Assembly: GCF_009363535.1 (NCBI RefSeq)
Contig: NZ_CP045369.1
Location: 818,501 to 882,500 of the forward strand
Origin: Microbulbifer sp. THAF38
GTDB lineage: Bacteria > Pseudomonadota > Gammaproteobacteria > Pseudomonadales > Cellvibrionaceae
Length of the DNA stretch: 64,000 nt
Direction of reading: 5' to 3'
Shown here piece by piece: positions 1 to 64,000 of the stretch (the stretch's first letter is position 1; each line of letters starts with the position of its first letter). A program made the translations under genes and the position numbers. The notes below the pieces were generated by a model. It was not told the origin of the DNA. It did no database searches and was given only the letters and a program-made list of their open reading frames with translations.

Positions 1-1
1 G

Positions 2-1705
2 CTGCGCTGGGATAAACTCAATCGTCACTCCCATGTAAGGATTATTCGTCAGTCCCAACGTGAAGTGGTAATACACTGGCGTTATGCCCCAAAGTTTGAT
101 GTTCATACTGATCCAATGCTGCCGGGGTGGACAGGTTGGGTCGATGAATACTATACGGTGAGGCCTGATCGAACGGTTTTACGGGAAACATATGATCATG
201 ATAACGAACGTAAGTTAACTCACCATTTGACTTTAAATTCGAATGGTTCAATCACGCAGTCTTCTACTGAGCAGTCCCCCTATATCCCGCCTGTAGCCGA
301 GTTCTATAGTGCTAACGCTTTACCTGATGGACCAGATTCAGGCTTTGGAGCGCTATACACCAAGTTGGGGTATGTGGGAGCGTGGGATGTCGGCCCGGAT
401 GATGAATACCAGCCAAGGTCGAGTGTGTGGAGTGACAATTGGCAAGTGCATGCCCATCCCGATGTAGTTGTTAATTTTGATGGCAATGATACCAAATGGG
501 TATTCTGGAGAGGTCTGGGCTTTGTCCCAAGTCTGGTCTCAGAAAACGGTGCATGGTTCAGCAATGAATTTAATGAAAGTTGGGGCTGGCCGGAAATGTG
601 CGAAAGCGGTGGTGCTGAGCCTATGAATGACAAGCAGGCTCGCTACAGCCATGTACGTGTTATTGAAAATACCCCTGCAAGGGTTGTCGTGCAGTGGCGG
701 TATCATCCCACCGGTATTTGTTACAACTTAATTGATACAGATGATTCACCGGATGGGTGGGGTGCAACATCCGAGTTTGTTTTTTACTTTTATCCTGATG
801 GTTCGGTACTCTCTCGAAATACGCTATTCAGTCAACAGGCCAATACCTATGGCGATGCTCCCAATGGGTTCGAATATCATGAGGCGATGATTATTAATAG
901 TGCAGGCAGAGACCCTTGGGATAACATTGAAATTAATAAAACGCTTGCCCTCGCTAATATGGAGGGGCAGGTGGAGAGTTATGATGGTGCCGATGGAGGT
1001 ATTAATGACCGAGGTAATGAGCCTTTTGAGTTGCCTTTGCAGGCTAATATTGCGCGTATTAATTTAAAAGATACGGATTTTGATACCTATACCATTATGG
1101 AGCACGGCAGCACGCTGGAAATTATTCCATATTCTGAAGTGGATTTTGAAGAAGAATATCCTGGACATCATTTTGTTCGCTGGGACCACTGGCCGGTGAA
1201 TCAGATTCGAGCATTTGGTCGTGGAGCCATGGATTCTCGTTACCCAAGCCATACATCGCTATTCCATATGGCTTTTAATCCACCGTTCAAACAGGATGAT
1301 TTTTCACAAACCCGGCTGCTGCTCACGGGATTGTCCGATATGTCAACTGAGCAGGTTGTCAAACTAGCTAAGTCCTGGCTTCAGGCTCCTGCACTCACTA
1401 ATGTTAAGGGTTCTTCAGACTTTGGCTATGATGAATCTCAGCGAGCATACTATTTTGATGCAACAGACTCGTTAACTTTCAGGCTAAATGGCTCAGGGTC
1501 TAACCCGATATTCAATCCTGCGTTTGTGTTGGAAGGCTGGCAGGGTGAAAAAAATATTGCAGTGAAAGTTAATGGGCAAACCACCGACGATTTCAAATGG
1601 GGTAATTTTAGAAATACAGCCGGTAGAAAAACGACCATTGTTTATTTGCCATTGCATTCTCAGGATATCGTGGATGTTGAAATCTGTCAGCTTGGAAAGT
1701 GCTGA
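2..1705 (+). CDS. Large probable secreted protein, 3' part only (5' end outside window)
   Basis: The reading frame is already open at the left edge (first full codon at base 2), so the N-terminus is missing; the first possible start inside the window, GTG at 65, is not convincing. The visible part is about 567 residues, rich in Trp, Tyr and Asp, with no membrane segment, as expected of a periplasmic or extracellular beta-rich protein. The same motif occurs twice: SHVRII...VVIHWRY near the left edge and SHVRVI...VVVQWRY around 640-705, each followed by a (Y/F)xxxPDxxVLxxxT segment. This suggests repeated blades or sheets. The style recalls polysaccharide lyases with beta-propeller folds (PL24/PL25-like) of marine bacteria, but I could not confirm a family or catalytic residues. 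Function is open. Confidence 0.6.
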   Translation: MRWDKLNRHSHVRIIRQSQREVVIHWRYAPKFDVHTDPMLPGWTGWVDEYYTVRPDRTVLRETYDHDNERKLTHHLTLNSNGSITQSSTEQSPYIPPVAEFYSANALPDGPDSGFGALYTKLGYVGAWDVGPDDEYQPRSSVWSDNWQVHAHPDVVVNFDGNDTKWVFWRGLGFVPSLVSENGAWFSNEFNESWGWPEMCESGGAEPMNDKQARYSHVRVIENTPARVVVQWRYHPTGICYNLIDTDDSPDGWGATSEFVFYFYPDGSVLSRNTLFSQQANTYGDAPNGFEYHEAMIINSAGRDPWDNIEINKTLALANMEGQVESYDGADGGINDRGNEPFELPLQANIARINLKDTDFDTYTIMEHGSTLEIIPYSEVDFEEEYPGHHFVRWDHWPVNQIRAFGRGAMDSRYPSHTSLFHMAFNPPFKQDDFSQTRLLLTGLSDMSTEQVVKLAKSWLQAPALTNVKGSSDFGYDESQRAYYFDATDSLTFRLNGSGSNPIFNPAFVLEGWQGEKNIAVKVNGQTTDDFKWGNFRNTAGRKTTIVYLPLHSQDIVDVEICQLGKC

Positions 1706-2149
1706 GTGGTTGAGTTATTGTGACATTAACCCGTCCTGTTTGCGTGAAAAGCGATTTATATTCCGATGGGTCGATATGGTGAGTTTGAAGGAGGCGTCTT
1801 GGCAAACTGACTGACATAAAAGCGAGCTTATTATTTAGCTTGCCCCTAAGTTGGCTGTTTGTGGTTCAGTCGGTGCTGTTGATTGGGGCAACTTTCCGGT
1901 GGGTAACACTTAACCTGGGGCACCTATTGTGAAAGTACGCCCTGTATGTACAGTGGAACTGCTTACAGTGTGTGTAAATTGAACTCTAAAACCAAGAGCT
2001 TCGGCAATATCATCTTGGCTTGCACGGTAGCAGACTCGAAGTTTTTCTCTGTTCTGGATACTAGCACTGACTTTTACTATTTATTCTCGGCATAGATAGA
2101 GGTTTTGAATGGAGAGGACATATTTACGAATAGTTGTTAATTCTGATTA
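1706..2149. other. Gene-free stretch
   Basis: About 440 bases between the truncated gene and the structured region at 2150. The open frames here are short, lack ribosome binding sites and look like no known protein. A weak hairpin lies at about 1832-1853 (GCGAGCT against AGCTTGC, one G-T pair) with only a four-T run on the minus side, so I do not call it a terminator. Confidence 0.4.
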
Positions 2150-2295
2150 AGCTCTGTAGGCGGATACAGAGCTATTCACCGTTGTTCTTGAAAGCACGCA
2201 TTGTAAAGATTTAGGTAGACAGGAAAACCTCGCAGGAGTAGTGATTTTCAGTGCGGTCTTGATAGATAAACCGGCGCTTCTGCCGGTTTTTTTTG
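2150..2295 (+). ncRNA. Candidate structured RNA ending in an intrinsic terminator
   Basis: A perfect 9-bp hairpin, AGCTCTGTA (2150-2158) and TACAGAGCT (2165-2173) with loop GGCGGA, is followed about 95 bases later by a strong terminator. No protein gene lies between them. The arrangement fits a small RNA or a cis-acting leader upstream of the VIT/vWA gene. I recognise no riboswitch family. It could also be the unusually long 3' end of the gene at the left edge. The 5' boundary is not determined. Confidence 0.3.
2268..2295 (+). terminator. Intrinsic terminator
   Basis: Stem AAACCGGC (2268-2275) and GCCGGTTT (2282-2289) with loop GCTTCT, running into a T tract to about 2294. It lies 117 bases before the next start codon and 560 bases after the previous stop, so it may end a separate small transcript. 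Confidence 0.75.
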
Positions 2296-2411
2296 TCTTT
2301 GCCACAATTCGCCATAATTCCTCCCTTTTCCCGTCCGATTCCCTGCCGCCTTTCGCCCACTTCCCTCTGTTTAATGACTTCAGCATCCAATTTAAAAGTG
2401 GAGAGAAGTGA

Positions 2412-4784
2412 GTGAACAGGGTGATGTTGTTTGGGCAGCGGTTTCATAAAGACGATCTGATGTTGCCGACGGAGGAATATTACCGCCGCCGCCAGAAGTC
2501 CGGTGGTGCCGGGCGCTGGTTGTTATTTGTTGTAGTGGTATTGGCGGTGGTCATTGCGGCAATCGGAGCCGAGGTCAGTGCCCAGGAGCTTACGTCTAGT
2601 GATGGTGATATTACCTCTGAACCGATTACCCTGGACGATGTGCAATCGGGGGATTTACTGTTTAACGGCGCAGAGTCGGGCCGCTATGTGCCCGCCGTGC
2701 ACCTGCACAGTAGTGTCAAAATGGTGGTGCGCGGTCTGGTTGCGGAAGTGCAATTGCAGCAGGCTTTTCAAAATACCAGTGATAGCTGGCAGGAGGCGGT
2801 TTACGCATTGCCATTGCCCGAGCAGGCAGCGGTGGCTGGTCTCGAGATTCAATTAGGTGAGCGCCGTATTGTCGGCAAGGTGCGCGAGCGCAAACAGGCG
2901 GTAAAGATTTATAAGGCCGCGCGCGCGGCGGGTAAGCGCGCGGCGCTCTTAGAGCAGCAGCGCCCCAACCTGTTTACCAACAAGGTAGCGAATATCGCAC
3001 CGGGAGAAACGGTGCAGGTGAATATTCGCTACCTGCAGCCGGTAACCTATGACAGTGGTGTCTTTTCATTGCGACTGCCAACCACCCTGACGCCCCGTTA
3101 TATCCCCGGTGAACCCATTCCCTCGCAAGCCCTTGGTGGTACCGAACTGGAACTGGTCACCCAGGGCAGTGGTTGGGCGCTGCCTACCAATCAGGTAAAG
3201 GATGCACCGGCGATTACTCCGTTTATGCAGCCGGCGGCAGAGTTGGAAGTGGTGGGTAGTCACAATATTGCCATTGAAGTGGAGCTGGAAGGCGGCTTGC
3301 CGCTGGTGAAAATCGGCAGCCCCTATCACGATATTGCCATCGATGAAAAAGCCGGAGAGCGCTACTCCATTCGTTTGCGCAAGGGCACGGCAAAAATGAA
3401 TCGGGATTTTCTTTTAAATTGGCAGCCGGAGCCCTCGGCCATGCCGCGTGCGGCGCTCTTTAGTGAGCGTGTCGCCGGGGTGCAGGCGGATGGCAAAGAA
3501 AGTGCAGATAAAAAATCCGGTACCTATTTACAGGTGATGCTGCTGCCACCGGATGAGGGCACTCGGGCTCAGCGATTGCCACGGGAAGTGGTCTATGTCA
3601 TCGATACCTCTGGTTCTATGGGTGGTAACTCCATTCGCCAGGCCAAGGAGAGCCTGGTACTTGCGCTCTCGCGCCTGCAGGGTAATGACCGTTTTAATGT
3701 CATTGAATTTAATAACAGTGCGCGCGCTTTTTTCCCGCGTCCAGTGGCCGCAAGTGCGGAGAATATTCAGCGCGCGCGCCGGGAAGTGGAACGTTTAAAT
3801 GCCGATGGGGGCACCGAGATGGCTGCGGCGCTGCGTCTGGCGTTAGGCCAGCAGTTGCCGGATAACAACAATCTGGTACACCAGGTGGTATTTATCACCG
3901 ATGGCGCGGTAGGCAACGAACAGGCGCTGTTCGAGCTAATCCATCAGCATCTGGGTAATACGCGTTTATTTACGGTGGGCATTGGCTCGGCGCCCAACAG
4001 CCATTTTATGCGTAAAGCCGCCCAGTTTGGCCGCGGTATCTCGGTCACTATCGGCGATCTTTCCGAGGTGCGCGGACGTATGCAGGCCTTATTCGCCAAG
4101 CTGGAAAATCCGATGGCCACCAACCTACAGCTGAGTTGGCCCGAGGGTGTGGTGGCGGACGCCTATCCCAAGCGAATCCCCGATCTCTATCGCGGTGAAC
4201 CGTTACAGTTGGTGGCCAGGGTAGAAGGGGAGTCGCTGCAGGGGGATATTCAGTTGCGCGGGCGCATGGCCGGTAAGCAGTTTGTGCGCAACCTGGCCCT
4301 GACGCTGGAGCAGGCTCCCAGTAGCAAGGGCATCGGCAGTTTGTGGGCGCGCAGCAAAATGGAATCCCTGCGCGACCGCCAGACCCAGCTGGGCGAGGAG
4401 AGCGATGCGGGCCAAGCCCTGCGTGAGCAGATTTTGCAGCTCGCCTTGGATCATCAACTCGCCAGCCCCTACACCAGCTTTGTCGCGGTTGAAGAAGAGC
4501 TGGTGCGCAAGTCCGAAGAAAAGCTCCTCCAGGGTGCGGTGACCAACATGGTACCTAGAGGGCAGGTGTTGCAGCGCCAGGCCTACCCCAGTACGGCCAC
4601 CGGTGTTTACGCACAGTTGTTCTCTGCCTTGAGCCTGCTCAGCCTGGCCGTATTGCTGCGCCGTGGCCGCCGGGTGCGCGGCCATCTAATGGCCGGGCTG
4701 CGTCGCCAACTGCGCAAAGTTATACCTGACTTGCGCCGTGGCGTAAGTGGCCTGGAAGCGCAACTGGGGAATACGCCGCAGTGA
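2412..4784 (+). CDS. VIT and von Willebrand A domain protein, marine proteobacterial sortase target
   Basis: Envelope protein of 790 residues and presumed substrate of the sortase encoded next. In order: cytoplasmic N-terminus; membrane anchor at residues 36-52; VIT domain at about 60-195; vWA domain with an intact MIDAS start DTSGS (398-402); C-terminal sorting region with YPSTATG (725-731), a hydrophobic segment and an Arg-rich stretch. This matches the architecture of marine sortase-target proteins. Two points are odd: the sorting motif begins with Tyr where I would expect an LPxT-like form, and a basic tail of about 40 residues follows the membrane segment. The start is GTG with GGAGAG six bases upstream; GTG 2421 or ATG 2424 would shorten it slightly. 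It overlaps the sortase gene by four bases, so the two are co-translated. The natural role of this pair in Gram-negative bacteria is not known to me. Confidence 0.88.
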   Translation: MNRVMLFGQRFHKDDLMLPTEEYYRRRQKSGGAGRWLLFVVVVLAVVIAAIGAEVSAQELTSSDGDITSEPITLDDVQSGDLLFNGAESGRYVPAVHLHSSVKMVVRGLVAEVQLQQAFQNTSDSWQEAVYALPLPEQAAVAGLEIQLGERRIVGKVRERKQAVKIYKAARAAGKRAALLEQQRPNLFTNKVANIAPGETVQVNIRYLQPVTYDSGVFSLRLPTTLTPRYIPGEPIPSQALGGTELELVTQGSGWALPTNQVKDAPAITPFMQPAAELEVVGSHNIAIEVELEGGLPLVKIGSPYHDIAIDEKAGERYSIRLRKGTAKMNRDFLLNWQPEPSAMPRAALFSERVAGVQADGKESADKKSGTYLQVMLLPPDEGTRAQRLPREVVYVIDTSGSMGGNSIRQAKESLVLALSRLQGNDRFNVIEFNNSARAFFPRPVAASAENIQRARREVERLNADGGTEMAAALRLALGQQLPDNNNLVHQVVFITDGAVGNEQALFELIHQHLGNTRLFTVGIGSAPNSHFMRKAAQFGRGISVTIGDLSEVRGRMQALFAKLENPMATNLQLSWPEGVVADAYPKRIPDLYRGEPLQLVARVEGESLQGDIQLRGRMAGKQFVRNLALTLEQAPSSKGIGSLWARSKMESLRDRQTQLGEESDAGQALREQILQLALDHQLASPYTSFVAVEEELVRKSEEKLLQGAVTNMVPRGQVLQRQAYPSTATGVYAQLFSALSLLSLAVLLRRGRRVRGHLMAGLRRQLRKVIPDLRRGVSGLEAQLGNTPQ

Positions 4785-5359
4785 TGCGCCTGCTGCTTTT
4801 TTCAGTGTGCCTGCTGGTGGGGTTGTGGCAGTTGGGCTCCGCCTCCTGGCTGCTGGCCAAGGCGCAGCTGGCCCAGTTGCTGATTGCCAGCGCCTGGGAG
4901 GAGCAATTGCAGGGCGGGGCGCCACAAAAGCCCTGGCCCTGGGCGGATACCCGGCCGGTGGCCAAGCTCAAGCTGCAGGGCCAGCGTCCTTTTATAGTGC
5001 TGGCGGGAGGCAATGGAGAATCCCTCGCCTTTGGTCCCGGCCTGCTTGATGGTTCCGGCAAGCCCGGTGATTTTCGCACCACGGTGATCGCTGCGCACCG
5101 GGATACACACTTTGCCGGTCTGCAACATTTACAGCGCGGCAACGCCATTTACCTACAGGGTGAGGACGGACGCTGGCACACTTATCGGGTAACGGCGCTG
5201 CGTATCGTAAATAGTGAACGCGAACGTATGCCGGTATTCGCGGAGCGCGGACTGCTGTTGGTGACCTGCTATCCCTTCGATGCTTTGTCGGCGGGTGGTC
5301 CCCTGCGCTACTTGGTCTACGCTGAATACCAATCCGGCGGGGAGCTGGTGCGGCTGTGA
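4781..5359 (+). CDS. Class GN (proteobacterial) sortase
   Basis: Membrane-anchored cysteine transpeptidase of 192 residues. An N-terminal hydrophobic segment (about 4-28) anchors it with the catalytic domain in the periplasm. The sortase triad is visible: His106 in VIAAHRDTHF, Cys163 in LLVTCYPFDAL, Arg176 in GPLRYLVYAE. Length and TCYPF signature fit the marine class GN family rather than Gram-positive class A-F enzymes. The GTG start at 4781 overlaps the upstream stop (GTGA) and has GGGGA ten bases before it; ATG 4784 is the alternative. Sitting directly after its VIT/vWA partner with a terminator beyond, it forms a two-gene operon. It probably cleaves the partner's C-terminal sorting motif; the acceptor is unknown. 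Confidence 0.9.
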   Translation: MMRLLLFSVCLLVGLWQLGSASWLLAKAQLAQLLIASAWEEQLQGGAPQKPWPWADTRPVAKLKLQGQRPFIVLAGGNGESLAFGPGLLDGSGKPGDFRTTVIAAHRDTHFAGLQHLQRGNAIYLQGEDGRWHTYRVTALRIVNSERERMPVFAERGLLLVTCYPFDALSAGGPLRYLVYAEYQSGGELVRL

Positions 5360-5430
5360 CTGAAGTCGTTATTTGAGACTCGATTTTGTAGTTCATTTTC
5401 TCAAACTTTCCATAAAATATTCCGACAAAG

Positions 5431-5466
5431 CGGCAAAATGAAAAATAATCGTTTTGCCGTTTTGTT
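5431..5466 (+). terminator. Intrinsic terminator of the sortase operon
   Basis: Stem CGGCAAAA (5431-5438) and TTTTGCCG (5452-5459) with a 13-base loop, followed by TTTTGTTG. It begins 72 bases after the sortase stop. Confidence 0.6.
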
Positions 5467-5490
5467 GTGCTCGTCACTAACCGTCCTATC

Positions 5491-5519
5491 TGGAAAATTT
5501 TTTGTAGTAATACTACAAT
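5491..5519 (+). promoter_or_regulatory. Probable aceE promoter with overlapping palindromic operator
   Basis: A perfect inverted repeat, TTGTAGTA-A-TACTACAA (5502-5518), overlaps a plausible sigma-70 promoter: -35-like TGGAAA at 5491-5496, 17-base spacer, -10 TACAAT at 5514-5519. A dimeric repressor bound here would block RNA polymerase. By analogy with pyruvate dehydrogenase control elsewhere, a GntR-type PdhR-like regulator is a reasonable candidate, but no such gene is in the window. Confidence 0.55.
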
Positions 5520-5806
5520 CGCCTCCGCTAATCACCGGGAATAGTGTTTTGTCCGCCATGCTGAGTGGCCCCCGGAAAAGATAATTACAGTCAAACTAAG
5601 CACTCGCGGCACAGACCGGCGCCGCTTTCCCTCTCCGCTGCGATCGGGTGAAATTTCACGCATTGCATTTCCGCCACCAAAGGTGGTGAATTGGCGGAAG
5701 CCTGAAAAAAAGGAAGCATTTTTTTGCCTGCGCTGTAGTTTGCCCGCGAACCGATTTTTGAGAAATAGACCGACTCGACGTCGCCTAATTCGCCGAGGAG
5801 CACTTG
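5520..5806 (+). promoter_or_regulatory. Long structured aceE leader
   Basis: About 290 bases lie between the putative promoter and aceE. They hold the 12-base palindrome GTGAAATTTCAC (5648-5659) and two mutually exclusive hairpins: CCACC-AAA-GGTGG (5674-5686), or the longer TTCCGCCA/TGGCGGAA pair (5669-5676 with 5692-5699). A run of seven T follows about 20 bases later, too far away for a standard terminator. No protein-coding frame is convincing here. Regulatory function is inferred only from the structure. Confidence 0.35.
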
Positions 5807-8476
5807 ATGCACGAAGATACCGATAACCTCGAAACGCAGGAGTGGTTGGATGCGCTGCAGGCGGTTATCCGCTATAGCGGCAAAGAGCGCGCCGCCTTTC
5901 TGCTAAAGCAGCTGTCTGATCGCGCTACCGATGTAGGCGTGCAGCTGCCAGCGGCAATCACTACCCCTTACCGCAATACCATTCCGCCCAATGCGGAAAA
6001 ACGTATGCCCGGCGACTTATTTATGGAGCGCCGTATCCGCTCCCTGATTCGTTGGAATGCCCTGGCGATGGTGGTGCGCGCCAATCAGAACAACGACCAC
6101 CTCGGCGGCCATATCTCCAGCTTCTCCTCTGCGGCCACACTCTACGATGTGGGCTTCAACTACTTCTTCCGCGGCAATGAAGGCGAAGAGCGCGGCGACC
6201 TGATTTTCTTCCAGGGCCACAGTGCGCCGGGTATTTATGCCCGTTCTTATTTGGAGGGACGCTTCGATGAGGAGCAGCTGGATAACTTCCGCCGCGAAGT
6301 GAACGGCAACGGTCTCTCCTCTTATCCACACCCCTGGCTGATGCCGGATTACTGGCAGTTCCCCACGGTTTCCATGGGGCTGGGGCCGATACAGGCGATT
6401 TATCAGGCGCATATTATGCGCTATATGTCCGCCCGTGGTTTGTCGCCGCGCGGTGACCGCAAGGTGTGGGCTTTCCTCGGCGATGGCGAATGTGATGAGC
6501 CGGAAACTCTGGGCGCCATTTCCCTGGCCGGCCGCGAGCAACTGGAAAACCTGGTGTTCGTGGTTAACTGTAACTTGCAGCGCCTGGATGGCCCGGTGCG
6601 TGGTAATGGCAAAATCGTGCAGGAGTTGGAAGGCGTATTCCGTGGTGCCGGTTGGAACGTCGTCAAAGTGCTCTGGGGCCGCCTGTGGGACCCGCTGCTG
6701 GAGAAAGACGACAAGGGGCTACTGCAAAAAGTCATGGACGAAGTCGTCGATGGCGAGATGCAGAACTTTAAGGCCAACGGCGGCGCCTATACCCGCGAAC
6801 ACTTCTTCGGTAAATACCCGGAGTTGTTGGAGTTGGTTAAGGATATGTCCGACGACGAGATTATGAAGCTCAATCGCGGCGGCCACGATCCCTATAAAGT
6901 CTACGCAGCTTACGCGGCAGCCATGGCCCACAAAGGCCAGCCCACCGTAATCCTGGCGCAAACGGTTAAAGGCTACGGCCTGGGCTCCGCCGGTGAAGCG
7001 GCGATGGATACCCACTCGGTGAAGAAGCTGGATCTGGATTCCCTCAAGCGCTTCCGCGATCGCTTTGCCATTCCGCTCACGGACAAAGAATTGGAAGAAG
7101 TGCCTTACTACCGTCCATCTCCAGACAGCCCGGAAATGAAATATATGGCGGAGCGCCGCAAGGCCCTGGGTGGCCCGGTTCCCCGTCGCCCCACCGAGTG
7201 CCCCAAATTGGAAGTGCCCGGCCTCGACGCCTTTAGCGCACTGATCAAGGGCTCCGGCGAGCGCGAAATTTCCACCACCATGGCATTTGTGCGCGCTATC
7301 GCCGCGCTGGTAAAAGACAAAAATATCGGCAAATACATCGCGCCGATTGTGCCGGACGAAGCCCGTACCTTTGGTATGGAAGGCCTGTTCCGCCAGTTGG
7401 GCATCTACTCCTCCCAGGGGCAGCGTTACACCCCGGTGGATCACGGCCAGATCATGTATTACAAGGAAGACAAGAAGGGCCAGGTACTGGAAGAGGGCAT
7501 CAACGAAGCGGGTGCCATGTCCACTTGGATGGCGTTAGCCACCGCCTACAGCAACCACGGCGTGGCGATGGTGCCTTTCTATATCTACTACTCCATGTTT
7601 GGCTTCCAGCGTATCGGCGATCTGGCCTGGGCCGCGGGTGATATGCAGGCGCGTGGCTTCCTGGTTGGCGCCACTGCCGGTCGTACCACCCTGAACGGTG
7701 AGGGCTTACAGCACCAGGATGGTCACAGCCATGTGCTCTCCTCCACGATCCCCAATTGCCGCAGCTATGACCCGGCCTACGGTTATGAACTGGCCGTGGT
7801 GATGCAACGCGGCCTTGAGGAGATGTACGGAGAACAGAAGAATGTCTTCTATTACATCACCATCGAGAACGAAAACTACCTGCAGCCGGAAATGCCCCAG
7901 GGCGTCGAAGAGGGCATTATTCGCGGTATCTACAAACTGCAGTCCAACGTCAAGAAGGGCGCCAAGGGCAAAGCGGCCAAGAAACATGTACAGCTGATCG
8001 GCGGCGGCACTATTTTGCGCGAGGTATTAGCAGCGGCGGATATTCTCGCCGACCAGTTTGGCGTGACTTCCGACGTTTGGAGCCTCACCTCCGCTGTGGA
8101 AGCGGCCCGTGAAGGCCAGGATGTGGCGCGCTGGAATATGCTGCATCCGGAAGCCGAACCGCGCAAAGCCTGGATCACCGAACAGTTTGAAGGTAATAGC
8201 TCTCCGGTGATTGCCTCCACTGACTACATCCGCTCCTATGTGGAGCCACTGCGCGAGTTTATCGACGGTGATCTAACCACCTTGGGTACCGATGGCTTTG
8301 GCCGCAGTGACAGCCGCGAGCAGCTGCGCCGCTTCTTCGAGGTGGACCGCAACTATGTGGTCATCGCCGCTCTGAACGGGCTGGCCAAGCAGGGTGTGAT
8401 TGATGCGAAAGAAGTTTCCGAAGCGATCGTGAAGCTCAATATCGACGCCGAAAAAGTTAACCCGCGCATCAGCTAA
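5807..8476 (+). CDS. aceE: Pyruvate dehydrogenase E1 component, homodimeric type
   Basis: Cytoplasmic thiamine-diphosphate enzyme of 889 residues. It decarboxylates pyruvate and passes the acetyl group to the lipoyl arms of E2, linking glycolysis to the citrate cycle. The single long chain is the alpha2-type E1 of gammaproteobacteria. The thiamine-diphosphate motif is clear: GDGECDEP near 225-232, ending in NCN about 30 residues later. The C-terminal transketolase-like part is complete. I place the start at ATG 5807 because GAGGAG (5795-5800) is six bases away; TTG 5804 would leave only three. aceF follows after 17 bases. Expression is likely governed by the palindrome at 5502-5518. Confidence 0.97.
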   Translation: MHEDTDNLETQEWLDALQAVIRYSGKERAAFLLKQLSDRATDVGVQLPAAITTPYRNTIPPNAEKRMPGDLFMERRIRSLIRWNALAMVVRANQNNDHLGGHISSFSSAATLYDVGFNYFFRGNEGEERGDLIFFQGHSAPGIYARSYLEGRFDEEQLDNFRREVNGNGLSSYPHPWLMPDYWQFPTVSMGLGPIQAIYQAHIMRYMSARGLSPRGDRKVWAFLGDGECDEPETLGAISLAGREQLENLVFVVNCNLQRLDGPVRGNGKIVQELEGVFRGAGWNVVKVLWGRLWDPLLEKDDKGLLQKVMDEVVDGEMQNFKANGGAYTREHFFGKYPELLELVKDMSDDEIMKLNRGGHDPYKVYAAYAAAMAHKGQPTVILAQTVKGYGLGSAGEAAMDTHSVKKLDLDSLKRFRDRFAIPLTDKELEEVPYYRPSPDSPEMKYMAERRKALGGPVPRRPTECPKLEVPGLDAFSALIKGSGEREISTTMAFVRAIAALVKDKNIGKYIAPIVPDEARTFGMEGLFRQLGIYSSQGQRYTPVDHGQIMYYKEDKKGQVLEEGINEAGAMSTWMALATAYSNHGVAMVPFYIYYSMFGFQRIGDLAWAAGDMQARGFLVGATAGRTTLNGEGLQHQDGHSHVLSSTIPNCRSYDPAYGYELAVVMQRGLEEMYGEQKNVFYYITIENENYLQPEMPQGVEEGIIRGIYKLQSNVKKGAKGKAAKKHVQLIGGGTILREVLAAADILADQFGVTSDVWSLTSAVEAAREGQDVARWNMLHPEAEPRKAWITEQFEGNSSPVIASTDYIRSYVEPLREFIDGDLTTLGTDGFGRSDSREQLRRFFEVDRNYVVIAALNGLAKQGVIDAKEVSEAIVKLNIDAEKVNPRIS

Positions 8477-8493
8477 GAGAAGGCAGAACCCCT

Positions 8494-10146
8494 ATGGCAA
8501 AACAAGTCATTAAAGTGCCTGATCTCGGCGGTGCCGATCAGGTGGATGTGATTGAAATTACCGTTGCCGTCGGTGACACCGTCGCGCAAGAAGACTCTCT
8601 GATTGTGGTGGAAGGCGACAAGGCCTCCATGGATGTCCCGGCCCCGGTGGCCGGTAAAATCCTCAGCATCAGCGTGAAAGAGGGCGATAAGGTCTCTGAA
8701 GGCGATGTGATTGGGGAGATCGAAACCGATGCGGCGGAAGCGCCGGCAGAAGAGCCCGCCGAGGCTCCCGCCCAGGAAGAGGCTGCACCGGCTTCAGAGC
8801 CGAAAGCCGAAGCTCCTGCGGCTGCAGCGAGCGCTGAGCCTAAAGAGGAAACGATCCAGATTCCCGATCTGGGCGGTGCCGATGCGGTGGACGTGATCGA
8901 GATCAGTGTACAGCCCGGCGATACAGTCGAAGAGGGCGATTCACTGATCGTAGTGGAAGGCGATAAGGCCTCCATGGATGTCCCCTCTCCAAGCGCCGGT
9001 ACTGTGGTTTCCATCGCCGTCAAAGAGGGCGATAAGGTCTCTACTGGCGATACCCTCGGTGTGTTGAAAGTGGTTGCCGAAGGCGGCGAAAAAGTTGCGA
9101 CTTCTGAAGAGGCTTCTGCAGAAGCACCGGCAGCGCCTGCTGAGCAGAGCGCGCCGCAGCAAGAATCTACTCCGGCGGAGCCACCTGCGGTTCCGCAGAG
9201 AGACTACCAGCTGGAGCGCAATCTCACCGCTGCCGCTCAGGTTTACGCCGGCCCCGCCGTGCGCAAACTGGCGCGGGAGTTGGGTGTGACTTTGAACAAG
9301 GTAAAGCCCACCGGTCCGCGCAACCGGGTTTCCAAGGATGATCTGCACAACTACATCCGTGAGCAGGTGAAAAAGGCCGAGAGCGGTGCGGTTGGCGTCG
9401 GTGGTGCAATCGGTATCGCCAAGATGCCGGATATCGATTTCAGCCAGTTTGGTCCGGTGAATGTGGAGCCGATGAGCAAGATCCACAAGATCACTGCGGC
9501 CAATATGTCCCGTAACTGGCTCAATGTTCCCCACGTCACCCAGTTTGACGATGCGGATATCACCGAGCTAGAGGACTTCCGCAAGTCCATGAAAGCCGAG
9601 GCGGAAAAGCGCGGTGTGAAGCTCACTCCAGTGCCTTTCCTGCTGAAAGCGGTAGCCGCAGCCCTGCGCGCAGAGCCCAGCTTCAATGTCTCTCTGCACA
9701 ATGATGGCGAGCACATTGTGCGCAAGGACTACGTGCATGTGGGCATGGCAGTGGATACACCCAAAGGTCTGATGGTGCCGGTGATCCGCGATGTGGATAA
9801 AAAAGGTTTGTATGAGCTGGCGGCCGAGGCCACTGAGATGGCCCTGAAAGCCCGTGACGGCAAGCTGAAACCCAATGAGATGCAGGGTGCTTGCTTTACC
9901 ATCTCCAGCCTGGGAGCTATCGGGGGTACCGGGTTTACCCCGATCGTCAATTCGCCGGAAGTGGGTATCCTCGGTGTCTCCAAGCTGGCGGTGAAGCCGG
10001 TGTGGAACGGCAAGGACTTTGAACCTCGCCAGATGTTGCCACTGGCGCTCTCTTACGATCACCGCGCGGTCAATGGCGGTGATGCCGGACGCTTTATGAC
10101 TTACCTGGTGAGCGTGCTGGCGGATGTACGCCGACTTTTGCTGTAA
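8494..10146 (+). CDS. aceF: Pyruvate dehydrogenase E2, dihydrolipoyl acetyltransferase
   Basis: Core protein of the pyruvate dehydrogenase complex, 550 residues; transfers acetyl from lipoamide to CoA. Two lipoyl domains carry the motif EGDKASMD with target lysines at about 43 and 158. Ala/Pro/Glu-rich linkers separate them. A peripheral-subunit-binding domain follows at about 252-288 (GPAVRKLARELGV), then the catalytic acetyltransferase domain to the end. The active-site segment is DHRAVNGGD with His at about 523; Asn replaces the classical Asp of HxxxDG, a variation also found in Pseudomonas-type enzymes. It shares an operon with aceE and ends in a strong terminator. No lpd (E3) gene follows, so E3 must be encoded elsewhere. 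Confidence 0.97.
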   Translation: MAKQVIKVPDLGGADQVDVIEITVAVGDTVAQEDSLIVVEGDKASMDVPAPVAGKILSISVKEGDKVSEGDVIGEIETDAAEAPAEEPAEAPAQEEAAPASEPKAEAPAAAASAEPKEETIQIPDLGGADAVDVIEISVQPGDTVEEGDSLIVVEGDKASMDVPSPSAGTVVSIAVKEGDKVSTGDTLGVLKVVAEGGEKVATSEEASAEAPAAPAEQSAPQQESTPAEPPAVPQRDYQLERNLTAAAQVYAGPAVRKLARELGVTLNKVKPTGPRNRVSKDDLHNYIREQVKKAESGAVGVGGAIGIAKMPDIDFSQFGPVNVEPMSKIHKITAANMSRNWLNVPHVTQFDDADITELEDFRKSMKAEAEKRGVKLTPVPFLLKAVAAALRAEPSFNVSLHNDGEHIVRKDYVHVGMAVDTPKGLMVPVIRDVDKKGLYELAAEATEMALKARDGKLKPNEMQGACFTISSLGAIGGTGFTPIVNSPEVGILGVSKLAVKPVWNGKDFEPRQMLPLALSYDHRAVNGGDAGRFMTYLVSVLADVRRLLL

Positions 10147-10171
10147 TAACCAGCCACAGTCAAAACTCGAT

Positions 10172-10201
10172 TAAAAAAGCGGCCATGGGCCGCTTTTTTA
10201 T
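10172..10201 (+). terminator. Intrinsic terminator of aceEF
   Basis: Stem AAAAAGCGGCC and GGCCGCTTTTTT around the loop ATG. The 11-bp arms are symmetrical, so it could work in both directions. It begins 26 bases after the aceF stop. Confidence 0.9.
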
Positions 10202-10499
10202 TGGTGCCTCTCATCTGCCTCAGGACGGCAGCGAAGAATCCGCTAAAACACTCCTTTCTTTGAGCGAATTAGAATTTACGCATCAGTGCTCGAAAGAGAA
10301 GGACACTATAAAAATGACCGCTCCTAAATGATCGCTCTTAAGTGTACTGCAGTAGATTGTGCTTAATTTGGCGTATAAAACTTCTTAAAGATGAAATGCG
10401 CGCATAAATGACACGGCGCCAACTGGCTGGGGATTCCTCGCCGGCTAGACTTTTTTAAAGACAGCTATCAGCGCAACACTGAAAGTGGAGTGTCGGATC
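10202..10499. other. Gene-free stretch before the small lipoproteins
   Basis: About 300 bases without a supported gene. The motif TATAAA near 10374 could be a -10 element for the lipoprotein cluster, but no clear -35 partner is visible. Confidence 0.35.
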
Positions 10500-10769
10500 A
10501 TGGGGCCTTTAAGGAAATTTGCTCTGCCGCTAGTGGCGGCACTGGCGTTGCAGGGTTGCTTATTCTTACCCGCTGAAGAAGTGGAGGGTGAAGACCCGTT
10601 CTTCTTCGAGGTTCAGGCTAGCGGGCAGGAAAGCGGTTTTGTCGAAGCCGGTACGATTGTTTCGTCCACTGCTCAGGCTTTGCCGGCTCATGACGAGTGC
10701 GAGGAGCATTGTATAAACCCGATGTACGACTCCAACACTTGGTTCTTCCCGGTCTTGCGAGTGTATTAA
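10500..10769 (+). CDS. Small lipoprotein of unknown function (first of three)
   Basis: Predicted 89-residue lipoprotein. A basic N-terminus, the hydrophobic stretch FALPLVAALAL and lipobox LQGC suggest signal peptidase II processing and acylation at Cys. The mature part starts with acidic residues and ends in a Cys-containing segment, DECEEHCIN. I chose ATG 10500, which has GGAG nine bases upstream and leaves a standard signal sequence; GTG 10485 would add five residues. It heads a run of three similar-sized lipoprotein genes on the same strand. No family recognised. Confidence 0.65.
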   Translation: MGPLRKFALPLVAALALQGCLFLPAEEVEGEDPFFFEVQASGQESGFVEAGTIVSSTAQALPAHDECEEHCINPMYDSNTWFFPVLRVY

Positions 10770-10811
10770 ATACCGAGCTGTGGCTGCTCCGTCCGATCAT
10801 TTACCGAAGTA

Positions 10812-10829
10812 CGCGAAGCAGGCTTCGCG
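10812..10829 (+). repeat. Short perfect hairpin between lipoprotein genes
   Basis: CGCGAAG (10812-10818), loop CAGG, CTTCGCG (10823-10829). No T tract follows, so it is not a terminator. It sits 24 bases before the start of the second lipoprotein and may affect mRNA stability or translation. Confidence 0.45.
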
Positions 10830-10853
10830 TGGTGCCGATACGGAGGCATGTCT

Positions 10854-11141
10854 ATGCAAAAACGCCCCCTCGTTATTTCTGTTTTATCCGCTGGCCTGCT
10901 GCTCTCAGCCTGCGGTACACCAGATACACGCAATCAGGTGGTCTATCCAAACAGTGCGCCGATACCCCGCCATATGGAGTACCGCGCCTATCCCTCTCAA
11001 CCCGCACCTGCAACCCGTAAATCCAGTTATTCCAGCTGCCCAGGGGACTCAGAGGAGTTAGCGCCCGGCTCGATTTGTCCAGCGAGTGCCCGTTGTTTCG
11101 ATATTTCCGGTGGAAGGCGTTGTATCTCTTATGAAGAGTAA
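10854..11141 (+). CDS. Small Cys-containing lipoprotein of unknown function (second of three)
   Basis: Predicted 95-residue lipoprotein with a clean signal and lipobox LSAC. The mature part is Pro/Tyr-rich and then holds four Cys (SSCPG, SICPAS, RCFD, RCISY), compatible with disulfides in an oxidising envelope compartment. The start is ATG 10854, seven bases after GGAGG; the in-frame ATG 10848 is only one base from that site. It overlaps the next gene by 11 bases, which suggests translational coupling. No known family recognised. Confidence 0.7.
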   Translation: MQKRPLVISVLSAGLLLSACGTPDTRNQVVYPNSAPIPRHMEYRAYPSQPAPATRKSSYSSCPGDSEELAPGSICPASARCFDISGGRRCISYEE

Positions 11142-11418
11142 AGTTTTACTGTCTTTGATTGTGGTGCAGCTGCTCAGCGGCTGTGCCGATGGTTTTTGGC
11201 AAGACTTGAATGGCACTGCAGTTTATTACACCTATAAGCGCAGCCCGGTTCCGCCCGATGAAATAACGGCTTTTCCGCGCTTTTGTCTAGCCTGTGATCC
11301 CTATATGGGCGAGCTGGCCAATTGTATTGCTGAGGGTGTCCACTGTTACCAGCTGGATACCGGTGATTGGTGTGCCGGGCCTTATTCACCCTTTGAGTTG
11401 AGTTACAGCTATTACTGA
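11131..11418 (+). CDS. Small Cys-rich lipoprotein of unknown function (third of three)
   Basis: Predicted 95-residue lipoprotein: basic start MKSK, hydrophobic stretch, lipobox LSGC. The mature part has five more Cys (FCLAC, NCIAEG, HCYQL, WCAG) and many Tyr, including a C-terminal SYSYY. The ATG at 11131 overlaps the end of the preceding gene, and a longer in-frame start at 11086 would mask the signal peptide. It resembles its neighbours in size, lipobox and Cys content but not clearly in sequence, so common descent is not established. Function unknown. Confidence 0.65.
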   Translation: MKSKVLLSLIVVQLLSGCADGFWQDLNGTAVYYTYKRSPVPPDEITAFPRFCLACDPYMGELANCIAEGVHCYQLDTGDWCAGPYSPFELSYSYY

Positions 11419-11477
11419 TTGAGAGAATCTGCAGAAATAGTTGATAGAAGTTTGGAGCGGGTAATAACCTGATTGGT

Positions 11478-12275
11478 TTACTTCAATAATGTTTTGAGGC
11501 TTTCTTTAATCGAAGTGCCGATATAGTACTTTAAGCCGTTGAAAGTGCCCTTGAGATTTATTTCTGGGCAGTAGTCATACCCCAGTTTCTTTAACAGGAT
11601 ATGCAGGTTTTTCTTGATGCCAATAGCGAACCAGCTGCAGGGGAAAGATATAACGCTGGGGCTTTGGCCATTGAGCAGATATAGCTCTCCATTGTGAATA
11701 TGGCTTATCTGATTAAGCAGGTTGAAACTGGGCTCGGCGGCATCAAAATTATAAAAAAGCCTGGACTCTCGATCTATAGCCATCTGAGCACAAGTTTGAT
11801 GGGCACAATTTTTATGAACATAGTAGCGCCGTAGGATTTTTTGATCATCAGAGTCGTGGGGGTACATCTCTCGAGCTGCCAGAAATAGATCTTGCAGCGC
11901 TTTGTTTTTCCCAATAAAGATTCCCGTGGAAAAAACATGTTCGTCGGGAAAGAATTTCTTTTCAAAAAAACCTTGTATCCCCTTGTGCCGATAGTCATTG
12001 GAAAAAATAATGCCCTTACCAAAGGAGAGGAAGTTTTTTTCAAGGTGACGGATTGGCGGCAGTATTAATGAATCGAAACCATCCAAGTAACAGATGATGT
12101 CCTCTTCTGGTTGGGAGCGAAAGAAAGGTAACAGGATATCCATTTTTGAGGCGAAATCTTTCCAGGGATGATTGCGCCCGAGAATGGTCAGCGGCACGCC
12201 ATTGCGTTTGGCGGATTCCTGTAAGATAGGGAACATTCTTTCCGAATGGGTGGCAATGGTGACGACATGCAACAT
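11478..12275 (-). CDS. PLOD-type glycosyltransferase-like protein
   Basis: Cytoplasmic protein of about 265 residues resembling the glycosyltransferase domain of procollagen lysyl hydroxylases and related bacterial proteins. Supporting signs are the start MLHVVTIATHSER, the central acidic YLDGFDS motif (a DxD-like metal and nucleotide-sugar site), a SND segment and a Cys/His-rich patch, HKNCAHQTCAQM. It probably transfers a sugar from an activated donor; the acceptor is unknown. I start it at ATG 12275 because family similarity begins there; the frame extends to GTG 12344 through a low-complexity Arg/Lys/Ser stretch encoded by a tandem DNA repeat. Neither start has a strong ribosome binding site. 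It stands alone, convergent with the lipoprotein cluster. Confidence 0.6.
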   Translation of the reverse strand: MLHVVTIATHSERMFPILQESAKRNGVPLTILGRNHPWKDFASKMDILLPFFRSQPEEDIICYLDGFDSLILPPIRHLEKNFLSFGKGIIFSNDYRHKGIQGFFEKKFFPDEHVFSTGIFIGKNKALQDLFLAAREMYPHDSDDQKILRRYYVHKNCAHQTCAQMAIDRESRLFYNFDAAEPSFNLLNQISHIHNGELYLLNGQSPSVISFPCSWFAIGIKKNLHILLKKLGYDYCPEINLKGTFNGLKYYIGTSIKESLKTLLK

Positions 12276-12320
12276 TTTTGAGGCGGATCTCTTGGGGCGG
12301 ACCTCTTTTGGGGCCGATCT
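12276..12320. repeat. Imperfect tandem repeat, three units of about 15 bases
   Basis: Three diverged copies of TTTGRGGCGGAYCTC follow each other (about 12276-12291, 12292-12305, 12306-12320). They lie directly upstream of the ATG proposed for the glycosyltransferase-like gene, inside the optional N-terminal extension. Confidence 0.5.
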
Positions 12321-12343
12321 TGGCAATCTGCGATTTTCTGTCA

Positions 12344-12366
12344 CAGCAACGATTTGATTGTTGCTG
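12344..12366. repeat. Inverted repeat over the alternative glycosyltransferase start
   Basis: CAGCAAC (12344-12350) and GTTGCTG (12360-12366) flank a 9-base spacer. The left arm begins at the first base of the alternative GTG start at 12344, which makes that start less attractive. It may be an operator. Confidence 0.35.
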
Positions 12367-12619
12367 GAGAAAGTCTAGTCGCCCCTAAGCTTGAAATGGT
12401 AGACCTGAAGGACCCAGTGTTAATAAATATTTGCTGATACTAAATGTTTGCTGTTCCTAAATATTCGTTGTCCCTGATAAAAGGGCGCCTGCGCATATAC
12501 CAGTGGGGCTATGGATTATCCTTTCAGTTGCGTTCGTTGCCCCTGGGCGTCAAACCCTCTGGCCGAGGCTCGAGTGGGGGGAGCAAGGGTAGGGTTATCC
12601 TTAAATCAATAGGAAAGTA

Positions 12620-13000
12620 ATGAGAGGCGCCAGAAGAAGCTGGATTATTAATGTCTGCATCGCGATCGATCAGCTCGGTAATGCCATTGCCGGGGGAAAA
12701 CCCGATGCCACTATTTCTGCACGCTGCGGTTACTTTTCTCGAGTGCAGGAAACACCTTTTCGGCGCTACTGGCGGGTACTCGAGTGGGTGATTAACTTCA
12801 CTTTTTTGCCTATTGATGGGCCGGATCACTGTTATCGTGGTTATCTTTGGGACCGTGCAGAAAAACATGAGGAAGGCAGTGATTTTATGCGCGCGGTGCT
12901 GGGGGTGCTCGTAATGCTGTTTTGTGTGCCCCTCAGTCTGGTTACCTGGCTTTTTGTGCTGGTGTTTCCCAGTGCCCGCTGGCGCAAAGAAAAAACCTAG
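12620..13000 (+). CDS. Small conserved-type membrane protein of unknown function
   Basis: A 126-residue protein: soluble N-terminal part with the segment IDQLGNAIAGGKPDATIS, then one strong hydrophobic segment near residues 92-115 and a short basic C-terminus. Proteins with a similar N-terminal motif occur singly in many proteobacteria and phages, but I know no assigned function. ATG 12620 has AGGAAAG at a good distance. It is convergent with the RND operon and shares the intergenic terminator region. Confidence 0.7.
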   Translation: MRGARRSWIINVCIAIDQLGNAIAGGKPDATISARCGYFSRVQETPFRRYWRVLEWVINFTFLPIDGPDHCYRGYLWDRAEKHEEGSDFMRAVLGVLVMLFCVPLSLVTWLFVLVFPSARWRKEKT

Positions 13001-13002
13001 CA

Positions 13003-13036
13003 TAAAAAAGCCCCCGCGCAGTGACTGCCGCGGGGG
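13003..13036 (-). terminator. Intrinsic terminator of the RND operon
   Basis: Read on the minus strand: a stem of CCCCCGCG against CGCGGGGG (13029-13036 with 13011-13018), then a T tract matching the A run at 13003-13009. It lies 21 bases past the stop of the RND permease gene. Confidence 0.8.
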
Positions 13037-13056
13037 AATGAGCTTGGGGGGTATGG

Positions 13057-16000
13057 CTAGCTGTGCGCTGGCTCTTTCAGAGAGTCTGCGATTAGCGCAG
13101 GTGTATCGACTTTCTTAGTGACTGAGAGATCGCCGCCGGAGAGCTTGCGCAGGGCTACATAGAACACTGGCGTCAGGAACAGTCCGAACAGGGTAACGCC
13201 GATCATGCCGGTAAATACCGTAATTCCCATGGCGTTGCGCACTTCGGCGCCGGCGCCGCTGGCCAGTACCAGAGGCACCACACCGGCAATAAAGGCCACG
13301 GAGGTCATAATGATTGGGCGCAGACGCAGGCGGCAGGCTTCCAGTGCTGCCTCCACGGTACCCTTGCCATCCATTTCCAGCTCGCGGGCAAACTCCACAA
13401 TCAGAATGGCGTTTTTACAGGCGAGCCCCATCAAAACTACCAGGCCTACCTGAACAAACACATTGTTGTCCCCGCCGGTTGCCCAGACACCAAAGAGTGC
13501 GGCCAACAGGCACATGGGTACGATCAGGATCACTGCCAGAGGCATCACCCAGCTCTCATAGAGTGCGGCCAGTACCAGGAACACCAGCAGCACCGCCAGC
13601 GGGAAGACCACCATGGCGGCGTTACCCTGGTTAACCTGTTGGAAACTTAGATCGGTCCATTGGATCTGCATGCCCGGTGGTAGGGCCTGGCTGGCAACCT
13701 GTTCAACCGCGGCCAATGCTTCGGAAGAAGACAACATGCTGGGATCGGATTGGCCCATCAGGTCCGCTGCCGGATAGCCGTTGTAGCGGATTACCGGGTC
13801 GGGTCCGTAACTCTGGCGCAGGGTCACCATGGTGCTGATGGGCACCATCTCCCCATTCATATTGCGGGTGTAGAGGTTGTCGAGGTCCTGCACTTCATCG
13901 CGGAAAGGCGCATCTGCCTGAGCAACCACCTGATAGGTGCGACCGAACAGGTTGAAGTCGTTGATATACATGGAGCCGAAATACAGCTGCAGGGTGCCGA
14001 ACAGGTCATCCATGCGCACGCCTTGAGCCTTGGCCTGCAGGCGGTCTACCTCGGCATCCATTTGCGGCACATTGGCTTGGTAGGAGCTGAAGGGATAGCT
14101 GAGGCCGCTGGCCTGGCTCAGGGCGCCCGCGAGCATATTGGTGGCATTTTGCAGCTCACCGTAGCCGGCACCGCGACGGTCCTGAACATAGAGGGTATAG
14201 CCGGAGCCGGCGCCCAATCCGAAGATGGGCGGCGGCATAAAGGTCATGGCGAAGCCCTCTTTGATTTGTGCGATCTTGCCATTTAGTTCCGCGGCGATTT
14301 CCTGGGCGCTGCGTTCACGCTGATCGAAATCGTCGAACAGGATAAATACGGTACCCACGTTGGGGGTGTTGGTACTTTGCAGGGCATTGAAGCCGACAAA
14401 GGCCGCAGCGTTGGCAACGCCCTCTGTTTCCAGGGCCAATTCACTCACGCGGCGAGCAACTGCCTCGGTACGATCCAGGGAGGCACCTTCCGGCAGGCGA
14501 ATACTGCCCACCAGGTAAGTCTTATCCTGAACCGGAATAAAGCCGCCGGGCACCTGTTGGAACAGCGCGAAAGTACCGCCAAGCAATATCAGGTAAACCC
14601 CAAAGACGATACCGCGACGCTTAAGGCTGCTACCCACCACCCGCTGGTAGCGCTCGGAGTTGCGCTGGAAGAAGCGGTTAAACGGGCGGAATATCCAGCC
14701 AAACAAACGCTCAATAATGCGCGCGGGCATATCCGGTTTGGCACCGTGGGGTTTCAGCAATGTCGCCGCCAGAGCCGGAGACAGGGTCAGCGAGTTGATT
14801 GCGGAGATAATGGTGGCGATAGCAATGGTAGTGGCGAACTGGCGGTAGAACTGGCCGGTGATGCCGTCCAGGAAGGCCATGGGCACAAATACCGCGCAGA
14901 GCACCAAGCTGATGGCGACAATCGGACCGCTTACCTCGCGCATGGCCTGGTGGGCGGCGGCTAAAGGCGTCAGTCCCTCCTCAATATTTCGTTCGACGTT
15001 TTCCACCACCACGATGGCGTCATCCACCACGATACCGATAGCCAGTACCATGGCGAACAGGGTCAATGTGTTGATCGAGAAGCCCAGCATTAACAGCACC
15101 GCAAAGGTACCGACAATGGATACCGGCACAGCCAAAAGCGGGATCAAGGAGGCGCGCCAGGTCTGCAGGAACAGGATTACCACCAGCACTACCAGCAACA
15201 CCGCTTCAAGCAGGGTCTTGATCACAGAGCTGATGGAAGTGCTGACGAATACGGTTGGGTCGTAGGCAACTTTCCACTCCAGGCCTTCGGGGAACTGTTG
15301 CCCCAGTTCCGCCATCTTCTCGCGCACTGCAGCGGAGACTTCCAAGGAGTTGGAGCCCGGGGATTGAAAGATCGGAATGGCGACCGCCTGACGGCCATTC
15401 AAAAGGGCGCGCAGGGAGTCCTGGGAAGAGGCCAGCTCTACACGGGCGACATCTCTCAGGCGGGTGATCTCACCATTGTTGCCGGTCTTGAGTACAACAT
15501 CGCCAAACTCCTCTTCACTTTCCAGGCGGCCTTTGGCGTTGATGGAAATCAGGAAGTCGGAGCCGTTCGGCATTGGGGAAGCGCCGATTTGGCCGGCGGA
15601 AACTTGTACGTTCTGCTCGCGCACGGCGCTGACAATATCGGCAGCAGTAATGCCTACGGCGGCGGCTTTCTGCGGGTCCACCCACAAGCGCATGGCGTAG
15701 TCACCGGAACCGAATACGGCGGCGAGGCCAACACCGGGGATACGTGAGAGCTCATCGCGAATATGCAATACCGCATAGTTGCGAATATAGGTGGCGTCGA
15801 GGCTGTCATCTGGGGAAATCAGATGCACCGCCATCATCAGGTTGGGAGACTGCTTCTGCGTGGTTACCCCCTGGCGACGCACATCCTCGGGCAGGCGCGG
15901 TAACGCCTGGGAGACGCGGTTTTGCACTTGCACCTGGGCCTGATCGGGATCGGTACCCAGTTCGAAAGTGACATTCAGGGTGAGGGTGCCATCACTGCCG

Positions 16001-16251
16001 GCCACCGACTTCATGTAGATCATGTTTTCCACACCGTTGATGGCTTCCTCTAGCGGTGTGGCAACAGTTTCGGAAATGGTCTTGGGGTTGGCTCCAGGGT
16101 AGCGGGCACTTACTTGCACGCTGGGCGGTACAACCTCTGGATATTCGCTGACTGGTAATGATGGGATACTGATCAATCCCACCACAAAAATAATGATCGA
16201 CAACACCGAAGCAAAGATGGGCCTGTCGACAAAGAAACGGGAAAAATTCAT
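13057..16251 (-). CDS. RND multidrug efflux permease, HAE1 (AcrB/MexB) family
   Basis: Inner-membrane proton antiporter of 1064 residues, normal length for the family. It takes substrates from the periplasm or membrane and passes them to an outer-membrane channel. The N-terminus MNFSRFFVDRPIFASVLS is typical. The TM4 proton-relay pair is present in GIVVDDAIVVVENVE, the TM10 lysine in GLACKNAILIVEFA, and both large periplasmic loops are complete. The partner adaptor lies immediately upstream on the same strand. No outer-membrane factor gene follows, so the pump must share a TolC-like channel encoded elsewhere. Substrate range cannot be read from sequence. Confidence 0.96.
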   Translation of the reverse strand: MNFSRFFVDRPIFASVLSIIIFVVGLISIPSLPVSEYPEVVPPSVQVSARYPGANPKTISETVATPLEEAINGVENMIYMKSVAGSDGTLTLNVTFELGTDPDQAQVQVQNRVSQALPRLPEDVRRQGVTTQKQSPNLMMAVHLISPDDSLDATYIRNYAVLHIRDELSRIPGVGLAAVFGSGDYAMRLWVDPQKAAAVGITAADIVSAVREQNVQVSAGQIGASPMPNGSDFLISINAKGRLESEEEFGDVVLKTGNNGEITRLRDVARVELASSQDSLRALLNGRQAVAIPIFQSPGSNSLEVSAAVREKMAELGQQFPEGLEWKVAYDPTVFVSTSISSVIKTLLEAVLLVVLVVILFLQTWRASLIPLLAVPVSIVGTFAVLLMLGFSINTLTLFAMVLAIGIVVDDAIVVVENVERNIEEGLTPLAAAHQAMREVSGPIVAISLVLCAVFVPMAFLDGITGQFYRQFATTIAIATIISAINSLTLSPALAATLLKPHGAKPDMPARIIERLFGWIFRPFNRFFQRNSERYQRVVGSSLKRRGIVFGVYLILLGGTFALFQQVPGGFIPVQDKTYLVGSIRLPEGASLDRTEAVARRVSELALETEGVANAAAFVGFNALQSTNTPNVGTVFILFDDFDQRERSAQEIAAELNGKIAQIKEGFAMTFMPPPIFGLGAGSGYTLYVQDRRGAGYGELQNATNMLAGALSQASGLSYPFSSYQANVPQMDAEVDRLQAKAQGVRMDDLFGTLQLYFGSMYINDFNLFGRTYQVVAQADAPFRDEVQDLDNLYTRNMNGEMVPISTMVTLRQSYGPDPVIRYNGYPAADLMGQSDPSMLSSSEALAAVEQVASQALPPGMQIQWTDLSFQQVNQGNAAMVVFPLAVLLVFLVLAALYESWVMPLAVILIVPMCLLAALFGVWATGGDNNVFVQVGLVVLMGLACKNAILIVEFARELEMDGKGTVEAALEACRLRLRPIIMTSVAFIAGVVPLVLASGAGAEVRNAMGITVFTGMIGVTLFGLFLTPVFYVALRKLSGGDLSVTKKVDTPALIADSLKEPAHS

Positions 16252-16266
16252 ACGCTGCTACCTGGG

Positions 16267-16286
16267 GAGCGGCTTTCAGGCCGCTC
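16267..16286 (-). repeat. Intercistronic hairpin between adaptor and RND permease
   Basis: GAGCGGC (16267-16273) and GCCGCTC (16280-16286) around a 6-base loop, with no T tract on either side. It may adjust the relative expression of the two operon genes. Confidence 0.4.
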
Positions 16287-16360
16287 GGATTCCATTGATA
16301 GGGTTCGTTGGGCGTTCGGTGCGCAAAACGCGGTGCCCGAAAGTAGTGGACACCCTGGGC

Positions 16361-17503
16361 TCAGTGTCCGGCTGCTTGAGCGCTGCCGCCCTGGCTCTGT
16401 TGAGCGACCATTTCCGGGGCTACCGGCATGCCGGGGAAGAAAATCTTCTGCAGGCCGTTGACCACAATTTGATCGCCAGTCTGGAGACCGCTGCGGATTA
16501 ACGTGCGCTCTCCCTGGCGGGGTCCCACTTCGACCGGGCGCCTTTCCGTAAGATTGTCCTGAGTGACCACATAGACATAGCGGCGATCCTGGTCGGTGAG
16601 CACGGCCTTGCTGTCGATCAGTACTGCCTGAGCCATCTCTTCGATGGGCATTTCTACGCGGGCGAACTGGCCCGGCTTAAAGGTGCCGTTGGGGTTGGCG
16701 ACCACCGCGCGGAACTGGATGGTGCCTGTATGGCTGTTGAGGCGGTTGTCGATAAAGTCCAGCTGGCCCTTGTGCGGATAGCCGTTCTCACCGGCCAGGC
16801 CAATATGGACCGGAGGCCTGGCACCGTCGTTGAGGAGGTTGCGACTGACGGCGAAAGTCTGCTCATCACTTTCGAAATACACGTACATGGGGTCTACAGA
16901 AACCAGGGTGGTCAGCAGGGTTGTATCTGCGTTGGCCAGATTGCCTCGGGTCACCAGGGCGCGACTGACGCGGCCACTTATTGGCGCTGTCACCTCGGTG
17001 TATTGCAGGTCGAGACGCGCGTTTTCCACAGCGGCTTCGGCCGCATTCAGGGCAGCACGCTCGGCATCCCGCGAAGCAATACGGCGATCGTACTCCTCTC
17101 GCGAGATAGCCTTACTGTCGAGTAGCTGCTGGGCGCGGCCGGCCTGCTTCTCACTGAAAGCGAGCTCACTGCGCACTCGCTGCAATTCCGCTTCGGCGGC
17201 GCGCAACTTAGCTTTGTAGGGACGTTGGTCGATAGTGAAGAGCACATCGCCGCGCTCAACCAAGGCGCCCTCGGCAAAGGACACCCGGTCGATATATCCA
17301 CTCACGCGGGGGCGGAGCTCTACGGTTTCCGGAGCGACGACACGCCCGGTAAAGCTGCGCCACAACGTAGTGGCTTCGGTACTCACCTGGGCGACTTCCA
17401 CCGCCGGGGGCGGAGGCTGTTGTCCAGTGGGTTCACCGGAGCCGCAACCGGCCAGGACCAGTGCCGATAGGCCGAATAGTGTGGCGGTAAGTTTCTTCAC
17501 CAT
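16361..17503 (-). CDS. RND efflux periplasmic adaptor (membrane fusion lipoprotein)
   Basis: Periplasmic adaptor of 380 residues, AcrA/MexA type, bridging the RND permease and an outer-membrane channel. The N-terminal signal ends in lipobox LAGC, so it is anchored to the inner membrane by a lipid. A barrel-sandwich segment (TGRVVAPETVELRPRVSGY), a helical hairpin rich in Glu/Arg/Ala, the second lipoyl half (TAPISGRVSR) and a beta-barrel follow in the usual order. The start ATG 17503 has GGGAG ten bases upstream and precedes the signal directly; an upstream in-frame start at 17584 would hide it. First gene of the efflux operon, divergent from the AraC regulator. Confidence 0.93.
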   Translation of the reverse strand: MVKKLTATLFGLSALVLAGCGSGEPTGQQPPPPAVEVAQVSTEATTLWRSFTGRVVAPETVELRPRVSGYIDRVSFAEGALVERGDVLFTIDQRPYKAKLRAAEAELQRVRSELAFSEKQAGRAQQLLDSKAISREEYDRRIASRDAERAALNAAEAAVENARLDLQYTEVTAPISGRVSRALVTRGNLANADTTLLTTLVSVDPMYVYFESDEQTFAVSRNLLNDGARPPVHIGLAGENGYPHKGQLDFIDNRLNSHTGTIQFRAVVANPNGTFKPGQFARVEMPIEEMAQAVLIDSKAVLTDQDRRYVYVVTQDNLTERRPVEVGPRQGERTLIRSGLQTGDQIVVNGLQKIFFPGMPVAPEMVAQQSQGGSAQAAGH

Positions 17504-17691
17504 AACGCGTGTACTCCCTTTGCTTCGGAAGAGAGGGTGTCGGGGCACTCCTCTCAGTTGGGAGGCAACTTTATAGGGGGGCAATAGGGGGGCGGTATCT
17601 GGTAACTATGGCTTGATTGCCTATTTCTATTTTTCTTTAGGGGTCTGGGCAATGATTTTGAGTTTTCTGACAATTAGTTAGTACTGTATGT

Positions 17692-17719
17692 ATAACTAGG
17701 TTTTTTAAATTCTAGTTAT
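17692..17719. promoter_or_regulatory. Inverted repeat between the RND operon and its AraC regulator
   Basis: ATAACTAG (17692-17699) and CTAGTTAT (17712-17719) are perfect inverted arms with a 12-base AT-rich spacer. They lie midway between the divergent starts (17503 and 17881), a good place for a shared operator. The rest of this 377-base gap is AT-rich, without a gene. That the AraC protein binds here is inferred. Confidence 0.5.
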
Positions 17720-17880
17720 GTCATTACAATGATTTGACAGGTGCAGATCGCTTGAGGTTACCTATTACTGCACAGTGATTGCCCAATCCTGCAATCTCCC
17801 GTGATAGTTGCCTAAAACTCCGTATACTGTGATCCACCTTGTTTGATGCTGTCCACGCCACACGGGCGCGAGGAAAAACT

Positions 17881-18843
17881 ATGAGCAGTGAAGATAAAGC
17901 GAGAGCAGGAAAAGCCCCGGCTGAGCTGGAGCCGGCAAGGCAAAAACTCATCCAGACCCTGATGCGTCAGGCGCCAGAACAGGGCCTGACGGAGACCGAG
18001 CTGGATGGCCTGGCTTTAATTCGCTGCAACGAGCCGCTCGCCTGTGCCTCTTCAGTCTATGCGCCCTCATTAAGCTTTATCATTCAGGGCATTAAAACCC
18101 TGGAACTGGGGGATAGGGAAATTTCCTATATGCCCCTCAGTTATGTCGCAACCTCGGTGCATCTCCCTATCCTGGGACGAGTAGAACGGGCTTCTGAGGA
18201 TGTCCCCTTTCTTGGAGTAAAGCTGACCATTGATCCCAATGAGGTGGCGGATCTGGTCTTGGAGCTGGGTGATAAAGCCCCCGGCATCGAGGCTGGCTAC
18301 GATTGCCCGGAGGTCAGTTGTGGCCTTTGTGTGACCCAGATGGACCAGGGGATTCTCGATGCGGTGAGCCGCCTGGTGCACCTGGCAGAGAATCCTGTAG
18401 ACGCGCAAATACTCGCGCCGATGGCGAGGCGGGAGATTATCTACCGGGCCCTTATGGGGGAGATAGGTGCGCGTATGCGTAAATTCGCCATGGCAGATAG
18501 CCAGGCCAACCGTGTGTCGCGGGTCATTGAGGTGCTCAAAGACCGCTTCTCTGAACCTCTGCGAATCAGTGACCTGGCCGAGCAGGCCAATATGAGCGAG
18601 TCCTCCCTGTATCACAGCTTTAAGCAGATCACCCGTATGTCGCCATTGCAGTTCCAGAAGAAGCTGCGCCTGCACGAGGCCCGCCGTTTGATGCTATCGG
18701 AAGGACTGGAAGCGGCCTCGGCCAGTTATCGGGTAGGCTATGAAAGTCCCTCCCACTTTAGCCGTGAGTACAGCCGCATGTTCGGCCTGCCGCCCCGTGC
18801 AGATGTGAGCAAGCTGCGCGGGGAGCTGCGGGTACCGGCTTAA
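17881..18843 (+). CDS. AraC family transcriptional regulator
   Basis: DNA-binding regulator of 320 residues. The N-terminal part is of the AraC_N type (SSVYAPSLSFIIQGIKTL). The C-terminal part has the two helix-turn-helix motifs: RISDLAEQANMSESSLYHSF, and the later GYESPSHFSREYSRMFG. ATG 17881 has GAGGA six bases upstream; an in-frame start at 17839 would add 14 residues without better support. Divergent orientation next to the RND genes suggests it controls the pump, but family members of this sort also control oxidoreductases. Its stop overlaps the end of the convergent HiPIP gene. Confidence 0.9.
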   Translation: MSSEDKARAGKAPAELEPARQKLIQTLMRQAPEQGLTETELDGLALIRCNEPLACASSVYAPSLSFIIQGIKTLELGDREISYMPLSYVATSVHLPILGRVERASEDVPFLGVKLTIDPNEVADLVLELGDKAPGIEAGYDCPEVSCGLCVTQMDQGILDAVSRLVHLAENPVDAQILAPMARREIIYRALMGEIGARMRKFAMADSQANRVSRVIEVLKDRFSEPLRISDLAEQANMSESSLYHSFKQITRMSPLQFQKKLRLHEARRLMLSEGLEAASASYRVGYESPSHFSREYSRMFGLPPRADVSKLRGELRVPA

Positions 18844-19124
18844 TCCGAAGTGGTATTGCCCTGCTTGAGGACAAACAGGCTACACCAGCCCTCAGGGCTA
18901 ATATCTCCTTCCACCACAATACAGGCATTGGGCGGCGTAAATAGTTGGCAGTCCACGCACTTTTTGCCGTCTTTTGGTGTGTCCTGGTAGTTGACCGCTT
19001 CTTTGGTCGCCTTGATCTGGGCATTGGCCCTATCTGTGGCGATCAGTGTTGCCGGTAGAATTGCCAGGGCACCTCCGGACAATTTAAGAAACTTTCTGCG
19101 GGAAATATTTTGATGGTTTTCCAT
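18840..19124 (-). CDS. High-potential iron-sulfur protein (HiPIP)
   Basis: Small periplasmic electron carrier with one [4Fe-4S] cluster, 94 residues before processing. The Tat signal is clear: SRRKFLK followed by a hydrophobic stretch and ANA. Four Cys are spaced as in HiPIPs: 56, 59, 68 and 81 (C-x2-C-x8-C-x12-C). I prefer ATG 19124, with GGA ten bases upstream, to TTG 19139. Its end overlaps the AraC gene tail to tail by four bases. The M6 protease terminator lies upstream, so HiPIP needs its own promoter in 19125-19250. Such carriers often feed respiratory or photosynthetic chains; the partner here is unknown. Confidence 0.9.
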   Translation of the reverse strand: MENHQNISRRKFLKLSGGALAILPATLIATDRANAQIKATKEAVNYQDTPKDGKKCVDCQLFTPPNACIVVEGDISPEGWCSLFVLKQGNTTSD

Positions 19125-19186
19125 TGGCAAAATTTCCAAAATGCTTTGCGATAGTCTTCAGCATTTCAGATTAGCCCGGTTTGGAA

Positions 19187-19219
19187 TTTCTGCAGGGGGG
19201 GGCTGCTGTGTTGCAGAAA
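19187..19219. repeat. Inverted repeat upstream of HiPIP
   Basis: TTTCTGCA (19187-19194) and TGCAGAAA (19212-19219) flank a 17-base G-rich spacer. The position, 63-95 bases before the HiPIP start, would suit a regulator site. Confidence 0.3.
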
Positions 19220-19253
19220 ATAAGGCAAGTGAGAATCAATCTTATTACTTAAT

Positions 19254-19281
19254 AAAAAGGCGGCACACAGTGCCGCCTTTT
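19254..19281 (-). terminator. Intrinsic terminator of the M6 metalloprotease gene
   Basis: AAAAGGCGGCA (19255-19265) and TGCCGCCTTTT (19271-19281) with loop CACAG; on the minus strand the stem runs into TTTTATT. It starts 21 bases after the protease stop. Confidence 0.9.
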
Positions 19282-19301
19282 AGGGTTACATCAAATCAAA
19301 A

Positions 19302-21620
19302 TCACTTTTTAGTGATAAAGATTTTACCCACCGACTTGTCACGGCTTTGGGCAATTACGCGAACCTTCAGACCGTAAGGCGTAATCGCGCGGCCAGCATC
19401 GGGGATCTCATCGCTGCTGAAGCTTCTACGATCGCTGAAGACACGGTGCGGACGGTTGTGAATATCGGTCATGGTAATGCCGTACTCTTCCAAAAGATCC
19501 AGGTTCAGCTGCTGAGCCCAGTCGACACCAAAAGTGGCATCGTGGATCTGGTAGCGGGTGGAGGCTACGGAATCATCGCTCCACTTCAGCACCTGTTGGT
19601 CTGCATCCACTACGCCGAGGAAACCGTCACCGGGGTGAATACCAACCCAGTTGTTGTCTTGGCTGGTGTCGGCATACCAAACCAGCAGGCCTTCGTTGTA
19701 GGTCAGCATTTGGCCGGCCACATTGATGTGTGCCAGACCTTGGTCTACACCGCGATGGGTGCGCCATTCCAGCAGGTAGTAGTGGTCGTGCAGATCGTAG
19801 CCGGGGTGGCGGCTGAAGCCGGTCAGGCTGAAGTCGCCATCGCTCTCCGCATCGTCGAAGAGGGTGGCTTGGCCGTCGACATTGATCGTGATGTCATCGG
19901 CGAACAGGCCAGGGTTGGCTTCATAGGCATCGGTGATATAAGCGATGGACAGGTTGAACTGTTGGCCGGCGTAGGCGCTCAGGTCAAACTCGGCATCGAC
20001 CCAACCACCGGAGCTGCCGGTAATACCGAAGCCTGGGTTTTGGCCGTTGGGGCTGGTATCGGTAGTGATATTACCGGGGATAGAAACGAAGCCTTCTCCC
20101 AGGTCAACCATGACCGCACCGTAGTCCCAATCTTGCTCAATGTCGTACCACACTTTGAAAGTCAGGCTGGCACTCTGAGCATCGGTCAGATCGACTGGGA
20201 TTACCATGGAGTTCTGCAGGTTGTTGTCACTGCCACTGAAGTAAGCGTACTCACCGCTGCTGGGCACGGTGACGACCACTTCCTTTTGGGGGAGGTCGAT
20301 ACGGACCGCATCGTTATTGGTGCCCTTGTGTACAGCCTCATCCAACAGGAGCCGGATGCCGCGGCGAGGGATATCTTCCAGGGCGATGGTCTCGCCGTGC
20401 AGCCAGTTACCATCGTGGTTGGTCTGCAGATATTCCTTCGCCCAAGCAGAGAAGCCAGTGGGCTCGGAGCCGGGAATAATACCGGCCCAGCTGCCGCTGG
20501 ACATCACCGACCAGGAGGAGATGGGTTCACCGCGGCCGGAGCCATCGGTATCGTATTCATCGGGCAGGCCCAGGTCATGGCCGTATTCGTGGCTGACAAC
20601 ACCGGCTGCCGCATCGGCAGGCTGTACGGTGTAGTCGTAAGCCGCCATGGTGCCGCCCCAATAATCTACCTCTGCGGCGGTGCCCTCAATGGAGAAAACA
20701 TCGCCGAGGTTCCAGCGGTGTGCCCAGATGGCATCTTCACCCAGCTGGCCGCCACCGGCCTCTTCACCCACGGAGGAGTGGAAGATCATGATGTGGTCAA
20801 CCAGGCCATCGGCCTCCCAGAAGTTGCCATCGCCATCCAGGTCATAGCGGTCTTCGATATCGAAGTCGGCCAGGTTAATGCTGGGGTCTGCCGCGGCGGC
20901 TTGCAAGGCTTCGCGCACCAGAGCGCGGGCATCACCATCTTCGTTATTGCCGTAGAAAGCCGCCGGCTGGCTGGCGGTGTACCAGCCTGCAACAGAACCT
21001 TCTACCGAGTAGCTGTAGCCGGACTGCTGCCAGTAGAACTGCTGCATGGAAAGCAGGTTTTCACCCTGCGGACCAGTGAAGCCCTGCTGGGAAAACAGCA
21101 GGTCAGCATAGTGCTGCGCGGCGTAGTCTTCGTAGTACATATCCGTTTCCCCAGGCTCGATGCTGTTATGGGGGAAATCGGGGAAGTCCATCAGGATGGC
21201 GAGAACTTTTGCAGTGCGTACTTCGCCTTCGTAGTTTTCAAGTTGAAGCGGGGCTGGTGCGCGGCCATGGCCATGAAAACGCCCCTTGCCTTTGCCCCTT
21301 CCTAATCTGGGATGCTTGCCGCCACGGGCGTGCTTCATCATTTGTACCGTTTCACTGGACAAATCCTGAGCAAGACTTTGGTCTTGTTTGGCACGCTCTT
21401 TCAGGAACTGGTGCAGAGTGCGCTCGGCTTCGCCGATAGATGCATTTTTACTAATGCGGCCTGAACGCTTGAGCATGTCGATTAGCTTGGCTTCGTTAGC
21501 GATCACCAAGTCGATCTGATTACCACCTTGCATTTGAGGTGAGGGGGCAGCAGAGCTGTTCGCAGCCATCAGGCTGAGAGCAAGCGCGCTGACTGGCAGC
21601 AGACTATTAACTTTTAGCAT
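19302..21620 (-). CDS. Secreted M6 family metalloprotease (immune inhibitor A type)
   Basis: Extracellular zinc protease of 772 residues. The signal peptide is at about 1-24 (ends SSAA). A prosegment rich in His, Gly and Lys follows (100-120), then the catalytic domain with HEYGHDLGLPDEYD (His344, Glu345, His348; HExxH plus a downstream Asp/Glu), the signature of M6 peptidases. An EF-like DLDGDGN stretch (261-267) probably binds calcium. The C-terminal half is beta-rich with a MAM/Ig-like accessory region. Likely role: degradation of environmental protein for nutrition, which fits the peptide transporter and TBDRs later in the window; immune inhibitor A itself acts on host proteins, but nothing here shows a host. 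Monocistronic, with an unusual 5' leader. Confidence 0.93.
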   Translation of the reverse strand: MLKVNSLLPVSALALSLMAANSSAAPSPQMQGGNQIDLVIANEAKLIDMLKRSGRISKNASIGEAERTLHQFLKERAKQDQSLAQDLSSETVQMMKHARGGKHPRLGRGKGKGRFHGHGRAPAPLQLENYEGEVRTAKVLAILMDFPDFPHNSIEPGETDMYYEDYAAQHYADLLFSQQGFTGPQGENLLSMQQFYWQQSGYSYSVEGSVAGWYTASQPAAFYGNNEDGDARALVREALQAAAADPSINLADFDIEDRYDLDGDGNFWEADGLVDHIMIFHSSVGEEAGGGQLGEDAIWAHRWNLGDVFSIEGTAAEVDYWGGTMAAYDYTVQPADAAAGVVSHEYGHDLGLPDEYDTDGSGRGEPISSWSVMSSGSWAGIIPGSEPTGFSAWAKEYLQTNHDGNWLHGETIALEDIPRRGIRLLLDEAVHKGTNNDAVRIDLPQKEVVVTVPSSGEYAYFSGSDNNLQNSMVIPVDLTDAQSASLTFKVWYDIEQDWDYGAVMVDLGEGFVSIPGNITTDTSPNGQNPGFGITGSSGGWVDAEFDLSAYAGQQFNLSIAYITDAYEANPGLFADDITINVDGQATLFDDAESDGDFSLTGFSRHPGYDLHDHYYLLEWRTHRGVDQGLAHINVAGQMLTYNEGLLVWYADTSQDNNWVGIHPGDGFLGVVDADQQVLKWSDDSVASTRYQIHDATFGVDWAQQLNLDLLEEYGITMTDIHNRPHRVFSDRRSFSSDEIPDAGRAITPYGLKVRVIAQSRDKSVGKIFITKK

Positions 21621-21654
21621 TGATCCCTTCTTTCATTTTTATTTTAAAAAAGCG

Positions 21655-21741
21655 AACGGCTCGGGGATAGTTTTAAATCGTGGGGCACTTGTGCCAGTGC
21701 GCTACTCGAGCCGTTTAGGCCGGCTGTAAATTACAGACGGC
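21655..21741 (-). promoter_or_regulatory. Structured leader or operator region of the M6 protease gene
   Basis: Two nested structures lie just before the gene. First, AACGGCTCG and CGAGCCGTT (21655-21663 with 21707-21715) enclose a small GGCAC/GTGCC hairpin; on the minus strand this stem is followed by CGC and six T, like an attenuator. Second, a 23-base near-perfect inverted repeat centred on CTGTAATTTACAG lies at 21719-21741. The first would form in the mRNA leader; the second could be a protein-binding operator. Function is inferred from structure only. Confidence 0.4.
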
Positions 21742-21929
21742 ACATATAGTTCAACGAAGCAGAAGAAATGGGCCGCAATAAATTTTTTGTGATGCTTTTG
21801 GCAATTTATTTGTTGGCCTATTGAGGCAGCTTTTGTGGCGGTCAGGCAGGGAGTAATTACGCTTTCCTATAAGACAAATTTATTTAATTATATTTAATCT
21901 CTATTTTCTTCGTTTTTTGAAATAGAAAC
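21742..21929. other. Gene-free spacer
   Basis: AT-rich gap between the protease leader and the end of the histidine kinase gene. It presumably holds the protease promoter and the 3' end of the exporter operon; no clear terminator is visible. Confidence 0.4.
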
Positions 21930-23255
21930 CTAAGGCTGTTCCTTCCAGGGCAACCAAAGAGAGATTTGTAGCCCCCCTCCGCTGCGGTTCATTAATTGAA
22001 TTCGGCCTCCATGAGCGTCGACAATTTCTCTACAAAGAGCGAGCCCCAGGCCCACCCCTTGTTCTTTGGTGGAGAAAAATGGTAGCAATGCCTGCTGCAA
22101 AATTTTTTCACTCATGCCACAACCACGGTCGGCAATAATCAGCTGTTGACCCAGGCCATCGGTTCGAATTGATAGTTCGATATCTTCGCTATTGGAACCC
22201 GCTTCGCGAGAATTTTTGATTAAATTGAGTAACGCTTGCTCAATCTGCACCGGATCAAAGTATCCAGGACGCTCAGGCAGTTCACCTTTTAAAATAAATT
22301 CCTGTAAGGGGGCGATACGCTCAATAAGCTCTTGCCAACTCACTTGCGCACAGCTGGGAGGCGGTAACTTGGCAAAGCTGGCGTAACCCTGGGTGAACTC
22401 AGTGAGATGCTTGCAGCGTTCCGCAATAATATCGAAAACCTTTTCAAGCGCAGTGGCTTTATCTGGTTTGGCAATCAGCATCTTGCCTGAGTGGGCCAGT
22501 GAGGAGATGGGGGCCAGGGAATTATTTAATTCATGGCTAATCAGGCGAATTACTTTTTTCCATACTTCCACCTCAGCCCGGGTGAGCTCTTTCGTCATCT
22601 CGCGTAAAACAATCAGGCGATGCTTGTGCGCATTGAGGACAAAAGTGCTGTTGCCGATGTGCATGGAATGGGTGCCATGACTGTCGGTAAAGTTAAACAG
22701 GCCGTTCTCCCATTTCTCAATAGCGTTGGCTATCTCTCTAGGGCTGTTTGGCAAAAGCTGTTGCAGCAGTAAACCCTGTATAGGCCTACCCCTATTGAGT
22801 AGTTTTTTAGCACTGCTATTGGAATAAATAATATGATCACTCTGATCCACCAGGATCAAAGCCTGGGGCGAGCTTTGTATCACAGTGTCTAGTAGCAGTT
22901 CCCGTTGGTAAATATGGGCACGCTCGCGTCTTAGGTGCTCTCCAATTTCGTTATACAGGTTTGTAATTTGACTCAGCGCTGTATCCCTTGGGGGCACCAG
23001 TGAAATAGAAAAGTCACCGTCGCGGAAGTTGAGCAATCCACCCTGCAAGGACTTTAGAGTGGTGGTTAGGGGCCTCAAGACCCAGCGTATTAAAGTAATA
23101 TTGACGAAAATACCCAGGATAAGGCCCAGAGCCCAGGATGGCATGGCATTGAGGCCCAAATTGACTAGCAGCCACGACAACGTAGTGCCAATCAACAGTG
23201 CTACAGTAGTGCTGGCGAGAATACGCCCCTCGAGAGAGAAATTTTTGGACATCAA
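21930..23255 (-). CDS. Sensor histidine kinase, NtrY-like
   Basis: Inner-membrane sensor kinase of 441 residues. Two membrane segments (about 13-31 and 40-60) are separated by a very short periplasmic stretch, so it probably senses signals in the membrane or cytoplasm. A HAMP-like region, a PAS-like domain (about 120-220), the phospho-acceptor box SHELNNSLAP (His241) and a C-terminal ATPase with GVGLGLALCREIVDAHGG follow. Its start overlaps the stop of the response regulator gene by four bases (ATGA), so the two are co-translated. It should control phosphorylation of that sigma-54 activator and thus, by context, the exporter genes upstream. Confidence 0.92.
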   Translation of the reverse strand: MMSKNFSLEGRILASTTVALLIGTTLSWLLVNLGLNAMPSWALGLILGIFVNITLIRWVLRPLTTTLKSLQGGLLNFRDGDFSISLVPPRDTALSQITNLYNEIGEHLRRERAHIYQRELLLDTVIQSSPQALILVDQSDHIIYSNSSAKKLLNRGRPIQGLLLQQLLPNSPREIANAIEKWENGLFNFTDSHGTHSMHIGNSTFVLNAHKHRLIVLREMTKELTRAEVEVWKKVIRLISHELNNSLAPISSLAHSGKMLIAKPDKATALEKVFDIIAERCKHLTEFTQGYASFAKLPPPSCAQVSWQELIERIAPLQEFILKGELPERPGYFDPVQIEQALLNLIKNSREAGSNSEDIELSIRTDGLGQQLIIADRGCGMSEKILQQALLPFFSTKEQGVGLGLALCREIVDAHGGRIQLMNRSGGGLQISLWLPWKEQP

Positions 23256-24604
23256 TAGGGGATACCGTGTTTTTCCAAGCGGCGATATAGGGCCTGCCGG
23301 CTCATACCGAGTTCTCGCGCAGCTTGAGCGATAATGCCATTACAGCTGGTTAGAGTCTGTTGCAACAGCTCACGGCTGGGCTCGAAATTGATCTCAGTCT
23401 TTTCTACCTGATGCTGTTGTGGCAAAGCCAATAGAGACTCATCGATGGTATCTCCCCTGCAAAGTACGGATGCGCGTTGCATGATATTTTGTAGCTCGCG
23501 CACATTGCCGGGCCAGCGATAACGAGTGAGCGCAGTCACCGCCTGGGGAGAGAGCTTTTTAGAGGGATCGTTTTCCTGTAAAAAATTGATGGCCAGAGGC
23601 GCTATATCTTCAGGGCGCTCACAGAGGGGCGGTAGGCGCAACTCAATCACATTTAGGCGGTAGAACAAATCCTGGCGAAAACGGCCTTCTGCAATGGCCT
23701 GGGGAAGATCGCTATTGGTCGCGCTGATCACCCGGACCTTGACCTTGCGGGTCTGGCTGCTGCCGAGGCGCTGGAACTCGCCGGTTTGTAGTACGCGTAA
23801 TAGTTTTACCTGTCCACTGGCAGAGAGCTCGCCGATCTCGTCGAGAAAGAGGGTACCGCCATCGGCAGCCTCGAAGCGTCCTTCGCGGGCTTTATTGCCC
23901 GAGCCGGTATAGGCGCCTGGCTCGGCGCCAAACAGCTCTGCTTCCATTAGGTCTTCTGGTAGGGCACCCACATTGACCTTGATAAAAGGGCCTTCGCCCA
24001 GTAAGGAGTTTGCTTGCACAACTTCCGCTATTTTTTCCTTGCCGGCCCCATTTGGCCCGGTGATCAGCACGGGTACATCAGATTTGGCCACCTGGGTAGC
24101 CATCTCCAGAAGTTGTTGCATCTTATCACTGCGGTAGATGATCTCGCGCAAGTCGAACTTACCCTGTAATTCGCTGCGGGCATTGATGGCCTTTTGCTGG
24201 GAAGTTCGCTGTTGCTTTTGCAGTTCACCGAGCTCCAGCAGATTATTGATGGTGGAGATCAGTTTATTATCATCCCAGGGTTTGCCCAGGTAATCGGCGG
24301 CACCAGCGCGGACCAGTTCTACGGCCATCTCCAATTGCGTCCAGGCGGTCAAGAGGATGATAGGTAGATCCGGGTTGATTTCACGAATGGCAAAAAATAG
24401 TTCGCGCCCCTCCTCACCAGAGGTGGTGTCCGCGGTGAAATTCATATCCTGGATCACCAGGCTAATATCCCGATTCTCACGCAACAGCTGCAAGCCTGCC
24501 TGGGGGGTAATGGCGCAGAGCGGCTGCAAGTCATGTAATGACAACAGTATTTCCAGGGCCGAGACGATACCGCTGTTATCGTCAATAATAAGTATTTTAT
24601 CCAT
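23252..24604 (-). CDS. Sigma-54-dependent response regulator, NtrC family
   Basis: Transcriptional activator of 450 residues. The receiver domain has phospho-acceptor Asp53 in IQDMNF. The AAA+ domain has Walker A GPNGAGKE (183-190) and Walker B LFLDEIGE (252-259). The sigma-54 contact loop reads GAYTGS (230-235) instead of the canonical GAFTGA. The C-terminal Fis-type helix-turn-helix is AARELGMSRQALYRRLEKHG. Cotranscribed with its kinase at the end of the exporter operon. The consensus sigma-54 promoter at 30071-30086 is its obvious target. Confidence 0.94.
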   Translation of the reverse strand: MDKILIIDDNSGIVSALEILLSLHDLQPLCAITPQAGLQLLRENRDISLVIQDMNFTADTTSGEEGRELFFAIREINPDLPIILLTAWTQLEMAVELVRAGAADYLGKPWDDNKLISTINNLLELGELQKQQRTSQQKAINARSELQGKFDLREIIYRSDKMQQLLEMATQVAKSDVPVLITGPNGAGKEKIAEVVQANSLLGEGPFIKVNVGALPEDLMEAELFGAEPGAYTGSGNKAREGRFEAADGGTLFLDEIGELSASGQVKLLRVLQTGEFQRLGSSQTRKVKVRVISATNSDLPQAIAEGRFRQDLFYRLNVIELRLPPLCERPEDIAPLAINFLQENDPSKKLSPQAVTALTRYRWPGNVRELQNIMQRASVLCRGDTIDESLLALPQQHQVEKTEINFEPSRELLQQTLTSCNGIIAQAARELGMSRQALYRRLEKHGIPY

Positions 24605-24613
24605 AGGACCTAG

Positions 24614-24633
24614 GGCCAGCTTATAAGCTGGCC
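24614..24633. promoter_or_regulatory. 20-base perfect palindrome upstream of the response regulator gene
   Basis: GGCCAGCTTATAAGCTGGCC is a perfect palindrome ending ten bases before the regulator's start codon. As RNA it would form a 7-bp hairpin close to the ribosome binding site; as DNA it could be an operator. No T tract follows on either strand, so it is not a terminator. Confidence 0.5.
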
Positions 24634-24718
24634 ATTATGCAATGAGTGAGTGGTTAGGGGGAACTGCTGCCGCTGGTGTTTAAATCCAGATCGTAGGTTA
24701 GAAGGTTAGTGTCAGAGG

Positions 24719-25252
24719 CTAGTGACCACTGCTGGCAGGTTGGTGATCAAAACTCAAGACTCTGGCGAGCTTCCACTGCCCATCTACTTTTTTCCAGAGG
24801 TGGGTGAACTGTCCACTCTCGCGTAATACTTCACTGTTATCAGCATTTATGCCATAAAATTTATGTGTACCGCTTTGAATGGCCCCGTAGTTGTTCATTG
24901 GGAAAATTTTAACACTATCGCTAATGAGTTCTCGGCGCGCTTTAATATCACTGCCAGATTTTTGTCGTTCACATAATTTGCTAATGTCATCGAGAAATTC
25001 ACGTGCTGAGCTTGCGGTCTTACCCCACTTATCATGGTACATTTCAAAATCATCAGTGACGAGTTGACTCAGTTTATTAATGTCGCAGCTATTGAAGACA
25101 GCATCAAACAGTTGTGAGTCCATAATGGTGATTTCTTTTTCTAATTCCACTGTAGCTTGAGGGCCGGCAACGACGTGATGTTGCTCAGCGATTGCTGTGG
25201 GTAAGAAAATTGATATGGCTGTAAACCCGAGAGCCATTAAGTAATTTCGCAC
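24719..25252 (-). CDS. Secreted NTF2-like (DUF4440/SnoaL-type) protein
   Basis: Predicted periplasmic or secreted protein of 177 residues. A signal peptide (ending TAIA) precedes a domain of the NTF2-like fold, recognisable from LFDAVFNSCDINKLSQLVTD near its start and WKKVDGQWKLARVLSFDH at its end. Such domains bind small ligands or act as hydrolases and isomerases; no catalytic assignment is possible. I choose the GTG at 25252 because AAGGGAGA lies about eight bases before it and the signal peptide starts there; an in-frame start at 25294 has neither. It lies within the exporter operon, so it may handle the exported compound or the signal. Confidence 0.75.
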   Translation of the reverse strand: MRNYLMALGFTAISIFLPTAIAEQHHVVAGPQATVELEKEITIMDSQLFDAVFNSCDINKLSQLVTDDFEMYHDKWGKTASSAREFLDDISKLCERQKSGSDIKARRELISDSVKIFPMNNYGAIQSGTHKFYGINADNSEVLRESGQFTHLWKKVDGQWKLARVLSFDHQPASSGH

Positions 25253-25291
25253 AATAAATTCTCCCTTTTTATTTGCTATCTTGCTTTTCAC

Positions 25292-25331
25292 CAAACTGGT
25301 GGTCAGCTAAAAAAGCCCGGCCACCAGTTTG
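25292..25331 (-). repeat. Intercistronic stem-loop in the exporter operon
   Basis: CAAACTGGTGG (25292-25302 read on the plus strand) pairs perfectly with CCACCAGTTTG (25321-25331) across an 18-base loop. It lies between the second permease gene and the NTF2-like gene. There is a T run within the loop on the minus strand but none after the stem. It may stabilise the upstream transcript or reduce read-through to the regulatory genes. Confidence 0.5.
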
Positions 25332-25340
25332 AATTTAATT

Positions 25341-26549
25341 TTATACGCTGCGGGTGGCGATAGCCGGGGAGATATTGGCTGCACGTAGTGCTGGCGCCAG
25401 TGCAGCGGCGAGGCTGACAACCAATACCAATAGAGCACAGATAGCGAGCGGCAGTAGGGTTAATACCGGCTGGGAGTAATCGCGCACCATATACTGATTA
25501 ACGATTAGGGCTGCGGCACTGCCCAGGGCAATACCGGTAGCGGCAATCAGACTGTTTTCAATCAGGAAATAACGGCTGATATTGCTGCGGCTAGCTCCCA
25601 GTGCACGTCTAACACCTATTTGTTTGGCGCGTTGGTTAATCCAGAAGATTGTCAGGCCGACAATCCCCAGTGCTACGATAAAACTGAGCGTGGCCGCAAC
25701 AATAGATAATACTTTTATCATTAAGTTATCCCCTGCATAACTGCGAGCGACATACTCTGAGAGCACTCTGGTTTTAATGACTCTTTGAGGGTCCCTTTCA
25801 GAGAGTTTTTCTACCAAGGTCTTTAACACTTCATCGCGCTTTCCCGGCTCGGCACGTACTAAATAATTGACGTCCTGAGTATTTCTGACAATAGGGAAAA
25901 AGGCCACATTGCCTGCTTTTGACCAGTCCACCCAAGCGCCCAGATGCCGTTCGACAACACCAATAATTTCTATTGGATGGGACGTGTTGCCATCATAGAG
26001 GGGTTTCCCAACAGGATCTTGGTCTGGGTAAATTTTATCCGCGAATTGCTGGGTGATAACTGCGACATTGATATCTCGAATTTCACTCGGGTCAAAATAT
26101 TGCATTTCAGCACTGGTAAAGTTTCGCCCCGCCACTAATTTTAAACCCAGGGTATTGATAAAGTTTGGGTCCGTATTGTAACGGTTAGAGACCTCTCCAC
26201 CGACTTCCTGATTAGGCTGAGTGTAAAAAGTGCCCGCGGAACCAGACCGGGATAACGGTATCTGGTTGGTAATGGTTGCATCTTTGACAAAAGGCAGTTT
26301 TCTCAGTAACTCCAAATCAGAAGATACGGCTCCAATCATGTCGTAGTTATTGGGGATCGCCATTACGTTGATGGCAATGATCTCCTCTACGGCAATACCG
26401 GTGGGCCTTTCTAATTTTGCAATGCGGTCTTTTACGATAACAGCCGTGTTGCTGATAATTGCCAGTGTCAATGCAAGCTGCAGAGCGATCAGCAGGGCAG
26501 GCACTTTGTTACGCCAGAGGGCGGATAACATGGGTTTTAATTCAAGCAT
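25341..26549 (-). CDS. ABC transporter permease, MacB/FtsX type (second)
   Basis: Inner-membrane permease subunit of 402 residues. Topology is that of MacB-like proteins: one N-terminal membrane helix (about 16-38), a large periplasmic domain, then three C-terminal helices. The family motif RRALGASRSNI follows the second helix. It probably forms a heterodimer with the permease encoded nine bases upstream, powered by the shared ATPase. MacB-type systems work as mechanotransmitters that drive export of peptides, lipids or antibiotics from the periplasm; the substrate here is unknown. Confidence 0.9.
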   Translation of the reverse strand: MLELKPMLSALWRNKVPALLIALQLALTLAIISNTAVIVKDRIAKLERPTGIAVEEIIAINVMAIPNNYDMIGAVSSDLELLRKLPFVKDATITNQIPLSRSGSAGTFYTQPNQEVGGEVSNRYNTDPNFINTLGLKLVAGRNFTSAEMQYFDPSEIRDINVAVITQQFADKIYPDQDPVGKPLYDGNTSHPIEIIGVVERHLGAWVDWSKAGNVAFFPIVRNTQDVNYLVRAEPGKRDEVLKTLVEKLSERDPQRVIKTRVLSEYVARSYAGDNLMIKVLSIVAATLSFIVALGIVGLTIFWINQRAKQIGVRRALGASRSNISRYFLIENSLIAATGIALGSAAALIVNQYMVRDYSQPVLTLLPLAICALLVLVVSLAAALAPALRAANISPAIATRSV

Positions 26550-26558
26550 GACTCGTCC

Positions 26559-27875
26559 TTACTGGGTTTTCAGATAAATGGAGGGGTTAGTGCGACTGAT
26601 ACGCCAAGCCGGGTAAAGCCCTGCCAATAGGCTTGCGATTAGCGCGAGTCCGATGGCTGCGATCACCATCATCCAATCCATCCTGGCGACCGTATCCAGT
26701 TGTCCCATCGCTAAATAACGAATTCCACTGATCCCCATGAAAGCGAGCAAAATACCGACTATTCCACCGAGAATACCGATGGTTGAACTTTCAATGAGGT
26801 GCTGGGTGAAGATGGCATTGCGGCTGGCACCAAGTGCTCGACGCACACCCGCTTCGGGCGCTTTGCGTAGAAACTTGGCGAGCAAGAGAGCTACCGCGTT
26901 GATGACGCAAACTAATAGGAAGGCCAGGGATACCCAGCCCAATACGCGATTGTCATCGCTGAGAACCTCGTTCAGAACCAGCCACTCGGAAGGTTTACTC
27001 AGAGCAAACTTCGATGGTCGCTCGAAGCGCCCCTGCTCCTTTTGTCCTTGAATATACGCGGTTAGGAAGCTTTCGTACTCGGCTTTTTGTTCGCTATCAC
27101 TGAGTTCAACCCAAAATTGAATCCAGACGCTCTCACTTTGTAGGAAACCCTCGTAGCCTTCGCCCTCTCCACCACTATCCCAGCCATTGGTATTTCCCCA
27201 GCTGTAAATTTCCAGCTTGCGGTGGAGGCCAAAAGGCACGAACAGGGATTCAACTTCTGCAAAGGAGCTATTATTGACATCGTAAACTTTGGGTGAGGGC
27301 TCCCAGGTATCAATAACGCCTATAACGGTAAAAGGCTGGCTATTTAATACGACGGTTTTACCAACGCTGTTTTCTCCAGAGAATATTTTTTCATTGGTGG
27401 CTTTGGATAGCACCACCACCTGCATAGGTGAATTGTCCGCACTCTTTTCCCAGGTGCCGCCGTAAATAAAAGGAACATCGAATAACCTGAAGAAATCGCG
27501 GGTGGTTACACGGATGTCAGCGGTATAAGGTCGGATTGCGGAATCTTCCAGTTCTACGGTGAAACCATAGCGGTGCATGGCTACCTGGCGGGTGGGGATA
27601 TCGGAGCGCAGCAGGGCCTGGGCATCTTTATAGGTCAGCTGCCAGGGGACTTCGTTAGCGTTATCGTAGGCTTTATTCACATCCCAGCTATCGAGCTGTA
27701 CTGCGAAAAGCACGTCATCCTTATGTTCAAGCGCGTTCTGCGACATCATGTAGTTGAGAGTGAGTACTGTCATAGACGCGCCCACACCCACCGCGATAGC
27801 CGCGACCATCAGTGCGCTTAATATCGGTGTACTGCGCAGGCTGCGCAACGCCAGGGAAATATAGTATCCAATCAT
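26559..27875 (-). CDS. ABC transporter permease, MacB/FtsX type (first)
   Basis: Inner-membrane permease of 438 residues with an N-terminal helix, a MacB-like periplasmic core and three C-terminal helices. The FtsX-type motif RRALGASRNAI is present. It shares domain order, but only moderate sequence similarity, with the next gene, so the pair arose by old duplication and now likely forms a heterodimer. It lies 11 bases after the ATPase gene and 9 bases before its partner, in one operon. Confidence 0.9.
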   Translation of the reverse strand: MIGYYISLALRSLRSTPILSALMVAAIAVGVGASMTVLTLNYMMSQNALEHKDDVLFAVQLDSWDVNKAYDNANEVPWQLTYKDAQALLRSDIPTRQVAMHRYGFTVELEDSAIRPYTADIRVTTRDFFRLFDVPFIYGGTWEKSADNSPMQVVVLSKATNEKIFSGENSVGKTVVLNSQPFTVIGVIDTWEPSPKVYDVNNSSFAEVESLFVPFGLHRKLEIYSWGNTNGWDSGGEGEGYEGFLQSESVWIQFWVELSDSEQKAEYESFLTAYIQGQKEQGRFERPSKFALSKPSEWLVLNEVLSDDNRVLGWVSLAFLLVCVINAVALLLAKFLRKAPEAGVRRALGASRNAIFTQHLIESSTIGILGGIVGILLAFMGISGIRYLAMGQLDTVARMDWMMVIAAIGLALIASLLAGLYPAWRISRTNPSIYLKTQ

Positions 27876-27886
27876 TATGCCGGCCC

Positions 27887-28588
27887 TTATGCTGTGATGG
27901 CTTCAGTTTGGTCGGTGACTGGGCGTAGATCGCACACCTGTCCATCCACAATCTGAATATTGCGATGTGCGCGGCGGGCCAATTCGGGATCGTGGGTGAC
28001 CATTACGATAGTGGTGCCCCACTCATTGATAAACTCCAGAAGCTCCATAACCTGGCGCGCCATCAGGGAGTCGAGATTTCCGGTGGGTTCGTCTGCGAGC
28101 AGAAAGCGTGGCTCACCGGCCAGTGCTCGGGCGATGGCGATACGCTGCTGCTGGCCGCCGGAAAGTTGCGCAGGCAGATGTTTGGCCCGGGCAGACAGGC
28201 CCACCTGCTCCAGGACCTTTTCGATGCGTTTACAGCGCTCTTTAGCGTTAAAGCCGCGGTAGCGCAGAGGAACATCAATGTTATCGAACAGGTTGAGATC
28301 GGGAATCAGGTTGAACCCCTGAAAAATAAAGCCGATTTTTTCATTGCGCAGTCGGGAGCGCTGGCGGTCACTCAGGTTGCTGACATCTTCACCATCCAGT
28401 AAATATTGGCCTCCGGTTGGGGTTTCCAGTAGCCCTGCGATATTGAGAAAGGTGGTTTTACCGGAGCCGCTGGGGCCGGTGACAGAGACAAATTCCCCTT
28501 CCTTTACTTCCAGGCTGAAGTCGCGCAGGGCGTGGGTTTCAATGGTGTCTGTGCGGAAACTCTTGCGGACGTTATGCATTTTAAGCAT
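27887..28588 (-). CDS. ABC transporter ATP-binding protein, MacB/LolD type
   Basis: Cytoplasmic ATPase of 233 residues. Walker A GPSGSGKT (38-45), signature LSGGQQQR, Walker B FLLADEP and the following D-loop NLDS are all intact. The length and GxxxTPTGG-like insertion place it in the MacB/LolD export branch. It energises the two permeases encoded directly downstream and should couple to the HlyD-like adaptor encoded upstream. Confidence 0.95.
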   Translation of the reverse strand: MLKMHNVRKSFRTDTIETHALRDFSLEVKEGEFVSVTGPSGSGKTTFLNIAGLLETPTGGQYLLDGEDVSNLSDRQRSRLRNEKIGFIFQGFNLIPDLNLFDNIDVPLRYRGFNAKERCKRIEKVLEQVGLSARAKHLPAQLSGGQQQRIAIARALAGEPRFLLADEPTGNLDSLMARQVMELLEFINEWGTTIVMVTHDPELARRAHRNIQIVDGQVCDLRPVTDQTEAITA

Positions 28589-28683
28589 GGCGATGTTCCT
28601 TGTTTTTCACTGAATTTTTAAATCGTTGTTCATTGCGGAAGCAGAAAAGTCGTAGCTTGCGCGTGTTTACTGTCTGGTTTGGT

Positions 28684-29976
28684 TTACTCTTTCAGGGCGA
28701 CCAGCTGGGCCCTCTCCAATTCTTCGGAAGCGGAGATAATGATTTGATCCCCCTCTTGCAGGCCGGAAACGATTTCCACTTGTTTCAACCCCAATGCGCC
28801 AATTTGAATACCAACGCGTTCCGCCTGCTGTTGATCGTTAAGGCGAAACGCATAGCGACCGCCGCTCTGATCCAGGAAACCGCCGCGTTTCACCAGCAGC
28901 ACATCATTGCGGTTCTCCAACAGCACACGGGCGGTGAGACGCAGGTTCTGACGCAGGTTCTGGGGCTGTCCCTCGCTAAAGCGCACACGGGCGATGACTT
29001 GGTTATCGATAACCTCGGGGGAAATCGCGGTAATTTCGCCGGGCAGTTCACGCCCTCCCAGATTGATGGCCACGGCCATATTCAGGCCCAGGTCGTCGGC
29101 GTAGTTTTCCGGCACGGCGGCTTCTAATTCGAAACTGGTGAGGTCCACGACGGTGATCAGTGGCGCATTGGCGGGCACTGCACTGCGCTGGGTGACGGCG
29201 AGGCTGCCGACAGTGCCGTTCACTGGAGAGAGAATCTGCAGTTCGCGCACACGGCGCTCCAGCTCCTCCACTTGTAGTTGTTGTTGTGACAACTGCAGCT
29301 CCAGAGTCTGGGTTTCAAAGGTGAGGGATTCTTTCTCCAGCTCTGCGTTTTGTACGGCCTGTTGGTATTCCAGCTGGGCGCGGGCCATTTCGTCCTTACT
29401 GCGCTCAAAGTCGAGCAGGGAGATAATCTGTTTCTCCATTGAGAGTTCGGAGCGCTTCAACTCCCGTTTAGCCGCGGTGAGATCGACCTTGGCCAGGTCG
29501 GCTTTCTGCTGGTTCTCCATCTGTTGGCGCTTGGCCTGAATCTTCTGCCGTTGCAGCTGCACACCGAGCTGGTTTAGTTGCGCCTTTTCCTGGGCCAGCT
29601 GGTTGGAAAGCTCGGGGCTGTCGACGGCGGCGAGGATTTGGCCGGCCTTTACGCTATCCCCGGCTTTCACTGAAAACTTCACGATACCCTGGGCGGGGCT
29701 GAACAGGGTGGGACTGTTGGCGGCGACGACCTTGCCCTGGACCACCAGGTCGCGTACCAAATCACCGCGTTCCACTTGGGCGATATTGATGCGTGACAGA
29801 GATAGGGTGTTATCCACAGAGCTGGTGCTGTGCCAGGCGCTGATACCCCAGATGAGGAAAGCGGTGGCCAGGCCGAGGCCGAGGGTGCTCTTAATTACTT
29901 TTGGATTCTTCCACAGCGGCACGGCTTCGACTTTTGTATCTTGCCTGGAAGTGTCTCTGATCATCTCGCTTTCCAT
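28684..29976 (-). CDS. HlyD/MacA-type periplasmic adaptor of the ABC exporter
   Basis: Periplasmic adaptor of 430 residues, first gene of the unit. One N-terminal membrane helix (about 29-46), a barrel-sandwich half (SPAQGIVKFSVKAGDSVKAG), a long coiled coil rich in Gln/Glu/Lys/Leu (about 125-245), the second sandwich half (ILSPVNGTVGSL) and a beta-barrel follow in order. It joins the inner-membrane ABC complex to an outer-membrane channel, none of which is encoded here. Start ATG 29976 or ATG 29964; both have only weak ribosome binding sites. A consensus sigma-54 promoter lies about 95 bases upstream. Confidence 0.92.
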   Translation of the reverse strand: MESEMIRDTSRQDTKVEAVPLWKNPKVIKSTLGLGLATAFLIWGISAWHSTSSVDNTLSLSRINIAQVERGDLVRDLVVQGKVVAANSPTLFSPAQGIVKFSVKAGDSVKAGQILAAVDSPELSNQLAQEKAQLNQLGVQLQRQKIQAKRQQMENQQKADLAKVDLTAAKRELKRSELSMEKQIISLLDFERSKDEMARAQLEYQQAVQNAELEKESLTFETQTLELQLSQQQLQVEELERRVRELQILSPVNGTVGSLAVTQRSAVPANAPLITVVDLTSFELEAAVPENYADDLGLNMAVAINLGGRELPGEITAISPEVIDNQVIARVRFSEGQPQNLRQNLRLTARVLLENRNDVLLVKRGGFLDQSGGRYAFRLNDQQQAERVGIQIGALGLKQVEIVSGLQEGDQIIISASEELERAQLVALKE

Positions 29977-30070
29977 TTCTCTTTATCGGGGCTTTTGCTT
30001 TTCCAAATTGGATGCAAAACATTTTCTATTCGGATGCAAACCCAAAAATATTGGTTTTGCCGAGTATTTA

Positions 30071-30086
30071 GCAAGGGCTGTGCCAA
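30071..30086 (-). promoter_or_regulatory. Sigma-54 promoter of the exporter operon
   Basis: On the minus strand the sequence is TTGGCACAGCCCTTGC: -24 element TGGCAC, five-base spacer, -12 element TTGC, a complete match to the RpoN consensus. A transcript would begin near 30060, giving a leader of about 85 bases before the HlyD-like adaptor gene. A sigma-54 activator is encoded at the far end of the same unit. Confidence 0.85.
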
Positions 30087-30160
30087 CTTTAAAAATGCTT
30101 GTAACTCACTGATAAATAAGGATTATTTTATTTTCTGGGAGTGCGGGGCTTTTCCGCGGG

Positions 30161-30196
30161 TGTCCGCAAAAAGTGTCCGCTGTCCGCTTTGTCCGC
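30161..30196 (-). promoter_or_regulatory. Heptamer array in enhancer position
   Basis: Four direct copies of TGTCCGC (plus strand, at 30161, 30174, 30181 and 30190; GCGGACA in the direction of the operon) lie 75-110 bases upstream of the sigma-54 promoter. That is where NtrC-type activators bind. The steps are 13, 7 and 9 bases. Binding by the regulator encoded at 23252-24604 is inferred. Confidence 0.55.
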
Positions 30197-30361
30197 TAGC
30201 TCTATTGATGTCGGGGAAGAGGGATAAAGCTAGGGTTGGGGAGATTGAAGGCGAAGGTCGATCCGCTGAACCTTGGGTCTACAGTGGGGATTCATGCGGG
30301 GGGACTGTGCATGTGGTAGAGTGCGCGGCCTTTTTTTGATCAATTCAAATTTATTGCGTTT
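30197..30361. other. Spacer between divergent exporter and SulP genes
   Basis: No gene is supported here. It presumably contains the SulP promoter, but I could not pick a convincing -35/-10 pair. Confidence 0.35.
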
Positions 30362-31867
30362 ATGTTCCTTCCATCGCTGCTCTCATCGACCAAAGCCGAC
30401 TGGTTCGGCAATATACGTCGCGACGTTCTCGCAGGCCTGGTAGTGGCCCTGGCCCTGATTCCAGAGGCGATCGCCTTTTCTATTATTGCGGGGGTGGACC
30501 CCAGGGTTGGACTCTACGCCTCCTTCTGTATTGCCGTGGTGATCGCCTTTGTGGGCGGTCGGCCGGGCATGATTTCCGCGGCCACGGGTGCCATGGCACT
30601 GCTGATGGTGACGCTGGTGAAGGAGCACGGCTTGCAGTATCTGCTGGCGGCGACGCTGCTCACCGGGGTGCTGCAGATTATTGCCGGTTACCTCAAGCTG
30701 GGCAGCCTGATGAGCTTTGTGTCCCGGGCGGTGGTGACCGGGTTTGTGAACGCCCTGGCCATTCTGATATTTATGGCGCAGATGCCCGAGTTGATCGGTG
30801 GCACCTGGGAGGTCTACGCCATGACCGCAGCGGGCCTGGGGATTATCTATCTCTTCCCCTATATTCCGGTGATTGGTAAAGCGGTGCCCTCGCCGCTGGT
30901 GTGTATCCTACTGCTTACCGCAGTGGCCGTGACCATGGGGTTGGATATTCGTACCGTCGGCGATATGGGCGAACTGCCGGATACTCTGCCGATCTTCCTC
31001 TGGCCCGAAGTGCCGCTGAATTTTGAAACCCTGCAAATTATCTTCCCTTATTCCGCTGGCCTGGCCGTGGTCGGTCTGCTGGAATCTCTGATGACGGCAA
31101 CCATTGTCGACGACCTGACCGATACCAACAGCGATAAGAACCGTGAGTGTAAAGGGCAGGGGATTGCCAATATTGCTGCCGGCTCTCTCGGTGGTATGGC
31201 CGGTTGCGCCATGATTGGCCAGTCGGTAATCAACGTGAAGTCCGGCGGTCGCGGTCGACTCTCGACCCTGGTGGCCGGTATTGGCCTGTTGACCCTGGTG
31301 GTATTTCTCAGTGACTGGGTGGCGGTAATCCCTATGGCAGCCCTGGTGGCGGTTATGATCATGGTCTCTATCGGCACCTTTGACTGGAGCTCCATACGCA
31401 ACCTGAAGCACTATCCGCTCTCCACCAATTTGGTCATGCTGGCCACTGTGATTGTGGTAGTGTGGACCCATAACCTGGCTTATGGTGTGTTTGTTGGGGT
31501 GTTGCTGGCCGCGCTATTTTTTGCCAACAAAGTCAGCCACTTTATGTATGTAAGCAGTAAACTGGACGAGGCACAGAGTCGTCGTACCTATAAAGTGATT
31601 GGGCAGGTTTTCTTTAATTCCGCCGATAAATTCACCGCATCATTCAACTTCAAAGAAGTCGTGGATACGGTAGTGATCGACCTCAGCCGCGCGCACTTCT
31701 GGGATATCTCCGCGGTGAACGCCCTAGACAAAGTTGTGCTGAAATTCCGTCGCGAGGGTGCCCAGGTAGAGCTGGTGGGACTTAACCAAGCCAGTGAGAC
31801 AATCGTCGACCGGTTCGGCGTACATGATAAACCCGAGGAAATTGAACGGGTTCTTGGAGGACATTGA
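30362..31867 (+). CDS. SulP family anion transporter with STAS domain
   Basis: Inner-membrane transporter of 501 residues related to SLC26/SulP sulfate or bicarbonate carriers. About 10-12 hydrophobic segments fill the first 390 residues, including the family stretch [20 protein letters not shown] and the ATGAMALL region. A cytoplasmic STAS domain follows (about 395-490, [20 protein letters not shown]). The substrate cannot be told from sequence; sulfate, bicarbonate and dicarboxylates are all known for the family. Its stop overlaps the start of the universal stress protein gene by one base, so the two are coupled. Confidence 0.92.
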
Positions 31868-32769
31868 TGGCCGTAAGCAACAGCGACAATAACAATAACT
31901 CCTTTGGTAATGGTGCTACACCGCCGTTGATACTCTCCTGTATCGACGGCTCCCATTACACCGGCGCAGTCTGTGATTATTCGGCCTGGCTGGCCGATAG
32001 CCTGGGTGCGCCGTTAAAGCTGTTGCATAACATCGAACGCAGTGAGGTCCCTGCGGTAACGGACTTCACCGGTAGCATCGGCCTCGGCAGCCAGGAAGAG
32101 TTACTGGAAGAGCTGACCGCGCTGGAGCAACAGCGCGCGCAGTTGCTGGTAAAACAGGGCAAACTGATGTTGCAGGCCGCGCGTACTCGCGTTGAGGCTG
32201 CTGGAGTGGAGCAGGTAATGAGCTGCCAGCGCCACGACAGCTTGCCCGAGTCCGTGGTGGAGCTTGAGGATTCGATTCGTGTGCTGGTGCTCGGTATTCG
32301 CGGTGAAGAGCACGCGGATTCTGACCAGGGCCTGGGTGCGCAATTGGAGACGGTGGTGCGTGCCCTGCACAAGCCGATTCTGGTGGTTAACCGGGAATTC
32401 CAGCCACCTAAGCGGATTATGCTCGCTTACGATGGTAGCGAAGCCGCGCGCAAGGCCCTGTCGCTGGTGGCAGAGAGCCCTCTGTTCCGGCAGATGTCCT
32501 GCCATCTGGTCAATGTGGGACCTGCGGATGTGGCGGAGAAGCTGCTGGCGCAGGCCAGCGCTGAGCTGGATGCCGCGGGGCTGGCGGTTACTGCCAGCCA
32601 CCTGGAGGGCAATCCGGTCGAGGCTTTGATTGCCTATCAGGCCGAGCACCAGATTGATCTCACGGTGATGGGGGCCTTTAGCCACAATCGCTTGCGTGAC
32701 CTGTTAATGGGGAGTATCACCGCCAAGATGCTGTTAAAAACCCGGCAACCCCTGCTGCTGTTGCGTTGA
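31867..32769 (+). CDS. Universal stress protein with two UspA domains
   Basis: Cytoplasmic protein of about 300 residues with tandem UspA-like domains. The second half has the nucleotide-binding style ending, MGAFSHNRLRDLLMGSITAK, close to the G-x2-G-x9-G(S/T) pattern; the first half is more diverged. I start at ATG 31867, six bases after GGAGG and overlapping the SulP stop; TTG 31864 is less likely. Pairing of a USP with a SulP transporter recurs in bacteria and suggests regulation of the transporter's activity, but the mechanism is not established. Confidence 0.88.
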   Translation: MAVSNSDNNNNSFGNGATPPLILSCIDGSHYTGAVCDYSAWLADSLGAPLKLLHNIERSEVPAVTDFTGSIGLGSQEELLEELTALEQQRAQLLVKQGKLMLQAARTRVEAAGVEQVMSCQRHDSLPESVVELEDSIRVLVLGIRGEEHADSDQGLGAQLETVVRALHKPILVVNREFQPPKRIMLAYDGSEAARKALSLVAESPLFRQMSCHLVNVGPADVAEKLLAQASAELDAAGLAVTASHLEGNPVEALIAYQAEHQIDLTVMGAFSHNRLRDLLMGSITAKMLLKTRQPLLLLR

Positions 32770-32794
32770 TCATTGAAGCTCTGGGGCCGAGGCC

Positions 32795-34468
32795 TCAGAG
32801 CGCCAACGCCGCCTCCCTGGGACTGGCGAACCAGCGCAGTGCTTCGGCATCTGCAGGCAGTGTTAATTCGCAGTAATGCGCCTCCGGCCGAGCACGGCAT
32901 AACTCCTCCTTCGCAATCGCAAGGTAGTCGCTCAGTGTCCGCAGCGATTGAGGCTTCTCTTCTTTGTTTATTTCCCCTGCGAAAAAATCCATCTCTGCCA
33001 GGCTGACAACTGGGCCGAGTTTTTCTTGCTGGAAGCGCCAGACTCCCTGAGCCGTGTCGAAGGTGTAATAGGGCAGCAGCCTCCAGCCGTGCCGTGAGAC
33101 CAGGGCAACTGCCTCTAGCAAGTATTCAAAGGTGTCATCGTCGATAAAATAATTGAAATTCAGGCGCACCCAGCCGGGCCGTAATAGTTTTTGCCCCTTT
33201 AGGATCTGTTCTTCCAGAGCGCGGCTGTGCTCCATATCAATGCCGAGCAGTGCGTGCCCATAAGGGCCGGCACAGGAGCAGCCACCGCGGGCCTGGATAC
33301 CAAACAGGTCGTTGAGTAACGCCACCACAAAGCCGTAGTGCAAGTCTTTGCCCTGCCAGAGAATGCGCAGTGAGGCGATGGAAAGGCGTGGTACCTGCAG
33401 ATTACCGAGAATTTCGATATTTTCTTCAAGAGACCAGCGCTGCAGGGCACGGCGAATAAAGTGCTCTTCACGTCTGGCAATTTCCTCGGTGCCCACCATC
33501 CCCTGCAGTTTGAAGACCATGCCGGCGCGAATGGACTCGACAATGGCGGGGGTGCCGCCCTCCTCACAGCGCTCCGAGTCTTCCAGGTAACGGTGATCTT
33601 GCGGGGTGACATAGAGCACTGTGCCTCCGCCGGGAGTCGCCGGTACAGAATTTTTTAGCAGCCGCTCGTGTACCACCAGAATACCGGGTGTACCCGGCCC
33701 GCCGACAAACTTGTGTGGCGAGATAAAGGCCGCGTCTTTATTCGCATCTTCACCATTGTCCCCAACTGCGCACATGTTGATCCCCACATAGGGCGCGGCA
33801 GCCGCATAGTCCCAGAAAGATAGGGCGTCGTAGCGGTGCAGCAGTTGGGTGACGGCCGTTACGTCGGTTTTAATGCCGGTCACATTGGAGGCGGCGGAAA
33901 AACTGCCGATCTTCACGGGACGCTCGGCGTAGGTCTGCAACAGGGATTCCAGGTTGTTGAGATCCAATCCGCCCTGGCGATTCAGGGGGATAGAAACCAG
34001 TTCGGCGATGCTTTCCCGCCAGGGCAATTCATTGGAATGGTGCTCGTAGGGGCCGATAAAAACTACCGGCCGCTGCTGCTGGGGGATTTGCTCCAGTAGC
34101 TGGTGGCGCTTATCCAGGTCTGCCGGCAGACGCAAGTTGAGGATATCAATCAGCTTGTTGATCGCAGCGGTGGCGCCTGAGCCGCAAAAAATGATTTTGT
34201 GCTCGGGGCCTGCGTTGACCGCGCGGCGAATCTCTGCCCGTGCCTCCTCGCGCAACGCACTGATCTGGGCACCGGTAAAGGAGCTCTCGCTGTGGGTGTT
34301 GGCGTAATAGGGCAGCACCTGCCGGCGGATGGCATCTTCGATAAAAGTCAGTGAGCGGCCGGAAGCCGTGTAATCGGCATAAATCAACGGCCTCGGTCCA
34401 AAAGGGGTGGGAATGGGCATGCGATCGCCGATAACAGATGCGCGAATGTGCTTGATAAGAGTGGTCAT
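32795..34468 (-). CDS. Class V aminotransferase (cysteine-desulfurase-like)
   Basis: PLP enzyme of 557 residues, longer than ordinary SufS/IscS (about 400). The fold-type I signature is visible: an SGATAAINKL phosphate-binding region (98-107), Asp220 in FWDYAAAAPY, and Schiff-base Lys253 in FISPHKFVGG. A GGCSCAGPYGH motif lies later, with a cysteine roughly where desulfurases carry theirs. An extra C-terminal region of about 100 residues has no obvious function. Reaction and substrate remain open. It diverges from an Lrp-type regulator, which probably controls it. Confidence 0.85.
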   Translation of the reverse strand: MTTLIKHIRASVIGDRMPIPTPFGPRPLIYADYTASGRSLTFIEDAIRRQVLPYYANTHSESSFTGAQISALREEARAEIRRAVNAGPEHKIIFCGSGATAAINKLIDILNLRLPADLDKRHQLLEQIPQQQRPVVFIGPYEHHSNELPWRESIAELVSIPLNRQGGLDLNNLESLLQTYAERPVKIGSFSAASNVTGIKTDVTAVTQLLHRYDALSFWDYAAAAPYVGINMCAVGDNGEDANKDAAFISPHKFVGGPGTPGILVVHERLLKNSVPATPGGGTVLYVTPQDHRYLEDSERCEEGGTPAIVESIRAGMVFKLQGMVGTEEIARREEHFIRRALQRWSLEENIEILGNLQVPRLSIASLRILWQGKDLHYGFVVALLNDLFGIQARGGCSCAGPYGHALLGIDMEHSRALEEQILKGQKLLRPGWVRLNFNYFIDDDTFEYLLEAVALVSRHGWRLLPYYTFDTAQGVWRFQQEKLGPVVSLAEMDFFAGEINKEEKPQSLRTLSDYLAIAKEELCRARPEAHYCELTLPADAEALRWFASPREAALAL

Positions 34469-34654
34469 GATTCTATTCCCTGTTGTTTAGGGCCACTCTA
34501 GGTCTTTAGCAGTGAAACAATGTGCCTATTTGTATGGTTTTTTATCTCAAGTCCGAAACAGAGTACCGTATTATCAACAATTTCGGATCACTGTATTGAT
34601 ATTTACGTATTTGGTGAGACGATAAGCTATTTGGCAGCCAGTGTGGGGGCAGAT

Positions 34655-35131
34655 ATGGCAGCGGTGCTTAACCGGCAGGACAAACAGATTCTCGAGCTGT
34701 TGCAGCGGGATGCGACGCTCTCTGTGGGAGATATTGCCGAGCAAGTGGGGCTTTCAAAATCCGCCTGCTGGCGGCGTATTCACAAAATGGAGGAGGAGGG
34801 CGTGATCGCCGAGCGGGTGACACTCCTGGATCCTCAGAAACTCAACTTGCCACTGACTGTGTACATCTCCATCCGCACCAATCAGCACAATGATCATTGG
34901 GCTGCTCAGTTCGGTGAGTTGGTGCAGGGCATCGCCGAGATACTGGAGGTGCATCGTATGAGTGGGGATCTCGATTACCTGATCAAAGCGGTGGTTACCG
35001 ATATGCCCGGTTACGACCGCCTTTACAAGGAGCTGATCAAAGCTGACCTATTTGATGTCAGCTCCAGTTTTGTGATGGAGACCATGAAGCAGACTACCCG
35101 CCTGCCATTGACTTACGCTGGGGCGGTATGA
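34655..35131 (+). CDS. Lrp/AsnC family transcriptional regulator
   Basis: Amino-acid-responsive regulator of 158 residues, the normal family size. N-terminal helix-turn-helix: LSVGDIAEQVGLSKSACWRR. C-terminal RAM (ligand-binding) domain: RMSGDLDYLIKAVVTDMPGY. I start at ATG 34655, preceded by GGGGG; the frame stays open to 34520 but the added residues are not family-like. It diverges from the class V aminotransferase gene. Lrp proteins typically regulate their neighbour and themselves in response to an amino acid. Confidence 0.92.
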   Translation: MAAVLNRQDKQILELLQRDATLSVGDIAEQVGLSKSACWRRIHKMEEEGVIAERVTLLDPQKLNLPLTVYISIRTNQHNDHWAAQFGELVQGIAEILEVHRMSGDLDYLIKAVVTDMPGYDRLYKELIKADLFDVSSSFVMETMKQTTRLPLTYAGAV

Positions 35132-35135
35132 GGGG

Positions 35136-35846
35136 TCAGTGACCGTGTCGGCTGCGCCACCACTGCAGAATTTTTGCTTCACCCCTGGCCCGGTCCCCTT
35201 CGGGAACTCGCATACTATTGCGTATTTCTTTCCAAGTATTGGAGTTGAGCCATAAGTTCAGGGCCAGTGCAATCAACATAGCCACTATGGCCCCTAGGCC
35301 TGCCAACAACATATCCTTCTGCGCATCCCAAATATCCCCCTGTGAACCGAGAAAGGCGATACCCAGTTCCGGAGAGACGGTGCGTGCCGCTTGCCACTCG
35401 ATGATTTCATAAATGGAGGATAGGGCGAAGGTGACGTCCACCGGGAAAAAGTAAGCCCAAAAACCGCGCAAGCCTGCCAGGCGAATCAATATCTCCCGTA
35501 CCGGGTAGGCCAGTAATAAGCCAAAACTGAAATGTACCAACCGGTCGTACATATTGCGCTCACTGCCGAGCCACTCGCCCATGGAGAAACCGAACGGTAC
35601 CTCTGCGTAAGTGTAGTGGGAGCCGATGACATGCAGACACATAAACAGAGTGATGAGCGTGCAGGAAATCCTGGAGAGAGGAAATACCCGGGCGCTGAGC
35701 AAAATAACGGGTAGGGTTGCAAAGACCAGGTAGTTTTCCAGCAACCAGTCATCTGGATGCAGCGGCTGCCAAGCAGACCAACCCCAGGCTAGGGCGAAAA
35801 CGGTCAGTAGAAACAGGTGGTACCAGTGTCGACGAAGACTGGACAT
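35136..35846 (-). CDS. DUF2238 (YjdF-like) membrane protein
   Basis: Inner-membrane protein of 236 residues with about six hydrophobic segments. The family is recognisable from YDRLVHFSFGLLLAYPVREI and the following SSIYEIIEWQAA, with conserved Tyr, Asp, His and Glu. Function unknown. I start at ATG 35846, where the first membrane helix begins; the frame is open to 36062 but the extension is Arg/Trp-rich and unlikely. It ends four bases after the Lrp gene, convergent with it. Confidence 0.88.
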   Translation of the reverse strand: MSSLRRHWYHLFLLTVFALAWGWSAWQPLHPDDWLLENYLVFATLPVILLSARVFPLSRISCTLITLFMCLHVIGSHYTYAEVPFGFSMGEWLGSERNMYDRLVHFSFGLLLAYPVREILIRLAGLRGFWAYFFPVDVTFALSSIYEIIEWQAARTVSPELGIAFLGSQGDIWDAQKDMLLAGLGAIVAMLIALALNLWLNSNTWKEIRNSMRVPEGDRARGEAKILQWWRSRHGH

Positions 35847-35943
35847 AACTGCGGAATCCCCACTGCAGACAAGGTATTTCTGCGCCAGCATACACGATTG
35901 CGCGTCTCCTTGGATTCCTTGGGATAACTCCTTCCACACGGAG

Positions 35944-36516
35944 CTAGTGCAGGGCCGCTCGGTAGGGTAGCGCTTGGGTAATAAGCGCCTCCTCATCGAG
36001 CAGCTGGGAAAGCCGTTCCTCCACCGTATGGCGGGGAAAATACTCCAGCGCCAACTCCACAAACAGTTCGTGGTGGCGAGCCTCGCTTTCGGTGATTACC
36101 CGGTAAAAATTTTTCAGCGGCCCCTCCGGTAGGGCTTCGGCTACCAGGCCAAAGCGTTCGCAACCGCGCGCCTCGATAATGGCGGCGGTGAGCAGCCGGT
36201 CCATCAAGTATTCCTCCGGGCCGCGGCGAATCAGCCGGCGCAGGGCGTGGATATAGGGATCTTTCTCATCCGCTGCCTGATAGATGCCGCGTTCATGCAT
36301 GATTTTGATGACCTGACGAAAATGGTTCATTTCCTCTAATGCCAGGTTCACCATGGCTTCCACCAGCAAGGGTTTGTCCGGGTAGTGGGAGAACATGGAG
36401 ACGGCCATGCCGGAGGCCTTCTTTTCTGCAGCGGCGTGATCCTGCAGAAAACGGTTGAAATCCTTGAGCACTACTTCTGCCCAGGCCTTTGGGGTTTTAT
36501 AACGAAGTTGCAACAT
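35944..36516 (-). CDS. miaE: tRNA-(ms2io6A)-hydroxylase, MiaE family
   Basis: Non-heme di-iron monooxygenase of 190 residues that hydroxylates the isopentenyl group of modified A37 in tRNAs. A ferritin-like four-helix bundle carries the iron ligands: Glu31, the pair Glu62/His65 (EEMNHF), Glu114, and Glu144/His147 (EARHHE). The length matches the short MiaE class of pseudomonads. I start at ATG 36516 because MLQLRYKTPKAW is where the family begins; the extra 15 residues from 36561 are not needed. No strong ribosome binding site. Confidence 0.88.
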   Translation of the reverse strand: MLQLRYKTPKAWAEVVLKDFNRFLQDHAAAEKKASGMAVSMFSHYPDKPLLVEAMVNLALEEMNHFRQVIKIMHERGIYQAADEKDPYIHALRRLIRRGPEEYLMDRLLTAAIIEARGCERFGLVAEALPEGPLKNFYRVITESEARHHELFVELALEYFPRHTVEERLSQLLDEEALITQALPYRAALH

Positions 36517-36592
36517 GATGGATGACGGTAGCGACAAAGGGGCCAGTATACCGCCATCCATAGGAATAGCTTTCAGAGGGCTGAAGGAGACT

Positions 36593-37021
36593 TTAGCCGG
36601 TTAATCGGCGCTCGCGAAGCTCCCGCTCGTGAAGCGTGACGGTTCGCGCCTGCTCCAGGGTCATTCCGGCCTTGGCGTGAGGTGTGGGCTTGCCGTTGGC
36701 ATCCAGTGCCACAAAGACAATCTGTTCCACTTGCACAATGAGTTGTTGGGTCTGCTTGCTGCGCACCTCACAGTGCACGGTCAGGGAGGTCTGGCCGATG
36801 CCAACTACCTCAAAGCCGAATTCCACGACATCGCCACAGCAGGCCGAACTGACAAAGTCGATTTCTGACATGAGTTTGGTGACCAGCATGGGCGTGCCCA
36901 TCTGGCAACCGGCAAAAATGGCGGCTTCTTCATCAATCCAGGCGAGCAGCTGACCGCCAAATAGGCGCTGGGCAGGATTCAGGTCGCCGGGTTTGACACA
37001 GTGACGGGAGTAATATTTCAC
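36593..37021 (-). CDS. Acyl-CoA thioesterase, YciA-like hotdog fold
   Basis: Cytoplasmic thioesterase of 142 residues. The hotdog-fold signature is near the N-terminus: NPAQRLFGGQLLAWIDEEAA with the catalytic Asp/Glu region, followed by the strand motif VEFGFEVVGIGQTSLTVHCEV. Such enzymes hydrolyse a range of acyl-CoAs. It precedes miaE on the same strand by about 75 bases; the two may be cotranscribed though functionally unrelated. Confidence 0.87.
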   Translation of the reverse strand: MKYYSRHCVKPGDLNPAQRLFGGQLLAWIDEEAAIFAGCQMGTPMLVTKLMSEIDFVSSACCGDVVEFGFEVVGIGQTSLTVHCEVRSKQTQQLIVQVEQIVFVALDANGKPTPHAKAGMTLEQARTVTLHERELRERRLTG

Positions 37022-37500
37022 GCTGACCTTCCTAACTTACTTTGGGTTTAACGCTTGATGGTAAGTATTTGCGCAGTGACCATTCGGGCTGGATGGCTCC
37101 AGTGCTCAAACAGATAACTTCCGCATATAAAGTGTTTTGCACACAGCGTGCCAAGCCAGAGAAAGTCTAGTTGAAGCTTTTGAGTGAAACAGGCGCCTTA
37201 ATAGGGGATTTGGGACACAGTTCTGGCGCAAAAAAGATTTTAGTGCGCAAAAATAGTGCGTTAAGTCACTTTAAGGGCGTTTGGCCACTTTGGCCGCTGC
37301 TAGGGAGGTTCTGGACAGCGGGACCGCCTGGGGGGAAAGGTAACTATGGGACTCCCAAGCCACAACCATTAGAATGCCGAAACGGTGTGACTCTGGCGTC
37401 GCTGTGCTTGTTTTACACCACCGTTTTCCCCGATGCGCACCTCGCGTATCTGTGATCAAAAAACCACGATTCCCCAAGTGCATAGGGAGAGACTGTTAGG
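37022..37500. other. Gene-free stretch upstream of fabV
   Basis: About 480 bases. One notable element is an 8-bp inverted repeat, AAACGGTG (37380-37387) and CACCGTTT (37419-37426), about 75 bases before fabV, which could be an operator. A 94-codon frame here (from 37171) lacks codon character and a ribosome binding site. Confidence 0.4.
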
Positions 37501-38679
37501 ATGATTATCCAGCCGAAAGTTCGCGGATTCATTTGTACCAATGCCCACCCGCAGGGCTGTGCCGCCAATGTGCGTGAACAGATTGACTTCATCAAGTCCC
37601 AGCCAGCGATCGATAATGGCCCAAAGCGGGTTCTGGTCGTGGGGGCTTCCACCGGTTACGGGCTGGCTTCGCGGGTTACCGCCGCCTTTGGCTGTGGCGC
37701 TAAGACCCTGGGGGTGTTTTTCGAAAAGCCGCCCACGGAAAAGCGCACCGCTTCCGCCGGTTACTACAATTCCGCGGCTTTTGAGGCAGAAGCGCACAAA
37801 GCGGGACTCTATGCCAAGAGTATCAACGGCGATGCCTTTTCCGACGCCGTAAAAGCCCAGGCTGTCGAAATGATCAAAGAGGACCTGGGACAGGTGGACC
37901 TGGTGGTTTACAGCCTCGCTTCACCCCGCCGCACAGACCCCAAGACCGGTGAACTTTACAGCTCCGTACTCAAGCCCATCGGTGAATCCTATACGGCTAA
38001 AAACCTGAATACCGACAAGCTGGAAATTTCTGATATCACTGTCGAGCCCGCCAATGAGGAAGAGATTGCCAATACCGTGAAGGTGATGGGTGGTGAGGAC
38101 TGGGAGCTGTGGATGCAGGCCCTGGGTGAAGCAGGCGTTCTGGCCGACAATTGCAAGACGGTGGCTTACACCTATATCGGTGAAAAGCTCACCTGGCCGA
38201 TTTATGGTCACGCCACCATCGGCAAGGCCAAGGAAGATCTGGACCGTGCCGCCAAGGCGATTACCGACAAGGGCCAGGCCAACGCCAATGTTGCGGTGCT
38301 CAAGGCCCTGGTTACCCAATCCAGTTCCGCGATTCCGGTGATGCCGCTGTATATTTCCCTGGTCTACAAGGTGATGAAGGAAGAGGGGACGCATGAAGGC
38401 TGTATCGAGCAGCTCTACCGTCTCTACACCGAGGGGCTCTATACCGATTCCCCGCGTCTCGATGGAGACAATCGCCTGCGTATGGATGACAAGGAGCTGC
38501 GCCCGGAGACGCAGTCCAAGATTGAACACCTATGGCCGCAGGTAACGGCAGAAAACTTGTTTGAGCTGACAGACTACAAAGGTTATCAGGCCGACTTCCT
38601 CAAGCTATTTGGCTTTGGCGTCGAGGGTGTCGACTATGAAGCCGATACCAGTTCAATGGTAGAGGCGGAATTCCGCTGA
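37501..38679 (+). CDS. fabV: Trans-2-enoyl-CoA/ACP reductase, FabV type
   Basis: NADH-dependent enoyl reductase of 392 residues that completes the elongation cycle of type II fatty acid synthesis. It is a short-chain dehydrogenase relative with a longer active-site spacing. Sequence marks: nucleotide loop GASTGYG (48-54), Tyr225 in [10 protein letters not shown], and the Tyr235/Lys244 pair in [10 protein letters not shown], the same numbering as known FabV enzymes. FabV is the enoyl reductase that is naturally insensitive to triclosan. AGGGAGAG precedes the ATG. Apparently monocistronic. Confidence 0.96.
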
Positions 38680-38896
38680 TACCTGCTGGGCTCAGGGAGA
38701 GCCCCTGTCTGCGGGGAGTGGCGCCGCTGCTCTCCGTTTTCTACACATCTGTAACTCCGTTTTTTATTGTTTCGTCTCTAATGCCCTTGTGGCTTTTCCT
38801 TCTATTTCTTTTCCTTAAGTTACCCGTGAACTCCCCTGTTTTCCTTTAGCGGCAAGGGGGCATAATCCCCATTTAGTTTTTGCGGGGGAAAACTCC

Positions 38897-39940
38897 ATGG
38901 AATACCGCCAGCTCGGCACCAGTAACCTCAAAGTCAGTCAGATCTGCCTTGGCACCATGACCTTTGGCGAACAAAACAGCGCCGATGATGCCTCTGAGCA
39001 GCTGGATTATGCCCTGGAGCAAGGGGTGAACTTTATCGACTGTGCGGAAATGTACCCGGTGCCCCCCCGGCCTGAAACTCAAGGGCGAACGGAGGAATAT
39101 ATCGGCAGCTGGTTGTCGGCCCGTGGTGGACGCGACAAGGTAATCATCGCCACCAAGGTGGCTGGGCGCGGCGAAGCCAACTCTGGGGTCGGGCATCTGC
39201 GTTCAGGTCCGAGGCTGAACCGTGAGCAGATCCTGAAGGCCTGTGATCACTCCCTCAAGCGGTTGGCCACCGATTATATCGACCTCTACCAAGTGCACTG
39301 GCCCGAGCGCTTGACCAACTTTTTCGGTCGCCTTGGCTACCAGCATGGAGGGGATGATGGCATCGCTATCGCCGAGACCCTCGATGCCCTGGAGGAGCTG
39401 GTTAAGGTGGGAAAGGTACGCCATATTGGTATTTCCAATGAAACCCCTTGGGGTATGCACGAATACCTCAGGGAGTCGGTAGTTTTAGGCAAGCCGCGCA
39501 TTGTCTCAATCCAAAATCCCTATAACCTGCTAAACCGCACTTTCGAGGTCGGCTGTGCCGAAATGTCTCTGCGCGAGCGATGTGGGTTACTGGCTTATTC
39601 GCCCCTGGCCTTTGGGGTGCTTTCCGGGAAGTATCTTGGGGGCAAAAAGCCTGCCGGTGCACGCCTGACACTGTACGACCGTTTCCAGCGTTATGCGGGA
39701 GAACGCACGACGGCAGCAACCGAGGCTTATGTGGAGTTGGCGCGCCAGTTTGATCTGGACCCGGCGCAGATGGCTCTGGCCTTCGTCAATCAACAGCCGT
39801 TTGTGACCTCCAATATAATCGGCGCCACAACCATGGAGCAGCTGCGCAACAATATTGCCAGTGTCAATGTGAAACTTAATGAGGAATTGCTGGCCGCCAT
39901 TGAGGCTATTCACAGCGAAAATCCAAACCCGGCTCCTTAG
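38897..39940 (+). CDS. NADP(H)-dependent aldo/keto reductase (Tas-like)
   Basis: Cytoplasmic TIM-barrel oxidoreductase of 347 residues that reduces aldehydes or ketones with NADPH. The AKR tetrad is complete: Asp48 and Tyr53 (FIDCAEMYPVPP), Lys87 (IATKVAG) and His134 (YQVHWPER). The MYPVPP stretch and the overall length match the Tas branch. The natural substrate is unknown. It stands alone between fabV and a DUF2789 gene. Confidence 0.92.
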   Translation: MEYRQLGTSNLKVSQICLGTMTFGEQNSADDASEQLDYALEQGVNFIDCAEMYPVPPRPETQGRTEEYIGSWLSARGGRDKVIIATKVAGRGEANSGVGHLRSGPRLNREQILKACDHSLKRLATDYIDLYQVHWPERLTNFFGRLGYQHGGDDGIAIAETLDALEELVKVGKVRHIGISNETPWGMHEYLRESVVLGKPRIVSIQNPYNLLNRTFEVGCAEMSLRERCGLLAYSPLAFGVLSGKYLGGKKPAGARLTLYDRFQRYAGERTTAATEAYVELARQFDLDPAQMALAFVNQQPFVTSNIIGATTMEQLRNNIASVNVKLNEELLAAIEAIHSENPNPAP

Positions 39941-40031
39941 TATCAATAGGCCCTAAATATGGGGTTGGGGATATCTATAATTGGGGAGAAAATTGCGTAA
40001 CCGGTAAGGGAAAAACGATAGGGGAGCTTTT

Positions 40032-40265
40032 ATGGAGATGACCGGGCACCACACCCTCAACGATTTGTTCGCACAACTGGGGTTAGCCTCAGAGGATGCA
40101 GAAATACACGAGTTTCTGATTTCACACTACCTGCAGCGGCACGAGAAATTATCTGCGGCGCCTTTTTGGACCGAGGGGCAGCGCCAGTTTCTAGAGAATG
40201 CTATAGAAGAGGATTCTGACTGGTGCGTCGCAGTTGATGAGCTGGATTCCCTGCTGCGTCATTAA
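40032..40265 (+). CDS. DUF2789 family protein
   Basis: Small acidic protein of 77 residues. It matches DUF2789 in pattern: HTLNDLFAQLGL at the start, APFWTEGQRQFL in the middle and DWCVAVDELDSLL at the end. Function is unknown for the family. GGGGAG lies five bases before the ATG. Likely cytoplasmic, helical. Confidence 0.85.
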   Translation: MEMTGHHTLNDLFAQLGLASEDAEIHEFLISHYLQRHEKLSAAPFWTEGQRQFLENAIEEDSDWCVAVDELDSLLRH

Positions 40266-40378
40266 TGCGCCCTGGCAATGGCCAGTTGCCCGCCCCTGCG
40301 CCGTATCCCATAGGTTATACTACGCCGAATTCAACCGATTAAGCCGGGGCTAAGGCCCCGGTTGCGTAGCGATCTCCG

Positions 40379-41344
40379 ATGGAAAAACCCCGTTTTCGAG
40401 CGGCCCTGCTGCACCCCCGATACTGGCTGACCTGGTTATTATTTGGGCTCTGGTTCCTGGTGGCTCAATTGCCCTATCGCTGGCAGTTGGCAATGGGCCG
40501 CGGTTTTGGTCGTGCAATGCTCGGGCTGGCCAATAGCCGCCGTACCATTGCCGAGCGCAACCTGGCCCTCTGTTTCCCCGAGCTCAGTGATTCTGAGCGG
40601 GCGACATTGCTTCTCCGCAACTTTGAATCCAGTGGCATGGCTCTGATGGAAACCGGTATGGCCTGGTTTCGCTCCGCGCGCTGGTTGCGAAGTCACTGTA
40701 GTTTTGAGGGTCTTGATCAGTTACGGGATATCCAGTCCCAGGGGCAGGGCGTATTACTGATGGCCATGCACTTTACCACCCTGGAGATGGGGGCGGCGCT
40801 GATGGGAATGAGCATTACCCTGGATGGCATGTATCGCCCTCACAAAAATCCCGTCTACGACTATATGCAGCGCAAGGGGCGAGAGCGTCACACCCGCGGT
40901 GGAAGCGTCTATCAGCGCAAGGATGTACGTGGAGTATTGCGCGCCCTGCAACGCGGGCGAGCGGTCTGGTATGCTCCAGACCAGGATTATGGGATCAAGC
41001 AGGGAGTTTTTGCGCCCCTGTTCGGTGTTCCTGCGGCGACTGTGACAGGTACCTCGCGATTTGCCCGTGTGGGGCGCGCCAGGGTTGTGCCCTACATAGT
41101 TACACGGCTGGATGACAACTCCGGTTATCGCCTCAAAGTGTACGATCCCATTGATGAAATTCCTTCCGGGGATGAACTACAGGACGCTATTCTGGTCAAC
41201 CGCTTCATCGAAGCGCGCATTCGCGAGGCTCCAGAGCAGTATATGTGGGTTCACCGACGCTTTAAGACCCGCCCAGAGGGCGCATCCAACGTCTATGAAG
41301 GGGTGCGCAAGAAGAAAAAGAAGCGCAGGAAAGTGGCGAGCTAG
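40379..41344 (+). CDS. LpxL/HtrB-type lysophospholipid or lipid A acyltransferase
   Basis: Inner-membrane-associated acyltransferase of 321 residues. An N-terminal hydrophobic anchor (about 15-32) precedes the family motif NLALCFPELS and the catalytic H-x4-E motif HFTTLE (His131, Glu136). The DGMYRPHKNP and WYAPDQDYG segments are typical of late lipid A acyltransferases. It likely adds a secondary acyl chain to Kdo2-lipid IVA. Whether it is LpxL or LpxM cannot be decided. The C-terminus is a very basic KKKKKRRK stretch. Confidence 0.88.
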   Translation: MEKPRFRAALLHPRYWLTWLLFGLWFLVAQLPYRWQLAMGRGFGRAMLGLANSRRTIAERNLALCFPELSDSERATLLLRNFESSGMALMETGMAWFRSARWLRSHCSFEGLDQLRDIQSQGQGVLLMAMHFTTLEMGAALMGMSITLDGMYRPHKNPVYDYMQRKGRERHTRGGSVYQRKDVRGVLRALQRGRAVWYAPDQDYGIKQGVFAPLFGVPAATVTGTSRFARVGRARVVPYIVTRLDDNSGYRLKVYDPIDEIPSGDELQDAILVNRFIEARIREAPEQYMWVHRRFKTRPEGASNVYEGVRKKKKKRRKVAS

Positions 41345-41436
41345 TCGCACTGGCATAGATTCTGCGCCCTAAGTAACATACTGGTTCGACTCTGGCGGTG
41401 CTATTCCAGGCCGAGCGCGATAATTAAGGAGTGAGG

Positions 41437-42312
41437 ATGTTTACCGGCAGTATGGTGGCCTTGGCCACCCCAATGTATGCAGACGGAAGCCTGGATTGGG
41501 ACAGTTTGCGCAACCTGGTTGAGTGGCATATTGAACAGGGCACACGCGCGCTGGTCGCTGTGGGGACCACTGGGGAGTCCGCAACCCTCGACGTTAACGA
41601 ACATATCGAGGTTATCCGCCGGGTGGTGGATCAGGTCGCCGGGCGCATTCCGGTAATTGCGGGAACTGGCGCCAACTCCACCGCAGAGGCGATCGATTTA
41701 ACTGAGAGCGCCGCCCGCTGTGGTGCCGATGCCTGTCTGCTGGTAACGCCCTACTACAACAAGCCGACCCAGGAAGGTTTGTATCAGCATTACCGCGCGA
41801 TCGCCAAGGCTGTGCCGATTCCGCAGATTCTCTACAACGTGCCCGGTCGCACCGCAGTAGATATGTTACCGGAGACAGTTCAGCGCCTGTCCTCAATGGG
41901 TAATATTATCGGGATCAAGGAAGCCACTGGTGACCTGGAGCGCGCTAAAGTTTTATTGGATACCCTGCCGGAGGGGTTTGCTGTCTACTCTGGTGACGAC
42001 AATACTGCCATGGAGCTTATGCTGCTGGGAGGCCAGGGCAATATCAGTGTTACTGCAAATGTGGCCCCTGCGGCGGTAGCCCAGATATGTGAGGCCGCGC
42101 TGGCTGGAGATGCTGTGACTGCGCGGGCAATTGACCAGCGTATCCAAATATTGCACAAAGTTTTGTTTTTGGAGTCCAACCCGATACCGGTGAAATGGGC
42201 TCTGCGGGAGATGGGGCGAATAGATGGCGGTATCCGCCTGCCGCTGACCAGCCTGTCGCCCGAGCATCATGCTACAGTGCGCGAGGCTCTGCGCAGTGCC
42301 GGCGTACTATAA
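41437..42312 (+). CDS. dapA: 4-hydroxy-tetrahydrodipicolinate synthase
   Basis: Cytoplasmic aldolase of 291 residues that condenses pyruvate with aspartate semialdehyde, the entry step to lysine and meso-diaminopimelate. The active-site residues match the E. coli numbering: Thr44/Thr45 (VGTTGES), Tyr107 (PYYNKP), Tyr133 and Arg138 (YNVPGRT), Lys161 (IGIKEATG, Schiff base). I start at ATG 41437, five bases after AGGAG; GTG 41431 overlaps that site. bamC follows after 34 bases, the standard gammaproteobacterial order. Confidence 0.97.
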
Positions 42313-42346
42313 ACCTGCGAATCGTGAATTAACCAGGAAAGCTTTA

Positions 42347-43543
42347 ATGAACAAATTGACCGTTGGAGTCGCGCTCTGTATTTCCAGTCTCAGCCTGGCG
42401 GGTTGTGGTGTGTTCGGCAACGATGGCTATTTCCGCGATCGCAGTAACGATTACCAACAGGCGGACAGTCTGGCGCCATTGCAGATCCCTGAGGGTATCA
42501 ACGCCAAGCACCAGGAAGAACTCTACGAAATTCCACAGATCGCCAGTAACGGTTTGGAAGAAGGGGACTTTGAAGTACCGCGTCCCCAGGCTCTGTCAGT
42601 CAATGCAGGCTTGGAGCGGGTAAAGATTCAGAAGCTGGGCAGCAATCGCTGGGTGCTGGTCACCCAACCCCCGGAAGAGGTTTGGCCCCAGTTGCACTAT
42701 TTCCTGCGCACTTCCGGGTTGACCGTGGAAATGTCTGATGCCAGCGCCGGTATTATGGAAACCGCTTGGATGACTTTCAATGAAAGCCCAGATACCAAGG
42801 ACAAATACCGCCTGCAAATCGAGACCGGTGTTCAGCCGGACACCACTGAGATCCACGTGCGTCATTTATCCGTAGCGGTGGATGCTCCAGTCGGTGGTAC
42901 GGTCAACTGGCCGCAACTCTCTAGCAGCCCGGAGCGCGAGGGTTGGATGATCGACGAGATGTCCACCGCCCTGGCCACAGAAGAATCCGGTGCCTCCGCC
43001 TCCCTGGTGGCCCAGGCCATCGGTGGCAGCTCTGTGAAAGTACAGTTGCGTGAGCCAGCTGGCCACGAACCCTATATTTCCATGGGGCTTGAGATGGATC
43101 GCGCCTGGGCCACTGTTGCCCACGCCGTAAATGCCGGTGCTTACCGTCTGCATAGAGAGGATTCCGATATCGGTCTCTTCTATGTCACCTACGATGAAGA
43201 GCGCGAGTTGGCAGAGAGTGAAGAGGACGATGGCGGCTGGTTCTCCTGGGGCAAGAAGTCCAAACAGGAAGATGAATTGGCCGAAAGTGCCGACCAGGTA
43301 ACTCTGCAGCAGATCCTAGCCGGTATTGATACCTCCAAGAGTAGTGAGCCTGCGCTATTCAAGGAAATCAAAGGACTCGGTGTTGGTTCAACTCCCGAGG
43401 ATGGCTATCCCGGCTACCTGATCGTGATCCGGGGTGGCGACGATGATGAGATTGAGGTGCGCGTCCGCGATACCCGCGGCCAGCCGCTCTCACGCAATAA
43501 GGCCTCCCAGCTGCTGCTCTCTATTCAGCAGAATCTGATTTAA
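42347..43543 (+). CDS. bamC: Outer-membrane assembly lipoprotein BamC
   Basis: Lipoprotein of 398 residues of the BAM complex, which inserts beta-barrel proteins into the outer membrane. Signal peptide with lipobox LAGC (Cys20); an unstructured N-terminal stretch that in other species contacts BamD (SLAPLQIPEGI); two helix-grip domains. An acidic insertion (ESEEDDGG) separates them. I start at ATG 42347 with AGGAAA upstream; the frame extends back into dapA but the signal sequence fixes the start. The MBL hydrolase gene begins three bases after its stop. Confidence 0.93.
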   Translation: MNKLTVGVALCISSLSLAGCGVFGNDGYFRDRSNDYQQADSLAPLQIPEGINAKHQEELYEIPQIASNGLEEGDFEVPRPQALSVNAGLERVKIQKLGSNRWVLVTQPPEEVWPQLHYFLRTSGLTVEMSDASAGIMETAWMTFNESPDTKDKYRLQIETGVQPDTTEIHVRHLSVAVDAPVGGTVNWPQLSSSPEREGWMIDEMSTALATEESGASASLVAQAIGGSSVKVQLREPAGHEPYISMGLEMDRAWATVAHAVNAGAYRLHREDSDIGLFYVTYDEERELAESEEDDGGWFSWGKKSKQEDELAESADQVTLQQILAGIDTSKSSEPALFKEIKGLGVGSTPEDGYPGYLIVIRGGDDDEIEVRVRDTRGQPLSRNKASQLLLSIQQNLI

Positions 43544-43545
43544 TA

Positions 43546-44319
43546 ATGGGCCTGCGCTTCGCCTCACTGGGAAGCGGCAGTAAAGGAAACGGTACATTGG
43601 TCGCCAGTGGCGACCAATGTCTGTTGGTGGACTGCGGCTTTACCATCAAAGAAACCGAGCGACGCATGTCGCGGCTCGGTATGTCTCCCGCTGATCTCGC
43701 GGCAATACTGGTAACCCACGAGCACAGCGATCACCTTTCCGGTGTCGCACCGCTTGCGCGCAGGTATGGCCTGCCGGTGTATCTGACCCCCGGAACTCTT
43801 CGCGCCCGTGATATCGGCAAGTTGCCGCAAGTGCATCTGATCGAAGGGCATCAGCCATTTGTGCTCGCAGATATTCAGATAACACCGGTAGCTGTGCCTC
43901 ACGATGCCAGAGAGGCCGCACAGTATGTATTTCGCAGTCGCGGCAGCAGTCTGGGCCTATTGACGGATCTCGGCACCGTAACTCCCCATGTTGAATCCCA
44001 TTTTGCCGGTTGCGATGCACTGGTCCTGGAAGCCAACCACGATCCGCAGATGCTGGCCCAGGGGCCATATCCCCCCTCTCTGAAGCGACGTGTGGGCGGT
44101 GCCTACGGACACCTGAGTAACCAGCAGGCTGCAGGATTTCTTCAGCGTGTGGGCTATGAACAGCTACAACATCTGGTGGTTGCCCACATTAGTGAAAAAA
44201 ATAATACCCTAGAGCTCGCTCGCTCGGCATTGGCAGAGATGGTGGAGAGTGTCGAGAACTGCATTTTTGCCTGTCAACAGGATGGCTTTGACTGGCTTAC
44301 CGTTGAAGCTCGAGGCTAA
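43546..44319 (+). CDS. MBL-fold metallohydrolase, YycJ/WalJ-like
   Basis: Cytoplasmic metallo-beta-lactamase-fold protein of 257 residues. The metal site THEHSDHLSG gives His58, His60, Asp62 and His63; a further LEANHD segment provides a later ligand. The N-terminus FASLGSGSKGNGTLV is the hallmark of the YycJ/WalJ branch, which is thought to include 5'-3' exonucleases. Directly behind bamC in the dapA operon. Confidence 0.9.
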   Translation: MGLRFASLGSGSKGNGTLVASGDQCLLVDCGFTIKETERRMSRLGMSPADLAAILVTHEHSDHLSGVAPLARRYGLPVYLTPGTLRARDIGKLPQVHLIEGHQPFVLADIQITPVAVPHDAREAAQYVFRSRGSSLGLLTDLGTVTPHVESHFAGCDALVLEANHDPQMLAQGPYPPSLKRRVGGAYGHLSNQQAAGFLQRVGYEQLQHLVVAHISEKNNTLELARSALAEMVESVENCIFACQQDGFDWLTVEARG

Positions 44320-44422
44320 TGGGCCCTAGCGTATTAACTTAATTACCTCTCGATAATAGCGATAATTTTTTGCTCAACAGCGCCACCATAAGCGCTGATG
44401 ACTTTGTAAGGACAGGGGCAGT

Positions 44423-45247
44423 ATGGAAACCTTACTCGTATATTTAGTGGTGGGGGCTGCGGCTGGCACGATCGCCGGCCTGTTTGGAGTCGGTGGTGGT
44501 TTAATCATCGTACCGGCCCTGGTATTGGTTTTTACCGCAATGGGGATCTCCCCGGATATCCTCACTCACATGGCGGTGGGAACATCTCTTGCAACGATCA
44601 TTATCACCTCTATCAGCTCCGTGCGCGCGCACAATAAGAAGGGCGCGGTGGATTGGCGCTTATTTTGGGTGATGACTCCTGGAATCCTTCTCGGCTCCTG
44701 GCTTGGAGGGGTGACAGCGGAGTGGCTACCCGGTGCCTGGCTGCAACTGTTAATTGGCGTCTTCGCAATCATTATGGCCATTCGCATGTGGCTGAGTGGC
44801 TTACGGCACAACGGGGTGGAAGAGGGGGAAGGCAATCTACCTGCTGCACCCATAATGACTATATCTGGTGCGGGGATTGGTTGGGTTTCGGCAATCTTCG
44901 GTATAGGTGGTGGCTCCCTCACAGTGCCATTTCTTTCCCGTTGCAAAGTGCGAATGCAGCGGGCAGTGGCCACATCTGCAGCTTGCGGCTTACCCATTGC
45001 TATAGCGGGGGCTCTGAGTTTTGCGGTGCAGGGTTGGAATAATACTCTGCTGCCGCAATGGAGCAGTGGCTTTATCTACTGGCCTGCCTTTTTAGGTATT
45101 GTGGTGACCAGCACGATTTTCGCCCGACTCGGTGCCAACCTTGCCCACCGCCTCCCGGCAAAGTGGTTGAAGCATGGATTTGCGGTGTTGCTTTGTGTCA
45201 TTGGTGGACGTTTTATTTGGCTGAATAGTGGCTTATTGGCCCTGTAA
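44423..45247 (+). CDS. TauE/SafE family sulfite exporter-like permease (first copy)
   Basis: Inner-membrane protein of 274 residues with about eight hydrophobic segments arranged as two repeats, each opening with GxFGVGGG- or GIFGIGGG-type turns (GLFGVGGGLIIVPAL and AIFGIGGGSLTVPF). The family moves sulfite, sulfoacetate or related small anions. A very similar gene lies 66 bases downstream. Confidence 0.9.
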   Translation: METLLVYLVVGAAAGTIAGLFGVGGGLIIVPALVLVFTAMGISPDILTHMAVGTSLATIIITSISSVRAHNKKGAVDWRLFWVMTPGILLGSWLGGVTAEWLPGAWLQLLIGVFAIIMAIRMWLSGLRHNGVEEGEGNLPAAPIMTISGAGIGWVSAIFGIGGGSLTVPFLSRCKVRMQRAVATSAACGLPIAIAGALSFAVQGWNNTLLPQWSSGFIYWPAFLGIVVTSTIFARLGANLAHRLPAKWLKHGFAVLLCVIGGRFIWLNSGLLAL

Positions 45248-45313
45248 AGTTTGGCCTGTATGTTTTGTCCGCTTTCCGGCTTGGCCTCATAGGGATAGCT
45301 AAACTGAAGCAAC

Positions 45314-46144
45314 ATGGAAATGTTGTTTGTTTACCTATTACTCGGTGCTATAGCGGGTACGGCAGCGGGTCTCCTGGGGATTGGCGGGGGGCTGATCATC
45401 GTCCCGGCGCTGGTGCTGATTTTTTCCGCGATAGGTATATCTCCCGAAGTACTGACCCATATGGCTGTGGGCACCTCTCTGGCAACCATTATCATCACTT
45501 CAATAAGTTCGGTTTGGGCTCATAACAAAAAGGGCGCCGTGGATTGGCATCTATTTTGGGTGATGACTCCAGGAATACTTTTGGGGTCTTGGCTGGGGGG
45601 CGTGACTGCGGATCTGTTGCCGGGTGCCTGGTTACAGCTGTTGATCGGTGTCTTCGCCATAGTTATGGCTGCACGAATGGGCTTGAGCAGCTTGCGCCCC
45701 ACCTCTCAACAGGAGACTGATGATCACTTACCTGGTTCGTTGCCCTTGATCAGTTCAGCGGGATTCATCGGATGGCTCGCAGCCATTTTTGGTATTGGCG
45801 GAGGGGCACTGGTAGTTCCTTATCTATCGCACTTCGGTGTCAAAATGCAGCGTGCGGTGGGTACCTCCGCGGCTTTTGGTCTGCCTATTGCTCTTTCAGG
45901 TTCGCTGAGTTTTGTTGTGCAGGGGTGGGGCAATAAGTTATTGCCGCATTGGAGTAGTGGCTATATCTACTGGCCGGCCTTCCTTGGGATTGTTCTTACC
46001 AGTGTACTCTTTGCCAAGTTTGGAGCGAACCTGGCTCACAGAATTTCCGCTAAACGACTGAAGCTGTGCTTTGCCATATTGCTCTGCATTATCGGGATTC
46101 GTTTTATTTGGCAAAACTTCAATCTGTTAGTGGGGCTGAGCTAG
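45314..46144 (+). CDS. TauE/SafE family sulfite exporter-like permease (second copy)
   Basis: Inner-membrane protein of 276 residues, a close paralog of the preceding gene across its whole length. Segments such as LTHMAVGTSLATIIITSIS and DWxLFWVMTPGILLGSWLGG are shared almost without change. It has the same two GxGGG turns. The pair may form a heterodimer or serve different anions. The operon ends in a bidirectional terminator. Confidence 0.9.
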   Translation: MEMLFVYLLLGAIAGTAAGLLGIGGGLIIVPALVLIFSAIGISPEVLTHMAVGTSLATIIITSISSVWAHNKKGAVDWHLFWVMTPGILLGSWLGGVTADLLPGAWLQLLIGVFAIVMAARMGLSSLRPTSQQETDDHLPGSLPLISSAGFIGWLAAIFGIGGGALVVPYLSHFGVKMQRAVGTSAAFGLPIALSGSLSFVVQGWGNKLLPHWSSGYIYWPAFLGIVLTSVLFAKFGANLAHRISAKRLKLCFAILLCIIGIRFIWQNFNLLVGLS

Positions 46145-46230
46145 AGCTACTTCCGAACTTATTAGTGCTCGATGGGTGACGAAGAGGGCTTCTTCATTGA
46201 TTGGTGTTTGAGGGGGGGGATATCAGAAAT

Positions 46231-46262
46231 AAAAAAGCCACTGTAAAAGCAGTGGCTTTTTG
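46231..46262. terminator. Bidirectional intrinsic terminator
   Basis: AAAAGCCACTG and CAGTGGCTTTT around TAAAAG, with an A run before and a T run after. It serves the convergent TauE/SafE pair and the POT transporter gene. Confidence 0.9.
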
Positions 46263-46280
46263 TTGTGATGATGGTTTCCC

Positions 46281-48062
46281 TTAGCGGATACCGCACATAC
46301 CTTTTTTCAGCAGCGGTGAGATAACAATCATCAGTACACCGACACCAAGGCCCCACCACATCAGGTACTCATACAGGTTGGTATAAGTTGTCAGGGTAGA
46401 AGCGAGATCGGTGCCACCTTCCTGAGGGACAGCGGCCATCTTACCGATACGGGTAGCTACAGTTTCAGACAGTGCTGTCGCCAGGAACCAGGTACCCATG
46501 CTCACACTCACCACCTTGCCGATGGACAGCTTGGTAACCGCGGAGAGGCCAACAGGAGAAAGGCAAAGCTCACCAGAGGTGTGCAGTAGGTAGGCGAGTA
46601 CCAGCCAGATCATCGCTACTTTTCCAGCCTCTGTGGGGTAAGCGGCACCCAGTACCAGAGCGCCGAAGCCCAGGCCAGCTTGGATAATACCCAGCCCGAA
46701 TTTTACCGGCGTGCTCGGTTCCCAGCCGCGCTTGCCCAACCAAACCCACAGGGAGGCGAAAGGAATGGCCAGCAGCATGATAAAGCCTGCGTTGAGCGAG
46801 CCAAACATGGAAGCGCGCACTTCACCGTCACCAATAGAGCGGTCCAGTACACGGTCTGCATACAGGGTCATAGAACCTGCGGACTGCTCGAACAACGCCC
46901 AGAAAACGATGGTAGAGGTAATGAGGACCATGAGTACTACGGTGCGGGAGAATTCCTCACTATAGTGGCGAACAAAGCCGTAACCAATGAAGGCTACCAG
47001 CGCGAGCAACATGCCACCCAGCCATAGATCTTCCCCACTGAAGGCCCAGATCAGACCGAGGCCGGCAGTCAGAGCGGCCATACCGATAGCGATAAAATCT
47101 GTGCCCTTACTATCTTTGTACAGCATGGAGAATAGGATCAGGCCGACGATGGCGACGATCAGGAGGCTGTTCTGAGCGAGGTGAACCATCGGCTCACTTT
47201 GTACTAGGAACCATACTAAGCCTAGGGAGAGAATGCCGCCCAGATAGACTGCCCACTCCTTGTTGATGGGGCCGAAGGCTTTTTCTTTAAGCACTTCAGG
47301 ACGGCTGGGTTCTGCCAGGCCATCCAGATATTTCTGTCCCCAAAGAAAGGTGATCAGGCCGAAGACCATACCGATACCGGCGAGGCCAAAACCGTAACCC
47401 CAGCCGTAGGTTTCACCCAGCCAACCGCACAGCAAAGTGGCGAGGAAGGAGCCCACATTGATGCCCATATAGAAGATGGTAAAACCTGCGTCGCGACGGG
47501 AATCATTTTTAGGGTAGAGCTGACCGACAATGGTGGAAATATTGGGCTTTAGGAAGCCAACCCCCACAGTAATCAGTGCCAGGGCCATAAAGAAGACTTT
47601 GAGGGCTACCACATCCTGAATAATGACGTTTTCAGTGAGGGTAGTGCCTGCCGCAATCACGCTGCCATCATTCAAAGTAATGGCTTCGGAAAGAACTGTG
47701 CCTGCTGCATAGGAGATAGCCTGATGGCCTTCCACAGCCATTAACAAGTGGCCGAGACATAGCAGGACACCACCAAATAGTACCGCCTTGCGCATACCCA
47801 GGTAGCGGTCGGCCAGTAGGCCACCGATCAGAGGCAGGGCGTATACCAGGCCGGCATAGGCGCCGAGTACGTCGTAACCCGCACTATCGGTAAAAAGGTG
47901 ATACTTGGTGAGGTAGAGCAGGAGCAAGTACTTCATCCCATAGAAGGAGAATCGCTCCCACAGCTCTGTAGCAAAACAGATATAGAGCCCTTTCGGGTGG
48001 CCGAGCAATTCGCCCGAGCTCGGAGAGGCCGCCGTGGTGACGTCCGCGACATTAGAAGACAT
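46281..48062 (-). CDS. Proton-dependent oligopeptide transporter (POT/PTR family)
   Basis: Inner-membrane proton symporter of 593 residues for di- and tripeptides. The POT signature is at the N-terminus: ELWERFSFYGMKYLL, an ExxERF motif used in proton coupling. A second conserved region, FTIFYMGINVGSF, and about 14 hydrophobic segments follow. Extra C-terminal length relative to E. coli Dtp proteins (about 500) comes from inserted loops. It would take up peptides released by secreted proteases such as the M6 enzyme at 19302-21620. Confidence 0.93.
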   Translation of the reverse strand: MSSNVADVTTAASPSSGELLGHPKGLYICFATELWERFSFYGMKYLLLLYLTKYHLFTDSAGYDVLGAYAGLVYALPLIGGLLADRYLGMRKAVLFGGVLLCLGHLLMAVEGHQAISYAAGTVLSEAITLNDGSVIAAGTTLTENVIIQDVVALKVFFMALALITVGVGFLKPNISTIVGQLYPKNDSRRDAGFTIFYMGINVGSFLATLLCGWLGETYGWGYGFGLAGIGMVFGLITFLWGQKYLDGLAEPSRPEVLKEKAFGPINKEWAVYLGGILSLGLVWFLVQSEPMVHLAQNSLLIVAIVGLILFSMLYKDSKGTDFIAIGMAALTAGLGLIWAFSGEDLWLGGMLLALVAFIGYGFVRHYSEEFSRTVVLMVLITSTIVFWALFEQSAGSMTLYADRVLDRSIGDGEVRASMFGSLNAGFIMLLAIPFASLWVWLGKRGWEPSTPVKFGLGIIQAGLGFGALVLGAAYPTEAGKVAMIWLVLAYLLHTSGELCLSPVGLSAVTKLSIGKVVSVSMGTWFLATALSETVATRIGKMAAVPQEGGTDLASTLTTYTNLYEYLMWWGLGVGVLMIVISPLLKKGMCGIR

Positions 48063-48300
48063 AGAAGTTCCTCTGTCTGTAATAGTTATTGGGGAACCTC
48101 CGCCAGCCGCTCACTCGAAAAGGACGAGATCGAACAGACTGCTCCAAGAGCTTCCAGTACAACGGGCAGAGTTTACCAGCTGTCTAAATTCCAGGCGAAC
48201 CGTTGTGGAACAATTTAGAGAAATGGTAATCAGGTGCTTCCATTGGGGGCTGATAAGTGGTAAATCCTGTATAAACAAGAATTTCAAGGGGAAAATAACA

Positions 48301-49434
48301 ATGAAAGCCCCATTGTTGCTAAGTCTGTTCCTGTTGTTGAGTGCTTGCGCCAGCTTGCCACCCGATGAACATCGGCCAATTAGCCTTGAAGACGCCCTGA
48401 GCGGTGAGGTTTTACTCGGCAGATCCGTTACTCTGGAGGAATTGCCCCAAGAAGACCTCCTGGGATTAGATTCCGATTTGCGGGCCTACCTGCAGGAATT
48501 GGCTCCCAAGGCCAGTCCGCAAAGCCGCTTAGCGGCATTGATTCGGGCCTTTGAGCAACGAGACTTTACCGTCGAGTACGATGAGAGTAGCACCCTAACG
48601 GCTATGGAAACCTATCGCCAGGCGCGCGGCAACTGCCTGGCTTTCACTCTGATGATGGTAGCGATGGCCAGGGAATTGGGGGCTGAGGCTTCCTTTAATC
48701 AGGTGGAAGTACCTCCCGTTTGGAGTCACGATGAGCCCGAGACCTTTATCGTTTACCGCCATGTGAATATGGTATCGGAAAGCTCTCGCGGTCGCCGCGT
48801 AGTCGATTTCAATCTTGCAGCCTATGACCCCGCCTACGATCAGCATATCCTGGATGACACAACGGCCTTTGCTCTCTACTACAGTAATCGCGGGGTTGAG
48901 TTAATGCGTGAAGGAGAGAGAGAGCAGGCCTTTTTATATTTGCGCAAGGCTCTGGAGCTACGTCCGCAGAGAAGCGATTTATGGGCCAATTTGGGGGCTA
49001 TGTACAGCCACTTCGGTTTTTTAACCGAGGCGCAGCAGAGTTACCAGCAAGCCCTGCATTTAAAAAGCAGCAACCTCGTTGCAATCAGTAATCTGGAGCG
49101 GCTTTACCGACACAACGGCCTGCAAGCACTTGCCGATGAATACGCCAAGCGTGCCCGCTACCACCGGGAACGCAATCCCTATTTTCTCTTCTACCAAGCG
49201 CGAGATGCCTATGAGCAGGGAGACTTCAAGCGGGCCGAACGCCGCTTGCGCAAGGCTGTAATGCGCCACGAAGGCGATCATCGCTTCCACTTCTTACTCG
49301 GGTTGACCAGATATCAGCTTGGGGAAATGTCGGCATCAAGGGAGAGCTTTGAAGAGGCCTTCTCGCTGGTGAGGAACTCTTCTACTGCTAATGCTTATGA
49401 GAGGAAGTTGAAGCTGTTATTTGAGGGAGGGTAA
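48301..49434 (+). CDS. Lipoprotein with transglutaminase-like and TPR domains
   Basis: Predicted envelope lipoprotein of 377 residues, lipobox LSAC (Cys16). A transglutaminase-like domain (about 70-180) has a plausible Cys-His-Asp triad: Cys112 (RGNCLAF), His154 (YRHVNM) and Asp169 (VVDFN). Several TPR repeats follow (about 200-370). I start at ATG 48301, after AAGGGGA and at the signal sequence; the frame is open to 48034 without meaning. The substrate is unknown; similar proteins are annotated as hypothetical TPR proteins. Divergent from the POT transporter. Confidence 0.83.
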   Translation: MKAPLLLSLFLLLSACASLPPDEHRPISLEDALSGEVLLGRSVTLEELPQEDLLGLDSDLRAYLQELAPKASPQSRLAALIRAFEQRDFTVEYDESSTLTAMETYRQARGNCLAFTLMMVAMARELGAEASFNQVEVPPVWSHDEPETFIVYRHVNMVSESSRGRRVVDFNLAAYDPAYDQHILDDTTAFALYYSNRGVELMREGEREQAFLYLRKALELRPQRSDLWANLGAMYSHFGFLTEAQQSYQQALHLKSSNLVAISNLERLYRHNGLQALADEYAKRARYHRERNPYFLFYQARDAYEQGDFKRAERRLRKAVMRHEGDHRFHFLLGLTRYQLGEMSASRESFEEAFSLVRNSSTANAYERKLKLLFEGG

Positions 49435-49686
49435 CCGTTGCCAGCCTAATCGGTGACCAACAACCTTGCTATACGGAAAGTATGCTTAGTCGCGATAGTC
49501 AATATAAGACTTTTATCATGGTAAGCATTTTTTTTTTGTTTTGGGTGATTTTTTATTGAGGGAATGGAGAGCTGGCTCGTTCTGTCTAGTGTTGGGAGCT
49601 GAAGTAGCCATGGGGGTGGTTGCTTCATGAGTAAACTCAAACCTATCTAGTAGGCAGATAGCCCTACCTTAGAGAGAGACAAAACA

Positions 49687-52530
49687 ATGAAAAGGAATAT
49701 CCTTTCGTCTGCAATCAAGACAGCACTTGGAGTATCTGTAGTCCTTGGGGCAACCGGCCAAGCTTTTGCCCAGCAAGCCGCGGATGCAAACGACGCAACC
49801 CTAGTTGAAGAAGTGGTGGTAACGGGTTCGCGCATTACCCGATCCAATCTGGAAGCTTCTACGCCGATTACAACCGTAAACTCTGAGAATATCGAATTCT
49901 CTGGCATGGTAAACAGCGCCGATGTGTTGCGTAGCCTGCCTGCGGCTGGTGTATCAGGTATTACTGGCAACAGTTCAAATTTTGCAACTGCTAACGGCGG
50001 TGTTAACACTGTTAACCTGCGTAACCTCGGCGAAGATCGTACTCTTGTTCTGGTCAATGGTCGTCGCTATGTTTCTGGTGTGGCCGGTACCTCTGCTGTC
50101 GACTGGAATACCATTCCCACTGAGTTGATTGAGCGCGTAGAGGTTATCACTGGTGGTGCTTCAGCAATCTATGGTTCCGATGCCTTAGCGGGTGTGATCA
50201 ACGTTATCCTCAAAGATGATTTTGAGGGCGTTAGCATCACTTCCTCTCATGGCGAAACCGTAGAGTTTGGTGATGATAAAACAGACCGCTTCAATCTTAC
50301 TGCGGGCAGTAATTTTGCGGACGGCAAAGGTAACGCCGTAGTCTCTCTGACTTACACCGATCAAAAAGGTATCTTGGCTCGAGACCGTAAGAATACTAAG
50401 GTGGATGATCTCGCGCTTTGTTATTTCACCGGCGAAACTGCCGATTGTGATAAAGAACAAGAGCCCTACTACTCTTCCTACTCTGAAAATGGGCGTTTCT
50501 TCCTGCCCTCAAATGATAAGGTGAACTGGACTGTAGACAACGGCGAAGTGGTCGATTGGGATGGTGATAAGTACGGATTCAACCGTCAGCAGTTCCGCCG
50601 CTACTCAGTACCTACTGAGCGCTATCTGATCAGCTCTAATCTGTCCTATGATCTTAGTGACTCTCTGGAGTTGTTTGTTGAGACCTCCTTTGCGCGCACT
50701 GAAACCCAGACCGAAATAGAACCGTATCCGTTTGATGCTCAGGACGCTCTAAATATCGACGGCATACATATTGACAATCCTTATATGCCTGCAGAGCTGC
50801 GTAATCTTGCGGTTGCAGCAGAGGATGAGTATGTTTCCTTCGTTCGACGTACTACCGAGTTGGATCAGCGTGGATCCTATGCTGAGCGTCAGACTTTCCG
50901 TGGCTTAATCGGCCTGCGTGGTGAGATTAATGACTGGAACTGGGATGCCTACTTTGGTCAGGGCCAGATGCAAGATAGCCAGCGCAGCACTGGGCAGATT
51001 AACGTTTCCAACTTCCGCAATGCCTTAAATGCGGAGCTGGATGTAGAGAACAACCTGATCGTTTGTGCGGACGAATCTGCAAGAAAAGAAGGTTGTGTGC
51101 CGATCAATGTGTTTGGTTATGGCTCTATCTCTCCAGAGGCTGCTGAATATGTAAGCGCTGTATCTATGCGCGACCAGAGCACCAAGCAAACCATCGGTGG
51201 TATTAATATTAGTGGTGAGTTGCTGGAGCTCCCTTCTGGTCCTTTGAGCCTGGCTGCAGGTCTTGAGTATAGAGATGAGTATGCAGCAGATTTGCCTGAT
51301 GCCCTCACTCGTTCAGGGCAGAATGGTGGTAATAGGGCGCCGGCTACAGAAGGCGGCTTTGATGCAACTGAGCTGTACGTGGAAATGGAAGCCCCGATCC
51401 TCTCGGGTCTGCCTGGGATCCAAGAGTTGAGTGTAGGCGCGGCGTATCGCTTTTCTGATTACGATACTGTAGGTAGCACCGATGCTTATACCGCTCGTGT
51501 TTCCTGGATTATTAATGACGACCTGCGTGTTCGTGGTCAATATGCCCGAGCGATGCGGGCACCTAATGTAAATGAGCTGTTTGGTGCTGGTGGTGAAACT
51601 TTCCGCACCATTAAAGACCCCTGTGATGGCGTAACAGCTGATGCTACGGGTACTGTTGCTGAAAACTGCCTTGCCGTTCCCGAGATTGCTGCTCGCGTTG
51701 CCGAAGTAGGTGTTTTCGAGCTAAGCCAGCCTGAGATTCAGGGAACCGGTGGTTTCGTTGGTGTTGGCTCTGAAGACCTTGAAGCTGAGACTTCAGACAG
51801 TTATACCCTTGGTGTGGTTTTTGATCGTGATCTGGGAATCGGTAGCCTGAGTGTTTCCGTTGACTGGTTTGATATTGAGATCGAAAATCTGATTGACACT
51901 GTTGCAAGACAGTCTTCCTTGGATTTCTGCTACCAATCAACTACAGGTCCTAACGAGTTCTGCGGAAATATCGATCGTGACTCTGAAGGTGCGGCTAATC
52001 AGTTGGGTGAGCTTGTTGGTGTAAACTCAAAGTTCCTCAACGAAGGTACCCTTGAAACCGAAGGTGTTGATGTTCAGGTTCAATGGGGTATGGAACTCGG
52101 GGCAGGCCAATTAGACTTGTCTCTGAATTATGCTCATGTTCTTGAGTTTACTGAGACTAAGTTTGGTGTTGAGGAAGAGCTTGTAGGTGAAGTTGGCTAC
52201 TCTGAGAATAAATGGATTGCAACTGCCAATTACTCCCTGGATCGCTTAATGGTTCAGTGGGAGACTAACTTCATCGGCGATGCTGTACCTAGTAATAGCG
52301 ATGAGTTCTTCAAGTTTGATGTTGGTAGCTTCGTAACTCATGATCTCTACGCTTCCTATCAGTTTACAGATAGCATCAGTGCAAACCTGGGTATTAACAA
52401 TATCCTGGATGAAGAGGCTCCTGTAATTCTGTCTGGTGTTCCAAGCAATATTACTGGCCACGATACTGCGTCTGATGTTTATAACGATATTGGTCGTAGT
52501 GCATTCGTGGGTGTACGCATGGATTTCTAA
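49687..52530 (+). CDS. TonB-dependent receptor (first)
   Basis: Outer-membrane active transporter of 947 residues. Signal peptide cleaved after AFA (residue 28); TonB box-like EEVVVTGSR (41-49); plug domain to about 190 (VNLRNLGEDRTLVLVNGRRY, GSDALAGVINV); a 22-stranded barrel ending in MDF, with the C-terminal Phe needed for insertion. No N-terminal signalling extension. The substrate is not evident; in marine relatives, receptors of this subclass are linked to glycans or peptides. It has its own terminator and precedes a second receptor. Confidence 0.95.
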   Translation: MKRNILSSAIKTALGVSVVLGATGQAFAQQAADANDATLVEEVVVTGSRITRSNLEASTPITTVNSENIEFSGMVNSADVLRSLPAAGVSGITGNSSNFATANGGVNTVNLRNLGEDRTLVLVNGRRYVSGVAGTSAVDWNTIPTELIERVEVITGGASAIYGSDALAGVINVILKDDFEGVSITSSHGETVEFGDDKTDRFNLTAGSNFADGKGNAVVSLTYTDQKGILARDRKNTKVDDLALCYFTGETADCDKEQEPYYSSYSENGRFFLPSNDKVNWTVDNGEVVDWDGDKYGFNRQQFRRYSVPTERYLISSNLSYDLSDSLELFVETSFARTETQTEIEPYPFDAQDALNIDGIHIDNPYMPAELRNLAVAAEDEYVSFVRRTTELDQRGSYAERQTFRGLIGLRGEINDWNWDAYFGQGQMQDSQRSTGQINVSNFRNALNAELDVENNLIVCADESARKEGCVPINVFGYGSISPEAAEYVSAVSMRDQSTKQTIGGINISGELLELPSGPLSLAAGLEYRDEYAADLPDALTRSGQNGGNRAPATEGGFDATELYVEMEAPILSGLPGIQELSVGAAYRFSDYDTVGSTDAYTARVSWIINDDLRVRGQYARAMRAPNVNELFGAGGETFRTIKDPCDGVTADATGTVAENCLAVPEIAARVAEVGVFELSQPEIQGTGGFVGVGSEDLEAETSDSYTLGVVFDRDLGIGSLSVSVDWFDIEIENLIDTVARQSSLDFCYQSTTGPNEFCGNIDRDSEGAANQLGELVGVNSKFLNEGTLETEGVDVQVQWGMELGAGQLDLSLNYAHVLEFTETKFGVEEELVGEVGYSENKWIATANYSLDRLMVQWETNFIGDAVPSNSDEFFKFDVGSFVTHDLYASYQFTDSISANLGINNILDEEAPVILSGVPSNITGHDTASDVYNDIGRSAFVGVRMDF

Positions 52531-52554
52531 TAATCCTTGATAGACTCACCTAAT

Positions 52555-52583
52555 AAAAGCGGGCCGCAAGGCCCGCTTTTTAG
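52555..52583 (+). terminator. Intrinsic terminator of the first TBDR gene
   Basis: AAAAGCGGGCC (52555-52565) and GGCCCGCTTTT (52570-52580) with loop GCAA, ending in TTTTT. It starts 25 bases after the stop. Confidence 0.92.
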
Positions 52584-52932
52584 TTTGTTTAATTTTATTT
52601 TCCCTCCTTCTTTAAACCTCTTGGTTTCAAGCCGCCTCTTTACCCTCTAAAGATTGAAGGCATTCATAATTATCGGTTGTTTAATGGGGCTTCTAGCTCC
52701 CCCTTCCAATTGCTTGTTATTAATTGACTGCTCTCTTTATATTTATTAGTGTCTTTTTTGCCATATGTGTCTTTTTTTATTTTGAGGTATAGCCGATATT
52801 ATTGAGGTTTTTTAGGGTTAAAACGTTTTAGAGTTTGTTGGGAATAAAGTGACTACTTGGGGGTAGTAACTTTCTACATAGTCAATAAAGACAACAGACA
52901 ATAAATCCAACGATCTCTAGAGAGGATTGACA
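52584..52932. other. AT-rich promoter region of the second TBDR gene
   Basis: About 350 bases without a gene. The only distinct element is the palindrome TAAAACGTTTTA at 52819-52830, listed separately. Confidence 0.4.
52819..52830. promoter_or_regulatory. Palindrome with central CG, LacI-type operator candidate
   Basis: TAAAACGTTTTA is a perfect 12-base palindrome about 100 bases before the second TBDR start. LacI-family regulators favour such AT-flanked palindromes with central CG. No LacI gene is in the window. Confidence 0.35.
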
Positions 52933-55900
52933 ATGAAAAAGAGCCTTCTATCAGTGGCTGTGAAAGGAGCTATAGGTTTCACTGCAGCTGCGATCATGGT
53001 TCCTGCCATGCCTGCTTTTGCTCAGCAAGATGCGGAAATGGTTGAAGAGGTTACAGTGACCGGGTCGCGGATTGAGCGTGCCAATGATGTAAGTGTCAGC
53101 CCTGTTACTACGGTGAGCGCCGAAGATCTCAAAGCAACTGGCATCGTTCGTGTTGAGGACCTAATTAACGATTTGCCACAAGTTGCCGCCACACAAACGG
53201 CAGGGCAGGCGAATGGGGCGACGGGTACTGCAACCGTGTCTCTGCGTGGCCTTGGCGCTGAACGTACTCTGGTTTTGATCGATGGCCGCAGAATGCCGGC
53301 AGGCTCTCCTCTTGAGGATGGCTCAGGTGCAGACCTTAACCAAATTCCAGGGGCTTTGGTTGAGCGCGTTGAAGTTCTGACCGGTGGCTCGTCTGCGACC
53401 TATGGATCAGATGCAATCGCAGGTGTTGTCAACTTCATCATGAAAGATGATTTTGAAGGTGTTCGCTTCGAAACACAGACTAGTGTTTATCAGCATAACA
53501 ATGACAATAGCGGAATGCAGCGTCTGGTGGAGTCAAATGGCTTCGATGTAGCAGATGGCAATGTTACCGATGGTGAAACTAACGATTTTTCATTGATCAT
53601 GGGTGCAAACCTGGACAATGGGCGCGGTAACGTTACGGCGTATGCGAACTATCGTAAGATTGACGCCGTTCTTCAATCCGATCGCGATTATAGTGGTTGT
53701 AGCCTCAAGGGCAATGCCGATAACTTCGAGTGTGGCGGTTCCTCCACTGTACCCTGGGGGCGTTTTACTGACTTTGGATCAAATAAGGGCGATACAACTG
53801 AAGGCTTTGATTACAGTCTCGATGGTAATGGCGGACTTACGGAATTTAGCCAGCTATATAACTATGGCCCATTAAATTATTTCCAGCGGCCGGATGAACG
53901 TTGGACAATGGGTGCTTTCGGCCATTATGAAATTAATGATCATGCAGAAGCTTATGCACAGCTGATGTATACCGATGATCGGACCGTTGCGCAAATTGCC
54001 CCTTCCGGTGCTTTCTTTGTTACGAGCGACCTTTACTGCGGTAACCCGCTACTCTCAGATGAGCAATTTGAAGCCTTCTGCGGTGTTTATGGCCTTACAG
54101 AAGATAATTACGTACGCGATTTAACTGTTGTAAATACAGATGATAAGACTGGCGTACAGACTAAAACGCCAGGTGCTCTCTACATTGGTCGTCGAAATGT
54201 AGAAGGTGGCCCTCGCCAGGACGATATGCGCCACACTTCCTTCCGTGGGGTATTCGGTTTACGTGGCGATATTAATGATAACTGGAACTACGACGTATAT
54301 TACCAATTCTCAGAGGTAAGCTTGGAGCAGACTTATTACAATGATATGTCTGTAACTAATATTCGCCGAGCGCTGGATGTTCGCACTGATGATCGAGTTA
54401 ACGAGGATGGCGAACCAGTTGCTGAAACCTACGGCCAACCAGTATGTCAGTCCGTTATTGATGGGTCAGATCCCAACTGTGTGCCCTGGAACGTTTTTGC
54501 TGAGGATGGCGTAACCCAAGAGGCCATCGACTACTTGGTACTTCCTCTTTACGCGCGTGGCACAACTGACCAGGAGATTCTTTCAGGCTATGTAACCGGC
54601 GATTTGACCGATTATGGTTGGAAACTGCCAACAGCGGAGAATGGTATTGCGGTTGTTATGGGGCTTGAAAGCCGTCGCGAAACCCTAAACTATTCACCGG
54701 ATATGGGCTATCAGAATGGTGAAGGTGCTGGTCAAGGTGGCCCGACCTTACCTGTAGATGGTTCACTGAGCGTCAAAGAAATTTTTGGTGAAATGAATGT
54801 TCCTCTCGTTAGTGGCATGCCGGGTGCCGAATACTTAGGCTTGGAATTGGCCTATCGCTATTCTGATTATTCAACTGACGAGCAAACTAATACCTACAAA
54901 GTTGCTGCTGATTGGCAGCCAATTGATGACCTCAAACTCCGTGCTAGTTTCCAGTCAGCTGTTCGTCATGCCAACATCCAAGAATTATTTCGCGCACAGT
55001 CTATTCAGTTATTCGATATGGACTACGATCCATGTGGTTCACGCACAAAGTCAGATGGTACCGTAGTTGGCCCAACTGCTACCCTAGAGCAGTGTATGAA
55101 TAGCGGTATTACTGCTGCAACTTTTGGTAATGCGATCGACTCTCCCGCTGGCCAGTACAATTATATTGGTGGTGGTAATTCTGAGCTATCTCCAGAAGAG
55201 TCTGAGACCTTCTCACTTGGTTTTGTGTACTCTCCGACTTTTGTTGAAGGTCTAACTCTTAGCATTGACTACTTCAACATTACTGTTGATGAGGCTATTG
55301 ATTACATTAAGCCAGAGACCATCCTTGATAAGTGTCTCGAGAGTGGTGACGAAATGTTCTGTGGAGCGATCAACCGTGGGGGCAATGGAAACCTGTGGAT
55401 TGGTACTGCGTCGATTACCGCTGTTGATGTAAATATTGGCTACTTTGAAACTGAAGGTTTCGACATCAATGCTAATTATGGCTTCGATGTTGGTAGCTAT
55501 GGCGCCGTGGACATGAACTTCATCGCAACCTACTTGACTAAGTGGGATCAGCAGGAGTTCGACGGTCAGCCTACCGAAGAGTGTGCGGGCTACTGGAATG
55601 GCTCATGTGGTACACCAACACCTGATTTCGTTAGCACGCTGAGAGCTACTTGGTCCACTCCTTGGAATGTAGATATCAATGGAAGCTGGCGTCATATTGG
55701 TGGTGTCACAGATTTAGGTGAGAATAATGCAGACTTTGATTCAATTAATTACTTCGACCTCTCTGCCGCCTGGGTAGCTTCTGATAACGTAACTATCCGT
55801 AGTGGTATCAATAATGTCTTTGATAAAGAGCCGCCACTAACTGCTGATGCTGGTTCCAGTATTTTTGGCAACGGAAATACATTCCCTGGAATCTATGACG

Positions 55901-55944
55901 CCCTGGGTCGTTATGCTTTCTTAGGCTTGACCGTAGACTTCTAA
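52933..55944 (+). CDS. TonB-dependent receptor (second)
   Basis: Outer-membrane active transporter of 1003 residues. Signal cleaved after AFA (residue 30); TonB box-like EEVTVTGSR (38-46); plug with VSLRGLGAERTLVLIDGRRM; barrel ending in VDF. It belongs to the same subclass as the receptor upstream but differs widely in the extracellular loops, so the ligand is probably different. I start at ATG 52933, six bases after AGAGGA; TTG 52927 overlaps that site. Ends in a bidirectional terminator. Confidence 0.95.
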   Translation: MKKSLLSVAVKGAIGFTAAAIMVPAMPAFAQQDAEMVEEVTVTGSRIERANDVSVSPVTTVSAEDLKATGIVRVEDLINDLPQVAATQTAGQANGATGTATVSLRGLGAERTLVLIDGRRMPAGSPLEDGSGADLNQIPGALVERVEVLTGGSSATYGSDAIAGVVNFIMKDDFEGVRFETQTSVYQHNNDNSGMQRLVESNGFDVADGNVTDGETNDFSLIMGANLDNGRGNVTAYANYRKIDAVLQSDRDYSGCSLKGNADNFECGGSSTVPWGRFTDFGSNKGDTTEGFDYSLDGNGGLTEFSQLYNYGPLNYFQRPDERWTMGAFGHYEINDHAEAYAQLMYTDDRTVAQIAPSGAFFVTSDLYCGNPLLSDEQFEAFCGVYGLTEDNYVRDLTVVNTDDKTGVQTKTPGALYIGRRNVEGGPRQDDMRHTSFRGVFGLRGDINDNWNYDVYYQFSEVSLEQTYYNDMSVTNIRRALDVRTDDRVNEDGEPVAETYGQPVCQSVIDGSDPNCVPWNVFAEDGVTQEAIDYLVLPLYARGTTDQEILSGYVTGDLTDYGWKLPTAENGIAVVMGLESRRETLNYSPDMGYQNGEGAGQGGPTLPVDGSLSVKEIFGEMNVPLVSGMPGAEYLGLELAYRYSDYSTDEQTNTYKVAADWQPIDDLKLRASFQSAVRHANIQELFRAQSIQLFDMDYDPCGSRTKSDGTVVGPTATLEQCMNSGITAATFGNAIDSPAGQYNYIGGGNSELSPEESETFSLGFVYSPTFVEGLTLSIDYFNITVDEAIDYIKPETILDKCLESGDEMFCGAINRGGNGNLWIGTASITAVDVNIGYFETEGFDINANYGFDVGSYGAVDMNFIATYLTKWDQQEFDGQPTEECAGYWNGSCGTPTPDFVSTLRATWSTPWNVDINGSWRHIGGVTDLGENNADFDSINYFDLSAAWVASDNVTIRSGINNVFDKEPPLTADAGSSIFGNGNTFPGIYDALGRYAFLGLTVDF

Positions 55945-55970
55945 ATATCTTTATTTAGATAACTGATGTC

Positions 55971-56002
55971 AAAAAGGCGCGACTAAATGTCGCGCCTTTT
56001 TT
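55971..56002. terminator. Bidirectional intrinsic terminator
   Basis: AAAAAGGCGCGAC and GTCGCGCCTTTTTT around TAAAT. It separates the second TBDR gene from the convergent TPR-sulfotransferase gene. Confidence 0.93.
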
Positions 56003-56018
56003 ATGGGTAAATAATTAG

Positions 56019-57683
56019 TTACTTTAAAAAACGCTTGAGGTTTAAAGGCGTTAAGTACTCTAAATAATTGTTGCTCCGATTCACAGAAGATAAATAAATT
56101 GGCTCTCTTACCTGCCAAATACTTGCCGTCTTTACATGGTTTCTTCGTTGGAAAAACTCTAAACAATTGGGGTCCCAACATAACCCCAGAAAATTAAGCG
56201 CGCTGCCAATTGCAGTCCTGGGATTGGTCACTAAGTCTTCATACTGTATTTGATACAAATCACCAGGAAATAAGCTCTCCCAATATTTCATCAATCGTAT
56301 ATGCTCCGAATAAAAATGGGCAATTTGCTCAAGATCGAAGGAGTAATTCAGGTTTTTATTGAGTTGCTGGAAGTATATGGATATGGCGTTGTCAAGTAGA
56401 TTGCGTCTTGTCCAAATTATCTTGGATTTTGGGAATGCTGTTTTTATTAGTCCAATGTGAAGAAAGTTTTCCGGTCTTTTATCGATAATAAATTGCTCGC
56501 CGGAGACTATCCCTCCAATTTCTTCAAAGTAATCTTTAGAAATTTTAGTGAAATAGTTACTATCCTTTTTGAGTACCGACTGTGGGTAGCCTCCTCTCAT
56601 TTCTTCGATTTTTCTTACAACAAAATCTCTCTCGCCAGTAGATAAAATACAACTATGGCCGCATAGCATTTGTTCTAGAAGAGTTGATCCGGAGCGAAGC
56701 ATTCCGCAAATAAAGATTGGAGTAGATTTATTTTGGCTGTGACGTACTGTAAACCATTCCTTAGAGAATGTGTTTATTAAGTCGTCAGTTAATTTTTCTT
56801 GCTCTATAGGGTTGTAATAGATTGTTCTCTTTCTTCCTATATTGTTAGCTTGGCTAATACAAGAAAACGCTTTACTAAAGAGCTGGCAGTCGTCATATAG
56901 TTTCCCTAGAGCAAAGTATAATTCTTCATTCTCTGCGTCACTCAAATTCTGGCTGTTTAATAAAACAGATATGTTTTTAATGCGAGTATCTGATTGATTT
57001 TTCGCGGTATACATATGGGCCATTCTAGCAAGGGCTAGACTGTTTTTGCTGTCTATTGATAGTACTTCTTGATAAAGGGGAATAGCCTTTTTCTTTTCTC
57101 CGGACTCTTCATATATGCCTGCAAGATTTAATAGGGCTGGTGTATGCATTCCGTTCAGTTCTAGAGCTTTCTGGAAGCTCTCTATTGCTTTGTTTTCCTC
57201 TCTTAATTCGGAGTAGATAACACCAATATTTGTATAGACTTCTTCTTGAGCCGAGATATCTTTATTAAGGGATTTTTGATATGTTCTCAGTGACTTTTTA
57301 AGATCTCCTGACAACTTTAAATTATATGCTAAATTGAAATAGATATCGGGTGAGCACTCTGGTTCATTTTCGATATATTTTTCGAGCGACCTTATAGCTT
57401 TGTCAGTCTCGCCTAAAGACTCGGATAAATTATAAAGCTCAAGCCAATAAAGAGGTTCCTCTTTTGATTCTAATGCCAGTGATTCTAGGTGGTTAATTGC
57501 TTTGTGAGCTTTACCTGCCCTTAGGTTTATTTGGTAAAGTTCTTTTAAGATAAGAGATTTTTCATTCTTACTGATGGAAGGTGTTAGCAACAATTCCTGC
57601 AATTTTTTTTCGGCGATTGAGAACTGATGCTGACTTGCGAGCTTTCTAGTCTCCTGGACTTTTTGTAGAAAAAATTCTTTCAT
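56019..57683 (-). CDS. TPR-sulfotransferase
   Basis: Protein of 554 residues. The first 290 or so are tandem TPR repeats (for example YTNIGVIYSELREENKAIES). The rest is a sulfotransferase domain: PAPS loop GMLRSGST (about 327-334), then a 3'-phosphate-binding region near NLLDNAISIYFQQ. There is no signal peptide, so it is probably cytoplasmic. It would transfer sulfate from PAPS to a protein or glycan held by the TPRs. I reject the longer TTG start at 57716 because it lies inside the upstream terminator. Codon use is markedly AT-rich compared with the left half of the window. It sits among TBDR genes, a neighbourhood seen for such proteins in other marine proteobacteria. Confidence 0.85.
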   Translation of the reverse strand: MKEFFLQKVQETRKLASQHQFSIAEKKLQELLLTPSISKNEKSLILKELYQINLRAGKAHKAINHLESLALESKEEPLYWLELYNLSESLGETDKAIRSLEKYIENEPECSPDIYFNLAYNLKLSGDLKKSLRTYQKSLNKDISAQEEVYTNIGVIYSELREENKAIESFQKALELNGMHTPALLNLAGIYEESGEKKKAIPLYQEVLSIDSKNSLALARMAHMYTAKNQSDTRIKNISVLLNSQNLSDAENEELYFALGKLYDDCQLFSKAFSCISQANNIGRKRTIYYNPIEQEKLTDDLINTFSKEWFTVRHSQNKSTPIFICGMLRSGSTLLEQMLCGHSCILSTGERDFVVRKIEEMRGGYPQSVLKKDSNYFTKISKDYFEEIGGIVSGEQFIIDKRPENFLHIGLIKTAFPKSKIIWTRRNLLDNAISIYFQQLNKNLNYSFDLEQIAHFYSEHIRLMKYWESLFPGDLYQIQYEDLVTNPRTAIGSALNFLGLCWDPNCLEFFQRRNHVKTASIWQVREPIYLSSVNRSNNYLEYLTPLNLKRFLK

Positions 57684-57700
57684 GAAAAAATATGAAATAA

Positions 57701-57726
57701 TAAAAAGCGCCTTCAAAATAAGGCGC
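57701..57726 (-). terminator. Intrinsic terminator between the small lipoprotein and the sulfotransferase gene
   Basis: On the minus strand: GCGCCTT, loop of six, AAGGCGC, then TTTTTATT. It ends transcription from the lipoprotein gene 47 bases after its stop and so implies separate expression of the sulfotransferase gene or partial read-through. Confidence 0.8.
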
Positions 57727-57773
57727 CTTGAGGAAATTAAACAAAGTTATCTATTCAATCCAAAAGTGGATTG

Positions 57774-58079
57774 TTACCCTCCTTCTGGATTGCCAAGCAC
57801 TCCTTTTCGGTTCTGCTTGCTAAGCATTTTCGAAGACTCATGTGACATTTTTTTCCACTCTTCAGCTGACATACATGTCTTTTGCTTAAATCGTGACCCT
57901 GTGATTGCTCGAGATTTACAGATTAATTGATTGCTAGTGTCTTCAGTTAAATTGCGCTGTGAGGTCTGAGCTGACTCATTGCCGGTAGTGTTTACCTGCT
58001 GCTTATAGCTTGAATCATTTGCGCAGCCGGTTAGTAATCCAAGCCCCAAAGCAGAGATAAATAGCCCTTTGTATTTCAT
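57774..58079 (-). CDS. Small lipoprotein of unknown function
   Basis: Predicted lipoprotein of 101 residues, lipobox LTGC. The mature part has a Ser/Thr/Gln/Asn-rich linker and then a motif I have seen in other proteobacterial envelope proteins, CKSRAITGSRFKQKTC followed by EEWKKM. Function not known. I start at ATG 58079 (GGA nine bases upstream), directly before the signal; an in-frame start at 58124 would spoil it. AT-rich, like the neighbouring sulfotransferase gene. Confidence 0.72.
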   Translation of the reverse strand: MKYKGLFISALGLGLLTGCANDSSYKQQVNTTGNESAQTSQRNLTEDTSNQLICKSRAITGSRFKQKTCMSAEEWKKMSHESSKMLSKQNRKGVLGNPEGG

Positions 58080-58523
58080 ACGATATATCCACTTATCGAA
58101 GATCAATCCATCCATCACCTTCATAAAAGGTGAATGTAATAATGTTACCTTTTGTTAAATCAAATATCATCCAATGGCTGACAGAAATATAAGGTAAGAG
58201 GGTATTTTCTTAATACAAGCTGATATTTAATTGTTGCGGATTATCCCAAGATGGTCATAAAGAGCTGACGCGTCCCTTTAATTTTTTGTCATTCACTAGC
58301 AACCTAGTGGAAGCACTGGCTGATTGTACAAAAAGTCTTGGGTTAGATGAATTCTAGATTGCCTACCAGAGGAGAAGGTTTAACCTGTTTGTTCTTCAAT
58401 TACTGGTTAGGGTAAAGTGTGACCATCCAGTCAGTTTTTTGGCGGTTTATCTTGCTAAGAAAGGAGGTAGTGATAAATGTGGCTAGTATGTCATTTCACC
58501 AAGCTATCATGCTTCAGTGATTA
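58080..58523. other. Gene-free flank left of the IS30 element
   Basis: About 440 AT-rich bases without an intact gene. At 58354-58366 it holds CTAGATTGCCTAC, a near copy of the IS end next door, described under findings. Confidence 0.4.
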
Positions 58524-58526
58524 GAT

Positions 58527-59571
58527 CCTAGATTGCCAACATAAGTGACACACGTTTACCCGCCAAAAATTCCAGCGGGCTCAAGTAATTTAGTACTTTC
58601 CTAGGTCGAGTATTGATTCGAAACACTGCGTCATCAATACGGCTTTTTGGTATCTTGCCAATTTCCACTCCTTTTGGGAAGAAGCGCCTCAAAAGGCCAT
58701 TAGTGTTTTCGTTCAGCCCGCGTTCCCAAGAGTGGTAAGGTTTCGCAAAATATATTCTGCATCCTAGCTTCTGCGCAATCGATTGATGACCTGCAAATTC
58801 TCCTCCATTATCGAAGGTGATGGTTTTACAGATGGCCTGATATGGCTTCAACATCTGCTTGATCGCCCGGCTCACTGTTTTCTTGCTCTTATTTGGGACT
58901 CTGCGAGTGAGCAATAATTTGGAAACTCGTTCAACCAGTGTCACCAGATAGCCATCTTGACCATAAACTGTATCGCCTTCCCAGTGACCGATCTCAGTGT
59001 TTTCATCGACAATCGCAGGTCTTTGATCAATATCTATGCGCTCTGGAATAAGCTTTACGCCTGCCTCGGAACCTGCCCGTTTCTGATAAGGTTTGGCTTT
59101 CCTTGGCAGACGTGACCTCCAGTTAAGTCGACTGACCCAGCGGTAAATTGTTGAACAACTAACCGTTTTCGCACACCTCTCAAGCTGCATTCGCCCAGCG
59201 ATTTGTTCAGGACTTGCATTTTTCAGCTGGTGGTCGATTTGTACCTGCATGGCAAAGTCGAGCTTGGTATGTTTAATAGCTCCGTGCCGTCGTTGCAGTG
59301 CCTGACGGTGGGCACTCTCGGCACAGTAAGGGCTGTAACGACCAAGCTCACGAGAGATAGTCTTATTGGATCTATTGAGGCGTAGTCCAATGGCTCGGGC
59401 TGAATAGTTCTGCCCATTAAGGACCTCAATCTGGTATCGTTCTTTCAAGGTCAGCTGGTTGGTACGGGTTCCCATGAGGTTCCTGGCTTGTTTGTGTGGA
59501 AGCTTACTAGCCTACAACCAGCTGGCCTCCTTCGCTATCGCCAAGTGTGTCGGTTATTGTGAGAATCTAGG
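58527..59571 (-). mobile_element. Intact IS30-family insertion sequence, 1045 bp
   Basis: One transposase gene between imperfect terminal inverted repeats of 27 bases: 58527-58553 and 59545-59571, both beginning CCTAGATT and ending GACACAC. The 3-base target duplication GAT is present on both sides (58524-58526 and 59572-59574). The transposase stop codon TAG lies inside the left repeat. With an intact frame, intact ends and an intact target duplication, this is a recent, probably still functional insertion. Confidence 0.92.
58528..59475 (-). CDS. IS30 family transposase
   Basis: DDE transposase of 315 residues. The N-terminal helix-turn-helix region (LTLKERYQIEVL, NRSNKTISREL) binds the element ends. 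The catalytic residues are Asp168 (EGDTVYG), Asp222 (TFDNGGEF) and Glu256 (GLNENTNG), with the 33-residue spacing of the IS30 family. ATG 59475 has AGGAAC a few bases upstream. Full length, no frameshift. Confidence 0.95.
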   Translation of the reverse strand: MGTRTNQLTLKERYQIEVLNGQNYSARAIGLRLNRSNKTISRELGRYSPYCAESAHRQALQRRHGAIKHTKLDFAMQVQIDHQLKNASPEQIAGRMQLERCAKTVSCSTIYRWVSRLNWRSRLPRKAKPYQKRAGSEAGVKLIPERIDIDQRPAIVDENTEIGHWEGDTVYGQDGYLVTLVERVSKLLLTRRVPNKSKKTVSRAIKQMLKPYQAICKTITFDNGGEFAGHQSIAQKLGCRIYFAKPYHSWERGLNENTNGLLRRFFPKGVEIGKIPKSRIDDAVFRINTRPRKVLNYLSPLEFLAGKRVSLMLAI

Positions 59572-59574
59572 GAT

Positions 59575-59999
59575 AAGTTCCTTCGGTAACTGTAGCATTA
59601 AAAACCGTAAATCATCCCCACTTAAAAATCTCCTGGCCTAAGCGCTGATAACCCTTTCGTATGTTGAGGCTCTCCCGCCTCTTTGTCTCTCCCCCCATAT
59701 GAGCTGTGAGCCCTCTTGTTGGCTGTGAAAAAATTGAGATAAAAATTTTTTATCAATAAAAAGCCTAGTTAAGCAAAAAAACTGTATTTCTGCCCCATCT
59801 ACCAAAATCTAGAGGCTAAATTGTTCGATATTTGCCCAACTTTATCATTGGTGCAGGTTCCCCAACCTTCTCCTGCTGGACAAATATTAGTCAACAATAG
59901 TTCCAAAATTCATATTATTCATTTAAAGTCAGTTTAGACAGGTTGTCAATTATGTAATCAAAAGCCACAAAAGCACCTTAAGTATAAAAAGGTTCCACT
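59575..59999. other. Gene-free stretch upstream of the third TBDR gene
   Basis: About 425 AT-rich bases between the IS element and the receptor. It must contain the receptor promoter unless the IS supplies one; the transposase is transcribed away from the receptor, so the IS reads leftward. No distinct operator seen. Confidence 0.4.
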
Positions 60000-62708
60000 A
60001 TGATCAAGACCAAACTGAGCGTTGCCATTGCAGCACTGGGCACCATCGCCAGCTCTGGCGTTTTCGCCCAGGAATCTATTCCCGGACCAGAGGTTGAGGA
60101 AGTAGTTGTTACCGGTTCCCGCATTGCGCGTGACCCTCTATCCACTACTGGCCCAATCACTTTGGTTGACTCTGAAGCTATCCAGCGTTCCGGTGTGGGT
60201 ACCATTGATGAGCTGCTTAACCAGCTTCCATCCATGGGTACTACCGGTATCAATGCCAACGACAACAATGGCGGTGCTGGTCTGTCATTTGTGGACCTGC
60301 GTAACCTAGGTTCTGCACGTACCTTGGTACTGGTTAATGGCCGTCGCTTTGTATCCTCCAGCTCTGGCGTAAGCTCTGCAGTGGATATGAACAATATCCC
60401 GGTAGATATGATCGACCGTATCGAAGTTCTGACCGATGGCGCCTCCGCCGTATATGGTTCTGACGCGGTAGCCGGCGTAATCAACGTGGTCATGAAAGAT
60501 TCTTTCGATGGGGTTCGCATAAATGCCCGCGCTGGCGCGACCGAAGCTGGCGGCGGCGAGAATGGTGAGCTGTCCATTACCTTTGGTAAGGAATTCGATC
60601 GCGGCCAATTCATTGGTAACGTTACCCACAGTCAGCGTGACGAAATCACTTACAAAGACCGTGATTGGGCAGGACTGCAGAGCTCTATGTCCTCTACCGG
60701 TAATATCTTCACCAACTACGGAGCATTCAGTGTCGGTGAGGATGGAAAGACACTTGGGGATTATTCTAGCTATGACATTGGCCAGTATATGTGGCTGTCA
60801 GGCGCTATGGAACGTACCAGCCTCACCGGTAGCGGTACTTTCTCTATCAATGACTACATCGAGTTTTACGGTGAAGGTTCTTACACCCTAAAAACCACCA
60901 ACCAACAACTGGCCGCTCAGCCAATGTATGCGGGTAATGGTTTTAATCTCACTGCCGACCATCTGTCCGATGAGGTTCAATCGCAACTGTCTGAAGCTTG
61001 GCAGGAAGCAGAAGATGCCTACCAGATAGAGCTCGCTGCATATAACGCCGCATTGGCAGAGTGGGAATCCCAAGGCAGCCCTAAAGACCTTGAACCTTCC
61101 AAGCCAGTAGCGACTCACGGAGACACATGGCAGGACGGTTTATCTGATGTCCGCCTGCGCCCAGTTTCAGGTGGCACCCGTGACTATGAGCAGAAGACCG
61201 AAACCTACCGTCTTCTCGGCGGTCTACGCGGTGACCTGGCGAATGGCTGGGGCTGGGATACCTTCCTGAGCTACGGCAAAAATGAAGGTGAAAACACCAC
61301 TAACAATTCCTACAATAAAACCCTGCTCCAGCAAGTGCTTGATGGAAACAGCGGCATTGCTGAAGAGAACATTCAGTTCCTTGGTGGTATGAGCGATGAG
61401 GTCATCGACTACATCAGCTATACCGACCGCGAAGATAATGAGTATGAAATGCTCAACTTCGGTGCCAGCCTGACCGGCGACATTGAAGCCATTCAGTTCC
61501 AGGGCGGCGCATTGGGTTTTGCCTCAGGCATTGAGTACCGTAAAGAGTCTGGTGAGTTCACCCCAAGCGAAGAGACGCAAAGTGGTGCAACTTTCGGTAA
61601 CCAGCAGGATGCCACTTCTGGCGATTTCGCTGTAACAGAGGTATTCGCAGAGTTTAACCTGCCAATCCTGGCAGGCCTTAAGTTCGCGGAAGAACTGTCC
61701 CTTGACGCGGCGATACGTTATTCGGATTACGACACCTTTGGCGGCCAAGCTACATATAAGCTCGGTGCTGTATATGCGCTAACAGAAAACCTGCGTTTCC
61801 GCGGCAGTGTTTCTACTGCATTCCGCGCTCCAGGTATCTACGAGCTGTACAGTGGTACTGCCCAGAGCTACAGCTATCTGATCGACCCATGTGATACCAG
61901 CAGCAACAATACTGCGGGGCAAGGTAGTAACTGTGATATGGTCAGCGCCGGCTTCAGCCAAGCTGGTTCCCAGGTACCCACCAATATTGGTGGTAACCAA
62001 GACCTGCAGCCGGAAAAATCCAAAAGCTACACTGCTGGCATCGTTTGGACTCCGAGCTTCACCGAAGATCTGTCCATCACCTTGGATTACTTCGATATCC
62101 GAATTAAGGACGCTATCACTTCTGCCGATACACAGAAGATTTTGGACGATTGTTACCGCGATGGTATCAGCTCAGCCTGTGAACTGGTTCGCCGTGGCGA
62201 CAGCGAGCAGATTGAGTACCTGGAAGGTTCCCTGCAAAACATTGGCGAAATTAATACCAAAGGTCTCGACCTGGATATAGTGCAGAACTTCCACTACGAC
62301 ACCGGCAAACTGGCTCTGCGCGCTCAGGCAACCCACCTGCTGGAGTACGAGGAATTTAACTCTGAAACTGGCGAAACTTCTGACTATGTAGACTACATAG
62401 GAACAAGTAGCAGTGCCTATACCAAATGGCGCGGCCTGGCCAGCGCAACCTGGTATGCTGACAACTGGGACTTCGGTGCCGACGTACAGTACATCGGTGA
62501 TGGTCACAGCCCTTATGTAAATGTCCCCTCCCACACCTACCTGAATTTGAAGGCGGGTTGGGATGTGAACGAATCCATGCGCTTAACCGCTGGTATCGAC
62601 AATGTGACCGACCGTGACCCGTCTTACACTTCAACCTATGACGATGTAAACGGCACTTACGACTTCCAGGGCCGCTATGCCTGGGCTGGAGTTACTTATC
62701 AGTTTTAG
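60000..62708 (+). CDS. TonB-dependent receptor (third)
   Basis: Outer-membrane active transporter of 902 residues. Signal cleaved after VFA (residue 23); TonB box-like EEVVVTGSR (33-41); plug with VDLRNLGSARTLVLVNGRRF; barrel ending in YQF. One surface loop (about residues 325-375) contains a helical, Glu/Ala-rich insert (AYNAALAEWES) that is uncommon in classical siderophore receptors. The ribosome binding site is weak. Its GC content is higher than that of the DNA on either side, and it is flanked by IS material on both sides. Confidence 0.94.
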   Translation: MIKTKLSVAIAALGTIASSGVFAQESIPGPEVEEVVVTGSRIARDPLSTTGPITLVDSEAIQRSGVGTIDELLNQLPSMGTTGINANDNNGGAGLSFVDLRNLGSARTLVLVNGRRFVSSSSGVSSAVDMNNIPVDMIDRIEVLTDGASAVYGSDAVAGVINVVMKDSFDGVRINARAGATEAGGGENGELSITFGKEFDRGQFIGNVTHSQRDEITYKDRDWAGLQSSMSSTGNIFTNYGAFSVGEDGKTLGDYSSYDIGQYMWLSGAMERTSLTGSGTFSINDYIEFYGEGSYTLKTTNQQLAAQPMYAGNGFNLTADHLSDEVQSQLSEAWQEAEDAYQIELAAYNAALAEWESQGSPKDLEPSKPVATHGDTWQDGLSDVRLRPVSGGTRDYEQKTETYRLLGGLRGDLANGWGWDTFLSYGKNEGENTTNNSYNKTLLQQVLDGNSGIAEENIQFLGGMSDEVIDYISYTDREDNEYEMLNFGASLTGDIEAIQFQGGALGFASGIEYRKESGEFTPSEETQSGATFGNQQDATSGDFAVTEVFAEFNLPILAGLKFAEELSLDAAIRYSDYDTFGGQATYKLGAVYALTENLRFRGSVSTAFRAPGIYELYSGTAQSYSYLIDPCDTSSNNTAGQGSNCDMVSAGFSQAGSQVPTNIGGNQDLQPEKSKSYTAGIVWTPSFTEDLSITLDYFDIRIKDAITSADTQKILDDCYRDGISSACELVRRGDSEQIEYLEGSLQNIGEINTKGLDLDIVQNFHYDTGKLALRAQATHLLEYEEFNSETGETSDYVDYIGTSSSAYTKWRGLASATWYADNWDFGADVQYIGDGHSPYVNVPSHTYLNLKAGWDVNESMRLTAGIDNVTDRDPSYTSTYDDVNGTYDFQGRYAWAGVTYQF

Positions 62709-62731
62709 AAGCTTTCATAAATTTGAATAAT

Positions 62732-62762
62732 CCGGGGGCTATTCAGCCCCCCTTTTTTTTCT
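62732..62762 (+). terminator. Intrinsic terminator of the third TBDR gene
   Basis: GGGGGCT (62734-62740) and AGCCCCC (62745-62751) with loop ATTC, then C and a run of nine T. Confidence 0.92.
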
Positions 62763-62809
62763 AAATTTTTTCTTCAGCGCAATGCACAATTAGCAGTTAT
62801 TTCATGTGA

Positions 62810-63536
62810 CTAAATGAAAAAAAGCACTATAAAAGGATAAGAGACTATGTCATCCAATTACAAACGGCTGTTATTTTCCTTTTATATTGAAGGCCTCTCA
62901 ATTTTCTAGCGACGGGAATACCTTCTGAACTTTCTAGCATCCTGCGTTGAGGCTCTTTTTTCTATTCTTCCTGTGCGGACAGATAAGGTCAACTCCCCAA
63001 CTCAACAGGCTGTCTCGAAGGGGGGCTGAATCCTTAGCCCTGTCATATATTGAGCAATGAATCTTTGTGCTTTTATACAGTATATCAAGTAATTTTTGTA
63101 AGGAATTTATGGAAAGGCTGACGTAATGGAGTATCCTCGTGATCGGCTGCCATCGCCCACTTTGAGCCCCTATCTGGTTTGGGTTTCCCAATTTTATCCC
63201 CCTTTTGTTTACTGGTAAAAATCTGTCATTAAATAAGATCTCCTTCTGATCAAGAAAGGGTTGTTGGTCTAGTTACTCCAGAAAATTTATTTACGATCGC
63301 AGCCAAACTACGTTTTCCTCCCCCAGTTGAAGCATTTTTCAGCAAGTACTAAGTGATGGATAGTGAGAAGAAATATATTTCGGTCGTGTTCCAGAGCAGA
63401 AAACCCTTAAGGCGCCTTTAAAACATGCTCTATTATTGCTGGCCTTTTGGCCTCCTACTCCTCGTTTGGGACCGGAAATGCAAGGATCGATCAAAGCCCA
63501 TTGATCCATGATTAATTTAGATTTGAATTGGCTCAT
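62810..63536 (-). pseudogene. Decayed IS5-family transposase
   Basis: Read on the minus strand from 63536, the translation follows IS5-family transposases nearly end to end: MDQWALIDP and PKRGVGGQKASNNR, YPSLSTC, then after stops GEENVVWL and NKRGIKLGN, then DRAKDSAPLRDSLLSWGVDL and CPHRKNRKK. Near 62936 the frame shifts to give DARKFRRYSRR and KIER. At least five in-frame stops interrupt it (the first, TGA at 63339-63341, replaces the usual Trp after STC). No intact terminal repeats were found. An old, dead insertion. Confidence 0.8.
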
Positions 63537-64000
63537 AACTGCTGGTTTTTTTATGTGCAGCTGTGTGCGAGAGTGGCCGATTTCAAATTGTGGAGCAGCT
63601 CTAACAGTTCTGTAATTACTTCTGGGAGTGAGCGGCTTTTATAGGGTTGTAAATATGGTGCCGTTAGTTCTCGTTATTTAGGTAGTATTTCATCTGTGTT
63701 TCTCTTGGTTAGTAGAGAATCTGACACTATCAGTTGAGCCCTTCATTACCAATTGTACTTATTATCCGAAATCAAATAATATTAATTTTTGGTGGTTTCT
63801 TTTTAATAAGCTGTGTAATTTTAGAAGCTGTATTTCATTACATATAGGTTGCTACGACCCTCCCATATTTGTGTTGTCATTAACTTTCTTGCTTGAATTG
63901 CAATGATGATTTTTCGCTCCTAAACAAGTAGTAAGCACCATTTGGGTTTTTAGTGAAGGTTGAGGAGTAAATATATTAAGGTGATATCTGGGGTTGGATG
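63537..64000. other. AT-rich gene-free end of window
   Basis: I see no coding frame, tRNA or clear repeat in these 464 bases. The region upstream of the dead transposase may include its lost right end. Confidence 0.4.

What the first reader, a model, noticed from the sequence alone, without database searches (positions are those of the whole stretch)
21930..30196. Self-contained sigma-54 exporter locus with promoter, enhancer-like array, activator and kinase
The sequence shows a full-consensus RpoN promoter (TTGGCAC-N4-CCTTGC on the minus strand, 30071-30086) before a seven-gene minus-strand run: adaptor, ABC ATPase, two MacB-like permeases, secreted NTF2-like protein, sigma-54 activator, kinase. 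A heptamer array sits 75-110 bases upstream, where NtrC-type activators bind. The regulators come last in the unit, which implies positive autoregulation and a switch-like response. The exported compound and the signal are unknown.
Basis: partly seen in the sequence, partly recalled or inferred. Interest (0 to 1): 0.72.

Follow-up and report, generated by a model that had tools for sequence, protein, structure and literature searches.

The report
Self-activating sigma-54 exporter operon
A marine bacterium carries a pump operon that also encodes its own sensor and activator and has a matching DNA control region in front; the same package recurs in many related bacteria and looks like a dedicated, little-studied module for sensing and exporting some compound.

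Summary
In this Microbulbifer-like genome an exact sigma-54 promoter (30071-30085, minus) and four TGTCCGC repeats (30161-30196) precede adaptor, ATPase, two MacB-like permeases, a DUF4440 gene, an NtrC-type activator (EBP) and a kinase.

Of 84 distinct upstream regions from EBP-bearing operons, 81 have at least two TGTCCG/CGGACA half-sites within 100 bp (shuffles 0.9%); of 9 EBP-less exporter loci, none. Two cut-off loci were set aside; one (L163) has an array but no EBP on its contig. A sigma-54-like site follows in 79 of 82.

DUF4440 is accessory, so the core is six genes.

Best reading: a dedicated, self-activating sigma-54 exporter module. Substrate, signal, RpoN dependence and autoregulation are untested. 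Ten searches of the held papers showed no experiment on it.

The parts
30161..30196 (-). Enhancer-like array: four GCGGACA half-sites as direct repeats (TGTCCGC on the + strand)
   Evidence: co-conserved with the EBP in relatives
30102..30114 (-). IHF-like site TATCAGTGAGTTA, one mismatch to WATCAANNNNTTR, 29 bp above -24
   Evidence: consensus recalled
30071..30085 (-). Sigma-54 -24/-12 promoter TGGCACAGCCCTTGC
28684..29976 (-). Periplasmic adaptor, MacA/HlyD-like
27887..28588 (-). ABC ATPase, separate from the permeases
26559..27875 (-). Permease 1, MacB_PCD plus FtsX
25341..26549 (-). Permease 2, MacB_PCD plus FtsX
25292..25331 (-). Hairpin after permease 2 (z -4.16)
24719..25294 (-). Accessory DUF4440 (NTF2-like) protein with hydrophobic N-terminus; the TTG start is the ORF caller's and lies in the hairpin
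24634..24641 (-). TGCATAAT, possible extended -10 for the regulators; seen by eye also in L040, L096, L098
   Evidence: weak
24614..24633 (-). Hairpin GGCCAGC...GCTGGCC just before the EBP gene (z -1.25)
23252..24604 (-). EBP: receiver, AAA+ sigma-54 interaction domain (GAYTGS loop), Fis-type HTH
21930..23255 (-). Histidine kinase: membrane helices with a very short outside loop, PAS-like region, HATPase

Best explanation
A dedicated, self-activating exporter module. Inferred sequence of events: the kinase, with membrane helices and almost no outside domain, detects membrane or exporter state, or an inside signal through its PAS-like region, and phosphorylates the EBP. The EBP binds the GCGGACA half-sites; IHF bends the DNA between array and promoter; the EBP ring contacts sigma-54 RNA polymerase at -24/-12 and opens it. 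Transcription makes the MacA/MacB-like exporter first and, past a hairpin, probably less EBP and kinase. Shown by computation: gene order, motifs, their joint occurrence, spacing classes, near absence of other motif copies, and the hairpin. Inferred: binding, phosphorylation, RpoN and IHF dependence, direction of transport, relative expression. Most likely role: expulsion of an envelope-active compound such as a peptide or lipopeptide (about 0.45 for that role taken alone).
For: 81 of 84 EBP-bearing upstream regions have the array, 0 of 9 EBP-less ones do; sigma-54-like site after the array in 79 of 82, shuffles 1.8%. IHF-like site at 17-19 or 28-31 bp above -24 in 61 of 76 regions. Motif pairs nearly confined to the operon. 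Six-gene order recurs in many genera. EBP keeps the phospho-acceptor D53, Walker B and arginine-finger regions and a GA[FY]TG loop in nearly all 20 aligned. rpoN and ihfA present. Kinase without an outside domain.
Against: No expression or binding data. L163 has an array but no EBP on the 1.7 kb held after permease 2. L125 has only a degenerate array; L162 cannot be read there. L059 has a degenerate sigma-54 contact loop. Several Alteromonadales promoters lack the C of the -12 GC. The loci are related, about 32 clusters; the phasing of array to -24 is weak (R 0.38). The substrate is a guess.
Confidence: 0.8

Rival explanations
1. Constitutive regulators: EBP and kinase are made mainly from their own weak promoter behind a terminator-like hairpin, so only the exporter is switched and there is no meaningful positive autoregulation.
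For: Hairpin at the permease 2/EBP boundary in 36 of 56 gaps, 4 of 39 in the adaptor/ATPase gap; TGCATAAT before the EBP in the window and three relatives (by eye).
Against: Only 8 of the 50 hairpins found have T-rich tails; the sigma-70 scan of the region found no more sites than shuffles and none in the gap before the EBP; EBP and kinase follow the exporter genes in the same direction in the family loci and nearly all named loci that have them.
Confidence: 0.3
2. The exporter carries a self-made product (secondary metabolite or peptide), not an outside toxin; the module switches on export when the product builds up.
For: ATPase and adaptor resemble, below cut-off, the darobactin exporter models; permease pairs are multiplied in L152 (five) and L098 (two).
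Against: No biosynthetic gene among the genes that recur with it, though flanks were not annotated systematically; a kinase without outside domain beside a MacB-fold exporter resembles Bce resistance modules.
Confidence: 0.35
3. The array is bound by some other regulator, or is a chance or low-complexity repeat, unrelated to the EBP.
For: No binding data exist; L163 has an array without a visible EBP.
Against: Shuffles, joint presence and absence with the EBP, placement above an IHF-like and a sigma-54-like site, rarity elsewhere in genomes.
Confidence: 0.05

Closest known systems
NtrC/NifA-type sigma-54 promoters (UAS, IHF site, -24/-12)
   Same: Upstream sites about 75-110 bp above -24, IHF-like site between, AAA+ activator (layout as in PMC7057263, passages)
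   Different: The activator seems to serve essentially one operon, its own; half-sites come in either orientation and several spacings
Bce-type resistance modules (BceRS-BceAB)
   Same: MacB-fold ABC transporter beside a two-component system whose kinase lacks an outside sensor (PMC5985334, passages)
   Different: NtrC-type sigma-54 activator, periplasmic adaptor, and two four-helix permeases instead of one ten-helix BceB
MacA-MacB(-TolC) tripartite exporters
   Same: Adaptor and permease 1 match solved MacA and MacB chains (E 3e-14 and 5e-14)
   Different: ATPase is a separate protein and there are two different permeases; E. coli/Salmonella macAB is under PhoPQ (PMC5985334, passages)
ADOP permeases and darobactin exporter DarBCD
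   Same: P1 and P2 align with the two halves of the ADOP model; DarD is the ATPase's best NCBIfam hit
   Different: All below curated cut-offs
Predicted sigma-54 link to FtsX-like/COG1136 ABC systems (PMC12316311)
   Same: A statistical enrichment that the authors call first evidence for this link (passages; part 1 of 3 of section 19)
   Different: What I read names no cognate EBP, half-site, IHF site or operon

Membership tests
Sigma-54/EBP-controlled operon | -24/-12 element | tested here: met
   Exact in window; like site in 79 of 82 relatives with half-sites
Sigma-54/EBP-controlled operon | Activator with sigma-54 interaction domain and GAFTGA loop | tested here: met
   Domain E 2.6e-64; loop reads GAYTGS, Y variant known in few bEBPs (PMC7057263, passage); last residue deviates
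Sigma-54/EBP-controlled operon | Upstream activator sites | tested here: met
   Array 76-111 bp above -24; 81 of 84; binding itself untested
Sigma-54/EBP-controlled operon | IHF site between enhancer and promoter (common, not universal) | tested here: met
   One mismatch in window; 61 of 76 at two phased distances with up to two mismatches
Sigma-54/EBP-controlled operon | RpoN-dependent transcription | not testable with these tools
   rpoN gene present
MacAB tripartite exporter | MacA-like adaptor and MacB_PCD/FtsX permease | tested here: met
MacAB tripartite exporter | ATPase fused to the permease, one permease type | tested here: not met
   Separate ATPase and two permeases
MacAB tripartite exporter | Works with a TolC-type outer-membrane channel | not tested
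   No such gene among the seven; the genome was not searched for one
Bce-type module | MacB-fold transporter beside a two-component system, kinase without outside sensor | tested here: met
Bce-type module | Single ten-helix BceB permease, no adaptor | tested here: not met
   Four hydrophobic peaks in each of two permeases, adaptor present
Bce-type module | Kinase signals only with its transporter | not testable with these tools
   Needs a permease deletion with reporter
Darobactin exporter DarBCD | NCBIfam cut-offs (DarB 700, DarC 450, DarD 375 bits) | tested here: not met
   41.0, 85.7 and 273.2 bits

The most novel reading that the evidence does not exclude
A Gram-negative counterpart of Bce modules built on sigma-54: the MacB-fold exporter itself is the sensor for a kinase without an outside domain, and the EBP reads an enhancer whose half-sites may face either way as long as array, IHF bend and promoter stay in helical register. 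Microbulbifer has replaced the palindromic sites seen in other genera by tandem direct repeats.
Probability: 0.28. Interest if true: 0.72.

Novelty: new variant of a known kind. Interest (0 to 1): 0.52.

Why it matters
It is a compact unit (enhancer, IHF-like site, promoter, pump, activator, kinase) whose motif pairs are nearly confined to it, found in Microbulbifer, Pseudoalteromonas, Alteromonas, Glaciecola, Shewanella, Ferrimonas, some Colwellia, Lysobacterales and three records labelled Acidobacteria. It puts a concrete regulator, motif and operon behind a recent statistical link between sigma-54 and FtsX-like exporters (PMC12316311). The natural variants of half-site number, orientation and spacing make the rules of a bacterial enhancer testable.

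Tried and rejected
Array as chance repeat: rejected. DUF4440 gene as core: rejected. Wider regulon: in the own genome the direct repeat CGGACAC-N6-CGGACAC is exact only here, other matches have two mismatches and are fewer (14) than the reversed control (33); one other direct pair and one other palindromic place. In 25 other genomes there is no excess over the reversed control outside the array (14 against 25), but L173 (Dokdonella) has six sites elsewhere that I did not follow.

Exceptions and dropped rows. L052: array further up, before an NTF2-like first gene; L125: one exact half-site plus near matches; L162: unreadable there. L106 duplicates L044. L148 and L163 were set aside before the count. 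L148 is cut inside the EBP gene. L163 has an array and a sigma-54-like site but no EBP on the 1.7 kb held after permease 2; counted as EBP-less it would make 1 of 10 instead of 0 of 9. L114, counted as EBP-less, ends 168 bp after permease 2 and cannot really be judged; its one half-site did not reach two. Loci without a usable adaptor start did not enter (7 of 102: 3 of L040-L061 and 4 of L096-L175; one search lists the rest, and L106 brings the 96 to 95 distinct). The three misses of the promoter pattern among 82 (L056, L057, L133) have near sites that fail it at one position. Spacing statistics used 76 of the 84: at least two half-sites and a site 30-110 bp after the array. The 22 unnamed-genome loci L040-L061 were picked by EBP match, so they are EBP-bearing by design; the 80 named loci were picked by permease 1, the best 80 of 543. 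Array-to--24 phasing is weak (R 0.38; best period near 11). Hairpins: the mononucleotide shuffle was replaced by dinucleotide shuffles and other gaps as control.

Regulators beside EBP-less exporters: none among 20 neighbour proteins scanned from 8 of the 9 such loci plus L114 included; two of the 20 had no Pfam match; not every neighbour was scanned.

Literature: ten searches, of which listings and abstract starts were seen; none listed an experimental study of this operon. Subscription journals are mostly not held. PMC11237479, PMC3162934, PMC4641369, PMC5985334, PMC7057263: passages only. PMC12316311: passages and part 1 of 3 of section 19. Not used: structure prediction, protein-database search, Rfam.
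Full report
WHAT IS THERE. The window lies in a 4.79 Mb genome. The best named match to permease 1 is Microbulbifer okhotskensis (82%); that the window is Microbulbifer is inferred from such matches. Seven minus-strand ORFs occupy 21930-29976: MacA/HlyD-like adaptor, ABC ATPase, two MacB_PCD+FtsX permeases, a DUF4440 protein, a receiver-AAA+-Fis activator (EBP) and a histidine kinase. Upstream are an exact -24/-12 element at 30071-30085 and four TGTCCGC copies at 30161-30196. Three heptamers at such spacing occur nowhere else in the genome; direct CGGACA pairs with gaps of 1-12 occur at one other place. rpoN and ihfA are present.

THE COMPARATIVE TEST. The order adaptor-ATPase-P1-P2-EBP-kinase recurs in Microbulbifer, Pseudoalteromonas, Alteromonas, Glaciecola, Shewanella, Ferrimonas, Thalassotalea, one Colwellia, Lysobacterales and records labelled Acidobacteria. 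In the order-wide search the EBP was found at E<=1e-120 in 17 of 390 genomes, nine of them (own included) from the window's genus; 353 genomes without a match were not listed, so I cannot say that every sampled genome of the genus has it. In one search, where all 61 genomes are listed, 4 of 4 of the genus have it and 25 of 61 overall at E<=1e-90. One Microbulbifer record (L104) has an exporter without EBP beside it.

Of 96 usable upstream regions (95 distinct), two were set aside. Of the remaining 93, 81 of 84 EBP-bearing ones have at least two half-sites within 100 bp and 78 have at least three; dinucleotide shuffles give 0.9% and 0%. None of nine EBP-less loci has two. One of the nine (L114) ends 168 bp after permease 2 and cannot be judged; one of the two set aside (L163) has an array, a sigma-54-like site and no EBP on the 1.7 kb held after permease 2, so it is a possible exception. 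The three EBP-bearing exceptions: L052 has its array further up, before an NTF2-like first gene; L125 has a degenerate array; L162 is unreadable there. A TGGYAYN5YNG site follows within 220 bp in 79 of 82 (shuffles 1.8%). So array, sigma-54-like site and EBP largely occur together. The loci are not independent: they fall into 32 clusters at 66% upstream identity, a threshold close to background.

ENHANCER ANATOMY. Outside Microbulbifer the half-sites often form palindromes, TGTCCGCGGACA (31 adjacent pairs) or TGTCCGnnnCGGACA (26); direct pairs 13 bp apart (18) and other arrangements also occur (L044 and its duplicate L106 both counted). In most Microbulbifer loci the core is CGGACA-g-CGGACA-cNNNNNg-CGGACA, all one way, often with one opposite half-site further up; M. 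okhotskensis (L096) has six in a row. Between array and promoter lies an IHF-like WATCAANNNNTTR with an A-rich stretch before it. A match with at most two mismatches was found 10-40 bp above -24, same strand, in 67 of 76 regions; 36 lie at 17-19 and 25 at 28-31, none at 20-27. On cluster representatives the Rayleigh R at 10.5 bp is 0.79 for IHF to -24 (n 27), 0.48 for array to IHF (n 27) and 0.38 for array to -24 (n 32). The sites were chosen by the motif, so base preferences inside it are partly circular; the two spacing classes are not. A match anywhere in the spacer with at most one mismatch is seen in 54 of 76 and in 15% of shuffled spacers. In the window the site is 30102-30114, one mismatch. 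Many Pseudoalteromonas and Alteromonas promoters keep the -24 GG and the -12 G but not the C.

ONE TARGET. In 25 whole genomes 39 palindromic places (gap 0-3) were found; 25 lie in this operon's array, in 18 of 25 genomes, and 14 elsewhere, against 25 for the reversed control pattern. In the own genome one palindromic place (gap 0-12) lies elsewhere, control 5. The EBP therefore seems dedicated to its own operon. L173 is an exception with six places elsewhere. Direct pairs and single half-sites were not surveyed in other genomes.

AUTOREGULATION, QUALIFIED. EBP and kinase follow the exporter genes, so activation should raise them too. But perfect stems of at least 7 bp occur in 36 of 56 permease 2/EBP gaps of 40-150 nt, against 4 of 39 adaptor/ATPase gaps, 3 of 16 EBP/kinase gaps and 4.9% of dinucleotide shuffles. 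Stem sequences differ between genera while the position is kept. The window has two: after permease 2 (z -4.16) and before the EBP (z -1.25, not exceptional). Of 50 stems found in the wider set of 79 gaps, 8 have T-rich tails, so attenuation or message processing seems likelier than full termination. TGCATAAT before the EBP in the window, L040, L096 and L098 (by eye) could give basal EBP; the sigma-70 scan does not support it. Some basal supply is logically needed, since sigma-54 promoters have no activator-free activity (recalled).

SENSING AND FUNCTION. Two hydrophobic peaks were called near the kinase N-terminus in 68 of 80 relatives, with at most 20 residues between them; the window kinase has three peaks within its first 63 residues. 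No column before position 70 is identical in 75% or more of 81 sequences. This resembles BceS, which needs its transporter to sense (PMC5985334, passages). Transporter-linked or membrane sensing is my inference. Adaptor and permease 1 are MacA/MacB-like by sequence. No biosynthetic gene recurs in the compared core, but flanks were not annotated systematically. L152 (Dyella) has five permease pairs behind one adaptor and one ATPase and L098 has two, which may reflect diversification of substrates.

KNOWN OR NEW. Two-component systems beside exporters and the UAS-IHF-sigma-54 layout (PMC7057263, passages) are both known kinds. A 2025 study reports enrichment of sigma-54 promoters at FtsX-like/COG1136 ABC systems and calls it first evidence (PMC12316311; passages; part 1 of 3 of section 19). 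Ten searches of the held library listed nothing on the cognate EBP, its half-site or experiments. I rate it a new variant of a known kind.

Noticed in passing
L152:2676-19873 and L098:7851-11838: Multiplied permease pairs behind one adaptor and one ATPase: five in Dyella japonica (L152), two in Microbulbifer taiwanensis (L098).
   Followed up: no
L096, L098, L148, L175 (before the EBP) and L052 (before the adaptor): A DUF4440/NTF2-like gene recurs at two different places of the operon. The L040 gap reads, by eye, like a decayed remnant of it.
   Followed up: partly
L104: Microbulbifer sp. NKW57 has an exporter of this family without EBP, kinase or array; whether another full copy exists in that genome was not checked.
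   Followed up: partly
L163: Array and sigma-54-like site in front of an exporter with no EBP visible before the contig ends.
   Followed up: partly
L059: EBP relative with a degenerate sigma-54 contact loop (GTFPDA) and no adaptor hit beside it.
   Followed up: no
L173 (Dokdonella): Six palindromic TGTCCG-N0-3-CGGACA places outside this operon's array, one in its reversed control; possibly more targets in Lysobacterales.
   Followed up: no
window 30362-31867 +: A divergent SulP-family transporter (SulP/STAS) shares the upstream region; it also lies there in 8 of the 10 named Microbulbifer loci (L096-L105).
   Followed up: no
window 19302-21620 -: An M6 (immune inhibitor A type) peptidase gene follows the kinase after about 310 bp on the same strand.
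   Followed up: no
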